This document shows, piece by piece, positions 1 to 64,000 of a DNA stretch of 64,000 nt; position 1 is the stretch's first letter; every line of letters starts with the position of its first letter. The notes under the pieces were generated by a model that was given only the letters and a program-made list of their open reading frames with translations, searched no databases and was not told the DNA's origin. The position numbers and the translations under genes are program-made. This DNA comes from Rhodamnia argentea (taxonomy: Eukaryota; Streptophyta; Magnoliopsida; Myrtales; Myrtaceae): assembly GCF_020921035.1 (NCBI RefSeq), contig NC_063160.1, positions 1,694,501 through 1,758,500 of the forward strand, written 5' to 3'.

Positions 1-587
1 AGGGAAAGTCACTTGGAGACTAGCCAGGCCAATTAAACTTAGGCAACCGCTGGTGCTTTTGAACTCCAACCTTTAATAAAGGTAAGAGCAAAAAAAAAAA
101 AATTACTTCCTATTATTATAATTAAGAGGGTTACGTGTAAGTATAGATGGGAAGGGGTGCAATCCCACTTCCTAAGTTGAAGGCCCCATGCCCCATTTCC
201 CCGAAAGTCCAATGCCAACATAGCAAGCCATGGTAATAATAATTGCACAATTGGAAAAGCAGGAGTTTATCAAAGAAAACATAGTTCACCTATATGTCAA
301 TTTCAAATGTTGAGCAATCATGGTTACGGTAATCTTTCTATTGGTTTCTCTCCATATTATTTGAATAAGACTTGGAAAAGAGTGATTCATATGAGAAACG
401 CCAATGTTCTAGTAGTGTCGAAAAAGAGAATTATCCTCGCTCAACCACCAAAGAGGGGGGAAACACAAGCCACTCTGGATTTAGGATTATTTGTTACCAT
501 TTTTTCTCCTTTTTCATTTATTTCTATTTTACTAAAGATGAAACTACCCAATTTTTCTCTCAAACAATATTTGTTAAGGTTAAATGA
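1..587. other. intergenic, no gene seen
   Basis: AT-rich sequence with homopolymer runs. The short open frames here have no recognisable domain or codon bias. I see no splice-linked coding sequence and no complete repeat structure. Confidence 0.6.
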
Positions 588-1436
588 GCCTAATACCAAA
601 AACAAAAACAAAAAAACCTTTCAACTTTAGCATTTGCCACAATTATATCCAAAACTTTTTTTTGTCTCATAAAAAACCTCTAACTTTTACTTTTATCCAA
701 ATTATACCCCAAACTTTTACTTTTGTCCAAATTCTACCGCCATGGTATCAAAAAAACCTTCAACTTTAGCATATAGCCCAATTATATCCAAAACTTTTTT
801 TGTCTCACAAAAAATCTTCAATTTTTACTTTTATCCCAATTCTACCACCATTAGCCTTCCGACTATAATCACCATTGGTTAATCTTATATAGAATTTTCA
901 CGTCGTTAATGAATTACACCTCAGCAAAGTTGACATGAAAAAACTCCAGAACGTCTCTTCTATTGTTTGCTTCCCCTATTTATTGCCGGGAGATGCAAAG
1001 TCATTCAAGACGGCGTGTTTCGCATTCTCTCCGATACTCAATATCCCAAAGAACAACTAGACATGGAGATACGTGGATGAACGATCTAAAATCTCATCAT
1101 CTCTAAAACCTACTATATCTAAATTTCAAAGATTCGTTGGTAAGCTTGGCAAGAAAATTCGAGTAACGTAGGATTAACTAATGGTGATTATAGACAAAAG
1201 GCTGACGGAGGTAGCATTGGAATAAAAGTAAAAGTTTAGGATTTTTTATGAGACCAAAAAAAAGTATTGGTTATAATTTGAACAGATGCTAAAGTTGAGG
1301 AATATTTTTTTTTTTTTGTATTAAACTAGCAAAATTGGGACAAAAGTAAAAGTTTGGGATTTTTTATGAGACAAAAAAAAAATTGGATATAATTGTCACA
1401 AATGCTAAAATTGAAGGGTTTTTTGGGTATTATGCC
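588..1436. mobile_element. fold-back MITE, family B, copy 1 (Mutator-like)
   Basis: Seen: the left arm starts GCCTAATACC and the right arm, read on the minus strand, starts GGCATAATACCC. Both arms continue with the same phrase (AACTTTAGCATTTG, ACAATTATATCC) for more than 200 bp. The arm unit is present twice on the left (near 600-720 and 745-850). The interior (about 860-1190) matches the interior of 37638-38463 in the opposite orientation, so the two are one family. No clear target duplication survives at this copy. The family is assigned to Mutator-like elements from the 11-bp duplication at copy 2 (inference). No transposase frame is present. Confidence 0.75.
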
Positions 1437-2182
1437 AAGGTGCATTCTTGATTTAAGACTAATGCCTGCCCTCTTCTTCTTTTTTTTCCCCCTTTTTGCC
1501 TTTTCTTTCTCCATTTGGAACAAAATCAATATACCTCTTTTCCAAAAAAAAATAGTTTATTTGTTAGATAGCCAACTAATTATTGTGTTTTTGACACAAA
1601 AAAAAAAGGTAATTATTCAAATAATGAGTTGTATTTTTTCTTTATTTGCTAGTACAAAAAACTATTATTGAAAAAATAACTTAAGCACAAGTTAGAGGAT
1701 AATCTAGGACTACATTGTGTAAAATGCATGCATCAACCATAATATTTCATTTTTGAGGAAATTCTCATTAATTTAATCCATAAATTGAAGTCGAAAATTT
1801 TGCGATCATGACAATAATCTAAGGAAATAAAGTAAACAATTTTCAAATAAAACTAACATTTCTTTACTCTAGTATATGATTAGTGCTTACTTGGATTACG
1901 ATGGAGAATAAGTTCAAAAGAAGGCAAACATGAAGAAAACGCTAAAATGCAATGTGTGTGGAAGAAGCGGCCCGAGTGGAAAAAAAAATGTTGTTGGGAA
2001 GGAACGTGAGTAAGTTTTTCTTTTAGTAAAATTGAAAAAGGAAAGAAGAAAAAAAGGTAATGTCAAGGGTGGGATACACAAGGGATAATGTGGTCAATTT
2101 AATGTGATAAGGGATATTAGGAGCCAATAGAGGGGTGACAATAGCGCGAGCATTTAAAAATATTGTTAATCTTGAAATGATT

Positions 2183-2220
<38 letters not shown>

Positions 2221-2828
2221 CCTATTTTATGCAAAAGTCGATGTGCAAGCAGTAGTAAAAAATGAAGAGAAAACAATGAAAGTCACTACAAAAATGAAAG
2301 ATAAGCCCCGATGCTAGAAGATATGAAAATCATAGGCAAAAGAACAACGATTAGAAAGAGGAGAGAGAAGCGGATGTTGATGTTCCGTCCCATTAGATGT
2401 GCAGAGTTGGGTAGGGAAATGGAAGTCGAGGATGAAACCACTACGCGCTTTCAAATCAAAACGTAAAGTGCACTCGAAAGGTAGATTCGTGGAACATAGT
2501 ACCACCATGTCATGGCGGCCCCAATTCCATGATGATCTTAACATTGTGTCGTCGCGCCACTGGATTTGATTTTGGGGCACATTGGATGAATATTTTTCTC
2601 GCTATAGCAGGAGTGCTGCTCGGTCGAAACTCGTGCGATGGTGGCGGAAATGTGCGCAAACCGTTGAATGTGGATGACGTCGTAATATGGGGACGAGGAG
2701 CGTTCATTCGTTTAACCTCTTGGTGTGGTAGCCTAAAAGCGAAGAGGGTCGTGTTGTTTTTTCACGAGATGACAAGTTCGAGTATTGGCGGGAGTGGATC
2801 TTCGACTAGTTTTAAGCCTTGGACACTA
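1437..2828. other. intergenic, no gene seen
   Basis: AT-rich DNA with a dinucleotide repeat near 2186-2217. The open frames around 2314-2840 overlap on both strands, lack homologous motifs and show no splice context, so I do not call them genes. Confidence 0.55.
2186..2217. repeat. (AT)n microsatellite
   Basis: About 16 uninterrupted AT dinucleotides, read directly from the sequence. Confidence 0.95.
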
Positions 2829-3254
2829 AGGGGTGCATGAAATCCATCCAGAAACAAAATTTCTATTCCAAACCTATTTCTGGAACAGAAACTCGTTTGG
2901 TAACTTAATTCTATTTTTCTATTTCTGAAACAAAAAATTTTTTCAGAAATTGATTTGAAGAAGAAATGAGAAACAATAATTTTTTACTTTTCCGAGAAAT
3001 AGAAATAGAAATCTCACTTTTTCTCAAACACCGGCCGCCGCCGACCACCACCCCCCCCTCCCACGGGGGCCACTGCCGTCAGTCACCCCAGCCACCCCCC
3101 ACCATCGGCCGGCTGATGCATTTTTTAGAAGTAGAAATTTTTTATCGTTATCAAACACATTTTTTTGCTCAAAAACTCATCTAGAAACAGAAATAGGAAA
3201 AACTATTTCTAGCCAGAAATTTATTTCTGAAACAGAATGGTTATCATTCACCCC
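2829..3254. mobile_element. PIF/Harbinger-type MITE, copy 1
   Basis: Seen: terminal inverted repeats AGGGGTGCATGA at the left and, read from the right end inward, GGGGTGAATGATAACC. CTA lies directly outside both ends (2826-2828 and 3255-3257). The arms are built from alternating TTTCTG/CAGAAA motifs around a short GC-rich core at about 3030-3115. A 3-bp target duplication with termini starting in G is typical of PIF/Harbinger (Tourist-like) elements. Two longer relatives lie at 21275-22137 and 38623-40140. Non-autonomous. Confidence 0.75.
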
Positions 3255-3512
3255 CTAGTTACCTCCGACCGAAAATGAAAAAAAAACCTTGGAATTTTGA
3301 ATGTCGAGTGAATTATGGGATTGCGGCTCCAAACTAATTATTTCATAAGACTCTCATAACAAGTTCCGAAAGGGAGAGTTACACTAGACACTGGACCCAA
3401 TAAAGATCCTTAATAAAGGCTGCAGCGTTTTATAATTGGCTATATGATAACCAAATAAGTCACTAGACTTAGTTGAGCGATATATAGTAAGCCTATGGGT
3501 TTGAATACATCT

Positions 3513-4098
3513 ATATAAAGTCCTAAACCTTTTGTATTTTTGTCAATTCAATTCTAAACCTTTTAAGTTTATTGATTCGATCGTAAACATTTTCACATTT
3601 TATCAATTCAATCCTATTGGCCCAAAATCATTGACGTGAACACCGATTGTCTTACATGGCACGTTGATATTTACATATTATTTTTTATTATTTAAAAAAA
3701 TTAAATTTTTTTATTTTTTTTTCCATTTTTTTCTTTCTGGCTTCAGAGGCCAACCAGGTCGCCGGCCCCTGAGCAAGGGCCACAAAGCCCTCGTGGCCGC
3801 GGGCGAGGGTTCCCGGCTCTCACCCTCATCGTGGCCAGATCTGGCCACGCCGAGGGCCGCAAGGGTGAGGACCGTGGCCCCTCCCTCGTGATCGCGAGGG
3901 CTTTGTGGCCCTCACCCAAGGTCCGCTAGGGCCGCCAGCCTCTAACCCGTAAAGAAAAACGATTAAAAAATTAAAAAAAAAACTCAAAAAATAAAATGGT
4001 TGAATTGGCAAAAGGTGAAAAGGTTTGAGACTGAATCGGCAAACTTATAAGGCTAATAACTAAATTGACAAAAGTGCGAAAGGTTTAGGACATTTTTT
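3513..4098. mobile_element. fold-back element, family D, with GC-rich core
   Basis: Left arm starts near TATATAAAGTCCTAAACC; the right arm read backwards starts CGTAAAAAATGTCCTAAACC. Both arms carry repeated phrases of the type TTTTGTCAATTCAATTCTAAACC. The centre (about 3740-3950) is strongly GC-rich and palindromic, with repeated GGCGAGGG and AGGGCCAC motifs. A related left arm is seen at about 22945-23260 and another is cut by the window end at about 63655. No coding capacity. I could not define a target duplication, so the superfamily is left open. Confidence 0.65.
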
Positions 4099-6225
4099 AC
4101 GGTTGTCCCTCTATATGAACTAGCTTGACCACGGGTTCCAGTATTCCATATTATCCGATAATTATTGTGCACACATATCAAATAAGCAACCAATGCTCAA
4201 CTAATCTCATAAAAAGTATTCCAATGTTCGATTCCTACTCAAGATAAGCTCCATGGGTCAATGTAAGAATAAAGATGAACATAAAGTAGTGGAATTTATG
4301 TATATCTTGGTGAAATTATATGCGAGTCTATCTATAGGCTTTACAAAATAGCTATCTATGGTGACATTATATTGTAATAGAAAGTACAATCAATCAGGAT
4401 ATGACATTTCGATGTGAGAGATACACATAATCGGGTAATATATTCGTAACGGTCAAGATATAGTCAATTCATTTCTAAAAGGTATCAGCTTCGGGCGGAA
4501 ATAATTTATCGTTGACCGAATCAAGGAGATGAGCTTAGTCCTGTGCAAACCTAATTAATGGGTCGAACTGGACCTCCAAAACTCCCCCGATGAATGACAA
4601 AAAGTTGTATTGTCATGTAATAGTGATCGTGCCTAGATCGGCCCGAAAAGAAGATTGCTTGTCCAAACATTGTCTGTTTCGCCTCTAGGGACTAGGCCTA
4701 ATGGGCCACCCAATCCATGACCAAATTCTATGTGGAAGTTCATGTATTTTATTAATTGCTAAACCAGGGGAAAAGACAAAGAACATTATAGTTTTAGAAT
4801 TTTTTATTTCTGGGTTTACCAGAGGGGGAAAAAAGAAGAATTCGACACTGATTATTCTCTTTGCGATTTGCCCCCTTAAAGTGATAAAACTTAATAAGCA
4901 ATCCTAAATTCATGAAAATGCAGTTATCTTAAATTTGAAATGATTAATCAATTGAAAACGTTTTCATTATCACAAATTTACGTCTAAACATTCTCATGGA
5001 CGATTGAAAATACGTTTCGTGTTTAAAGCAATCCTAGATTCATGTAAATGCAATTATCTTAGACAGCCGAAGCCGACATACTTTTAGTATTATCATAATC
5101 TCCAAAGCCCCAATACGTAGCCTTTGGTTTAGATTTGCCTCCTCAAAGTCTAATTCGAGGTCGGATTGCCTTTGATTGCAGCCTTCCCTTCCCTCCAAGA
5201 TTGCACCACTGGACAGTTACTTTGCGATTTGAACCCGACTTGTCGATTGACATGTTTCTGATGGCAATTTGGGTCGGCTTTAAAAATAAACCTTGGAGAA
5301 ATGCAAAAGCCCTAAGTCTAAGGGGGGTTTTGGGTAAATACAAATTGTGTTTCATAAAAAATTCATTGTAAAGCAACTTGGAGTTAAGATGCGCTTGGCC
5401 AAAAAAAAAAAAAAATGGCGAAAGGTTGGCTATAATTTTTCTTTTTAAAAAAAATCAAACCCTTCGACATTCGTTAGTTTCGACAAATGGCCCAAGCCAC
5501 CAGTGAGATATATCCGGCGCTAGCGGCCGTCGCCCAAGGTCACACGACCTTGGGTGACCTCGGCGAGGGTCACACATCCTCATGCACCCATCGCCCGGGT
5601 TGCGCAACCCCAAGCAATGAGGCCTAAGGTCGGGCGACCCCAAGTGACCATCACTTGGACGATCACACAACCTTAGGCAACGGTCGCTTGGGTCACACAA
5701 CCTCTCCGGCCAGATCTAGCCTTGTCGGCACTCATGGATAGCCATCGCTCGAGAAGATGAACAGTAGATCTAGGGTTTCAGTTTTTAAAAGGAGTAAAAT
5801 TAGATCTTCAATAAGGTTTTGAGGAAAAATAGGCAACCGACAAATTTTCAGTAATTGGGACCTTCAACATTCGAAAAATGCTAAAAGCTCAAGGTTGATG
5901 GGGACTTATCTTAGATTTCAACCTTCCCAATGCTAGTTTTTTGCCTAATGACCCTTGAAAACGGTTGCCAAACACTCCAAAATTTCTTGAAGGGCCTTTC
6001 AAAATGCTGAATCAAATGCACCATTCAACCAACACTTTTCAATTTAAATCAAATCAACGGTCTTATATAAAATTATTCGTGACACAAGTCGCAATTGATA
6101 GCACTAACGAACGTCAAATATCACATGAAAGTCATGATCAAATTTTAGTCAAATTTGAAAATATATAATTGCAATACCTTCTTTAACGTGCTATTCCATG
6201 CCTGAATTTTTTAATTTTTTTAGAT
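4099..6225. other. intergenic with a GC-rich repeat core
   Basis: Mostly AT-rich unique-looking sequence. From about 5400 to 5890 there is an A15 run, then a GC-rich block (5500-5760) with repeated GGTCGCACGACC-like units, then AT-rich sequence resembling a degraded fold-back arm. Open frames inside the GC block come from its composition. I see no gene. Confidence 0.5.
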
Positions 6226-6387
6226 GTAATCCCTAAAGTTTGATTCAATATGCAACTTCGTCCTTGACCTTTAATTTGGTCAATATGATCTACGACCTTT
6301 TCGTAAACGTTCAATATAATCTATGGATTACCATATCCCTTAATTCAATTTAGCCCATTAATACTATAGTTCATGGGGTAAATTAAA

Positions 6388-7118
6388 GAGAAAATTTCAA
6401 AAAAAGAAATAGCTTTAAGTGCCATCATTTTGTCAAATAAAGACCTCAAGTAGACCTTATTTTAATTAAAGGTCCGAAGTGCGCTCTTTATTTCAAGAAA
6501 GGGCCCGATTAGGGGCATTTTTCACATTTTATGTTTTTTTTTTATTCTTTTTTTCCTTTTTTCTTTCCTTTTTTCCTTTTTGTCTCTTCCACCTCGACTC
6601 CCCAATGGCCGTGGGCCGGGTCGTCTCGTGGCCGCCGATGAGGGTGCGGCCGAATTCAGAAGATCTCGCTTGCAAATCCCCAAACCTATCTCACCAATCC
6701 CCTCCGGAAATTATGGCTCCAATGGCCCCTCCACTTCTTCATTGTCTTCTTCAATCCTCAAGCCCAATTCCGAGTATCCCACGGGTTACTCTTCAAGCCG
6801 CACAAGTTCTTGGCACCCACTTGACAAAACCTCGTCGAGAAAGCGGCTCAAATCATCTCAATCCGGCGAGGGCTTGCCGCCCGTTGCCTAGGCTACGCGA
6901 GGCAAGCCCTCGCCTATGGCTAGCCGACGACCACCGGTGAGGCGAGATGGAAGAGAAAAAAAGGGAAAAAAAATAGAAAATGTAAAAGTACAAAAATATC
7001 CCCGATTAAGCCCTTCTTTGAATTTTGACCCAAAAAAAAGTCTTTCTTTGAAATAAATAAGGCACTTCATACTCTTATTTGAAATAATCTACACTGCATC
7101 TCTTTTTTTAAATTTTTA
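6388..7118. mobile_element. Mutator-like non-autonomous element (family C) carrying a gene-like fragment
   Basis: Seen: left terminus GAGAAAATTTCAAAAAAAG; right terminus read inward TAAAAATTTAAAAAAAGAG. Both lead into the family phrase CAAATAAAGACCTCAAGTAG / CAAATAAGAGTATGAAGTG. The 9-mer TAAATTAAA flanks both ends exactly (6379-6387 and 7119-7127). Nine-bp duplications and long AT-rich terminal repeats are hallmarks of Mutator-like elements. Unlike other copies (404 and 387 bp), this one contains about 220 bp of non-repetitive sequence (about 6650-6865) between GC-rich core halves, which looks like captured genic DNA. Confidence 0.7.
6650..6868 (+). pseudogene. captured coding-like fragment of unknown gene
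   Basis: Inside the Mutator-like element at 6388-7118. An uninterrupted frame (6580-6891) runs through the block. Its centre encodes a Ser/Pro/Asn-rich stretch containing ISPIPSGNYGSNG and, further on, HPLDKTSSRKRLKSS, which ends in a basic nuclear-localisation-like cluster. The composition is unlike the low-complexity GC cores of sister elements. I do not recognise the parent gene. It has no start, promoter or splice context of its own. A chance open frame cannot be excluded. Confidence 0.4.
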
Positions 7119-7289
7119 TAAATTAAATATATATCATAAATTAAAATTTTAAAAATAATATTATACGTTAGCATAAGATTTATGGATCATATTAAATGAA
7201 AAATTTAGGGACGGCATATTGAGTCAAATTTGGAGATTAATTATCTCAATTTTCGTAGATAAATATTCCCGCGATGTCGTGGTCTTACG

Positions 7290-7427
7290 ACTCATTCTCT
7301 CTCTCCCCCCGACTGATCAATCGTGACGCCGGACCAAGAAGTGGCAGGGACGAGCAACGTCTTGATTTGATAAACCTTTGACCACTTCATCGTTTCTGAA
7401 TCTTCTTCCTTGTCTCCGAATCCCAGG
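7290..7427 (+). other. probable 5' UTR exon of the 71-aa membrane protein gene
   Basis: A CT-rich stretch (CTCTCTCTCCCCCC) followed by unique sequence and a consensus donor at 7427/7428. The following 1.4 kb is T-rich and contains no convincing coding exon, as expected of a plant leader intron. The transcription start is approximate. Confidence 0.5.
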
Positions 7428-8830
7428 GTATGTTTCCTCTCTTTTAACCTTCCAATTTTTTCCAGAGAAATTTCCTCGTGCTCGAATGGTTTCTCAGTTC
7501 GGTCTTGTTGCTGGAGATTCTTTGCGGGTGACGTTGGATCTGGCTCGGAGAGATCGAAATTGGATCTGGGTATTGCTCCATTTCTTGGTTGGATGTTGAT
7601 GGCGTAGAGTTTCATGGATGTTGCCAGCTATTAGGGTTTATGTATTTGGTCTTTGATTTCTTGGGCAGCTTCTTGTTTTGGTAATGGCATCGTGAGGTTG
7701 AGACTTATGCAAATTTGCTTTAAAATGCTATCGAATGGGTAATTAGATTTCTGTACAGAAAAGGGTGACGGTTCTGGGCATCCCTGGTTTTCCCTTCTTG
7801 TTTTTTCCCCTGAAAATTTGGTATTCTCAGCTTGGATGCTTTCTGTGACTTGTAGATGGCTTGTTTGTCTATAAAAGGAAGTTCTTTACCACTTTGTGAA
7901 ATTGTCTTATGCATTTGAGTGATGAACATGAGAATTAGATTGTGTCTTCAATAGACAAAAAAGAACTGGTTGATTGCTACATAATGCTACTTGCGAGTGT
8001 TCTGATGGAAGATGAAGTTGTCTTCACCATTGTGCTTTTCATTTGGGGCCCAGAAAGCCTAATTCTTGATCAACTGCAACGCTTTCATTTTTTAAGTGGG
8101 AAATTCACAGCAGCTCTTTCTTGACCCAAAAGTAAATAAACAGAATGATACCTGTGCACTTGACTGGTAGCCTTCTTGCATAATGATTTGAGTAAATAAG
8201 TGTGGTGTTCTCACCCTAATGTGCCCTGACTCAAGGACCCAGGATCTAACGAGTCTTCTGTATTTTTGGTGAATTGTAATTAGTCTTTGGACTTTACAGT
8301 CTTACGACTCTATCAAGTCTATTCCAGAATCGAGGTAGATGACTTTGTTGGCTGTTTTAGTTGGCTTCTGGTATTCGTCTTTTGCGCGATGAACTTTCAC
8401 TTGCACGTCTAATATCTGAGCCAATATTAGTCGAGCTTTCAACATATTCGATCCTCTGGAGGGACTTTCACGTTACACTTGTGAGAAAAATCCATTGTTT
8501 CCTGTGCACTTAGCCTCGTCACTGTATCCAACCATGAACAGGGATACTAATTGCAATCCTTTACTTAAATTATATCTGATTAAGACCTGCCAATACTTCT
8601 ATAAGCTCTACGATACAGTTGACCAGTTGTATGTCTTGGGTACAAACTGTTTCTTTTTCATCTGGAATTTTACCTGAGCCATAACAGTTATACTGAAATA
8701 GGGCTTTAATCTATATTCAATCCGCTAACTTGCTGCCATCATTGTGCTGGCGGATGTTGCTGGTCTGATTTACTAGAAAATGAAAGAGCGGAATTTTACA
8801 AACCAACGGATGTTTTTGACAGATTTTAAG

Positions 8831-9306
8831 ATGAACGGAAGAATGGGCAGGCGGGGCTATAAAGATCCGATGCTAACACGGATGGTGACTTCTGTGTTCA
8901 AGTTTGTGCGGGTTGCGGAGTTTGAGATATTGTTCTTCCTTTTCTTCTTCATTGCCTTCCTCATCTTCAAGGACCTGGTAAGTCTTCCTTCCTTCCCAAC
9001 CGTCTCATTTCCCCATGAACTTTCAGTAATATTGAAGTTGTGGAACCATGCGATCCATGGAGACAATTTATGTCCCAGACTTAATTTGTGACTACTATTC
9101 AATTTTGGAGTCCTTGTCGAAATTTGTTGTCCTCTGAAAGAATGTCATCTGATATCGGAGAGTGTCACTTCACATAGATTATCAGGAATAAGGATTTAGG
9201 CTTTGTACTGATCGCGCTTGGATTTGTTCGTTCGCAGACATCTCGTGCTGGATACAACCAAATCCTCGTAAAGAAGCCTGGTGGGAACGATATGTGGAAT
9301 TACTAG
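8831..9306 (+). CDS. small single-pass membrane protein, 71 aa, function unknown
   Basis: Coding exons 8831-8977 and 9238-9306; GT-AG intron 8978-9237. A leader intron probably runs 7428 (CCCAGG|GTATGT) to 8822 (TTTTTGACAG), with an untranslated first exon starting near 7290. The start ATG lies 8 nt after the leader-intron acceptor; the ATG at 8780 would lie inside that intron. The protein has a basic N-terminus (residues 1-25, including GRMGRRGYKD), one long hydrophobic helix (about 30-47, EFEILFFLFFFIAFLIFKD) and a short polar tail ending KKPGGNDMWNY. I infer a tail-facing, ER-type small membrane protein of a plant-conserved kind, but cannot name the family. The splice frame is clean. No domain-based function can be given. 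Confidence 0.75.
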
Positions 9307-9430
9307 CTCAAAACTAAATGTTGTCTTCTTCTTTTTCTCCTTTCCCACTTGCGGTTGCATCTTGCTATGTCTGATGAACTTCAGATTTTGCCATTGTTTT
9401 ATTCCAGTGTAACTTTCTCCCTGGTTTTCA

Positions 9431-9755
9431 TGTGAATAAGATCCCTTGGGCTACATGCTTGCTCATTTTGATAAAAAAAGTTTCTTCCGAGGACTAGACT
9501 GAAAATTGGGAAAATGTAGATTCCTGAAATAATCACCATAATAAACTAATCAAGTTTCTCTCTGCATTTCGATTTGTACACTTAGCTAAAACAGCAAAAA
9601 TTTCAAATGTTCGTATATCTAGGACTGATTTATGCTATCTATATGGTATCCAATGCATTGTGGTAGAGTAAGTATTTAAACAAGTGGGTCATACTTAGCA
9701 TCCGTTACACGTGCCTTAGTACATCAATTCTTCAAATTAATATTAGGGCATAGTT
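9431..9755. other. 3' flank of the small membrane protein gene
   Basis: Likely 3' UTR followed by AT-rich spacer. Ends with TAGTT, the target site of the adjacent solo LTR. No gene seen. Confidence 0.5.
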
Positions 9756-12292
9756 TGTCGCGACCTAAAATTTGGAAATTTCGTGCTAATGGATTATTAA
9801 GTTAATTAATTAAATGAATTGACTAACCTAACTCGAACTCTCCGAAGTTCATACCAAATCGCAACTTAATATACAAAAATTTTTTAATTAGAGTTGCCAC
9901 TAATCGTTTTTGGTAGGTCGATTAGAAATCTAAGTAAATTAGCGAAAGAGCTAAATTACTTCTACGAACCAAAGATTAAGAACTCGGGGACTTGATTACG
10001 CTAGATTACTCTAACGTCCTTTCGGTACCATTTTATTTCATGAAAAATTTTTGTCGGGCAACATTAATTGATTTTGACTTAAGTCACTAACAAAGGCTAT
10101 CGTGCGATTGCACAATCAATTAATTGAACATCTAGAAGTCAAGGTAATTGCAGGAAGCATATGCCAAAACAAATTGTTCTCACTTTTGAATTTTCGCTTT
10201 TTAATGGGATAAAGACTAACCTATATTCAATGCATGAATTTAATCTAAGATGCAAATGAATTAAATAAAATACAAGGAAATCCCGAGCATGCATATGAAA
10301 TTAATTTAATTAACTACGTGACTAACCTAGATGACATGCAATTAAATGAAACTAATGTACAAATGATGATACGGTCTAATTAAATTGACTACATGACTTA
10401 CGAATTAATTGAAGACCTAAACAATGAAAATTCTATATGATCTAACCTAGCATGCAAATGACATAGCAAGCTTTGTTTTAATTTTGTATTTTCGGATTAA
10501 TGAATGACCCTAAATAAAAATATGCCTAAAGATAATTATCTTACATATTTTAGGGTTTAAATTTGCCTAATCCCCAACATATTAAAGATAAATTATTTTA
10601 AACATGAAAATCTACTCAAATGTGCTGATTCTATCCTAAAATGCAAATCTAAATTAACTCATTCTAAAATTAATAAAACGTACGAATATCTACATGATTT
10701 TAATTTAAGGATGCGACTTTATCTAAAATGTAATGTAATATCTTTTAGAATTTTAAATATCACACAAAAGAATATTCATTGTAAAGATATTATGACAATC
10801 AAATCAAGTGGACATATCAACCGATTTTTGAAAATATTTCGCGAATATTCGAGTCAATCTTTAATTCGTAATCCTATCGAACTCAAATCATTGCTCGTGT
10901 GGCAAGTTGTGGATTAGGAGATTTTCCTAATCGATCATATTTTGAAAGATTTTTGATATCTTGAGTATCTTCAAGAAATTTTCAAGAAAAGATTTTGAAA
11001 TTTTTAGATTTTATTCCAATCAAATCTTTCAAACTAGGCAAGTCATATATTGCACAACAAAAATCCCAAAATATTCAATTTAGACACAATCCAGCAATTC
11101 AGGTAATCAAATATTGCGATATTCTAAATCAAGCAACGGAATTTTAAGATATGCAATCTAACATTCAATCCATGCAAAGTAGACAAAACAATATTTAACA
11201 TATTCAGATTAGGAAATATACCTAATACCGCAAGGATGTTCTCCAATTTGAATTTGCTCCGAAAAATTGCGATCCAAAACTTGAACTGATTGGCTCGGTA
11301 CGGAGGCTTACATGATTCGGTGAGCGCAAATTTCTTTGGAAAGACTTGGGAATTGCTTCGCTTGAAAATTCGTCGGCTTGGTGCTAGTACAAAAGAACTT
11401 GCGGAACTTGGTTTGGGATTGGAACACCACCGTTGTCTCAGATCGTGGCCGAACTCTTGGGCACATGCGACTTGCGATGGAATTGCAACTGATCAGGGAG
11501 GTCAGCTATGTTCTTAACATCACCTAAACACAGCAGGCACAAATTGTTATCATGATGGACTTGTCAAATTCACGTGTAATCTCTCTTTGACTTTTTTTTT
11601 GCCTCTTAGTCACAGTGGATGACCTCTCTAGCACCATATTCTCTGGACCTCGCTGGACGAAAGTCTCTCTTTTGTTTTTTTTTATGAATCTTCTACCTTG
11701 CGGTGTGCTGTGAACTTGAAGCCTCCCTTTTTCACAGTACGAAGCTCACTTTTTGCACCAACCCTCCCACTGGACGAAGCTCCCTCCCCCTCTCTCTCTC
11801 TCTCTCTCTCTCTCACCGGATGAAGCTATTCTGTTTTCTTCTCTCTTTTTCGTGTCTTTTGGGATTGGGACGTGCGAAAACCTCCCCCGCTTTGCCAGTT
11901 AAGATCTATTCTTAAAAAAAAAAATCGATTTTGGTTCACCAAATCTCCCCTTCTCTAACCGATATCACTTTGATGGCTGACAAGTTCGGGCGTTCTTCTA
12001 TCTCTAGCCTAATAAACAGCACCATATGAACCTTGGCCGGCCTAGCCCCGGCATCTCCACTGCGAAGAAAAGGATCCACTTCTCCGCGCACTTAGTCCAA
12101 TCCGTTTTATCTCGTCTATCGTCGGTCGAATGCAACTATATGCATGCTATAAAAATAAAATGAAATGAAATGAACTAGGTGCAAACTATATGCAAGATGA
12201 TTTAATTGTTTTTTGTAATGACTAAAGTGAATCCCTAATTTTTATGCAAAAGTTAATCACTAAAAGAGATGGCTAAAATTTAGGTGTCAACA
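9756..12292. mobile_element. solo LTR (about 2.5 kb), Ty3/gypsy-like
   Basis: Seen: begins TGTCGCGACCTAAAATTT and ends AAATTTAGGTGTCAACA, so the ends are TGT...ACA and imperfectly inverted (the right end read inward is TGTTGACACCTAAATTTT). The 5-mer TAGTT lies immediately outside both ends (9751-9755 and 12293-12297). There is no internal gag/pol frame, and no second copy of the terminal sequence inside, so it is read as one LTR left after recombination. A (CT)n tract sits at about 11791-11813. Assignment to Ty3/gypsy rests on LTR length and terminal style (inference). Confidence 0.8.
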
Positions 12293-12297
12293 TAGTT

Positions 12298-13521
12298 GAT
12301 GGCCCAATTGAGTTCCAAATTCAAGTTTAAGAACTTCATGAGATTAAACTGTACATTTACCACTATTGACATTCGAAAGATTAGTCTTTTAAGTACTTCC
12401 CTTTCAAATTATTTGGTGCATCCAAAAGTTCAGCAAAGTTTTGTCAAGACAAGTCAATATTTGCTCATATTTGAGCAAATGCACGTGACCGGTAGGTGAG
12501 ATGGAAAATGGACATCAACCAGGCAAAATGCTCTAATTTCTATAAGTACGCCAGAAGTAATTAAGGGGAAAAAAGGATCAACCGAAAGGGTGTCGTTTCA
12601 TCAAAAGTTGTCCACTGCAGATCGTATTGCGACAAGTAGGACGGTTGGCGGCAACTGAACCACCAAGTCAGAAATACGAAGCAATACTTGGTCTGGAGGT
12701 CTTGGTTGCATTTCCACTCAAAATGTTTGGGCAGCGCCGGTTCAATTGAATGGTTTACAATTGAATTGAAATTATGTGCAATACGGTCATCATCAAACCG
12801 AGCCCCGATCTTCACGCCAGTTGCGAAATTGTTAACCCGTTGCTATCTCGGGATAATGTCCTCACAAATTACAAAACCGTCATTCTTTTCCTCTCCGTGT
12901 TTTGCAAGGCTAAAAGCTAAACCGACCAAAATATTTGGATAAGTGAAACGTTCGCATTCGTATATATATATTTGCTTTCTTTTTTCCTCAACAAACGAAG
13001 TGGGTGCAAAATTCTGGATCGAGTAAAGCAAAAATTGACAGCATGAACAATTTTTCCAGTCACAAATTTAAATCTGAGAAAGCTCAGTCTAATGTTCTAC
13101 TTCATTCTTGTGGTCCTAACCTACGTGCCCCACCTTTGTACAACAAAAATCAGGTTTTGCCTTTACTTGATGCTCGATTCCAAGTCCCTTTAGAGAATGA
13201 TATTAGTAAGTACCCAATCCACCACCAACATTCATTTTCTTTTGTCTTGTATTTGTTGTGGAAATTTCGGTTTCATATTTTCGATTAATCACATTCGTAT
13301 TTTGACCTTCGATTTTCTTCATGTTAGGTCTTGCGATGATTCGAATTTCAATTATGTGAAAAATTGAGATTAGATTCATTACCCTATGAGGGTGTTGGCA
13401 AGTAGACCAACTCCAATCCCCCCTCCCACCCAACATTCTCTCTCCCCCTCTCTCTCTCTCTCCCGCTAACCTTTTATTTCCATTCCTAATATCCGTAGCG
13501 TAACTCCACAATCTCTTTAAG
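12298..13521. other. intergenic, no gene seen
   Basis: Mixed AT-rich sequence. Short open frames on both strands lack motifs. No inverted-repeat element was recognised. Confidence 0.5.
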
Positions 13522-13529
13522 AGTAGACT

Positions 13530-13886
13530 TCTCTCCCCTCCCAATTTAGATTTAGGTTTAAATCTAGGAATTTTACTCACATGAGCTAGATCTAAATATA
13601 GATCCGAGAGTTCCTTATAAGTACTTGATGTGTGTTCTTTCAACATATTAGCGTTGGAATTACTGCTCAGCGATGGTAATGAGAGCATCAATCCTAGTTG
13701 TGCACCGCAAGCCGTTACAAAGGGATAAGAGTGTGTTTTCAACTGGAGAGTGTGCTTTATTATATGCTTTATGGTATTTGTTTTGATCTGCAGTTATTTG
13801 GGATATGCTAGGCTAATCCCTCTATGTAACTCTCGAATATTATTATGCTTAATGAAAAGAAATTCTCTTTCGACAAAAAAAAAAAA
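13530..13886 (+). mobile_element. short polyadenylated retroposon (LINE 3' end or SINE-like)
   Basis: About 357 bp ending in an A-run (13875-13887) preceded by AATGAAAAGAAATTCTC. The 8-mer AGTAGACT occurs just before the insert (13522-13529) and just after the A-run (13887-13894, sharing one A), a fitting target duplication for target-primed reverse transcription. I see no clear Pol III A/B boxes, so a 5'-truncated LINE is the preferred reading. The antisense open frame across it is not treated as a gene. Confidence 0.6.
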
Positions 13887-13894
13887 AGTAGACT

Positions 13895-14570
13895 GTGCTC
13901 TTGGTGATCAAATTAATTTCTGAGGTCGTATATAATAGCTTGCGCAATAACTATTTGTACATTGAATTCAACAAGTTTGAAAAGATAAAATCCGCGTCCG
14001 ACATTATTGTTTCAAGACCCTCTTTGTACCTAAGTTAGTTTTCGAAGCACTAATCTTTTGATAGTGTGGTAAAAAAATTTATGTATAGTTCTTGTTTTTG
14101 TCATACATTACACTAGTATATGTCATCATTACAATGCTAAATGTATAATTGCCCGACGGCCGGATTAGCCGATGTTGTTCCATTTCCATGTGATGACAAA
14201 AATTGCCGCCCTAAATAATTGAAACCCTAGCTTAGCTTGAAATCTACCTTTTCTCCTTTACTGTTTTTCATTTTTATTTTATTCTATCTTTACTTTTATC
14301 ATTATTAGAAATTGACTCGATGGCAAACATGTGAATACAGGCCAAGAAAAAAAAGAGGCATCCACGTCGTTCATTTTCTATTGTGGGATTAGATATCCTT
14401 TGACCATGGTTTTCCATACAAAAATGCGCACGGAAACTTATGTTAAATTATATTGATTGTAATTGTCAATTCTGAACTTTAGTCTTGATGTTCTGTATTT
14501 TTCACATCGATGTGCGCACAAATGAATAGTTGATTGTCATTGCTTGGAGAGGATATTTCGCAACCCTTTC
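13895..14570. other. intergenic, no gene seen
   Basis: AT-rich spacer between the retroposon and the 600-bp tandem duplication. Confidence 0.5.
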
Positions 14571-14635
14571 AGAAGTAAGTGAAAAAACTTCATTTATTTA
14601 AAACTCTCTCTTTGGAAAAAAGAAGAAAACTGTTT

Positions 14636-15039
14636 GGAAAAAATTCCAAATAAGAACCCGAAGGCCATATTTTCTCAAATAAGGACATGAAGTGGACTTT
14701 ATTTCAACTAAGGGTCTAAAGTGCTCTCATTGTTTTAAAGAAAAGCATAACCAAGGGTATTTTCGTCATTTATATTTTCTAAATTTTTTCCTTCCTTTTC
14801 GTTGATGGCCGGTCTCGGATGATGATCGACCACCAGCAAGAGTTGGGCAAGGCCGTTGAGGGCCGACCTCACCTACCGCAACAAAGGAAAAAAATGAGAA
14901 AATGAAAAGAAAAAAGATAAAGAAATTAAAAGAATTGACAGAAATGGCCTCGATCAAGCCCTTATTTGAAATAAAGTATACTTTAGGCCCTTATTTGAGA
15001 AAATTAGAGCACTTCAGCCCTTGATTTGGAAATTTTCCA
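14636..15039. mobile_element. Mutator-like MITE, family C
   Basis: 404 bp. Termini GGAAAAAATTCCAAATAAG and, read inward from the right, GGAAAATTTCCAAATCAAG. Flanked by AAACTGTTT (14627-14635) and AAACTATTT (15040-15048), an 8/9 target duplication. A GC-rich core with GGCCGGTC and GAGGGCCGACC lies at about 14804-14878. No coding capacity. Confidence 0.8.
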
Positions 15040-15235
15040 AACTATTTTAAGCATCGAAAATTATGAAATATCCGAGGTAAATATTGTTCAAATGACAAAC
15101 CGGAATACGTAATCGCAACATATTTACCCAAAATTAATTTTGTGGGAAGGTAAATATCGTTATTGCTTTTAGAAGTAAGTGAAAAAACTTCATTTACTTA
15201 AAACTCTCTCTTTGAAAAAAAGAAGAAAATTGTTC

Positions 15236-15622
15236 GGAAAATTTTCAAATAAGAGCATGAAGTGCCATCTTTTCTTAAATAAAGGTATGAAGTAGACTTT
15301 ATTTCAACTAAAGGCGTGAAGTACCCTCATTATTTCAAAGAAGGGCCTAAATAAGGGTATTTTCGTCATTTATATTTTCTAAAAATTATCCCTGCCTTTT
15401 CACTAATGGCCGGCCATCGGTGAGGGCTAGGCGAGGTTGTCGATGGCCGACCTCACCTACCGCAACAAAGAAAAAAGGAAATGAGAAAATGAAAAGAAAA
15501 AAGGAAAAAATTAATAAAATGACTAAAATGCCCTTGATCATGCCCTTATTTGAAACAAGGTACATTTAAGGCCATTATTTGAGAAAATTAGGACACTTCA
15601 GTCCCCTATTTGGAATTTTTTC
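15236..15622. mobile_element. Mutator-like MITE, family C (duplicate copy)
   Basis: The counterpart of 14636-15039 in the second tandem unit, with the same arms, core and right flank AAACTATTT (15623-15631). The left flank has drifted to AAATTGTTC. It arose by segmental duplication, not by separate insertion, because the flanking host DNA is duplicated with it. Confidence 0.8.
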
Positions 15623-15745
15623 AAACTATTTTAAGCATAAAAATTATGAAATATTTGCGATAAATATCATTAAAATGATCGGCGCAACTGCGACATATTT
15701 ATCTAAAATTAATTTTGTAAGAAGGTGAATATTGTTAAAATAAAA

Positions 15746-16440
15746 AACCAGTAGCCGTAGCTTTGATATATTCACCCCAAAATCAATTTTCATTAGAAAT
15801 CTTAAACCGGTATCTACATAACACATTTACTAAGTATTAATGTTTGTCACACCAAAAGGCACCAACTAATATCCCCAAACCCAAATCTACCCTCCACTTC
15901 AAATCCTAAATTGGTAAGCAAGTGTGGACTTGGATGAGGAGTGCCCGTTTAGATTTTTTCTCAAGATGAAAGTAAGTTATTGGGATAAATGTGTCACAAA
16001 ATCGCATTACCTCAAATTGGGATTTAAATGTTTTGTAAAGTCGAAGTGTGCAAGTGACAAAATTCAAGAAAATTAGATTCTTTCTTGTGATTTTTTTGGG
16101 TTACGAGAGATAGATCCGATGACTCTAGCCGATAGTTAAAGCGCTACCAGTACTAGTCGATCCTCCTAAGCAACCCGTAATTTTTTCGATTTTTGAGATG
16201 TCCATTTTGTGTTGGGCTTTCAATTTTGTGGATGTTGAGCCAAAAATAATCTCGGACAACTCGAATTAATTAAAAGAAATAAATTTGCGAATTTTCTTAA
16301 ATAGGAGTCACAAAAAGTAGAAATCCAATATATGGTGAGTGTGTGAGGGTGAGGAAAAGGCTGTCATCCAGGTCACCCTATCATTTCTCTTGGTGGTGAA
16401 ATAATTCCCGTCCTCTAAAAATTTTCTCAAATTTAGCAGT
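15746..16440. other. upstream region of actin gene 1
   Basis: AT-rich spacer, then from about 16340 sequence resembling the corresponding region before actin gene 2 (GTGAGGGTGAGG, CAGGTCAC, CTATCATTTCTC). The shared block marks the conserved promoter of the duplicated actin unit. Confidence 0.55.
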
Positions 16441-16503
16441 CTCTCTCATTTCATTTGCATTTCGAGATCCATCTGAGCCCCTCTCTCTCTTTCGCTCACT
16501 CCC

Positions 16504-16511
16504 TATATATA
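16504..16511 (+). promoter_or_regulatory. TATA box of actin gene 1
   Basis: TATATATA in a CT-rich promoter, about 155 nt upstream of the leader-intron donor at 16667. It fits a start near 16535-16545. The aligned promoter of actin gene 2 lacks this element. Confidence 0.65.
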
Positions 16512-17443
16512 GACGCACACGCTCGCTTGCCATCTCCGTCTCTTGTTAGTCTCTTCTTTGAAGTTTTCCGTCGCATCGGCCGTCAGAATCGCGAGAAAAG
16601 CCAGAGCCGCCGTGATTCGGAGGTGGGTTTTGGTTCTTCTCCATCTTTCGGACCTCCCCGATCCAGGTATAGCTCCGATCTGCGTTAAAGTTTCCTTCTT
16701 TCGTTGATTTGGTCTTAGATCTGGATGCTGCAATTGTGGGTTTCGTCCCGCCTTCTTTTTTTTTTTTTTTTTTTTTCTTGGTTGGTTGCCGGCGAGTTTT
16801 CGTTGCTTCTGCGTGGATCGGATCGGATGCGTTGCGATTTGGGACGATGAGATTCGTATGTGGAAATGTTGGTGGACGTCTGTTCGATTTTTGAAACTTT
16901 ATCGGCTGATTTCTTGGTTTTTGCGGGTGTGGGTGTTGCCGATCTATGCTCTGTAGCAATTTATTTGAGTGAATCGAGGCTCAGCTCATCGGTTGACGAT
17001 AGATCCTATCAAGTGTCTTGCTTCCCATTGAATTATATGCGGCTAATTGTCTCTTGCATGATTCGGTGCGTTGATCTGTTTGGTATCGTTTTTACGTTTC
17101 TTGATCCGTGTGTGGTTTGATTGTAGACAGATTTATGTTTTTCAATTCTTTCGGTTTAGAGAATTGTATTTTACTTGGAACTGTTTCAATTTCTAAAGAT
17201 GAATGATTTGGACTGAAAGGGAAAAAGGATTCTTGATCCTTGAATTGTAAAAGCTTAAATCAACAGAAGGGTCTGAAAGAAATAAAAAATTTATTGCTTT
17301 CGAATTCACATCTTATGGCAATCAAGAGAAATGTTGGAAACGTTGAAATGCTCCTCTTGTTCATTTTAAGTTGCTAGTAATCTTTTGTGACTTGGTTGGT
17401 CTCATCATTTGTGTAGCTATTTGCAGGTTAATATTTCTTAAAG

Positions 17444-18935
<1,492 letters not shown>

Positions 18936-19340
18936 ATCCAATAAAGTCGAAGTCTTGGTGAGTCCTTATGTTGTGGTTTCCTGTTGTTCCATGTGAACTC
19001 AAGCTTCATTACTTAGAGACGGAAATGGTGGAGAGCATGTTGGGAGTTTTTATGTACCATAGCTGTTCGAGAAGTATGATTCAGATTTTTATCGCCATGT
19101 CTGAGAAGCAAGGTTGTTGAAGTCCCTCTCTGAATGTGGCGAGCAGAACATTGGTTTTGAAGTTGTTGCTAGTCAGCCAGTCTCTTTCTAGGATGTTTTA
19201 AGAGGAGCTGGGAGTGTTGTTTTTTCTTTACTTTGTATGCTCATCTTGGTGATATATAAGTTTTTTTCCCCTGGAACAGTAATGTTAATATTGTGTGAGG
19301 AATATTGTATGCGGTTTGAGGTTGGTTACTCATCAAAGTT
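18936..19340 (+). other. probable 3' UTR of actin gene 1
   Basis: T/G-rich sequence that still aligns in patches (GCATGTTGGGAGTTT, then GTTGTTGCTAGTCA-like) with the region after actin gene 2 (27774-28170). This shows that the duplicated unit includes the 3' UTR. Confidence 0.6.
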
Positions 19341-21274
19341 TCTCAAGTAGAGATCTGTTTCTATCTGTTATAATCTCGTCTCTTGTTCCGAACCTGCTGT
19401 GCACGGGGTGTAGTTGCTAGCATTTTGGCTGAGACTCGGGGCGAAAAGTGTACTCCGATATCTGCATTTCTTGATGTAATTTTCGCTCGAACTTGCTTTG
19501 TCTATCTTGTCTGTTGGAACCGAGAAAGCGCGTAACCTGTTTGGAAAACGGAGAGAAATTCGATCGATCTGAGCTTACTGTGGTGCCTATTGTCATGTTG
19601 TGGGGAGAAGTTTCGTATGCATTGTCAGTGTCACAAGAGGTGTTTGTGGTGAATCAATGGTCTCTTAACTTGGCTCTTGCTAATTTCCTGTTTCCACCTT
19701 CTTCTGGATCCTACAAATGTACTGTGAAGGGTCATGGCAGGTTTGTAGAAAATTATGTCCTTCAAAATGCTACCATACAAAGAAAGTGTGTTTGAACAAG
19801 GACCTAGGCAGTTTTAGCAAGAGCGAAAAAGTAAAAAATAATCGCTTACGCAAGCCGATCGGCGAAGATTTGAATCATAATATTTGAATAATAATATTGT
19901 TTGAGACTAAATTGGTCATTTGATAACATTTTTTTAGGAAAAGATCTACTCTGGATATTCTTTTGAGAAATTGGCCCTATTTGAGATTCTTATTAAAAAA
20001 ATTTCCTTTTCGTTGCTGCTAAAATTAATTGAGTTAATACGTTGAAAAATATCTAAACTTGTACTTCATGATAAGTTTATTTCAAATTAATTTTGTGATC
20101 ACTAAAAATTTTAAATTGATACACCTATGATGAATTTATCCTTCATTAGTTTTCATTAAATTTTTCCGTTAAACTGTTAAATTGGATGATACGTAGCGGT
20201 TTACGGACGTATCAATTTATGATTTTAAAGCTTCGTTTGTCATAGATGTACCGATGTAGATCTTTGATAGTAAAAAATAATTAGTTTGTGGTAAATTTGT
20301 CATAAGTGTACCAGTTTAATATTTTTTTATTTAAGAAAATTAATTTGAAATAAATTTTTCATATGTGTGTATTTTTGTGATATTAATTCAATTTAATTTA
20401 AAATTTGATTTCAGTGGGTTTTTATGCATAAACATGTTAGAGAGGTAAATGCCTAGCAATAAAACAAACGAACTAATGCTGCTCCATGTGATTGACAGAG
20501 ACAAATATACCGCCAAGAATAATTTAAGCATAGCTTGGAATCTAGTTTTTCCTCACTAATTTTTTGTTTTTTTTCAATTTCTTTTAAAAACTTTTCAAAT
20601 TCACATTCCCCCCAAACTGCACAAAATCCTAGACAATTTCAAAAGAATTCAAGAGCTCCCCCAACAAGATCCCCTTTGAATATTCCTTTCCATTCCAACC
20701 CTCAAATTTGAAATCCTCGGACTCTGGTCTTTTTGGACCACATGGCATTGTCCCTTGCTCCGTTAGTGGCGCCCCCAACCCAACATATGTGTGGATGTGA
20801 CTATTGCTCATTTAATTGTTTCAAGTGCATCAAACAATTCAATTTTCTTTTTCTTTTTTCTACCTTTTCTCATATATCTCTGGCTATTTTCGTAGTGCTA
20901 TATTTATACGTACACGCAACAAAATACATTGAGGGGTTGGATAAAAATCCATCCTTTCCTAACAAATTCCAAATTACTTTAGTATTGTTTTCTATTTATA
21001 ATTAGTTGGTCAAGCTCGGAAGAATACGAAAAAGAGCGAGTACATAGTTTTCTGATTTTAGTAGTCGAAGTAAATTAATGGTTAGTGAAATGAGAAGTGA
21101 TTTTTTAAAAGTAATTTTAGTGTTTTTTTTTTCCTAAAACTTTGTATTATTGAAATAAAAGTGTGGGATATTTTAGTTGATTTATCAATCGTGAGATTTT
21201 AGAACTTATTTAATTTCATTAGCCCCACACACATGCCTGTGAAAGAGAATGTAAATGTAAAGGATGATATTTTA
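19341..21274. other. intergenic, with a fold-back repeat
   Basis: AT-rich spacer. The frame at 19493-19795 has no motif and probably lies in transcript-downstream DNA. A fold-back repeat is at 20042-20390 (listed separately). I see no gene. Confidence 0.5.
20042..20390. repeat. fold-back (inverted) repeat, about 350 bp
   Basis: The left arm contains TTATTTCAAATTAATTTTGTG and AAATTGATACACCTATGA; the right arm read backwards contains TTATTTCAAATTAATTTTC and AACTGGTACACTTATGAC. Resembles the arms of family D elements. Ends are approximate. Confidence 0.55.
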
Positions 21275-22137
21275 GGGTGCGCATGGTAATACTTCTAAAA
21301 GTGAATTTCTGCTCCAAAAGTGCTTCTGGAGCATAAATTCATTTGATAATTTAACTTCTGAAACGGAAATTCGTTTGATAAAAATTTTTACTTCGAAATG
21401 AATTTCTACTTCTCAAGTGAATTTTCACTTCTAAAATTGTTTTTCCCAATTTGAGAAATTAAAAAAGTCGTTTCTCAACTCAAGAAGTACTTCTTGCCTC
21501 ACCATTTTTCATTACGCCGTCACCCTCTTTTCATTACGCCTCTCTCGCCTAATCACTCCGCCGCCATCGTCGCCCACCTCCGCCAACCACCAACCTCCGC
21601 CGACTATCGCCGCCTCCCGTCGCCCGTCGCCACCGGCGGCCGCCGACCACGCCCAACCCTCGTCGACCCTCACTCGCCGCTAGTTGCCAACCCCTTCCGT
21701 CCACCGCACCCCCGGCCGACATCGCTCGCCGCCCACTGTCGCCCTCGTCAACCATTGCCCACAATGGGACGCCATCGACCTCCGCCCTCGGTCGACCGTC
21801 GGCCCCTACCGCCGACCGCCACCAACAGTTGTCGGCCGCCATCGCCATTGAGTCTTCATCTTTGGCCGCTCGAGTGAAAAATAAATAATAATTTTAATAA
21901 TAAAAATTATTTTTTTAAAGAAATTTAAAAAAATTAAGAATGAAGTAGAAATTTTTTGGCCACCGATAATAATTCTTCGCATAAGATTTTGTGTTAATAA
22001 TGTTCCATAAATAGAAATTTTCAACCGTTACCAAACTAATTTCATCGATAAAAAATCAACTTCTATAGTAGAAGTAAAAAAAATCAACTTATAATCAGAA
22101 GTTGATTTCTGAAATAGAAGTGTTGCCATGCGTGCCC
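21275..22137. mobile_element. PIF/Harbinger-type MITE, copy 2
   Basis: 863 bp. Termini GGGTGCGCATGGTAATACTT and, inward from the right, GGGCACGCATGGCAACACTT, with TTA directly outside both ends (21272-21274, 22138-22140). The arms are AT-rich with repeated AGAAGT/ACTTCT motifs; the core (about 21535-21870) is C/G-rich with many CCGCC repeats and gives a spurious proline-rich frame. It shares its arm sequence, in inverted orientation, with 39460-40140. Non-autonomous. Confidence 0.85.
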
Positions 22138-22288
22138 TTAGTGATTTTTTTCCGTAGTTTACATAGAATTGATAGGCTATAGCTGTCAAACGTTAACATG
22201 CTTCATCTCATAGATAATCTTTGGGATAAGAACAATGAAAGTGTCAAAAATTTCGTATGATGCTCACTTTGGTGTTAAAAGTTTTCTT

Positions 22289-22854
22289 TAGAGGCGAGCG
22301 AGCGGTTCAATGTTTCCTATAGGTTTTACGTGGAATGTGAAACCTATCTATCAAAATAGGTTTCTCATTTTTTGAAACCCGAAAACTGTCTTGTCACAGG
22401 TTCTAGGGTTGGGTATAGGGTCTATTTAGATTTCACTTGTATTCTTAATCGAATGATTGCGGTGAATCATCACTTATGATGACCACTTGTTGTTGCAACC
22501 CACTTGACAATAACTTATATTTATACTCGCGAATAAATACGAAACATTAACAAAGTGAAAATCTCAATTAAAAATATCACTGGCAATGAAAATTAAATTA
22601 GTGATTCCGGACTACACACTCATTATTGGATACCATGGAATATCGTAGGATCACGTGAAGATATATATCAAGCAAAACACAAAACTTGTTACAAGTTATA
22701 GGTTCCACCTACCTAGAACTTGAAACTTGCCCGTCATAATGGGTTCTCCAATTTTGGAACCCGAAGACTACACTGCAAACCACGGAATTTGAAACCGAAC
22801 GGGTTCCCCGCTAGTTCGATTCCAAGTTCTACCCTTGAACCATGAGCACCCCTA
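22289..22854. mobile_element. hAT-type MITE
   Basis: 566 bp. Termini TAGAGGCGAGCGAGCGGTTC and, inward from the right, TAGGGGTGCTCATGGTTC. The 8-mer GTTTTCTT flanks both ends exactly (22281-22288, 22855-22862). An 8-bp duplication with short terminal repeats of the (C/T)AGGGGTG type is diagnostic of hAT elements. The interior has repeated GGTTC/GAACC motifs and no transposase frame. Confidence 0.85.
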
Positions 22855-22944
22855 GTTTTCTTCATCTCACTTAAATATCAAATCGAAGAAGAAATGATTA
22901 TTTAAGTGCCTTAGGTGATAAATTTCAACCAAAAGTTTTAGGGA

Positions 22945-23260
22945 GTATTACCAAAAAAGACCTAAACCTATTGCTATTGTGTCAATTTAGTTTTAAACTT
23001 TTTTCTTGCCGATTGAGCCCTAAAACCTTTGTAATGGTGTCAATCCAGTCCATTTGACCGGCTGACATTGACATGTCAATTTTCAAAATATTGTGTTAAT
23101 ATTTTATGAATTTTTTAGTTATTATTTTAACAATTTTTATGTCTTGTTTTTTCTTTCTTTAAGGTTTGAGCCGACGGGAGTTTGCTGGCGACCTCCGCTG
23201 GCCCCCGGATGAGGGCTTACGACGCTTGCCTAGCCGTGGCGAGGCAAGCTGGGAGACAAC
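22945..23260. mobile_element. family D fold-back element, left part only
   Basis: Shows the family D arm phrases (GTCAATTTAGTTTTAAAC, GAGCCCTAAAACC, GACATTGACATGTCAATTTT) followed by a GC-rich core (23165-23255, GGCCCCCGGATGAGGGC, TGGCGAGGCAAGC). No matching right arm follows, so the element is truncated. Confidence 0.5.
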
Positions 23261-23781
23261 ATAAAAGCAAAAAATGCACATACTCCTTTTCCAAATCTGA
23301 TAATTCGGTGAATTAAGACGATTAGAGGAAGGCCATCCTCGTCGGGCGATGAGGTAGCTTTGTGTATTTCTTGGATGTTCACGTTATGCTTCGAGTTGAA
23401 GAATAACGTAGAGCAAATGCACGACCGAGCTCACACACAGCTCCGACAGTCGCAGCGCTAGCATCTGCAATTTTACAGGTAATTTCACTAGGTAAGATTA
23501 GGGTTTGCTTCCATGCCCTAATTTAGCCCTAGCTTATCAATTTGAGAAAAAAAAAAAAAAGAAAAGCAATCCACGAGTTCAAGCCGCGCTCGTCAAATTA
23601 GGGTTTATATTTAGAGCAGACATGTAAAAGATCTTGTTTGGGACTATCAATGCTAACTGTGCACATCGAATTTTTGGAAACCCAAATCGGAGTTGGCACT
23701 TTAAGTGATTGTTCTTTCTTATATAAAAGTGGCACTAAAGTGTGCACCATACGAAATTTTTGACACTTTTAATATCCTTAT

Positions 23782-23906
23782 GCCGATAATATTGTAAATG
23801 CATGAAAGTGGGTATATTGATTGAGTTGTTGACCTTATAGAAGTGCCGATAAAATGCTAAATACATGAAAGTGGGTATATCGATCAAAGGTGTTGACCAT
23901 ATACAA
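23782..23906. repeat. two-copy tandem repeat, about 62 bp
   Basis: GCCGATAATATTGTAAATGC...GAAGTGGGTATAT-type unit followed by GCCGATAAAATGCTAAATAC with the same GAAAGTGGGTATAT and GTTGACC segments. The copies differ at several positions. No function can be assigned. Confidence 0.75.
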
Positions 23907-24855
23907 GGGAAAGTAGCTTTCAATGCTAATCTCACCTTCCCTCTTTCAATTTTTTTTTACTTTCTCGTGTAGTTTTTCCCTTAATTATATATTATTCAAT
24001 CGTCTGAAAATATATATTATTATTTCTTAGCAATAATTGATATAACCAAATATATAACAGTGCCCCATATAAGAATACAAGTTGATCTCAATATAAAAGC
24101 AAATTTGCATGCACATGCACCTAAATTAACTTAGTAATTTCCAATTCAAAAAGGAGAAAACCATTTTGATATCGAGAAGTTATAAAAGGGCCTGAAATGA
24201 TTTTTAAAAATCACATCTACAATTTTTTTTATTTATTAAAGATTCATAATAGCCGAATTCCAAACTTAAAATTTCAACAAGATCAAACTCAAATTAGCAT
24301 GATCATCTACTTAAATTCCCAAGGCGAAACTAGTAAGATTTTAAATGTTTTCGAGAGATACTTTTCAGGATCGCAGAACAGTTTTAGATGTCATTGTGCA
24401 AGCGTTTCCAAAGAATCCAAACGTTCAATCAAAGTGGAAGTCAGCTCGGTTAAAAAGCGCCGAGCATAATAAATATTCATCATATCTAGCACATTGAAAT
24501 TGATTCGGATAAATAAACAGAAGTCGAGTAATCGCCACTCGAACCATTTTCAACGCCTGTATGCCGGATGAGACGATTTCTGTTCCTAATCAACTCATAT
24601 GGAGGAGAAGAAAAAGGGGGATTGGAAAAGAAAAATTAGCGTAACATCCCTATCATGTTGTCATCAATCAATTTGAAAGAGTGTTTATTCAACTTTAGCG
24701 GTCTTTGGCCAATGGAATTAGAGCCTTATTCATGTGAACTTACCAATCTTTCCCCTTTTTTTTTTCTTAATATCTAATTAATGAAAAAAAAATATTGTGG
24801 ATAAAATAAAATAAAATAAAAATAAGGAAAAAGGGAAAAAAAGGTCAAAAAAAGG
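23907..24855. other. intergenic, upstream of actin gene 2
   Basis: AT-rich, ending in A-rich low-complexity sequence (24780-24860). No gene seen. The homologous promoter block of actin gene 2 starts at about 24865. Confidence 0.5.
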
Positions 24856-24864
24856 GAAAAAGCG

Positions 24865-25118
24865 GGGGTGTGTGTGGGGGAGTGGGAGGGTGAGGGTGAG
24901 CCAGGTCACGCTATCATTTCTCGTGGTGGGGATGATTCCTTCGCTCTTAAATTCCCAAATCTGGCCCTGCCCCTCCCCACCCTCTCGTTCATTTCATCTG
25001 CGTTTCAAATCTCTCTCCGACTCTCTCTCTCGCTCGCTCAGCCCCGGCCGAGAGAAACCAGAGCCACCGTGATTTGGGAGGTTGGCTTCGGTCCTTCTCT
25101 CCATCTCCTGCTCCGGCG
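24865..25118 (+). promoter_or_regulatory. promoter and 5' UTR exon of actin gene 2, TATA-less copy
   Basis: Aligns with 16345-16666 of actin gene 1 (GTGAGGGTGAG, CAGGTCACGCTATCATTTCTC, then GAGAAACCAGAGCCACCGTG against GAAAAGCCAGAGCCGCCGTG). Between CTCTCTCTCGCTCGCTCA and CCGAGAGAAACC about 75-80 bp present in gene 1, including its TATA box, is absent. The exon ends at the donor GGCG|GTAAGC (25119). Confidence 0.6.
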
Positions 25119-26306
25119 GTAAGCTTCGATCCCGCATTGGGTTTCCCCTGTTTCCGATTCAATTTCCGGATCTGGAAGTTTGCGATTTTCTTGGGCTTGA
25201 TGCGTTCCTCTTTGGTTGTTTCTTGAGTAGATCGGTTCCGGTCCGATGCGATTCGGAGCGCGTGTTTTCTGGGTGCGGGAAAGTTGTGTGCTTTTTGTCC
25301 CGTCTGGTGCTTTGCCCGCTGGTTTCTAGCTTTTCCGGGTCCTTGTGTTGCCGATCTATGGGCTTTTAGCCATCAACTCGAGTAAATTGAGGCTCAGCTC
25401 TGTGTTTGATGACGGATGCTTTACTTCTTGGTTTATTAAATGTCTCGTGCATGGTTGAGTGCGTCGATCGGTTGGGTCTGGTTTTTGTGTTTCTTGATCT
25501 GTATGTGTGTGGTTTGATTCTTTGATTTGCTGGGTTCTGGGTTTCCATCTTGTGGTGGTTTGCCTTGGCTGGAGTTTTGGGTAGTCTCTGCTTTTCGATG
25601 GTTGGCTGTGTGATGTGTTTTAATTTCTGCTCAGGGAGTTTCAACTGGAAAGCATCTTTGACCTTGTCTTTCGTAAGACAAGGTCTACGTCAAAAGCTTC
25701 TCTTTTTCATTCGATTATATAGGATGATTATCAGAACGCGGTATGGATTTTACTGGATAGGCTCTGGTTGATTTTATATGTGGAAATGAAAAGGGGCAAA
25801 TCCGCTTGTGCTTCCCTTCTTTCTCATGATCCCCTCACTTGTGGTAAATTGCAATGTCATAGACACCCAATCCATCGTCCCAAATATTAGTCGTCGGAAC
25901 CAACAATGCAAACATCCAAATCATTTGTGGAAATAGAGCCTCTGCATGATTTGCAGTGATCTAGATGGGGTGAAATCCTGAGAAGCTTCTTTTCAAATGC
26001 TTGCTGGTTTTGAGGATTTAGAGGTTTTGGTCTTACTTATTGTTGTTTGGATTTGTGAAGATGAATGGCTGTCGCTTGAAGCTGCAAGAAAAGGAAAATG
26101 ATTTCTTGAAGCTTGAATTGTAGGACTTATGGTTCTCGATTTTTTGAAAGGAAAAAAAAAACAGAGAAATCGATTTGTAATTAAAGCTTCTTGCAATTTA
26201 GGAATATTGAAGTATTTGTTTTGCACATTTGAAGTGGCAAGTAATCTTTTGTGGCTCGATTAAGCTCCTTATTTTGTAGCTACTTGCAGGTTAATACTTT
26301 TTGAAA

Positions 26307-27773
<1,467 letters not shown>

Positions 27774-28180
27774 ACCCAGCAAGGTCTTGTGAGCTATTTG
27801 ATGGCTTTTTCTGTCATGTCTTGCGAGCTCGAGTTTTATGAAGTGATGATGGAGTTGGTGAAGGAGGGCATGTTGGGAGTTTCAATTTACTGTAGCTTCT
27901 TCAAGTATGACTCTTCATTGTGATCACCATCTTTGAGAAGCAACTTTGTAACTGTTCTCTCTGTATGGAGTGAGTCAAAAATTGGTATTGAAGTTCTTGC
28001 CAGTCATAGTCAGATTTTGTCTCTAGTATGTCTTTTAGGGGGGGTTGGGTTTGTGGTGCTTCTTCTTAATTGCTCATTTTGGTCGTATATTAAGTTTTTT
28101 TCCTGGATATTAATGTCAATACTGTATGAGGATTATATTCTGTTTGAGGTTTGTCCGTTCAAGTTTCTGATTGGAGATCT
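27774..28180 (+). other. probable 3' UTR of actin gene 2
   Basis: Homologous in patches to 18936-19340. Open frames here overlap UTR sequence and are not supported. Confidence 0.55.
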
Positions 28181-29600
28181 TTTCCTTTTGCTTTCGACCT
28201 CTCCGCCCTTAATCAACTAACTTGTCTTGTGCAAAACATGCTGTGCTATGCTGCAAATACACTAGCTGTTACTCTGCAGAAGGGTGTTAATGTTTCTTTG
28301 TCCTGGAAGTACTATGCCGGTTATTGTCTCTTGGAATCGAGAGAATCAAGAAAATGAGAGCAAAGATCATGGACCCCCACGACGCCTGAGCTATAAGTTT
28401 CCATCATCTGATGACAGGAATTATCTTATGCAATTGTCTGCCGAAATCCTGATGATTGTTTGCGATTAGCGCGCGTTATCATCAATAATGTTTTTCGAGC
28501 TTCTAAAGAAAAAGAGCGAAGGAAGAGATGTGAGGGATATCTTAGTGAGCACGATCGTTCTTAGAAGTGGCTCAGCTGCCAAAGATAGTGGTTTCATGAA
28601 GTCCCTTCATAATCCGAGTAGCCAAAGGTTGTCTCCTAAATTGCTTATGGTATTTGAGTAAGATAAGGCCGTGCCCACTGCCGTGAAAATTGTGTGCTGG
28701 AGAAACATGTTCGATGTGATCGGCACTGGACATAAAACGTTTGGCGATTCAATGATAGCTGTTTCGCTTGGAGTGTCGAATACGAATGGCTGCTCCAACA
28801 ACGAAGCTGAACCAACTCCGTCCAAATTTTTGAGTACTTCCGAAGCAAAAATTCAACCTGTCTTCAGGAAGTTACCATACTCAACTCAGCGAAACCACCA
28901 GTTCTCACGAGAAGCAGTGCTCTCTCCATCTCGATTGACGTTCTTTGAAGCAAAGTAGTATCCTAGGAAAGAAGCAAAGATAATTTCTCTTGACTCGAGA
29001 AAAAAATGGGTCGTCCAAATTTTTGAGTACTTTCGAAGCAAAAATTCAACCTGTCTTCAGGAAGTTACCTTCAGGCTTCAACCACCCAAAGTATTAGTAA
29101 ATTCTGAATGCAAAAGCACTTGGTATTTCGTTCTTACAATAGGTGTCCGCTTATGGTAAATGTACAGTGGGTATGATTGATATTAAAACTCTGTTTTGCT
29201 GGAAATATGGAATTACAATTTCTCGACTCGAGAAAAAAATGAGTTCAGACTCATGTCCAATGCATAACGGATTGTACTCAGCTAAAAGTGCTTCAATTTT
29301 GCACTCATTACACTCGATGATCATCTTCAGTGTCAAAGTGGCATCCATACAAAGAAAATCTGGTAGTGTCAAATCAAATTTGCGTACGCAATGATGACAA
29401 ACCAGTCGAGAGAGAGCAGGAGAGGCATCGGACATTGGAATGACATAAAGAACGAAATGGGCTGTCCCAGCAGGACTTTCTGTTAGTCTGGGAGGGGAAC
29501 ACCGGGAGCTGAAACAAAGAACGATGCCAAGCTTGCCAAAAAGGGATGCGCCACTGAAGAACTGTTTCCATTACATTAGCTGAAGAGTTTCAAGGACAGC
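28181..29600. other. intergenic between actin 2 and CARA
   Basis: Contains a 57-bp direct repeat (28820-28876 and 29013-29069) and several ACTCGAGAAAAAAATG motifs (28993, 29224). No gene with motifs or splice structure was recognised. The 3' UTR of the minus-strand CARA gene presumably begins near 29600-29840. Confidence 0.5.
28820..29069. repeat. 57-bp direct repeat pair, 193 bp apart
   Basis: TCCAAATTTTTGAGTACTT, then CGAAGCAAAAATTCAACCTG and TCTTCAGGAAGTTACC, occur at 28820-28876 and 29013-29069 with one or two differences. Confidence 0.9.
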
Positions 29601-29840
29601 AGACCAACCGGATACATAGACATCTCAGGTCAGATGATGCAAACACAACTGGATTACTTGAAAAGCTCCATCCACAAAGTGACTGACACGATACTCAAGG
29701 GATCCGGAGCAACTACTACGGAATTCCTTAATTTTCTTATAAAAAAGTGGGCAGGAATTCCTTGAGGATTCCCAACCATCTTCATCAATCAGCACCAGAT
29801 GCATGCCATTTATCCAAGAGTGTGACAACGATGATGTCAC

Positions 29841-32800
29841 TCAAGCAGCCTCTTTGGCTTGTTTCATGAGCTGTATAAATTCCCCAAAAGCTGTGGCAAA
29901 AACGAGAACTTCTATTAACTAGCATTTAAGAGTTCCTACTAACTACCATAGGAAAAAAATCCAAGATTAGACTCTTGAAACCTGTTTGAGATAGTTATGG
30001 GAACCTAGACCACTAACTATACAATCATTCCTCTCAGTACAAATTCAATACAACTGTTACAAATTATATTCTGTGCTTTGGCCAAGATTTAATTGCTCTT
30101 AGATGACCAATTGACATGAAACATGAAAGGCAAAAAATTTCACAATCAGCGAGACACTTACAGGTATCAGAATCATGTGGTCCTGGGGATGCTTCAGGGT
30201 GGTACTGAAGAGACATGAGCTTTAACGCAGGAAAGGCCAGACCAGCGCAGCTCCCATCATTAAGATTTATGTGAGTCACTTCCACACCCTCTGGTAATGA
30301 AGCAGGGTCAACTGCATAGTTGTGATTCTGCACCAACAGAAGAAAAGAAATCAGTACTCTTTCCGCAACAGACGTGCTAGGCTCTTTCTCTCTCTACGCT
30401 TCTTCATCTCTGTTCCTCAACTCAGTGAACTAATCAAACCAGTTAATTATCCCTAAGGAAACCTCACAGAGTTTGAACCGTACAACGTACCTGAGAACTA
30501 ATCTCCACTCGGCTATTGTGAAGATTCCGGACCGGATGATTCCCTCCATGATGACCAAATTTCATTTTAAATGTTTTGCCACCTAGGGCTTGGCCCAGCA
30601 ACTGATGACCCATGCAAATTCCGAAAACAGGGACTTTGCCAATTATTTCTTTGACAGTTTCAACAGCGTAAGGGACAGCAGATGGGTCTCCTGGGCCATT
30701 GCTGAATAGAACTCCATCGGGGTTCATTTTGAGAGTTTCTGATGCTGGCCATGTTGAGGGGACTACAGTAATTTTACAGCGGTAGGATGCTAACCGCCTC
30801 AGTATGTTCTGCTTTATCCCGAAGTCGTACGCAACAACCTTCAATAAAAAGCAAACATAACAATGCATTTCAAATTTTCAATCAAAATTGTGGGAAGAAC
30901 TCGGTGGCTTAAGACTTGGGATAAGATACTGACACGAAATTTATCTTCGCCCCTTCCACCAGATGTGAACTCCCAGTCTGAGTTTGTTTTATCAATCCAT
31001 TCATAAGGAGCATCACATGAAACCCCACTGATCAAATCAACACCTAAAGACAAGATAAAACTCAGCATTTCAAACTTATGAAATTCACAAGCCACTTTTG
31101 TCCATTAAACTAAATTCTCACCGACAATGTCCCATGAACGTGACATTTCCAGAAGTTCCTTGTCTGTCTTTGATCGTTCCGTGCTCAATACACCAATAAG
31201 GCTTCCATCTTGCCTTAATCTGCGGGTGATTGCACGTGTGTCAACATCATCTGCAACAGAAATAAAGGCAAGAACATGAGTTCGATGAGCAAGTTACAAG
31301 TGCAAAGTTAACGAACTATTGGTAGTTTGACTTAATCATTTTCAAAAAAATTTGCAGCTATGCCTCACATATTCCCATGATATTCCTCTCTGCCAAATAA
31401 TCACCCAATGTTTTCGTGCATCTCCAATTTGAAGTGCTGCACAATGCCAAGAAACAAATCATATAAAGTCGCAGTCTTATTTTCACAACATAGGAAATGG
31501 AGGAGGAACTCGCAGTCTTATTTTCGCAACAACACGGGGAAATGGAGGAGGAACTTGCCTGATACTCAAACTACGAATGACAAGGCCGGCAAGGAAGCAT
31601 TGCCTCGATTCTTCATCATCTGACAATGAGTCAAAGGCTCAATTTTAAGCTACCACCGGAGCATGGATGCGTGGAAAAATCTTCACTTACCGAAATTAAC
31701 CCCAGTATTGCCAATGTGTGGGTTTGTCATCAGGACAAACTGTCCAGCATAACTCGGGTCTGTAAGAATTTCTTGATACCTGAAATTCATGTATATGACT
31801 GATGTTGGACTTCACAAACAAAATGGATGAGAAGAACATTTCCATCTTGTCTGATGACAAGAGACAGGAAAACTTTCATTTGAAGAGAACTGTTAAGTCA
31901 TGCATTTGATCTCCAGCAAAAAGCATGGGAAGCTACAGCAAAAAACATGTTGGCTTGCTGAGTATCATCACTTTGTTAATATATATTCATCAAATACTGG
32001 GAAATGAGTACAATTAAGAGAAGAGTTCTCCAACCATAACAAAGCAACCTTACCATCTTGATATGGTGAATAATTACATTATGTTAAAAAAAAATCATCC
32101 GAACAAAGACAACAACAAAGAGTCCCCTCATCTCCTATAAATCACTCATTCTGCAAACAAATTGCTCAAGAAATGATAAGCATGCCAACACTCAAATTGA
32201 AACAGAATCATCTCAAACTAATCCATAAAGGTGAGATGGCCATCCAACTTGACCGATTACATATAATTCAACCACATTGATTTTTGCCAAATTTTTTTAG
32301 GTTCTCTTTTATCTTGGCTTCCAAAAGCATCTCCTGACTTTTGAGGAAACATCATTTCACCTTGAAATTGGGAGTTTCCACTGGTATATGTTCTGTCAAT
32401 TATGTCAGTTTCCTATGGACATTATCCACTGCTATTGATAAAACGAAATGATTTCGTAGAGAGACAATTGTTTGCACTCATTCCGAGCAATCTCCGACTC
32501 TTTTTTCTTGTGACCTGCAGGGTTGCCACTTCAGTATTTCCTCAATAAATATAACTTTGACTTTAGTAAGCTAACGATATACGTTTTGAAGTAAAGAAGA
32601 AGCATGCACAATGGCCACTCAACTAGTTCAAGAGAGGGAAAACACTTCTATGCTGGTCATCAGCAAGAGAAAGAATACAAACATTAGTGTATGGGGCTTT
32701 TGATGCCCATATGATGAGACACATGTTTTTCTCCCTCTCTTGTGAAAAATAGATCAACATCAATTTGAAAATGAGTCACTCAATTCACTCCTAATTTCTT

Positions 32801-34855
32801 ATTAGTGCCTCCCTCCTTGTTTAAACGTCTGTCTACCAGATAACTAGAAACTATCATAGCCTAGAAAAAGTATGTAGCTTAAGCAGTAACTTCTGACATT
32901 TTGCCAAGCCCAAGTGGACACATATGAACTTTTCTTTGACATGTAAAGAGGAGTGCCTCCTTAAATTATCATCTTTTCACTTTAGTTATTTATTTTAATC
33001 TGTCGATTATAGGAAGTCAATGCTGAAGCAGTGAAAAGAGATCTCTAGTATTGCGCCAATGAACACAGATAGAAAATGCTCTTTTACACTTCGAAAGTCA
33101 AATTGAAGATGATGTAGCTTCAGGATGACTTTTCTGTTGAAGATACTAGAGCTCTCATTATCTTTGTTTACTGCAAAGTTCAAAATTGTTATATATTTTT
33201 AAACGGGGTTACGTACAAATTTAGTCCTTTGAGTTTCAGCTTTTGTGCGATTTGATCTTCAAAATTCCATATAATACAATCAAATTCCCCAACTTTATAT
33301 ATTTGTCCAATTAGATACTCTAAGTTTTATTTTGTGACAATCAAGTCCTCTAACTTTCTTAATTTGTACAATCAAATACTTCCATCAACCACTCTAACTA
33401 AACTGTCAAATTAATCAATGATGTGATATTGCTTATGTGAAAGAAAATGCCACGTGATAATTAATTTGTCCCCAAATGATCCAAAAACAAACGGTAAATA
33501 CAAGAAAAAAAGTCCTTTGACAGTATCAGTTACAGTGGATAAACAATGCAATTGATCGCACACATTAAGAAAGTAAGAGGAGTTGATTGCACAAAATAAA
33601 ACTTGCGACCAAATTGCACAAATCCAAAAAGTTAGAGGACTTAATTACACAAAATAAAAGTTAGATGATCAAAATGCACGTATTTTGAAACTTAGAGGAA
33701 TATATACTTAACCGTGAGAAATGAAAGCTTCCATGTATCTTGAGTTGTGCATCTTGTCTAGTTAAGGTATCTATTACAAACAATGACGACGATGACAACA
33801 AACCAAGCCTTGTCCCACTTATCGGCTATGCGAATCATTTCACCCCATTGTGCTTAATTGTGAATAAAGATTTTTTATTTACGCACGATTTACATCTTCC
33901 CTTGACATCTGTTCCACATGTTTTTAGATACTTCCCTGCTCTTTTTCATCTATGCGTAGATCATTGAACATGTCTCCTCGCTAGCCAGCCAAAGTTCCAC
34001 TTCAACGCAATTAAATCATCCTAGATGAGCCCCTCTCATCCGATACTCGAATGAGGTAGCACCTGCTTGTCCTCTAATAAGTTCCTCTTCCATCACATTT
34101 TTTTTTCAAGCACCCACATATCCAAAGAAGCATTCTCATCTTCGCTATGCTCATTTTTCGCACATGTTGATGTTTAGTTGCCATAAAGCATCGCTCCATT
34201 TATTTCACCGGGAAACACTCAAAACATAAAAAATACAAGAATTTCAAATAGAAAATGAAATTTATACATTCTGTTATGAAAATTGAGTATAAGAGGAATA
34301 CTGTCTTGCATGGGCAAAATCCTAATTATCCTATCCATGAGTCGATATGTTCTTTCATAAATTTTGTATAATCATCTAAAAACTTACATATCTAAGGAAA
34401 CAAATTTTTAAAAACATCTTAGTACCCGGTCAAGGAGGTGTTGAAAACAACTTCTCCAACTTGTGTTCCCGAAGCCCCAAACGACTTGGCCCTCCAAATA
34501 GAACCATCTGCCAGGACCAGCCTCGCATCAGCTAGTTTCCAGGGCCTTTCTTGAACAGCTGAGGCTCAACAAAAACGTCACATTATATTACGAGAACGCC
34601 CCCAACATGTCAACGCGTTTGAAAGGGACAAGCATATAAACAAACACGTTGAGGACAATCCGAACCACCTCGGGAACGAACAATCAAAAAAGAAGAACAC
34701 CCACAAAGATCACCCTTAATGAAAATACCAGTGAAGGCATCGTGAGAAGAGGAGAGAGGAACTGAGCATCTGACGACGAAAGGCCTCGACTTTGAAGGGT
34801 TCTTCGTAGAAGGGTCCGTAACGAAGCATCTCACAGCATAATTTACAGTCGCCAT
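29841..34855 (-). CDS. CARA: carbamoyl-phosphate synthetase small (glutaminase) subunit, plastid, 426 aa
   Basis: Releases ammonia from glutamine for the large subunit, giving carbamoyl phosphate for arginine and pyrimidines. Exons (minus): 34855-34729, 34558-34426, 31779-31691, 31619-31559, 31436-31369, 31250-31122, 31043-30934, 30838-30491, 30327-30162, 29890-29841; total 1281 nt. Residues 1-42 are a Ser/Arg-rich plastid transit-like segment. The CarA N-terminal domain follows ([25 protein letters not shown]), then a class-I glutaminase domain from about 240 with nucleophile Cys314 in [12 protein letters not shown] and His398/Glu400 in [10 protein letters not shown]. Length matches plant CarA (about 430). 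Intron 4 uses a GC donor (CAG|GCAAGT), without which [13 protein letters not shown] would not join in frame. Intron 2 (2.65 kb) hosts a fold-back element and a LINE remnant. Start chosen as the first in-frame ATG close to the promoter. Confidence 0.95.
31471..31559. repeat. tandem duplication inside CARA intron 4
   Basis: Two units, CGCAGTCTTATTTTC...AAATGGAGGAGGAACT, at about 31470-31510 and 31511-31556. They abut the GC-type donor of the intron (31558/31557 on the minus strand), so the donor-proximal sequence occurs twice. Confidence 0.8.
33206..33718. mobile_element. fold-back element in CARA intron 2
   Basis: Left arm ACGGGGTTACGTACAAATTT...GTTTCAGC...GATTTGATC; the right arm read backwards CTCACGGTTAAGTATATATT...GTTTCAAAATACGTGCATTTTGATC. 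Arms carry repeated phrases (TAGAGGACTTAATT / AATCAAGTCCTCTAAC). About 510 bp, non-coding. Confidence 0.65.
33750..34215 (-). mobile_element. LINE reverse-transcriptase 3' remnant (intronic)
   Basis: On the minus strand, a decayed frame near 34115-34190 reads [16 protein letters not shown] and LLWICGC, matching in style the C-terminal segment of plant LINE reverse transcriptases (HVxKMxVAEMRMLRWMCG). The downstream end (33740-33830 read backwards) reads GATAAGTGGGACAAGGCTTG and a short GTC-rich tail, typical of such 3' ends. Frames are broken. Lies within CARA intron 2 in the same orientation as the gene. Confidence 0.55.
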
Positions 34856-35110
34856 TGCTCTCTCTCTATCTCTGCGTCTCAAGTTCGTTCCTTTGATGCG
34901 TCTCTCGAGTTTCTCTCACTCCACTGCTGCATTGAGGAAGGAGAGCCGGAAGCTGCGAACACAACTAGGACAGAGAAACCCTAACAAGATTAATAATTTT
35001 ATTAAATACCAAAACTATTTTTCGGCCAAAGAAAAATCTTTTTACAAATAAAAAATTATTAATTTTAAATATCGTGATTAAGACTTGCTTTAATGAATAC
35101 ATAAACAAAT
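34856..35110. other. promoter and 5' UTR region of CARA
   Basis: CT/GA-rich sequence next to the start codon, then AT-rich flank up to the Mutator-like terminus at 35111. The gene is transcribed leftwards. No TATA box is clearly placed. Confidence 0.45.
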
Positions 35111-35863
35111 GGGAAAAAAAAATCTCAAATAACAGCATAAAGTAGTGTATTCATTTTTTTAAATAAGAGTCTAAAGTGGACCTTATTTCGGATAAAGGCG
35201 TGAAGTGTTCAAATTGTTCTAAAAAAGGACCTGACCGAAGGACATTTTCATGTTTTACTTTTTGAAATTTTTTTCTTTTTCTATTTGTCTATTTCCCTTT
35301 TCTTTTTTTCTTTTTTTCCTTTTCCTCTTTCCTCCCCTCCCTAGGCTATCGTGGGCCTCCAGGCGAAGTCGAGCCAACTTCAAGTGAGGTAGTGCACTGG
35401 TGAGGACAGCTGATGGGCCCCATTGCCCATTGCCATCGCCATGGCGTCGTCCACCTAGACATCAAGCCCAAAAACATACTCTTCGACTCCCGAGGGCAGC
35501 TGAGGCTCACGGACTTCGGCTCTGCGGAAGTGATCAGCGGAGAGCAGACTGCGGCACTGAAGGGGTGGTAGGCACTTTGTACTACGTGGCGCCGAAGGAG
35601 GTAGCAAGGAGGGAGTATGTATGATGACCCGAAAATCCTCACATGCATATTGGTGAATTAGTATTTAATGAATTCGGATTATGAAATAAGTATTAAGAAA
35701 TTTTTATCCGAACTCCCATGTATTTTTCAAGAATTTTTATGGACCCGGTACTATTTTTAGGGACATGATATGTTGAATTTGGTCTCATCGGGTCAAGTAT
35801 GTACAAAATTGGGACAAGCGGGGATAGAATTTGGACAAGGCCGCATGTGGATATGCAGGGGAG

Positions 35864-35939
35864 CACGTGCCACGCTCGCAGCTAACCGGTGGACACGTGG
35901 AATGCGCACGTGACACGTGGAATGCACACATGACACGTG
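35864..35939 (+). promoter_or_regulatory. cluster of five G-boxes (CACGTG) in the LTR promoter
   Basis: CACGTG cores at 35864, 35894, 35907, 35914 and 35934, within 76 bp and about 105-180 bp upstream of the LTR TATA box at 36042. Several have the ACACGTGG or ACACGTGT context of bZIP (abscisic-acid-type) elements. They arise in part from small internal repeats (GACACGTGGAATGC). Confidence 0.85.
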
Positions 35940-36041
35940 TTGTGTTTTGGTGCGTCCGCAAGCGGCTCAAGCTGCCGAATCGTCATAAGCCGACTCTACT
36001 ACAACCGCCGCAACCGGCTGACTACAAGCCGACCGAGCTAT

Positions 36042-36049
36042 TATAAATA
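36042..36049 (+). promoter_or_regulatory. LTR TATA box
   Basis: TATAAATA in the context GAGCTATTATAAATAGAAAT, downstream of the G-box cluster; placed as expected for the U3/R boundary of an LTR. Confidence 0.65.
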
Positions 36050-37637
36050 GAAATCGACATCGGTTTATTTAGCGGCTCTTGTCGGAAACCTCGGTCGTTA
36101 CCTTGTTGGAATATCGATCGCCTAGTTGTCACCGCCGCTCACCGTTGTCGCCGTTCTCCGCCCATGACGGTGCCATACGCAACTAACGCCATAGCCGCCC
36201 GCGGCCGCCTCTAGCCATTCGTGCCCTAGTCGTGACCACCTTTGGCCGTTCGGTATCCCGTTCCGTCTGTTTGTTCATCCGATTGTTCGTCTATTTGATT
36301 TCTCGCTTCGTTGAGGCAATTAGATCTCTATCCTTATTACTATACTTTCTATGATTACGAATGCGAATGTTTGATTCTGATGATTGATGAGTTGTGGTAG
36401 AGGATTTGGATATCAATTTGAGATATACTGTATATAAGGATCGTGTTTGCCTTGGTAGGGTTCTGATATTTGTCATTGATATGAGATATGATTGGTTGTC
36501 CGGACGATCCTCGATTACGTAATGTTATAATTGGTTTAGTCATTTGGAATAGAAATCTACCGCTTGGTATAATCCACTCATTCCGATAGTTGAAACCCTT
36601 TTTTCGGATCAAAAGTATGTCGGCTACTTCGATTCCAGTACAACAACGTCTCTATGGTGAGCCTCCGTGGATTGGTAGGTCTATATGAGAGCATGTTCAT
36701 GTCCGACCTAACAGCCATTGAGAACCCGATATAAGATCATTCGATCGAGGTTTTATGTGGAATAGGGACCTCCAATTGGTTTAGTTGCCTTTGAGTTCGT
36801 GGTCATTTCTTGCCGTGGGATATCAGGATGGTTAGGTCCTATTCCACCTCACCAATTCAATGCGCTTGGGATCGCGAATGATGAAGATGATAATGAGGTA
36901 TTCATTCCTCATACATGTTCGATATTTAGGTTCGAAGAGGAATGAAGTATGAGCAGATGGCAATGGAGCTATTAGTACTCGAAGTAGTTTAGTTTCCTTG
37001 TAATTACTCCTATGTAGTACTCCTCTCATGTAAATGTTGTAAATAATTGAAGTGGCTGCATGAATATGTAAGAAAGAGTAGTGAATGTAGTTGAATAAAC
37101 GAGATATGAATAAAAGGTTGTTGTTTGGCATGTGTGTTATCCGGTTAGCGAAACTATTAAAGGCCATACCCTTTTGTATAAGCATGCCTGCCATTAGATG
37201 TTTTGTTGTTTGACATGCACTTGTGCCCGTATGGCCATCCTATTTGATTTTTCTATTTATAAGCTTCCACATAAGCCATCGTACTACGATTAAGGAAATA
37301 TTAAATAAAGAAGAGAGCGGGGTTTTGGAAAGCCTTTCCATCGGGGTTTCGGCGGTATGGGACGCTACAATATAGAGATAAGGTGGACGCGTGGAGCATG
37401 GGGTGGTGTTGTACGTTATGCTGGCGGGGTTCCCAACGTTCACTATCGCGAGTCTTCTTGCTGGTGTCGCTGGTGGTGAAGGATCCGCTCATGAAGATGC
37501 TATGTAAGGCTGCTTCCCGAAGGCTCTTTGCTGATCAAGTCCTAAGCAAGTCTTGTGTTTTTCTCAGCCATTTAGTCAACTTCTTCTTCTTCTCTAGGGG
37601 GTTTAACTCTTTAAGTGAAGTGAAAACCAATCTTGAA

Positions 37638-38463
37638 GGCCTAATACCCAAAAAAACTCCAACTTTAGCATTTGAGACAATTATATCCAAAACTTTTTTT
37701 TGTCTCATAAAAAACCTCCAACTTTTATTTTTGTCCCAATTTCACGGGTCTAATACCCAAAAAAACCCTCAACTTTAGCATCTGTCCCAATTATATTCAA
37801 ATTTTTTTTTTGTTCATAAAAAATCTTCAACTTTTATTTTATCCCAATTCTACCACCATTAGTCTTCCGTCTACAATCACCGTTAGTTAATCCTACGTGG
37901 CGCAAGTTTCCTCGTCGAACTTACCAATGAATTTTCGAAACTTAGAAATAGTAGGTTTCGGGGACAACGGGGTTTTAGATCGTTAGTCCAAATATCTACA
38001 TATCTAGCCTTTTTTGGGCTCCCGAGTATCGAAGAGAATACGAAACGTGTCGTCTTAAGTGACTCTATATCTCCCAGCAACATGTAAGGGAAGCAAACTA
38101 CAGAAGAGAAGTATGGAAGTTTTTTCATGTTAGCTTTACTAAGGTGTGATTCATTAACAACGTAAAAATGCCATATATGATTAACTAATGGTAATTGTAG
38201 ATGGAAGGCTAACAATGATAGAATTGGGACAAAAGTAACAATTGAAGGGTTTTTATGAGACAAAAAAATAATTTTGGATATAATTAGGACATATGCTAAA
38301 GTTGAGGGTTTTTTTGGAACTAGGCCGGTAGAACTGGGACAAAAGTAAAAGTTTGGGGTAGAATTGAGACAAATGTAAAAGTTGAAGGTTTTTTATGATA
38401 CAAAAATTTATTGGGTAGAATTGTCATAAATACTAAAGTTGAATGGTTTTTTGGATATTGGAC
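37638..38463. mobile_element. fold-back MITE, family B, copy 2 (Mutator-like)
   Basis: 826 bp. Termini GGCCTAATACCC and, inward from the right, GTCCAATATCC. The 11-mer CCAATCTTGAA flanks both ends exactly (37627-37637, 38464-38474), within the long-duplication range of Mutator-like elements. Both arms are internally doubled: the CTAATACCCAAAAAA...GTCCCAATT unit starts at 37641 and again at 37750. The interior matches 588-1436 in inverse orientation. Confidence 0.85.
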
Positions 38464-38622
38464 CCAATCTTGAAAGCTCCATTTTTGCAGAGATTCACCT
38501 TCAATTAGTGACCTTTTAGAACATCTAAACATGCAAAACCATTTCATATTTATCAAACTTGTTTCAAATTTATGACCCACTACGATTCATCTAATCCTAG
38601 CTTCGATCATAAAATCGTTTAA

Positions 38623-40140
38623 GGGCACACATGACAATATTTCTGCTTTAGAAATCAACTTATGGCTATTGAAGTTTGTTTATAAAACAAACAAAAAAGT
38701 TGTATTTTCCAATCCCATATAGGATTGATAGAAGAGTGCAAATTCTTTTATTAGTTTGAATGCTACTATAATATTTCAAAATAAAGAAATGGGCAAGTAG
38801 GCTAAACCTTACTATATTCGCATGCGGGTGTGCGATTTGACGTGATTATTAGATGCACTTAGCATTTTGCGTGCCACGGACGGAAATAAACCTTAATCAA
38901 CAATATTTTTTTATTTCGAAATTAATTATTTTATAATTATATTTCATTATTTTTTTTATTGTGATTGTTTGGACACGTATAGTTGTGTCTAAATGGAGGT
39001 CATCAGACACTAACGATTGTGTCCAAATGGCTATCATCACACATGAACGGTCATATCCGAATTGCAATTTTTAGACATGAATAAGTGCAATTTTTCGGAT
39101 AAGAATAGGTGCGTTCATATATGGGCGGTTCAGACACCAAGAGGTGTGTTCTATTAGCATCATATAATGGACAGTTATGTTCATTTTTGGGAGTTACTTT
39201 TTATTCTTTCGTTTTCCTTTAAAAGAGAGACATTCATCTTTCCATTGTTTCGTAGAGAATTTCAGGAGATTTACTGGAATTTTTATCTAGTATTCTCATC
39301 TTGACTTTGTTGTATCCTGAAGAAAATTTGCAAGAAGCCAATAGCAACTTCGTGGTGCAAATTGATCACAAAAGAGAGTGATTATATGTCTCAAAGTCCG
39401 ACTACATTGTTACTCCATTTCTTCCAATATTTTTCCAAAATTGGCAGTAAGTTAATTTTTATGCTTTTACTCATAAGCAGAAGTTGATTTTTCTACTTAT
39501 ACTCTAGAAGTTGATTTCTGATTAGAGAAATTCGTTTGGTAATGATTGAAAATTTTTACTACTGGGACATTATTAACACAAAATCTTATGCAAAAATTAT
39601 TATCCGTGATCGAAAAATTTCTACTTCATATGTATTTTTTTTAAATTTCTTTAAAAGTAAAAAAAATTATTATTTATTTTTTAATCTTTCGGTCGGAGAT
39701 GGCGGCAAATGGTGGCGGTTGGTGGTGGTTGCGATGGTGGTCGGCAATTGTCGGTGGTGGAGGTTGGTAGTGATTGGTTGTTGGCGGCGGTGGTCGCTGC
39801 GACGGTGCCGCGGTGGTCGGCGATGGGCGGCGGGTGGCGAAGGTCGGTGGTAGGTGGCGACGGCAGAAGTGTAGTTGGGAGAGAGATGCTGAAAGTGAAA
39901 AGAGGTCGGAGAGATATTGATGTTGAGAGATTTTTACTTATGAAGAAAAAGTAATTTTTTTTAACTTCTGGAATTAGCTCAAAAATAACTTTAGAAATAG
40001 AAATTTACTTCAAAAGTAGAAATATAATGTTGCGTAACAAAAAAGATTCTGCTTTAGATGTAGCATTATCAAACGGATTTATACTTCAAAAGCACTTATA
40101 GAGCAAAAATTTATTTCCAAAAATGTTACCATGCGCATTC
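38623..40140. mobile_element. PIF/Harbinger-type MITE, copy 3, itself interrupted
   Basis: 1518 bp. Termini GGGCACACATGACAATATTT and, inward from the right, GAATGCGCATGGTAACATTT; TAA directly outside both ends (38620-38622, 40141-40143). The right part (39460-40140) aligns with the inverted sequence of 21275-22137, including ACATTATTAACACAAAATCTT and a G/T-rich core at 39700-39880. It is longer than its 863-bp sister because of an insert at about 38665-39455. Confidence 0.8.
38665..39455. mobile_element. insertion within PIF-type MITE copy 3, possibly a solo LTR
   Basis: About 790 bp absent from the sister element. Near its left side TGTATTTTCCAATCCCATAT resembles the start of a copia-type LTR, and the middle (38990-39170) has repeated GTGTCCAAATGG and CGGTTCAGACACC-like motifs. 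The exact ends and target duplication were not resolved. Confidence 0.4.
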
Positions 40141-40550
40141 TAACCGTCTCACGTTTGAAACGATGCACGATGCAAAGCATCCATGATTGAGTAGCTACAA
40201 AGGAGCATAATCGACAGATCTCATCTAATTCAACACTTCTACCGTATATAAGTGCAGAGTAATCTTGCGAGGGCAAGTCGCCCTCGCATGGCCTCGCCGG
40301 TTTAAGTGAGGGTGACCCTTGCCCAACGCCAGCCCAGCCCTCACTTGAGGTTGGCAATGGCCTGGGGAGGGAAGGGAAGAGGAAAGATAAATAAAAAAAA
40401 ATAAGAAAGAAAAGAGAAAAAAAGAAAAGAAAAATCAAAATAATGAAGGATGAAATACCCTTAGATTAAGTTCTTCTTTGAAATAATTTGAACACTTCAG
40501 ATTCTTATTTGAAACAAAGTTCACTTCGGGCCCTTATTTGAAATTTTCCC

Positions 40551-41300
40551 TATACAAACATATATGTGTACGTCCTTACCAAAAAAAACATATATGTGTA
40601 CGTCTCGTCTAAAATGGCATGAAATCGCAAAAAATTAAACTGATTTTTCGAAAATGAAGGATAAATAATTTAATGGATCAGTATCACCAAACATATCGAA
40701 TTGATAAATCCATTTCACTTTTACCTCAAATAATTTTTTTTTTCATTAAAAATTCTACACTCATATACATGCCTCACATTTATTTCTAAATTTATTTCTC
40801 AGCCACATAAAATTATGGATGCTCACCGATTTTCAAAACTTGGGAAGCTCTATGGGCTAAATTAAGATATTCTAGCGGATTTCTCAATCCAAAACTTCGT
40901 TGATTTGGGATTTTTTGTGACGTAAAAATTAGTTTGAGTCAAGTACTACACAGTGTACCAATTCAAGATTTTTGGTGACACAAAAGTTTGTTTGAGGAAA
41001 AAAGGCGGCACAAGAGTGTACCGGTCACCGAATTTCTCGTGACATGAAAATTAGTTTGGATTAAATGTAAGAGGAGCTCAATTTTTTTTTTTGGTGTTAG
41101 CTCGGGTTTAAATATGGAAAACCTATTATTGTGAAAATTGAAAAAAGATGCTGACAAATGTACAAATAAATTCAAACAACAAAGAAAAACATAAAAAGCC
41201 ACGTGGCATAATATGAATTTTTTTGTTTTGGTACCAATTTTTCATTTTCCGTAAAAGAAAAGAAATTCAATTTGAGTTTCCAAAACCCTAACCAAAGAAA
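40551..41300. other. intergenic, upstream of uL15m gene
   Basis: AT-rich. A 17-bp direct repeat ACATATATGTGTACGTC lies at 40558 and 40588. No gene seen. Confidence 0.5.
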
Positions 41301-41333
41301 CGACGACAGAGAGAGAGAGAGAAGCAAGGAACG

Positions 41334-44300
41334 ATGATCCGCAGAAGACTCTCTTCCCTCCTCTCCTCTTCACTCTCCAGACCACCCTCCCTCCCCTCAA
41401 GGCCTCCATCGCGACCTCCTCCTCCTCCGCCGCCGCTCCCGCTCCCACCCTCGCCGCCGCTCCGGTTCCGTCGGCCTCAGCATTTTCACCTCCTCCCGGG
41501 CTCTGCAATCGCCAGTCGCGGGCAATGCGGCGGCGTCAGGGCTTACAGCTTGCTGAGCTTGAACGACCTCAGGGACCGGCAGCCGAAGAAGCAGAAGAAG
41601 CGGAAAGGGCGCGGGATCGGTTCCGGTTTGGGGAAGACCGCGGGGAGGGGCCACAAGGGGCAGAAGGCGAGGGGGACCATGAAGTTCGGCTTCGAGGGCG
41701 GGCAGACGCCGCTCCGCCGCCGCGTGCCGAAGCGGGGGTTCAAGAACCCTTTTAGCCTCACTTTCCAGGTGCGCCTTCGTGGGTTGATCTCATCGCCTTC
41801 TGCTTTGTTCTTGTGGAGCAATTGGTGAGTTGCTTGTGGATTGTGGGTGATGACGCCGACATTTGGAGTGTTTTAAGACTGGGGATCGTTGTGACGATTA
41901 TGGAGTGTGGTGCTTCCGGTTTTATTTGGATGTACACTTGAATGTCGCTCGAAATGACTGGAGAGAAGTTTATTCCGACAATATCAATACGAATTTCTAG
42001 CAGTTTTCTGGGACAGCTCGCTGGTAGTAGTAGTAGTGCTCTCAGAATCTAGTGAGCATAAGGTGTTATCTTGACCATTGGATTTTCACTGTTGGTCTGG
42101 GACAGCAAAGCTGGGTAGATGTTGCTCATATAATGTCTGGTGGCAAAGAAATGTTGATTTAGTTGATCCTTCCATTGATTATTTCCCCTAGATTACGGTT
42201 TACAGATGTTTCTAAATCAAATATCATAGACATCTCTTTTACTTTCTACTGTTGTGATTGTGCTAAATAATGAGACTTATTGAGAATACTTTATCCGCCC
42301 TGTTTTTGACTGATTCGCTTCAGACAGCTATATCTATTTTCAACCTTTTTTAAGGAGCACTTTATATTTTTTTTCCTAACTCTCTGTCCTCTTTGCTTGG
42401 TGGTTTACTCCCACCTGCTGTGCAGCCGGTTGGATTGGGGAAACTTGCAAAGCTCATAAATGCTGGGAAAATCGATTCCTCTGAGTTAATTACGATGAAA
42501 ACTCTCAAGGTATTGCCATTGCATATACTTGAATTTCAGCCCTGCATATTATGGGCATTGCTTCAAATTGGTTACAATTGTTCTTGTGATAGGATGTAGG
42601 GGCTATAGGGAAGCAGATTAAGGATGGAGTTAGATTGATGGGACGAGGTGCTGAGCAAATACAGTGGCCAATTCACCTGGAGGTAACTGTGTTTCTAAAC
42701 CTCTTCCTTTCTTACTGACCCTGCGCCATGTGCACAAGGAAAATGTCCTCATTTACTTTAAGTTCTTTTTTGGTTGGATGAGATGAAATGTACAAATGGG
42801 GTGCAAACTCTTCCAGAAGTGAACTTAAGGTGTAGAACCTTGGGAATTGAGTTTTACTAAGGGAAAATGATGACTTTCAGATTTAGTTAATTGCATTTTT
42901 ACTGTACCAAAAGTTCATAAGGTATAATGAATCAATCCAGAGACAAAGTAGGTCTTCATTGTCCTTTGAAAAAAAGAAAAATAAAACAAGGTCCTGCTGT
43001 TTGTCTTTCTCCACAAAATCCAAAAAGCATGAAGATGTTTGGGTGGGGTGCATCTTTTCTAATTCAAATGTTTAATATCATTACAATTTCATATAGAAAA
43101 AGCAATAGATGGTGGTTGTCTAAATAAGAAAAAGTGAAAGACTGCAGCTTTCCTGCCTATGTACAATGCAATCGTAATTGGTCAATCACTTCACCCTCTG
43201 ATTTTCCAATTATCCTTTGTAAATTGTGTTGGGTTGATGCAACATAGGTATAATACATTCATTTGGGAGATCATTAAGAGAGAGCCCAACTCCAAACTAA
43301 TTAATATATCTAGTTGGGTCGCTTTGTTCGCTTAAAAGCTTAAGCCAATGAGTTATGACCCAACTAGGATACATTAACTACACCACATCTCGGATGTGGC
43401 ACTTCTTATCCTCACACATGCGCCTTAACAAATCTTCTCCTCTCGTGTGAGCCCCTTGTGTTAGTCCCACTCCCCCTTAATCCAGGTATTCCCTCAATTG
43501 CCTTGGCCCAACCTAGCTTAGTGGGATGTCGGGGAACCATCCGCCACCTTGATTATGGAGTCCTGTTCTAGAGATATACGCCAAACATCGATACACATTT
43601 GGAATGGGCTACCAATAAACCATTGGCACTGGTATCACTTATTGCATCGATGTAGTAGAGGTCTAATCCTTTATAGGGGAGATCACCAAGCTGGAGCTTA
43701 ATTTCGAGTCCGTCAACATATCTAGTTGTACCCACTTTCATTCAAAAACTTAAGCAATGAGATATAGGTTAACAAGGATCACAATACAACACATTCCCCA
43801 TGTGAGATGTTTTGCTTGACACTCACGTGTGGACCTTAACAAACAGATCCTCTGGACAATTGACAGGAAGAATTTAGCCTGTTTACCTTTCCTAACAGCG
43901 AGGGCAACTGCCGGGGCCTCTTTAGACTTTCTTAACTTCTCCGAGGGAAGTTCCTTGGTCTTTAAGTAATTCCTGTGTGATAGAAGGCCTTACTACTCAT
44001 GATACCTGATTCAGGATAGGTAAAAGACGCCTTCTCAGGGGCTTGAAAAATTGTTTTTGGAAATTCGCTAAGTAAACTCGTCGTGATTTTTTGGGTATTT
44101 AAATTCCTTTCCATAGGTGACAAATGTAAGTCCTTTCTTCATGTGACATTGATTTACCTTCCTCTCGAGGTTCTTGATTTTATTGTTGTACTGATGCCAG
44201 TCACATTTCTTGGAGGAACTTGTTCATTATTGATGTTTACTTCGTTTTTTTCCACTTGTATATTTGGGATATTTATATGGGCAAACTGCCTTTCTTGTTG

Positions 44301-44843
44301 AGTGGTTCTTTGCATTTCTTTAATTTGGCGACATGATACTTGACTACCACGTGCATTTACATGCATAGCTCATCTGTTTTGTTGCCAAAGAGTATGATCA
44401 CCTGTTCTCAAGGATTATTCTGGTGCAAATTCTTTGCGGGTCCATAGCCCAAAAGCAACATACCAACTGATGTTTCCTAAGTATGATGATGCCAATCGTC
44501 TTGACACTTTTGAATAATTCAGAGCTCATAGCACATGCTTGATGCTCGCGAAAGAAAACTGACAATTTGATCGCATCTCCAGGTGTCAAGGGTTACTATT
44601 TGGGCGAAAGCAGCAGTAGAAGCTGCTGGCGGCTCCGTCAGAAGAGTGTACTACAACAAGTTGGGCTTGCGGGCATTGGTTAAACCGGAGTGGTTCGAGA
44701 AGAAAGGCAGGTTGCTGCCAAAACCAGCCAGGCCTCCTCCAAAACAGATGGACAAGGTCGATAGCATAGGCCGATTGCCTGCCCCGACAAAACCCATTCC
44801 GTTCTTAACCGAGGAAAAGGAGGCTGTGGCTACTCTGTCATGA
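41334..44843 (+). CDS. MRPL15: mitochondrial ribosomal protein uL15m, 289 aa
   Basis: Component of the large subunit of the mitochondrial ribosome. Exons 41334-41768, 42426-42509, 42593-42682 and 44583-44843 (435, 84, 90 and 261 nt), all GT-AG and all in phase 0. Residues 1-70 are Arg/Ser/Pro-rich with almost no acidic residues, a mitochondrial presequence. The L15 signature follows: LSLNDLRD, then [19 protein letters not shown] and [18 protein letters not shown]; the C-terminal domain ([21 protein letters not shown]) is in the last exon. Total length fits plant L15m. The 5' UTR carries a short (GA)n tract just before the ATG. Intron 3 (1.9 kb) contains a diverged pair of repeat copies. A plastid location is less likely from the presequence, but targeting is inference. 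Confidence 0.93.
43240..43860. repeat. pair of diverged direct repeats in uL15m intron 3
   Basis: GGGAGATCATTAAGAGAGAG...AACTAATTAATATATCTAGTTGGGT... at about 43266-43434 and GGGAGATCACCAAGCTGGAG...ATATCTAGTTGTACCC... at about 43678-43843 share order and sequence (CTTAAGCCAATGAGTTAT / CTTAAGCAATGAGATAT; CATGCGCCTTAAC / CGTGTGGACCTTAAC). They look like two remnants of one retroelement LTR; identity not established. Confidence 0.6.
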
Positions 44844-45132
44844 TGGTTAAACAAATTGTTTGCGATACAAAGTGCCCTTAATTTTTGTTTAATAAATTTG
44901 CAGGCTAGATTATGTAAGCTTTTTAGATGTTCTTCTTTTGGTAATTGTACGCCGATGGATGAAGGAAAAATGCTGAAACTGGGTTTTACTAATCTTCATC
45001 TGCTTACTCCTCCTCTCACGAGGAGTGTACTTTTTCTTTGTACGTTTTGATTTATTTTGGAAAAAAAGAAGTAAGAATTTTTCAATCATGCATTCATCTG
45101 CAAATATGCAAGTCTTAGACTGGCTGTGGATT
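44844..45132. other. 3' UTR and flank of uL15m gene
   Basis: Contains AATAAATTT near 44890, a plausible polyadenylation signal, followed by spacer up to the Mutator-like MITE. Confidence 0.5.
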
Positions 45133-45540
45133 TAGGGAAAAATCTAAATAATGGCATGAAGTGTTCTTATTATTTCAAAAAGGGACATGATTAAGGGTAT
45201 ATTTGTCATTTTAAATATTGTTATTTTTTAAAAAATTTTCTGTCTTTCTTCCTTTGTTTTTTTACCCTATCTTTTCGCCGGTGGCTGGTCTAAGGCAATG
45301 GCCAGCCATTGGTGAGGGTCGGGCGAGGCCACCGTCGACGGTCGTGGGGGATGGGCTCGTTGGTCGCAAATAAAAAGAAAAAGAAATGAGAAAAAAGGAA
45401 AAAAAAATTGAATGACGAAAATATTTTTGGTCATATTCTTTTTTTAAACAGAAAAAGATCTTCATATTTTTATTTGAAAAAAAAATCTTATTTCATGTTT
45501 TTTTTTTAAGAAAATGAGGACATTTCAAATCGTTATTTAT
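45133..45540. mobile_element. Mutator-like MITE, family C
   Basis: Left terminus GGGAAAAATCTAAATAATGG followed by CATGAAGTGTTCTTATTATT; GC-rich core 45275-45365 (GAGGGTCGGGCGAGGCC); right arm read inward GAAAATGATATAAATAACG then AAATGTCCTCATTTTC. About 408 bp. A target duplication is not convincing at this diverged copy. Confidence 0.65.
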
Positions 45541-45729
45541 ATCATTTTCATTGATTTTATTTTAGATGAACGAAATATTTGATTTTATTTTTTAGTACTT
45601 GCCGCTCATAGTTTGCTAGAGCTAGCAATGAGTATCATTTAGGTTAACTTTATAAATGGGACTAAAGTTTTACTTGGCAAGTATAATTAGACTAGATTTT
45701 GTATGTTTCACGAAGATCGAATAGTTTGT

Positions 45730-45732
<3 letters not shown>

Positions 45733-45760
<28 letters not shown>
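45733..45760. repeat. (AT)n microsatellite
   Basis: About 14 uninterrupted AT dinucleotides. Confidence 0.95.
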
Positions 45761-45764
<4 letters not shown>

Positions 45765-46255
45765 AAATAAATTACTTAGATTGCTTGAAATAAACGAACT
45801 TTGATAATTCATAGATGAAAATATTTTGCGTTCATTAATTTCTATAAGCCATAGAAATGATTATTTTCAGAAATATTATTTAAATCATTCATTTTTTATG
45901 TAATAAACGAACTTTGATAATTAATTTTTTTTTTCAATTTGTCCCTCGCATTACCAAATCCTAAATTTTGGCAACGAAAGCTTTCATTTTTCGTTAAACC
46001 TTTGACACTTTTTTGCACCGAGATTCCATTGTCTTCTCAACTTTTTCGTTTTTAAATGTACGTATGTATAACTATTTTGTAAGAGAAAACAGCAAGAAAA
46101 TAAATGGAAATGCGGAAAAATTCTCAAATTTTAATGTCAAAACAGAGGAAAGTCCAAAAACGGAAAACGACGATGAGGGCGCCAGTTTCCACCACAAACA
46201 AGAACCACCTCAGTCCATGAGATAACTGGCTCTTCTCTTCCTCTCTTGGAGCGTT

Positions 46256-46258
<3 letters not shown>

Positions 46259-46287
<29 letters not shown>
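46259..46287 (+). promoter_or_regulatory. (GA)n tract in FBN5 5' UTR
   Basis: About 14 GA dinucleotides ending at the start codon (GAGAGATGGC). Comparable GA/CT tracts precede the start codons of the uL15m, BolA2 and 56271 genes. Confidence 0.8.
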
Positions 46288-46293
<6 letters not shown>

Positions 46294-49200
46294 GCAGAAG
46301 TTGGGAGCTTCGTGTTGGGTGGGTTCGCCATTAACAGCTCCGCGACGAGCAGTTCGAAGTCGCGGCCTTTCACTCCCGCAAGTTCGGTCCCTCCCTCTTG
46401 CACCCACTTCGCTTCTGCCCGTAAAAACCGTATCTTGTTTTTCTCTTTTCTTTGATTTCGTCCCCATTTCAAATCTTGCTTGTCGATTGAAAATGGGTGT
46501 TTCTTAAATGGTTTGTCTCATGCCGGGTGGATCTTTTTTTTCTTTTGGGTGCTTCAGGAGCGCAGGTTGGCGATGGTGTTCTCAACAATCCCTTGCTTGG
46601 GTACACAAGAACTTCTGTGTGTTATGTGCTTCTTCTTTTCTTGAATTTATATGGTCATCCGACTTAGTTTTATCTGATGCTGGTGTTATGATATGATGAG
46701 CTAGTTCGAGTTGTGATGTCTAGTTTGCGTTTGCCCACCTCGAGTTGAAATTCGTAAAGAGCATCAGTCAATGTAAGCAATAACAAAGTGTTGTCCTAGT
46801 AAGCGGGCTACTTTTTCTCGTCATTGCTCTATGTTTTTCTACTTCTTTTTAAGTTTCAATATGCCTATCTATCCTATAGTTGCATACTTGGATGGATATC
46901 ATTCATGAATTCCCACATGTCCCGCGAAGCATTCTCGTCGACGCTGCGCTCGTCTTGTGCACATATTGATGTTTGACAGCCCGCATTTTGTACTGTCAGG
47001 CATCGTTGCACCTATCATCTACTGAAATCTGTGCTCAAGCTAATTTTTTTGACGCTATATGTGTCTCTCCATCTAGTCCATACTGCTTCTGTAGGGGATC
47101 TCTGGTTCTTTCTCTGTTGTTTTACTAAATGGATCCTAAGTACCTTTTTTTTCTTGGAATCAATAGAAGCTATAAGACCGATGTAAGAATTGAAAAGCAC
47201 AATTGCTTGGAAGAGCACTAAAAGAAACTGATATGTTAACGAAATGAATTAGAAAAGTTTGGTCCATCTTCACCAAATCTCAGTAAAAAAAAAGATTGAG
47301 CTACTACAAAAGTTGAGTTGTTCAATTTTTGTGGACTGCATCATTGATGAATGTGGAGTATACTGACTCTGTCTTGAGAGCAGTTCCCAGCAAGGAAAAA
47401 ACTGCAGGAGCACTCATACATTGTTTTAGGATGTCCTAGAAAAATTAATCTAAATATGACAAGATGCAGTATGGTTGAACAAGGTTTATGATGTGTGAAT
47501 TCTGTTGGAAACTATCATTATCTCTTAAAATCTGCGAAAATTGATCTTTTGAGCTATTTTGCCAACTATTCTGGAGAATTTGGCTAAAAGTTACAGTAGA
47601 AGAACTAGAAAGACGTGGTAGCAGGTGATAATCAAGACAATAACTTCTCCTTAATTGCAATATTTGATTAGTAGGCGCATAAAAATATTCGGCATGTTAT
47701 TTTGGGGGGTTGTGTGGGCAAGTCTAGATATTGAGTATCTTGACTCTTTTCATTTCTTTGAAACAGGGTAATTAGAAGGTATTTAAGGAAAAAGATTTCC
47801 TTGGTGGTCTTTTTTCTGTTTCCGGGAGCCCTTTTCTTTATTTCCTCAGGAACTTTTAGGTTGATGGGTGATGGGAACCAAAATTGTAAGTTGTTTCAAA
47901 CCAAATTTTGTGGAGAGGTGAGCAGGTTTTGGGAGAAAGGAAGTGGTTTGCAAATTATAGTTCTTGAACTAAAGGACAATTCGATGGTTAAAATGTTGAA
48001 CCTTACTGATGAATTTGGAAACTGTGCGCATGAGTGAGGATCTCAATTTTTTTAGTGAGGATCTTTATACCAAATGTGTGTTTATTTACTGGCAAATTGT
48101 ATGAACTGATGTCTCCATCTGAGGGCTAGTGTGTCAAGCCAATCAAAAGCTACTCAGGCAGTCAGGCTCACTGAACTATTATTGGTTCAAGTGGAGTTTG
48201 CAGAAGTCAAGTTCACGTCAGCAAATGCTCGCTTCTTTTGTGCACCAGCCTCATGGGATAATATGTCGAAATTTGCTGTGGATGGATATGGATAGTATTG
48301 AACTGAGTCTGCAATTATACTGCGTATGCTGAACTAGCGCTTGGAGTTTGAAGTGCTTGCTGGATAGTGACATGATGGTAATTGACTTGAACTGAGCCAA
48401 TTTCCATCACGTGTAGCACAAGAATTGGAGCAAATTCTGAACATAGGTGGTTACAACCCACTTACATGGCCAAAGTTGCAAAAGGAAGTTCTGGCCTAGT
48501 TGGGGACGATGAGGGTGTAGCCAACGAATTGGATTATGGAACAGAGTATGGTAGAGTAGACCAGATCAAAGCTGGCCTTTACCAGGCTGTCCATGGTACA
48601 AGCCCACTGGCACATTCACCCGGTTTATGCTATTCTGCTTCACTTATAAAGTTTGCACTGAAAATTACTCTGTTGACCTATGGAAAATATAGGATTAAAC
48701 AGAGGGATTTTTGGTGTACCATCTGCAAAGAAGTCTGAGATTGAAGGTCTTGTTAGGCAGCTTGAGTCTCAAAATCCAACTCCAAATCCAACAGCGAATT
48801 TAGACAAGGTAAAGCCTTTTGAGGTGATTTATCTTAGTTTTTGCACAGCTTATTTACTCAAGTATTGATTGCACTACCCCCTTGTTTGCAATTTCAAGGT
48901 TGGTGGATGCTGGAAGCTTGTATACAGCACGATTACGATTCTAGGTTCGAAGAGGACAAAGCTAGGACTGCGAGATTTCATAAATTTGGGAGACTTTCTT
49001 CAGAAGATATATGTTGCTCAGGTAAAGAGACTATCAATACTGCACCGACATAGCAAACTTATAGTGCTTTTTTCCTTTTGAATTAGTTTTCCTTGGAAAT
49101 GACAGAAGTCAATGTATATGAACCTAAAGCTATGTCCTTGTAGAAATTCTTTTACCCTGATCAATTAAAGGTAATACCATCAAGGCCACAAAGATGCAAC

Positions 49201-50246
49201 CAATTCATATAAGAGGAGCTCTTGAAAACTAATGAGTTGGTCATGGCACTTCATGGAAGCAATTCCTGCTAAAAAGTAAATCCATAGGGAAACAAATTGA
49301 TTCGGCTTTTCTTAGACTGAATGAAATCGGAAAAATCATCTTTTTGCACAATCCCTGTAGCTTGGATTACACTACAGGAAGCAAATCGATCATACTTTGA
49401 AAAATTCTATAAAAAAAGGAAATTGTGTTATGGTCTTTTGATAGAACTTCAAAATCCTTCATTAGGAATGTTGCTCAATGTCCACCATTTTCATTTCAGT
49501 AGCAGTAAAGTACTACCTCACAATTATGTGCTGTTCATGATGTTTTGGTGATTTTGTTTGCTTTCACTAAGTTTCAACGTTTGGTGATCCGAAATTGGAG
49601 GGCAAAGCAGTCAACGTGATCAAGTTCAACGCAAGGGGCTTGAACATGTTGAACGGGCAGTTGACGATTGATGCATCATTCAGAGTCGCATCTGAATCAG
49701 TTAAACCTCTATCACTGCTCTTGTTATTTGCTCTTTTGCTTCATGATTTGCTGCTAATCTATAATTCTGAGATATTTAGACAATTTTTACTTTTACAGAG
49801 GGTTGACATTAGTTATGATAAATCGACTATCACTCCCGATCAGGTATGTCGATATCTGCCCCTTTTTTTCAAGTGTAGGAAACCAGGATTGTGAATTGAA
49901 TTTAAATGACTCATTTTTGGACATATTGCCTGCTATTCTACAGCTGAAATCTGATGTTGTTGATGCTTCCTTTATTTGAATTAACAACAGTTGATGAATA
50001 TGTTTCGACAAAACTATGATCTCCTGCTAGGCATCTTCAATCCTGAGGGGTGGCTTGAGATTACGTATCCTTTTGAGATTTGTTCTTTGTGTGGTATATA
50101 TTTTCTTGATATAGTAAACTCTAAGCTAAAAGAAGGCTCTATTTCCTTGACTGAAGCGCCACAGTTATGTTGATGACACGATGAGGATAGGAAGGGATGA
50201 TAAAGGCAATGTCTTCATACAGGAAAGATCAGAAGAGGAGACATGA
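46288..50246 (+). CDS. FBN5: fibrillin 5 / plastid lipid-associated protein (FBN5, PAP7-type)
   Basis: Plastid lipocalin-like fibrillin; FBN5 of Arabidopsis binds solanesyl diphosphate synthases and supports plastoquinone-9 synthesis (family knowledge). Exon 1 starts at 46288 ([12 protein letters not shown]..., Ser-rich transit peptide) and ends at 46420 or 46429. Exon 2 ends at 48595 ([17 protein letters not shown]); its start is unresolved (candidates 48476 or 48485 keep frame), and a small extra exon near 46559 is possible. Then 48693-48808, 48899-49021, 49601-49699, 49799-49843, 49991-50064 and 50165-50246, all in frame. Hallmarks: [84 protein letters not shown]. The fibrillin core appears intact. 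A (GA)n tract abuts the ATG. Confidence 0.9.
46900..47015 (-). mobile_element. LINE reverse-transcriptase remnant in FBN5 intron 1
   Basis: Read on the minus strand, one frame gives [19 protein letters not shown] and GTCGN, the same decayed LINE C-terminal motif as at 34115-34190. Short, frame-broken, antisense to FBN5. Confidence 0.5.
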
Positions 50247-51220
50247 GTATCATCAGAAGTTCAATCCCCAATTGCTCTTGTTGTTCTCTGTATACATTTT
50301 TCGATTTTTTCCGGAAATTTTTGTAGTTGGGTTTTGACCTTCATTATTCTAAAGAAAAATTATATCCTGCAGGTTGGTTCTAGTAAATAAATTGGAAGCC
50401 ATCACTTCGGCATGGTTTTTATTTTTCGTTCAATTATTAATATCTCAGTTGAAAGTACTTGGAAATAATTTAGGGTGTGAAATTTCTTGGAATGAGTGTC
50501 ACCATGTTACTTGTTCCAGAAGAAAGTTTTTGGTACATTTCAAACTGTGGTTGCGTTGGAGACTAAAGCTTTGGACATAGTTGTGTGATAAGCCCACTAA
50601 GCAGATGTAAGCACAAAATGAAGAAATAAGTTTGTCAACAAAAAAGTGGTTATTCGACCAAAAAAGAAAGGGGTTGCTAATCATAATTCTTTAACTGATT
50701 TTGTACATATAGTTTAGATTTCATTCACTTCACTCGCCGAAGTCGAGAAGGCATGCTAAGACACATGGTGAGGAGAGTTCATTGCCATACATAGGTACAA
50801 GCTGAAGCAAAAGAATGAGTGCAAAGCACTTAAACCAAAGATTCAAGTGTACATTGATGACAAGACAAAACTCAAACCACTAGAGGATAGCAGCCATGAT
50901 CTTCTAATTTGAGAGCTGATACAACGCCACGCTTTGATCATTTCGTCGAATTCAACCAAAAAACATTGTTGGATCTCTTCATTAATTAGTCGTTAAATCA
51001 TCTATTAACACCACACAAGTATAGAGAAAGAGAGAGTAAGAGAGAGGTCTGATAAAAAGAGATCAGGACTTTGTGGTTGCGGTCGGTCAAGCATTGAGGA
51101 CCCAAAGCCTAAAGGAGTATTTAGTCACAGGTGGATAAGTGTCACTATTCAAATGCACGGTAACTCGGATTCATTTCATACTACAGGTGTGTGCATCCCG
51201 AAACCGTTTCGAAGCAAACT
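50247..51220. other. convergent intergenic region, FBN5 and BolA2 3' ends
   Basis: Probable 3' UTR of FBN5 on the left and of the minus-strand BolA2 gene on the right. Short overlapping open frames have no motifs. No repeat structure recognised. Confidence 0.5.
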
Positions 51221-53431
51221 CTAAGCTTCGGACTTGGTTTCTGCAGATTCCTGCTGTTGCTTCCACTGCTCTGGTGTCATGGCTATCTTGATAGAAAGAG
51301 CATGTATCTGTTTCATCTCCTCTTGAAGTGCAGCATTCACCAACCGGTGCCTCTCCAGCAGCCTCTTCCCTTCGAATTGCTCGGACACAATCTCTACCGA
51401 AAAACTAGCACCACACCTGAAAACACCATGAGAACCTTTCAGGAGGAAAGCAAAGGAAAAATTCGCAGAAGAGAAGAACCTGGATCGAAATATCAATGAA
51501 TAACTTGTTTTCGAATGAATGATTACCCTCCAGATATGTCAGTTACTTCCTGCAAGTAGGAGAGAAATTCCCGTAAGTCCTAAAGCTCTAGCATATAAAG
51601 TTACAAATTAGAAGCACAGTGAGCTAATGAGATCAAACTACAAGACGTCAATGTTCATAAACCTTCTATTTGCTGGATGATTGTTAAAATACACAACAAT
51701 TCAATTGTCATTTCTCAAAGCAGGTCCGCTTATGCATATAGCTAGAACTCTTCTCCTCAAAGGCCATCAAATGCAGTGAAAGGAAATAGAAAAACACGAG
51801 TCATGGTTTTTTGCACTAGATGTAGTTACATCGTGGCCATGTTCCAGTGATGAGAAATTTTCATGCACTCAGCACACAATGAGTGGCTCAGTTGAAAAGA
51901 ATGCCATGCTCCCAGAGCGCCTCAAAAGTATCTTGGTCATGAGCTAGTCCAAAGTACTAAAGTATCTTACACCCAAACGACCTAAGGAATCAGATTGCAA
52001 ATATTCCCCGATGGTTGGAACACAAAAAACTAGCCATGTTAAAAGAATTACATCAACCCCTGGACAGCTGAAAAAGAACCATATGTAAATCTTGTATCTC
52101 CATTATGAGAAGGCAATTAAATAAAAGGAGGCGGTCACATTAGAAACGACAAACAAGATGATATATATAATACCGTGGGAAGTATGAGTGGGACAATATA
52201 GGAGAAATGCAGGTGTTCTCAAATGCTAATCTAGAACTTTGTCATGTGTTCCATACAGAAATATATTATTCACGTCACTTTGATCTGTGTGAGGAAGCTT
52301 CAAAGTAAAGCTAGAACGAATAATTTCTCTGCATTATAACAGCGACAATCTTAACCAGCATATCAAGTTCCCAGCACCTCTGAGCAACTTTCTACATATG
52401 CATAACAAGTCAACTATGATATTTCTGGAAGAGACAAATCACTACATCCGCCAAAGTGGAAGAATTTTTATTGTTACCTATTTCAAATGCCATTCAACTA
52501 ACCAGTGCTGACCATCACCTGATAGATCTCCACCAAATGATTTAAGTTGGAAGCTAGTCCGATTTCTTTCTGTAATAGATCTCATGTCATTCGCCGAGCC
52601 TCTTCATTTGGCAAATCGACATTCCAAGATAAGAGCATGCCATTCTCAAACAATTCATGTCCTCTTTCATATCTTAGCCCGCAGGACAACAAAAAGGGTT
52701 CTTCTTTATTAGGAAAAAAGTTCCTCACGCTATAACGAAACTAAATTTCACTCCTTTGATATTGAAGCACAATCCAACAGGCCACATGTTCTTGCCATAC
52801 CTTCGGTGTTCTTGCCATACCTTCGGTCCCAACACTGAAACCGGATCCTCATGGTGCCTTCAGACCAACAGAGTCAATACTCATTCCAGCTCATTTAGGT
52901 GCATAGAACCATCTAAAAAGGGTAAAAATTGGACCTTTATCGCCTCTTTCCTCCTACGGTAAAATGCACATAACACCCATCTCTGACTGTGAAGTATAGC
53001 TACAATGTCGCCCCCGACGTAACTAGACACCTCAATGCCTTCGACATCTAGAAAGGCGTGTAAATTCCCAACAATCCAAAAACACCAACTTACGTCATCA
53101 GACAAAGTTGCATCTTAATCTTGGACTTAATTTGTAGGACCCAGTAAAAATTTCGAATCTATATTTGTTTCAAGACAGGAACCCCGGGCTACACCATCGT
53201 ATTTGCACTGACGCCTAGCAGCAGAAGCATAGACAGAAAAAAGAACACTCCCCAAAAGAAAACAAAGAACTGGGAAATCTCCAGAACCAAATTTGAGGCA
53301 GATGCTACTGAAATTCGCGCATGCGAGAAACGAAAATAAAAACAAAGAAGAGGAGACAAGAACACTCACAAGATGCAGAGGTTTCAGATTTGAAGTCAGC
53401 GATGATTCAACTTGCTCCTTCGTCACCCCCA

Positions 53432-53432
<1 letters not shown>
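51221..53432 (-). CDS. BOLA2: BolA-like protein, BOLA2 type, 93 aa
   Basis: Cytosolic BolA proteins pair with monothiol glutaredoxins and hold a bridging [2Fe-2S] cluster (family knowledge). Exons on the minus strand: 53432-53370, 51549-51527 and 51416-51221 (63, 23 and 196 nt; 94 codons with the stop). The protein runs MGVTKEQVESSLTS...LKPLHL, then EVTDISGGCGASFSVEIVS across the 23-nt exon, then EQFEGKRLLERHRLVNAAL, EEMKQIHALSIKIAMTPEQW and an acidic tail. The conserved Cys (GGCGASF) and the RHR histidine used in cluster binding are present. No targeting peptide, so cytosol/nucleus is expected. Length equals the family norm. The 5' UTR starts with a (GA)n tract. Intron 1 is 1.8 kb and contains only unique-looking AT-rich sequence. 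Confidence 0.95.

Positions 53433-53458
<26 letters not shown>
53433..53458 (-). promoter_or_regulatory. (GA)n tract in BolA2 5' UTR
   Basis: CT repeat on the plus strand (GA on the transcribed strand), directly next to the start codon at 53432. Confidence 0.75.
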
Positions 53459-53468
<10 letters not shown>

Positions 53469-53579
53469 TCCTCAATTGCCGTGAGCCTGTGAGATGTGTC
53501 GTATATCTCTCTCCTCTTCGCACCCGCACGAGATGAGGAAGATGCGATTCGGTTCTGGGGGACCGCGGTTATTTTTGTA

Positions 53580-53990
53580 ATACTTACATAATTTTTCTGA
53601 TTTCAAAAAAATTTACACCAAAAATGTATACGACCATGAGAAAAAAAAAACTAAAAAATGATCGCCATAACACATTTAACCCAAATTTTTTTTGACACAT
53701 CTACTCTCTATCAAAATTCCATTAACGAAGGCCGCTAAAAATTTTATGCGATTGATTACAATAATACTCACGTGGCAAAATTATATCAATTTATTGTATG
53801 TTTTTCTTTTCTAATTTTTTTTTAATTCCTCCTTCGGGAGTGAGGACCGTGGCGATGGCGACGGTAAGGACGGCATCGTGGGTGAAGATGAGGGAGGAAG
53901 GAAAAAAGCAAGAACAAAATTTTGAAGGAGGGTAAATGTACGGTGCGGGTATAGTTTGAGATTTCGGATGTTATAAAAGAAAATAAATTT
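53580..53990. repeat. degraded fold-back arm and core
   Basis: AT-rich arm with family D-like phrases (CCATTAACGAAGGCCGC, CTCACGTGGCAAAATTATATC) and a short G-rich core (53830-53900). A right arm is not evident. Non-coding. Confidence 0.4.
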
Positions 53991-55065
53991 TGGATAAATC
54001 ATATTATATAAATATAAGTCTGTATTTTATGTAGAGTGTGGATTCGGAATGATGCTTCGGACATGTTTATGAGTTCTTCGACTTTTACTTTGCGTTGGTA
54101 TTTAATATATGAAGTTCTCGTTGCAAAAACAACTTTGCCAAATTATTATTTAGGAATTATTTTATTGATGAAATGGTTTACCAATTTTTCGTAAAAAAGA
54201 ACCAAAAGCTACAAAGCATTCCACTTTTTGGCCCTTCGTGGTGGTTGGACAACCTTGCACAAGTGCAACCTACAAGAGTTGTGCGGCGGCGGCGGCGGCG
54301 GCGACGGCGGCGAGGAGTTAGCAAAGTCACGCGAGCCCGGTCAAGGCACCGTTGCTCCGCCACACGCCGACCATCATTGCCTCTCCGGTTTCGCCATGAC
54401 AGGTCGGTATTGTAGTCCGAATAAGATAAGAAAGGCGGCGACGGCGGCATGCCATTCATTCAAAAGGAAAAATCGGCACAACGGAATTCATAACGCTAAA
54501 TACTCATCGTATATTGAATTTAGTGAGATCAGGAGAGCATTTGTAATCCTTCAAAAAAATGTTTTTCGTAGGGTTGCCTTGCGATTCATTGGATCTCCAT
54601 AACATTATTATTTTCCTCATAAAAGCAGTTTACAATAGATTTCCTCGTAAAAGAACATCCTCAAGATACTACAATGTATCATATATACTATAATTCATCA
54701 ATTTATTGAGTTCTTCGTCAATCAGTTTTCACTCAACGATTGATATGTATTTGTACAACATTAAAACCTAAGATTGTCGGAGGGAAGTAAGCTATTGTCC
54801 TCAAAAAAGTGAGAAAGTGGCGTCGGAAGGTTTTAACAATAGTGATTTTTTTATTTCGTAAAAAATAAATAGTTTGAATAATATATTTTTAAAAATGATA
54901 AGTTGTACTGCTTACAAAAATGGATGAAGAAAAATTTTCATTGTGAAGATATTTAGACATAAAACATTATCAATAATAAAAATATATTTGATTAATTAGT
55001 TATTCAAATATTGCTTTTAAAATTATATTTTTTAAACCATATATATTTTTTTTTGTGAAACAGTG
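53991..55065. other. intergenic, no gene seen
   Basis: Contains a (GCG)n tract at 54283-54312 within a GC-rich patch (54280-54450). The frames there (54178-54602) exist on both strands because of the repeat and are not supported. The rest is AT-rich. Confidence 0.5.
54283..54312. repeat. (GCG)n microsatellite
   Basis: About nine imperfect GCG/GCA-type triplets, read directly. Confidence 0.85.
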
Positions 55066-56063
55066 AGATATGTTTACTAAAAGTTTTAAAACTTGTCACC
55101 AAAATGTAATTGAGTCCTAAAAATTTTAAAAAATGCAATCAAGTTCTAAAACTTAACAAATTGGTGCGATTGAGTCATTTCATTAGCTCTGTCTAATTCG
55201 ACTAACGGAAAATATTGACGTGGCATTTTTTATTACTTTCTATCTTTTACATGGCGCCGACGTGATCGAAACAAGAAAGATGAGTTCAAAATGATATTAT
55301 TTTGGTGCAAATTTGATTTTTCACATAAACATTAATTAAATGAAAACTTAACTAAATAATTCATAAAAAATGAAGGTAACACTTGTGAGGGCCCTTGCTA
55401 GCCATTGCCGGAAGGACCGACGATGGTGGGGTGAGTGTCGACTCTGCGGCCTTGGTCGATGGCAAGTGAGGGCCTGTAGCCCCTCGCCTAGATCTAGGGA
55501 TGGGTCGCTGGCCCTCGTCGAAATTGGGCTGAGGGCCTCTGTTGGTGGGGTCATGGCCTCGCCAGAAGCCATGCCCCAGCTAGTAGCAACCCTTGACCTA
55601 GTTTGGGCGAGGGCTCGCAAACCCTAACTTGTCATCGGCCGGGACACTGGCCACCGGCCAAGGACCGGTGACCCCGGCCGACCATCGTCACACTATCACG
55701 GGAAGGGTCGACCATGGTGCCGACCCTCGCCGCCATTGCCTTTTTATTTATTTATTTATTTGTTATAATTATTTATTTTTTAATTTAAATTAATTAAATA
55801 TTTATGTTAAAAATCAAATTTAGACCAAAACAATATTGTTTTGGATTTATCTTTCTTATTTTAGTTACGTCGACACCACATAGGAGAGAGAAAGTAATAG
55901 AAAATGTCACGTTAGCAATTTTCATTAGCCGAATTGGACGGAATTAACAAAAGGACTCAATTGCATCGATTTGTCAAGTTTTAGGATTTCATTGTATATT
56001 TTAAAATTTTTAAGACTTAATTACATTTAGATGACAAGTTTTAGGACGTCAAGTGAATATATC
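55066..56063. mobile_element. large fold-back element with GC-rich core
   Basis: About 1 kb. Left arm GAGATATGTTTACTAAAAG...AACTTGTCACC...ATTGAGTCCTAAAA; right arm read inward GGGATATATTCACTTGACG...AACTTGTCATC...ATTAAGTCTTAAAA. Arms are about 300 bp and remain alignable through GACGTGGCATTTT / AACGTGACATTTT. The core 55385-55735 is GC-rich with GGGCGAGGG motifs. A degenerate flank (GAAACAGT / GAAACAAA) may be a target duplication. No coding capacity. Confidence 0.7.
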
Positions 56064-56217
56064 CCGAAACAAAAGAGCTCAAACGTCATCGTTTTAGTCA
56101 CTTTCACCTGCCACAATTGTACCGTTTGATTTCACGCTCTCTCATCACCTGGAAATTCGAGCCCTTCACCCCCACACCCCATAATTTCTCTCTCTCCCAT
56201 TGACCCGGAAAACCTCA

Positions 56218-56240
56218 TCTCTCTCTCTCTCTCTCTCTCT
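56218..56240 (+). promoter_or_regulatory. (CT)n tract in 5' UTR
   Basis: About 11 CT dinucleotides, 30 nt before the start codon at 56271; resembles a pyrimidine patch of plant core promoters. Confidence 0.7.
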
Positions 56241-56270
56241 GCGTGCACCACAGTTGCAGACACGGCAACA

Positions 56271-56888
56271 ATGGCGGACTACGAGAGCCGCCACCACCAC
56301 CAGCAGCAGCAAGCGAAGGAGACGGCCCTCCAGGCACTGAACACGATAATCCAGCTCCACTTCGAGAAGACCCTCGAGAAGAAGCGGGCCATCGACCAGC
56401 AGAAGAAGGAGCTCCACCGCCTCTTCCTCCTCTTCTTCATCTTCCTCGCCCTCCTCTTCAACGCCGTCTCCCAGCCGTCCTCCCGCCTCCAGTGCCGGCA
56501 CTGCTGGGCCCCGATCTCCCTCCTCTCCCTCTCCCACCTCGTCTTCTACGTCTCCGTCGCCCAGACCCTCCGCACCATCAACGGCTTCAAGTACCAGCGG
56601 CGCTGCCACAAGCTCACCCTCGGCCTCGCTACCGAGAGGCTGAGGGAGCTCAGGATGAGGATGAGCGTGGCGATGGCGAACAGCGACGGAGCCCCCCACC
56701 CCCACCACCACCACCACCACCACCACCACGAGGTGGTGTTCGACGACGAGGACTTCGAGATTCAGTACCAGGAGCCGCCCGAGAGCTACCTGGGCAAGTT
56801 CAAGAGGAACTGGGCTCTGCATTTCGGGTTCTTGATCTTGGTCTACGGCTTCATGGTCTCTTTCTCTGTTGTCATCCTCTGTTTCTAG
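56271..56888 (+). CDS. intronless membrane protein, 205 aa, function unknown
   Basis: A single exon of high-GC, codon-biased sequence unlike its AT-rich surroundings. Residues 1-45 are polar and helix-prone (QQQ run, then LHFEKTLEKKRAIDQQKKEL). Three hydrophobic segments: about 48-67 (LFLLFFIFLALLFNAV), 80-101 (WAPISLLSLSHLVFYVSVAQ) and 180-205 (LHFGFLILVYGFMVSFSVVI, ending LCF). A histidine run of nine (about 142-150) is followed by an acidic patch (FDDEDFE) in the loop before the last segment. I recognise a plant-type uncharacterised membrane protein, but no named family. A (CT)n tract at 56218-56240 lies in the 5' UTR. The larger frames in the other phase and the 256-aa antisense frame are shadows of its GC-rich codons. 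Confidence 0.85.
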   Translation: MADYESRHHHQQQQAKETALQALNTIIQLHFEKTLEKKRAIDQQKKELHRLFLLFFIFLALLFNAVSQPSSRLQCRHCWAPISLLSLSHLVFYVSVAQTLRTINGFKYQRRCHKLTLGLATERLRELRMRMSVAMANSDGAPHPHHHHHHHHHEVVFDDEDFEIQYQEPPESYLGKFKRNWALHFGFLILVYGFMVSFSVVILCF

Positions 56889-57351
56889 GAAAGTTCTCTG
56901 CTTTTTGGTGTTGGCTTTAGTGGGTATTGGCAGCACTCGTTCTTCTCTTTCTATTCATTTATCTTGGAGGATTGATTTCCTGAGTTTGATCTGGGAAGAA
57001 GTTAACTGGAAAGAAAGTTGGAAATGGGAAAAGTTCAGCGAGACTTCATCGTGGAGGAATCTCTCTCTCTCTCTCGTGGGGCGTGCGTGTACTGTTGCAA
57101 AGCTTTGGATGCATTCATTGCCAAGTACAATTCACGGGCGCGAGGTTTATTGCCCCAAGAAAGGAGCTTTCAAAGCTCAAAAGCTTCCCAAAGCAGATTC
57201 TGCTTTGGCTAAACCTCTCCTTCCTATAGGAACCAACGTTCCTGGGAAGTCACAGTCTGATTCTCTCTGTTCTGGTTTTAATGTAGCTCCTCTGTTCCTT
57301 TTTGACTATGAGTTGATGTTTGACCATCTACCTGTTAAGCATATCAAATAA
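56889..57351 (+). other. probable 3' UTR of the 205-aa membrane protein gene
   Basis: The open frame 56869-57351 overlaps the end of the coding sequence in another phase, contains no motif and ends at AATAAAAAG (57348), a likely polyadenylation signal. Confidence 0.5.
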
Positions 57352-58601
57352 AAAGTAATTTAATTCTCAAAATGTTAGCTTGGAAGTAATTATTCAGAAG
57401 TGCTTTGATTGCTCTGATTAACAAATTCATAACAACATACAATGAACTGCGCGCATTGCCAGAACGATTCCACTTTTTGGTCCTCTGAAGCATTTTCTAG
57501 TGGATTGATGTCCACAGCACATAGTAATGAAACCTTGTCAACCACCTGCCCTTCGGCAGTCCGGCTGAAGTTTAGAACAGTTTTTAATCAGCAGTGAAAC
57601 AATCTTTCGGCAGGCGAAGTGCTTATGCGAGAAAGGAAATTGACTACTAGCTAGGGGCAACAATGCCTAATTCAGTGGAACATACTGAGTCTGCTTGAAA
57701 AGAGTAATCCTGGAAAAGAATGGACTTTAAAGATCATATCTTTAATGATGATGCACGGTCTTGGCAGCCGAAGTGGGTGGGTTCTGGGGTCCCGAATAAG
57801 GAGAACTGTTTAAATTTAATGAGAATAAATTTCACCTCCCGACACTAAACTTCATAAATTCTCATGCGTTTCCACAATTACGACTCATACATGTGGTTGC
57901 AGGAGGTAATGACTGGAGGGTCGATCGCTCGAGAGATCATAAAAGCCCCTATCCAAAAGAGTGCTCATATCATCTTCAAATCGCAAGCGTGCTTTCGGGG
58001 TGCAGTCAGCATGCATCTGGATACATGTTCACCATTCAATCGGACGAAGCCTAGCTGAGTTAGATATAAGGCAACAAAATCGACCAATGGATTCAACCGC
58101 ATGAACCTGAAACATGTAAATCATTTTCGCATTCATTGTGGAAATGTTCTAAAGCTTGCACAAAATAAAGCACATACTATAAACCAAGAAATGGCAGGAC
58201 CCTTTTTATTAGGAATTAGGGCATGGAAATGGCTATTTACACCTGAAAAACTAACATGGTGTGCTTAGAATTTGGAAAATGAAGTAGCATTCATCATTTC
58301 TAATAATCTCTTAAATCAGAGAATGCCAACTACAGAGCAATACTTATTATAATGACCTTTGGCTTTTGAACAGCTAATTCATTACTCCTTTCAATGGAAG
58401 AAAAACCCTCAAGTTGCAAAATGAAAATTTCTGATAACCAATTTAAACAATCACGAAAAAAATGTAGCACCAGGGAAAATTTTGGAACCATCTGTAATGA
58501 TCATCACTAGAAATAAATTAATCATGTCACAATGTCACTAAACCTTCTCTTGGAAAGAAGAGTTGCGAAGAGCTGAACCCGTCTGGACCAAAGCTTACAC
58601 T
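57352..58601. other. convergent intergenic region
   Basis: Lies between the 3' end of the plus-strand membrane protein gene and the 3' end of the minus-strand J-domain gene. No gene or repeat structure recognised. Confidence 0.5.
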
Positions 58602-61600
58602 TTAAGCTGCTGAAAGAGCACTGCACAGCGACTTGTATGCGTTGACACAAAGCTTAAACTTCTCTTCAGCCATTGACTGCAGGAAAATTGAATGACGAAT
58701 AGTCAGAAGAATGCAGAAAAGAGATTTTAACGTCTGTAAGTTGATCTATGAACTGGTGAATACAGCTTTCTCAGGATCGCTTCCAAGACAAGGAATTGGA
58801 TATGAGAATTTTTTTTTTTCAGGTTTTCTGTTCTATTTCTTTGTTGGTGCTTTAGAAATAGATCTACAGGTCGTTGGAGGTAGCTGCATACATTTTCTCT
58901 AGACTATCTCATGGATGTTTTAAAATTGTCAACATTCAAGAGGAGCTGAAAAGAATAAGACCCCAGACGGAAGTTTCATAGACTCACTTGTGAAGGGCCT
59001 TGATGCTTATCAGGATGCCATTTCAGGGCTGAAAGTCGAAATCTGCACACAAAATGACAAGTCAGCAATTAGAATAGGCCAATGTGACAACTTCACCAAA
59101 CATCTAGAAAAGAAAAAGGAAAAAAAGGAAAAAAAAAAAAATACATGCTTACGCGTTTTTCACATCTTCTATCTTCAAAGGACCTGTTGTAGGTAAACCA
59201 AGCATTTTTCTATCGGACACTGATCCTATTCTAATTGACTCATCATCCAGCTCTGTTTCACTTGCCGTTTCCCATTCTCTTGTTCTGCGGTTTCCCCACT
59301 TGAAATTCTCTTTCCATTGAAAACCAGATGATGCATTTTCAGAGGTAAAGGAGTGCCTCGAATTGCAAGACCAAGTATACCACCTATTCCCGAATGTTGC
59401 TTGAAATACCGTCTCAGGATAATCATCTAGGTCCTCACTGAAGCTCTCCCTCCTAAACTTTCCTGTAAAGGTAATAATTTGCAAAGAATTAACTATTCAG
59501 CATTCAGATGGGGGACCAAAGCCTTCACTATTATTAACTGATAACAGTATTAACATCAATTGCTTTATCTCCATCACTTCCGTTCCATGTTGAATCAGAA
59601 TAAATTGAGGCTAATGAGTCAAAATGAAACACTGTATTCTATAATCAAAGCGGACTTGCCAAGAGGGAACACTAATGAATGGCTTCCTGAAAGAGTTTCT
59701 GTACTCAATGCAGAGTTCACTACTTTATTCTTCCTTTGAGGAGACATGCTAATACAACTTAATTTATATTCATTGTTCTTTAATATTATCTTCTTATGGG
59801 ACTAAAAGTGAACCTAACCCATATAAGTCATAAAAATGTGTACATGCTAATCCTGCAACCATCCTTTCCTTTTTCTTTTTCTGTTTTCCGGGGCAGATAA
59901 CGAATTCAACAATTTGGTAGCCTACAAAGAAACATGTCAAGCATAATGTCTGATAAGCCTAGGAAGTGGGTATAAAACCGGCTGCTTGCTCATACAAATC
60001 CAAAAGCTGAGTGTTTCCCCCCTTCTTTTAGTTAGAGGAGCCCAAAATATTACCTTACTTGACATAAGCAACAACTAAAGAAATATCGCATAGATGAAAG
60101 GGAAAACAAGCTCACGCTTCATTTTCTTTTGGTGGCTCTTCCCAGCACGCTGAGAAGATGACTTTGATCTGCCTCTATTACCACACTGATCTGACTGATT
60201 TTCTGTCTCATCAAAATCCCAGGCAGGGCCCTTCTCCTGTGCATATGTGTGTAGCAATAAATAGACATGCTCAAAGAACTCGGACAGATCTACATAGTAT
60301 CTACAGTTGTGTAAAGATAGCTGCTCAAAAGTGATTTCACGAGAAGAGTTTGGGGTAGAAGATAGCCGCATAAGGAGCACTAGCAGGGAACAAGTACAGT
60401 GATGTAAAATGAATTGATATACAAGTAGCGAGAGATCTCAAATTGTTCCACGCTTCAGGAAATGGTACCAGTGAGTAGTTTACGTGGAAGGAAAATCTAG
60501 AAGACCCGCTGCCCAAGACGAGATCTTTCAGAGCTTTCTTTGTCTCAGCACGCTTCTGACGTGTTGTATATCTGATATAGTTCTGATTCAATATACAGAC
60601 AAGAGATACAGTTATCAACTTGACACTTGAACCATAACTATAAATCTTAATCATGTGCATTGCATCTAATCAATGATATCAATCGATTACCCCTGATATA
60701 AGTAGTCTGCCACATATTTGAACTGTATAATAGATTCTCTCAAGATGTTTGCATATTCCTCAAACTGAATTGAATATGCTCAAGTAAATCAAGTACTCAC
60801 TTTATTTTTATTTATCTTCTTTTTATGCATTTAAGGGTGGGAGCAGTGGGAAGATACAAGAGCTTTGAAAGAAAAAAATTCAACGACTTGTTAGAGAGCT
60901 GTTCAAGAGGTTAACCTCTTAATAAAGCAGCCAACAATATCCAGCATGTCTTTTAAAACTCATCTTCTTTATATGTCAATCTTAGTAGGAGCACACATGG
61001 AGGCGCTAGGGCACTTTATACAGATGTGTAAAAACTCAACTGGGTAGAAATTAGGCCAGCAACGTGTACAAGTGCGCTCAGAAAAGGTCGCAAAAGCAGG
61101 TGGAAACGTTGGGATCTAAATAACTAGAGCTAAAATCATCCTTCAGCCAATCTAGAGTCATAACCTTCATGTAATACTCACCGCAAGCGCCAAGATTCTA
61201 GCTTTCTTTTGGCCATAGCAAAATCCTAATTGAAAGCAGGACGAGTGTGGTAATGAAGGTAAACACAGGCCAACATGCAAAATTTAGCTTTGGTTGGAAT
61301 CAAATTCTTAGCCTTCATCTTAAGGATCTCAAAGCTACAATGTAACCAAATATCTCATTCCTTCTTCTCACAGAAAATAATGCATGAATAGCAACAATAA
61401 TGTTGCTATATTGAGGTATATTAGTAAATATATCTTTTGCACATGTTAGGATGTGATACAGAAAATAGGAAGAGAAATTAGTTCCCAACATTAAGACAAT
61501 GTTGCTTACCTTAGATGGCTGTTGACCACCTCTAGAAAAATCCTGTGCAAAACAAGAAAGGCCTCGTTAAATGACTTTGCTTGATGTGGAGCGTCACATG

Positions 61601-62541
61601 GGTAACTTGGAAACAATTTGAAAACTAAAATTTTTCCGAGTTTTGGCCTCTCACTGAGATCATTGAAGAATAAACTTATTTCTCCAGCCAGAGATAACTT
61701 TTTGGTCTACAAACTTCCGATGAGGCTTTTATAAGCATCATTTCTACTAAAGTACAATTCCAAAAGCTACTTAATTGGGGGCAAAAGAACAAAATGATAC
61801 CCTAAAGCATGCAAACACGTGGTTTGGAAGTAATGCAGATTATAACAAATCCATATCTTCTCCACTCCACCATGGTTTTTCCACAAAACCTCAATCACAA
61901 ACAAGAGCGTGCAAAATACTCTACAGTTGCTTGGCGCCACTCAAAGCATATAAAGCAGCCAAAACAACAGAAAATTATCTGTTTACGATGTTTCGGGCAC
62001 CCCAACTCCTATAAAAATGAATCTCTTTCAAACTTCGTTATATTTTGGCACTCCACAATACACAATGTATCACTGAAATTCGAAATCAGGCTCTAAAGTT
62101 CTAAACATAATTAAACCACATTAATTTACAGGACACTGAAACATTCTCCGCAATAGGCATCCTCTGGAAATTCAGATAAATCTGCATGAACACGCAAAGT
62201 TTCCGGCAATTTCAAATTCTTAAGTGGGCATTTTTCATAATGACATTGGCTCAAAGCAATAGATCAAACACTCGACAAGCGAAATTGCGCAAGACCAACC
62301 AAATACTGCTCAATCAATCAATAAATCAACGTCAAGCACCACATTAGGAAATTCAACCACGGATAGTGGTAACAGGGAAATGCAAAAATGTAAACAAGGA
62401 ACTTACGGAATTCCATTTATACTTCCATTTCTCGCAAGTGGCCGGAGTTGAGTGAAAAGCAGCAGAACGAACCGTCGCAGATGTTGAAGCCATCAACGAA
62501 TTCTTGATCACCAAGAGGTTTCGCCATCTGGGTACTTGCAT
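58602..62541 (-). CDS. organelle-targeted protein with C-terminal J (DnaJ) domain, 275 aa
   Basis: Exons on the minus strand: 62541-62407, 61542-61510, 60582-60484, 60236-60116, 59462-59153, 59042-58988 and 58676-58602 (828 nt), all GT-AG with consistent phase. The N-terminus MQVPRWRNLLVIKNSLMAST then VRSAAFHSTP is basic and lacks acidic residues, like a mitochondrial presequence. The middle is polar (Lys/Arg/Ser-rich, 90-130; acidic YPETVF and aromatic RWYTW patches at 140-170). The end is a partial J domain: KIEDVKNAFRLSALKWHPDK, HPD at 242-244, then EEKFKLCVNAYKSLCSAL. J domains stimulate Hsp70 ATPase (family knowledge); the partner here is unknown. An alternative start at 62493 (MASTSATV) would shorten the presequence. 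No gene name assigned. Confidence 0.85.
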
Positions 62542-62925
62542 TCCGATCAATTCAAACGAAAAAAATTCTCTCTTTCTTCGAAAGCTTAACGCTGCAATCT
62601 CTCGACTCGAGGACCAATTGGTCTGTGCTTGCGCCAATGGAAGAACAGTTTCCCAGTTCGCAGCAAAATTTGAACGAGGCGGTAAGAATAGGATCGACAC
62701 CAAATGGCCGTGACTTGCAGATGGATGTTGCTTGTCCGCGAATTGAGCAAGGCCAAGAGAGTCCTCGCGACTCTCTCCCGATCTCTCGACCAGGTCGACC
62801 GAAACGCAGAAGACAAGAGAAAACCTGGGCCTCTCGCAGCTTCATTGTACTGAAGCCCAGTGAGGCATCTTTGGGCCCAAACTGTGTTGGGCCAAACCTG
62901 GTGATATGGTTTTGGGCCGGATTGA
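62542..62925 (-). promoter_or_regulatory. 5' UTR / promoter region of the J-domain gene
   Basis: In-frame codons extend upstream to 62703, but the sequence has no presequence-like logic there, so it is treated as 5' UTR. A tandem duplication lies just upstream (62926-63134). Confidence 0.4.
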
Positions 62926-63134
62926 TGGAATTATAGGAATGGGAAAATTTCTTGCTTGGACTCGAGTGCCGTCGATCAAATCGATCATAGCCGTTGATCA
63001 CCCGAAGGGCAGTCGTCTTAGAATAGATGGCATGCTCTCCGGCTTGGGTATGGAGAGATGGAATTATAGGGATGGGGAAATTTCTTGCTTGGACTCGAGT
63101 TCTTGTCGATCAAATCGATCGTAGCCGTGGATCA
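62926..63134. repeat. two-copy direct repeat upstream of the J-domain gene
   Basis: ATGGAATTATAGGAATGGG, AAATTTCTTGCTTGGACTCG, CGATCAAATCGATC and TAGCCGTTGATCA at 62926-63000 recur at 63058-63134 with few changes; period about 132 bp. Each copy contains the palindrome-like GATCAAATCGATC. Confidence 0.9.
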
Positions 63135-63654
63135 TGTGAGTCCCAACTAACACGGGACCTACAAAATCAATGGCTATGACGACACCGGGTCCATGCAAGA
63201 ACTTTTCCCAACCTAACTTTGATTCGAGAAAAATACTGTGTGTTGCGTGAGGCTCTTATTTACATAAGAAAACTATCTGATTAATTTCGGTCATACAAAC
63301 CGCGTGAACTTTTATCTTACACGTTTCACATCTCCCCCCCATTGAAGTAAGTAATAAGTTACTTGCTCGCTGTGGTAAATGAAAGAAGGGCAAAATTTTG
63401 TGTTTGGTGCTGGCAACCCATGTTCGTATACGAATAGTAGAATCGGCGTTTTCGAATCGGCATGGAGTGCGTCTGAATTAAAAGAGAAAGAATAACTTTT
63501 GTCTTCATCCAATTGAAGTTATGTGTGATTAGCATACAACCAATCTGCAAAATGTTTGTGGTGATGTGAACTTCAAATGTCTATGATGTGATCAATCATA
63601 TGACGATGACAACGTCATCTTCCAAATTAAAAAAAAAAAAAAAACACATGAGAA
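63135..63654. other. intergenic, no gene seen
   Basis: AT-rich spacer. The minus-strand frames at 63312-63550 overlap each other and have no motifs. Confidence 0.5.
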
Positions 63655-64000
63655 AATAGTTCAAAAGGTCCTAAATCTATTGTAGTTTTGCCAATTCAGT
63701 CCTACCAAATATTTTCCACGTTTTGCAATTAAGTTTATCAAGTCAATTTTGACAGAAAATCGCTGACGTTAATGCCGATCATCTTGTGTGACGTGGCCGT
63801 TGCTGTTGCTTACATGGACAAAATTTAATAGTATTTAATTTTTTTTATAATTTTATAATTTATAATTTATATTTTTTTCCTTTTCTTCTTCCCTTCGTCG
63901 GCCTTAGGCGAGGGCGGTCATCGCGAGGTAGGTGGAGGGCTACCCACTAATCACATATTTCGAGGTTGATGCTTTGTTGATTTCCAGATTGAGATATAAG
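63655..64000. mobile_element. family D fold-back element, cut by the window end
   Basis: Left arm phrases TTTTGCCAATTCAGTCCTAC, CAATTAAGTTTATCAAGTC, TGACGTTAATGCCGATCATC and GTGACGTGGCCG, then an AT-rich stretch and the start of a GC core (GGCGAGGGCGGTC) at about 63895. The right arm lies outside the window. Confidence 0.6.

Follow-up and report, generated by a model that had tools for sequence, protein, structure and literature searches.

The feature at positions 35111-40550 of the window, the whole stretch of 64,000 nucleotides of Rhodamnia argentea DNA analysed here, is with high confidence a single, old Pack-MULE copy of a multicopy family, later hit by insertions. On this reading, a non-autonomous Mutator-like element acquired genomic DNA of about 0.8 kb from a PPCK-like gene on C1, running from within exon 1 across the intron and exon 2 to the stop codon, possibly by gap repair or by template switching at a short shared sequence, as the literature suggests. 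Transposition, presumably with transposase supplied in trans, then copied the Pack-MULE to several chromosomes. Inside its captured sequence, the window copy subsequently gained one solo LTR, one MULE-type MITE and one PIF-type element, and the PIF-type element was in turn entered by another LTR retrotransposon, of which a solo LTR survives.

The outermost bases of the window copy are GGG at 35111 and CCC at 40548-40550. The left terminal arm of this family (family C; 35111-35344, plus strand) contains subrepeats of approximately 29 bp and is rich in pyrimidines at its inner end, and the right arm occupies 40371-40550 (minus strand). A GC-rich core joins the left arm to the kinase sequence (35345-35406, plus strand, 58% GC), and a second core lies inside the right arm (40260-40370, minus strand, 63% GC). 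The longest inverted repeat listed in 34600-41100 is formed by the two arms (91 nt ungapped, 71% complementary), and it agrees with direct reading of the bases in supporting the initial annotation, which had placed family-C termini with mirrored arms at 35111 and 40550. The arm length of approximately 180-230 bp, with comparable arm pairs in other copies, falls within the 100-500 bp given as typical of the long terminal inverted repeats of MULEs (PMC3310237). In the genome searched (346.7 Mb in 74 contigs), the left arm has at least 41 matches and the right-end region 40142-40556 at least 56, the window's own being counted in each.

MULEs generate target-site duplications of 9-11 bp. The 9-mers flanking the window copy, TAAACAAAT at 35102-35110 and TATACAAAC at 40551-40559, are identical at 7/9 positions, as had been annotated; this duplication alone is modest evidence, because 12/702 mismatched flank pairs also reach at least 7/9. 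The duplication is much clearer at the family level, where a 9-bp match of at least 8/9 occurs in 12 of 27 arm pairs as against 3 of 702 mismatched pairs, and where the other lengths from 6 to 12 never exceed 5/27 pairs at length minus 1 with exact ends. These 27 pairs come from loci chosen by similarity to the arms or kinase of the window copy and include L043 and L044, which are duplicates of one place; L011 is weak among the 12 good pairs because of an A-run.

Between the arms lies a fragment of a host gene, on the plus strand and now in four pieces, which are collinear with positions 1501-2315 of a gene on C1 (P1), beginning in the middle of exon 1, spanning the intron and exon 2, and ending just beyond the stop codon. 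The first piece (35407-35616) covers exon 1 from the catalytic loop onward and is frameshifted (P1 1501-1718); the second (37375-37637) holds the end of exon 1 and the start of the intron (P1 1723-2044, with P1 1791-1865 absent); the third (38465-38619), which opens with the second copy of the MITE duplication, is the middle part of the intron (P1 ~2034-2190); and the fourth (40144-40259) contains the end of the intron, exon 2, the stop codon and a few bases more (P1 ~2205-2315). Because the pieces follow the order of P1 with the intron retained, capture occurred at the DNA level. The captured part has a GC content of 47%, compared with 39% for the window, and the two main pieces are 85-88% identical to P1. 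That the captured sequence is instead a processed (retrotransposed) copy, later flanked by a transposon, is next to impossible: its reading frame is indeed broken, being fragmentary and frameshifted, but the retained intron refutes such an origin, and the right junction shows no poly-A tract. The PPCK-like fragment reported inside the element is confirmed both by this collinearity and by a Pfam match of 49 amino acids to Pkinase (E 8.2e-15).

The intact parental gene with which a comparison had been proposed exists as P1, and the intron is still present in the captured piece. Spliced P1 encodes 293 amino acids and matches Pkinase over residues 9-272 (E 5.5e-65), and its best solved-structure relatives are CaMKII and then CDPKs. 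PPCK is described as a CDPK-related single kinase domain without a C-terminal regulatory domain (PMC12115312), and P1 has the same make-up; the name PPCK is thus given to P1 as a likeness, set by domain make-up and solved relatives. The donor gene stands elsewhere in the genome without adjoining arms: there is no family-C arm in the 3.2-kb locus of P1, and the one at the gene P2 lies approximately 1 kb upstream of the start codon, away from the captured region. At sites that differ between P1 and P2, the window copy sides with P1 at 13, with P2 at 8 and with neither at 1.

Fourteen genome places resemble the captured region, of which 11 were examined. At eight of these, the window included, a family-C arm adjoins the kinase sequence with a core of at most about 120 bp between them, and the remaining three are kinase genes without an adjoining arm. 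The donor-side start falls at P1 1499-1505 in all eight arm-bearing copies, and the core-kinase junction can be aligned by eye over about 40 bases in four (the window copy, the C7 copy, C1:16116 and C2:7586); these common starts and junctions therefore support one capture followed by amplification. A search for shorter copies with the same ends plus kinase sequence, as the initial annotation had suggested, yields a complete, uninterrupted sibling of 1157 bp at C1:16116298-16117454, with two arms and a perfect 9-bp duplication (TTCATTTTT), a sibling with both arms and kinase sequence at C7:28430287-28432783, and five further arm-plus-kinase copies in various states. Among the siblings, no right arm was found for L045 within the stretch read, L047 retains its right arm as a fragment only, and the duplication of L042 is unconvincing (2/9).

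It is very improbable that the two arms belong to different family-C elements, or are solo arms, and flank a local PPCK-like duplicate (pseudogene) by chance, as might be imagined from the abundance of family-C arms and the imperfect target duplication of the window copy. Against this, the same arm-core-kinase junction recurs with the same donor position at unlinked places, the 1157-bp sibling has both arms and its duplication, and in the window neither arm is accompanied by a second arm in a similarity search at E 1e-6. The common junctions, this sibling and the family-level 9-bp duplication thus bear out the proposal that the feature is a single gene-capturing element.

In a tree based on a short alignment, the window copy groups with L042, L043, L044 and L045, and the C7 copy with C1:16116 and L047. 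The two groups have supports of 79 and 64 and their joining only 35, so that the tree alone is compatible with the PPCK-like region having been captured twice independently; C7 and C1:16116 also differ in internal content and right breakpoint, the latter lying at approximately P1 2251 in C7 and at 2315 in the window copy. Two captures are nevertheless unlikely, because 8/8 copies agree in their donor breakpoint to within about 7 bases, and because the window copy has the core-kinase junction of the C7 group, yet in its kinase sequence clusters with the other group. This mixture is as expected from one capture, after which the core was lost in some copies.

Four insertions are present in the window copy, three at the first level and one nested in the PIF-type element. 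The first is a solo LTR of 1748 bp (35622-37369, plus strand, TG...CA) in the captured exon 1, flanked by ATGTA (35617-35621) and ATATA (37370-37374), which are 4/5 identical; its edges are indicated by several related copies that begin at query base 13 and stop at 1755-1763 (window 35622 to ~37369). The second is a MULE-type MITE of 827 bp (37638-38464) with long inverted repeats, flanked by CAATCTTGAA at 37628-37637 and 38465-38474 (10 bp, or 11 with one extra C). PIF-type MITEs duplicate a 3-bp TAA/TTA target, and the third element (38623-40140) has TAA on both sides (38620-38622 and 40141-40143), while its related copies L063 and L064 start after TTA; it may be likened to the PIF superfamily on the basis of this duplication. 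It is split by an inner solo LTR of about 771 bp (38670-39440, plus strand, ends accurate to a few bases), across the site of which L063 and L064 are continuous. Most matches listed for the inner LTR span query bases 52 to ~825 (window 38669-39442), delimiting a repeat of about 770 bp, and four pairs of matches among those listed are spaced approximately 5.3-5.4 kb apart.

All three first-level insertion sites are uninterrupted in P1, the LTR and PIF sites also in the C7 and C1:16116 copies, and the MITE site in L045. Subtraction of these three insertions from 5440 bases leaves 1329 bases, in accordance with the 1.33-kb residue of the initial annotation, and the duplications of about 5, 11 and 3 bp that it assigned to them were recovered. 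Its three inserted elements are all present, but it missed the inner solo LTR, and the order it gave, from LTR to MULE-type MITE to PIF-type element, is unsupported; a relative order can be given only for the inner solo LTR, which came after the PIF-type element.

The residue appears to lack transposase coding of its own, as the five frames of at least 70 amino acids that overlap it have no Pfam match at E 0.05. The transposase profile PF10551 has 150 reported matches in the host genome, and family-C arms were found in the flanks of 0/10 of the loci examined; no element combining transposase with two family-C arms was found among the PF10551 loci, two of them extended. At C1:30378 kb, a family-C right arm lies 2.6 kb past a frame of 797 codons, on that side only, and the 2.4 kb preceding the frame contain no left arm that can be recognised. 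The arm pair in L081 belongs to a small element apart from the transposase match of that locus.

Second captured fragments occur in family C. Two siblings carry sequence from beside an alpha-carbonic-anhydrase-like frame, and two others carry a fragment matching a single other genome place. At C1:9222683-9223398, the donor place for the interior of L043/L044, Pfam detected nothing, and the matches to vicilin were weak (E no better than 0.24). Pfam search of 10 of the 25 listed family-C frames gave one Glyco_hydro_17 (in L003, E 5.1e-16), the C7 kinase, and eight frames without a match. L025, polygalacturonase-like in appearance, had no match in the solved-structure search, and no assignment was obtained for about 1.2 kb inside the C7 copy. 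Kinase pieces lie in inverted orientation beside both arms in L042, L043 and L044 (at C6:15627 kb, C2:32859 kb and C2:32883 kb), an arrangement absent from the window copy. It is conceivable, if unlikely, that these siblings, where transcribed, are natural hairpin sources of small RNAs against P1 and P2, in which case the Pack-MULE family would regulate its donor genes from dispersed sites.

Gene capture by a Pack-MULE is an already known process. The history is well resolved here, with donor gene, breakpoint, uninterrupted sibling and second-fragment siblings within one plant genome, and such cases help to time capture relative to amplification and to prevent false kinase gene calls. The family resembles known Pack-MULEs in its long inverted arms, family-level 9-bp duplication, multiple copies and intron-retaining fragment from an unlinked donor gene; the window copy differs in its heavy degradation, its four insertions and the subrepeats of its arms. 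PM-ZIBP of tomato is a Pack-MULE with 14 copies, one acquired gene fragment and 9-10 bp duplications (PMC3310237), and it is similar in that a single acquired fragment was amplified with the donor gene still present. In PM-ZIBP, the main difference among copies lies in tandem arms (PMC3310237), whereas the present copies differ by a missing GC core, second captured fragments and inverted kinase pieces at both arms. The same source states that acquired sequence can become part of extended TIRs (PMC3310237), and the pieces beside both arms in L042, L043 and L044 are reminiscent of this, except that their two sides have diverged by 13-27%.

The feature between 35111 and 40550 is confirmed and is well explained as one degraded member of a multicopy Pack-MULE group that later took up four insertions; the window is C11:1694501-1758500 of a 346.7-Mb plant assembly. 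On re-reading of the sequence, the termini, flanking 9-mers, three insertions and kinase fragment described in the initial annotation were all found at the positions it had given. Among the inverted repeats listed here, the one formed by the two arms is the longest (91 nt, 71%), and the true flanking 9-mers are identical at 7 of 9 positions, a level of at least 7/9 that is also reached by 12 of 702 mismatched arm pairs. Two reading frames flank the element, both directed outward from it: 41334-41828 on the forward strand, which is similar to the mitochondrial ribosomal protein uL15m of plants (E = 9.8e-40), and 34610-34882 on the reverse strand, with no Pfam match. Further facing family-C arms lie in the window at 6390-7116, 14640-15038, 15236-15620 and 45146-45483.

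The arms are termini of a MULE-type family, termed family C. Searches returned at least 41 matches for one arm and at least 56 for the other, the query's own place being counted in each. When the bases just outside the ends were compared for 27 arm pairs from the collected loci, at least 8 of 9 were identical in 12 pairs, as against 3 of the 702 mismatched control pairs; one of the 12 good pairs (L011) is an A-run, and the window copy counts as a miss within the 27, its automatic placement being 5 bases off, in an A-run. At exact ends, with at most one mismatch allowed, 4/27 pairs agree at length 8 and 0/27 at each of lengths 10, 11 and 12; the duplication signal is sharp at 9 bases when the ends are exact. 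Twelve of the 27 left ends start with GGGAAAA. A family-C element without kinase sequence (L003 22-1683) has a perfect 9-bp duplication and contains a glycosyl hydrolase 17 (GH17) fragment (E = 5.1e-16). Another locus, L080, carries a 797-codon frame matching MULE transposase (2380-4770) with a family-C arm 2.6 kb downstream (7379-7591); a left arm was looked for beside this frame and none was seen, and the locus is possibly an autonomous relative.

The captured stretch matches P1 (L040), its donor, a gene on the reverse strand of C1; exon 1 occupies P1 1144-1948, and exon 2 begins at 2231 and closes with a stop codon ending at 2307. Its product has 293 aa (Pkinase, E = 5.5e-65). About 8.6 kb from it, in the opposite orientation, is its paralogue P2, with 288 aa. 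We take P1 to be a PPCK-like gene. PPCK is described as having a single kinase domain and lacking a regulatory domain, with which P1 is consistent (PMC12115312). The captured pieces in the window are collinear with P1 1501-2315, with 1791-1865 absent, and 596 of 711 aligned bases, summed over the pieces, are identical. Identity is 302/361 in exon 1, 208/242 in the two main pieces of intron, with an overlap of about 11 bases between them at the duplication of the MULE-type MITE, and 86/108 in the last piece (intron end and exon 2). Because the captured exon is conserved no better than the captured intron, and exon 1 is frameshifted, there is no sign of selection on the window copy.

Searches with the window piece and the donor stretch led to 14 separate places, of which 11 were examined; C6:31852 kb, C10:18919 kb and C8:485 kb (68-75% identity) were left out. 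Three of the 11 are kinase genes: P1, P2 and a third at C6:20044 kb with an open frame of 341 codons. At the other eight, the window included, a family-C arm adjoins kinase sequence; the siblings are C7:28430287-28432783, C1:16116298-16117454, L042 (C6:15627 kb), L043 (C2:32883 kb), L044 (C2:32859 kb; interior 97% to L043), L045 (C2:26190 kb; right arm absent from the stretch read) and L047 (C2:7586 kb; right arm a fragment only). Duplications were scored for the six copies with two arms: 9/9 at C1:16116, 7/9 in the window copy and at C7, and 2/9 in L042, while L043 and L044 give 0/9 and 5/9 by exact-end count, but are flanked on both sides by the 8-base TATATCTC. The left boundary of the captured stretch falls at P1 1499-1505 in 8/8 elements. 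In the window, C7, C1:16116 and L047, about 40 bases of the GC core ahead of the junction are alignable by eye; in L042-L045 the arm joins the kinase directly. In a tree from a short alignment the captured copies fall into two groups (support 79 and 64) next to P1; the joining of the groups has a support of 35, and P1 with both has 53. One capture is the preferred reading, on the strength of the breakpoint common to the copies and the shared core junction rather than of the tree.

Each of the three first-level insertions is missing from at least one sibling. The solo LTR (35622-37369) is flanked by ATGTA/ATATA, and several relatives share its start and end bases; it and the PIF-type element (38623-40140, TAA on both sides) are absent from C7 and C1:16116. 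The MULE-type MITE (37638-38464) has CAATCTTGAA on both sides, and its site is single and unbroken in P1 and in L045, which lacks it; a relative about 15 bases further on in L045 is read as an independent insertion. Elsewhere in the window are another near-complete copy of this MITE (603-1432, 80% to the one at 37638-38464) and, in reverse orientation at 21278-22090, a sequence related to the PIF-type element. Within the PIF-type element, an inner solo LTR spans about 38670-39440; its relatives match this stretch, four pairs of them being spaced about 5.3-5.4 kb apart, and in L063 and L064 the left part of the PIF-type sequence continues into the right without it. No clear target duplication of its own was seen for the inner LTR. 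The PPCK-like capture was followed by amplification and then by the three first-level insertions, in any order among themselves, with the inner LTR arriving after the PIF-type element.

The siblings also vary among themselves. Beyond P1 1756, C7 and C1:16116 hold a second sequence, found also at C7 10771 kb and 10788 kb; this captured fragment common to two siblings lies at L056 1060-1365 and C7:28430847-28432433. At C7 10788 kb, a frame about 400 bases on matches Carb_anhydrase (alpha-carbonic-anhydrase-like; E = 1.4e-5; 25.3 bits, with the cut-off at 27), and the second fragment is probably the start of that gene. The fragment in L043 and L044 is 85-88% to C1:9222683-9223398, the sole other place found. 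Inverted kinase pieces stand beside both arms in L043 (511-1850), L044 (510-1849) and L042 (1289-2123), their longest exact antisense stretches to P1 or P2 being 29, 26 and 19 bases, respectively. Judged by sequence, such siblings would be potential hairpin sources, with up to 29 bases (L043) exactly complementary to the sense strand of the donor genes, and this putative capacity is what goes beyond the ordinary in the finding. Published work on MULEs reports Pack-MULEs in many copies, acquired sequence within extended TIRs, and insertions nested in MULEs, so none of the sibling variation is a new kind.
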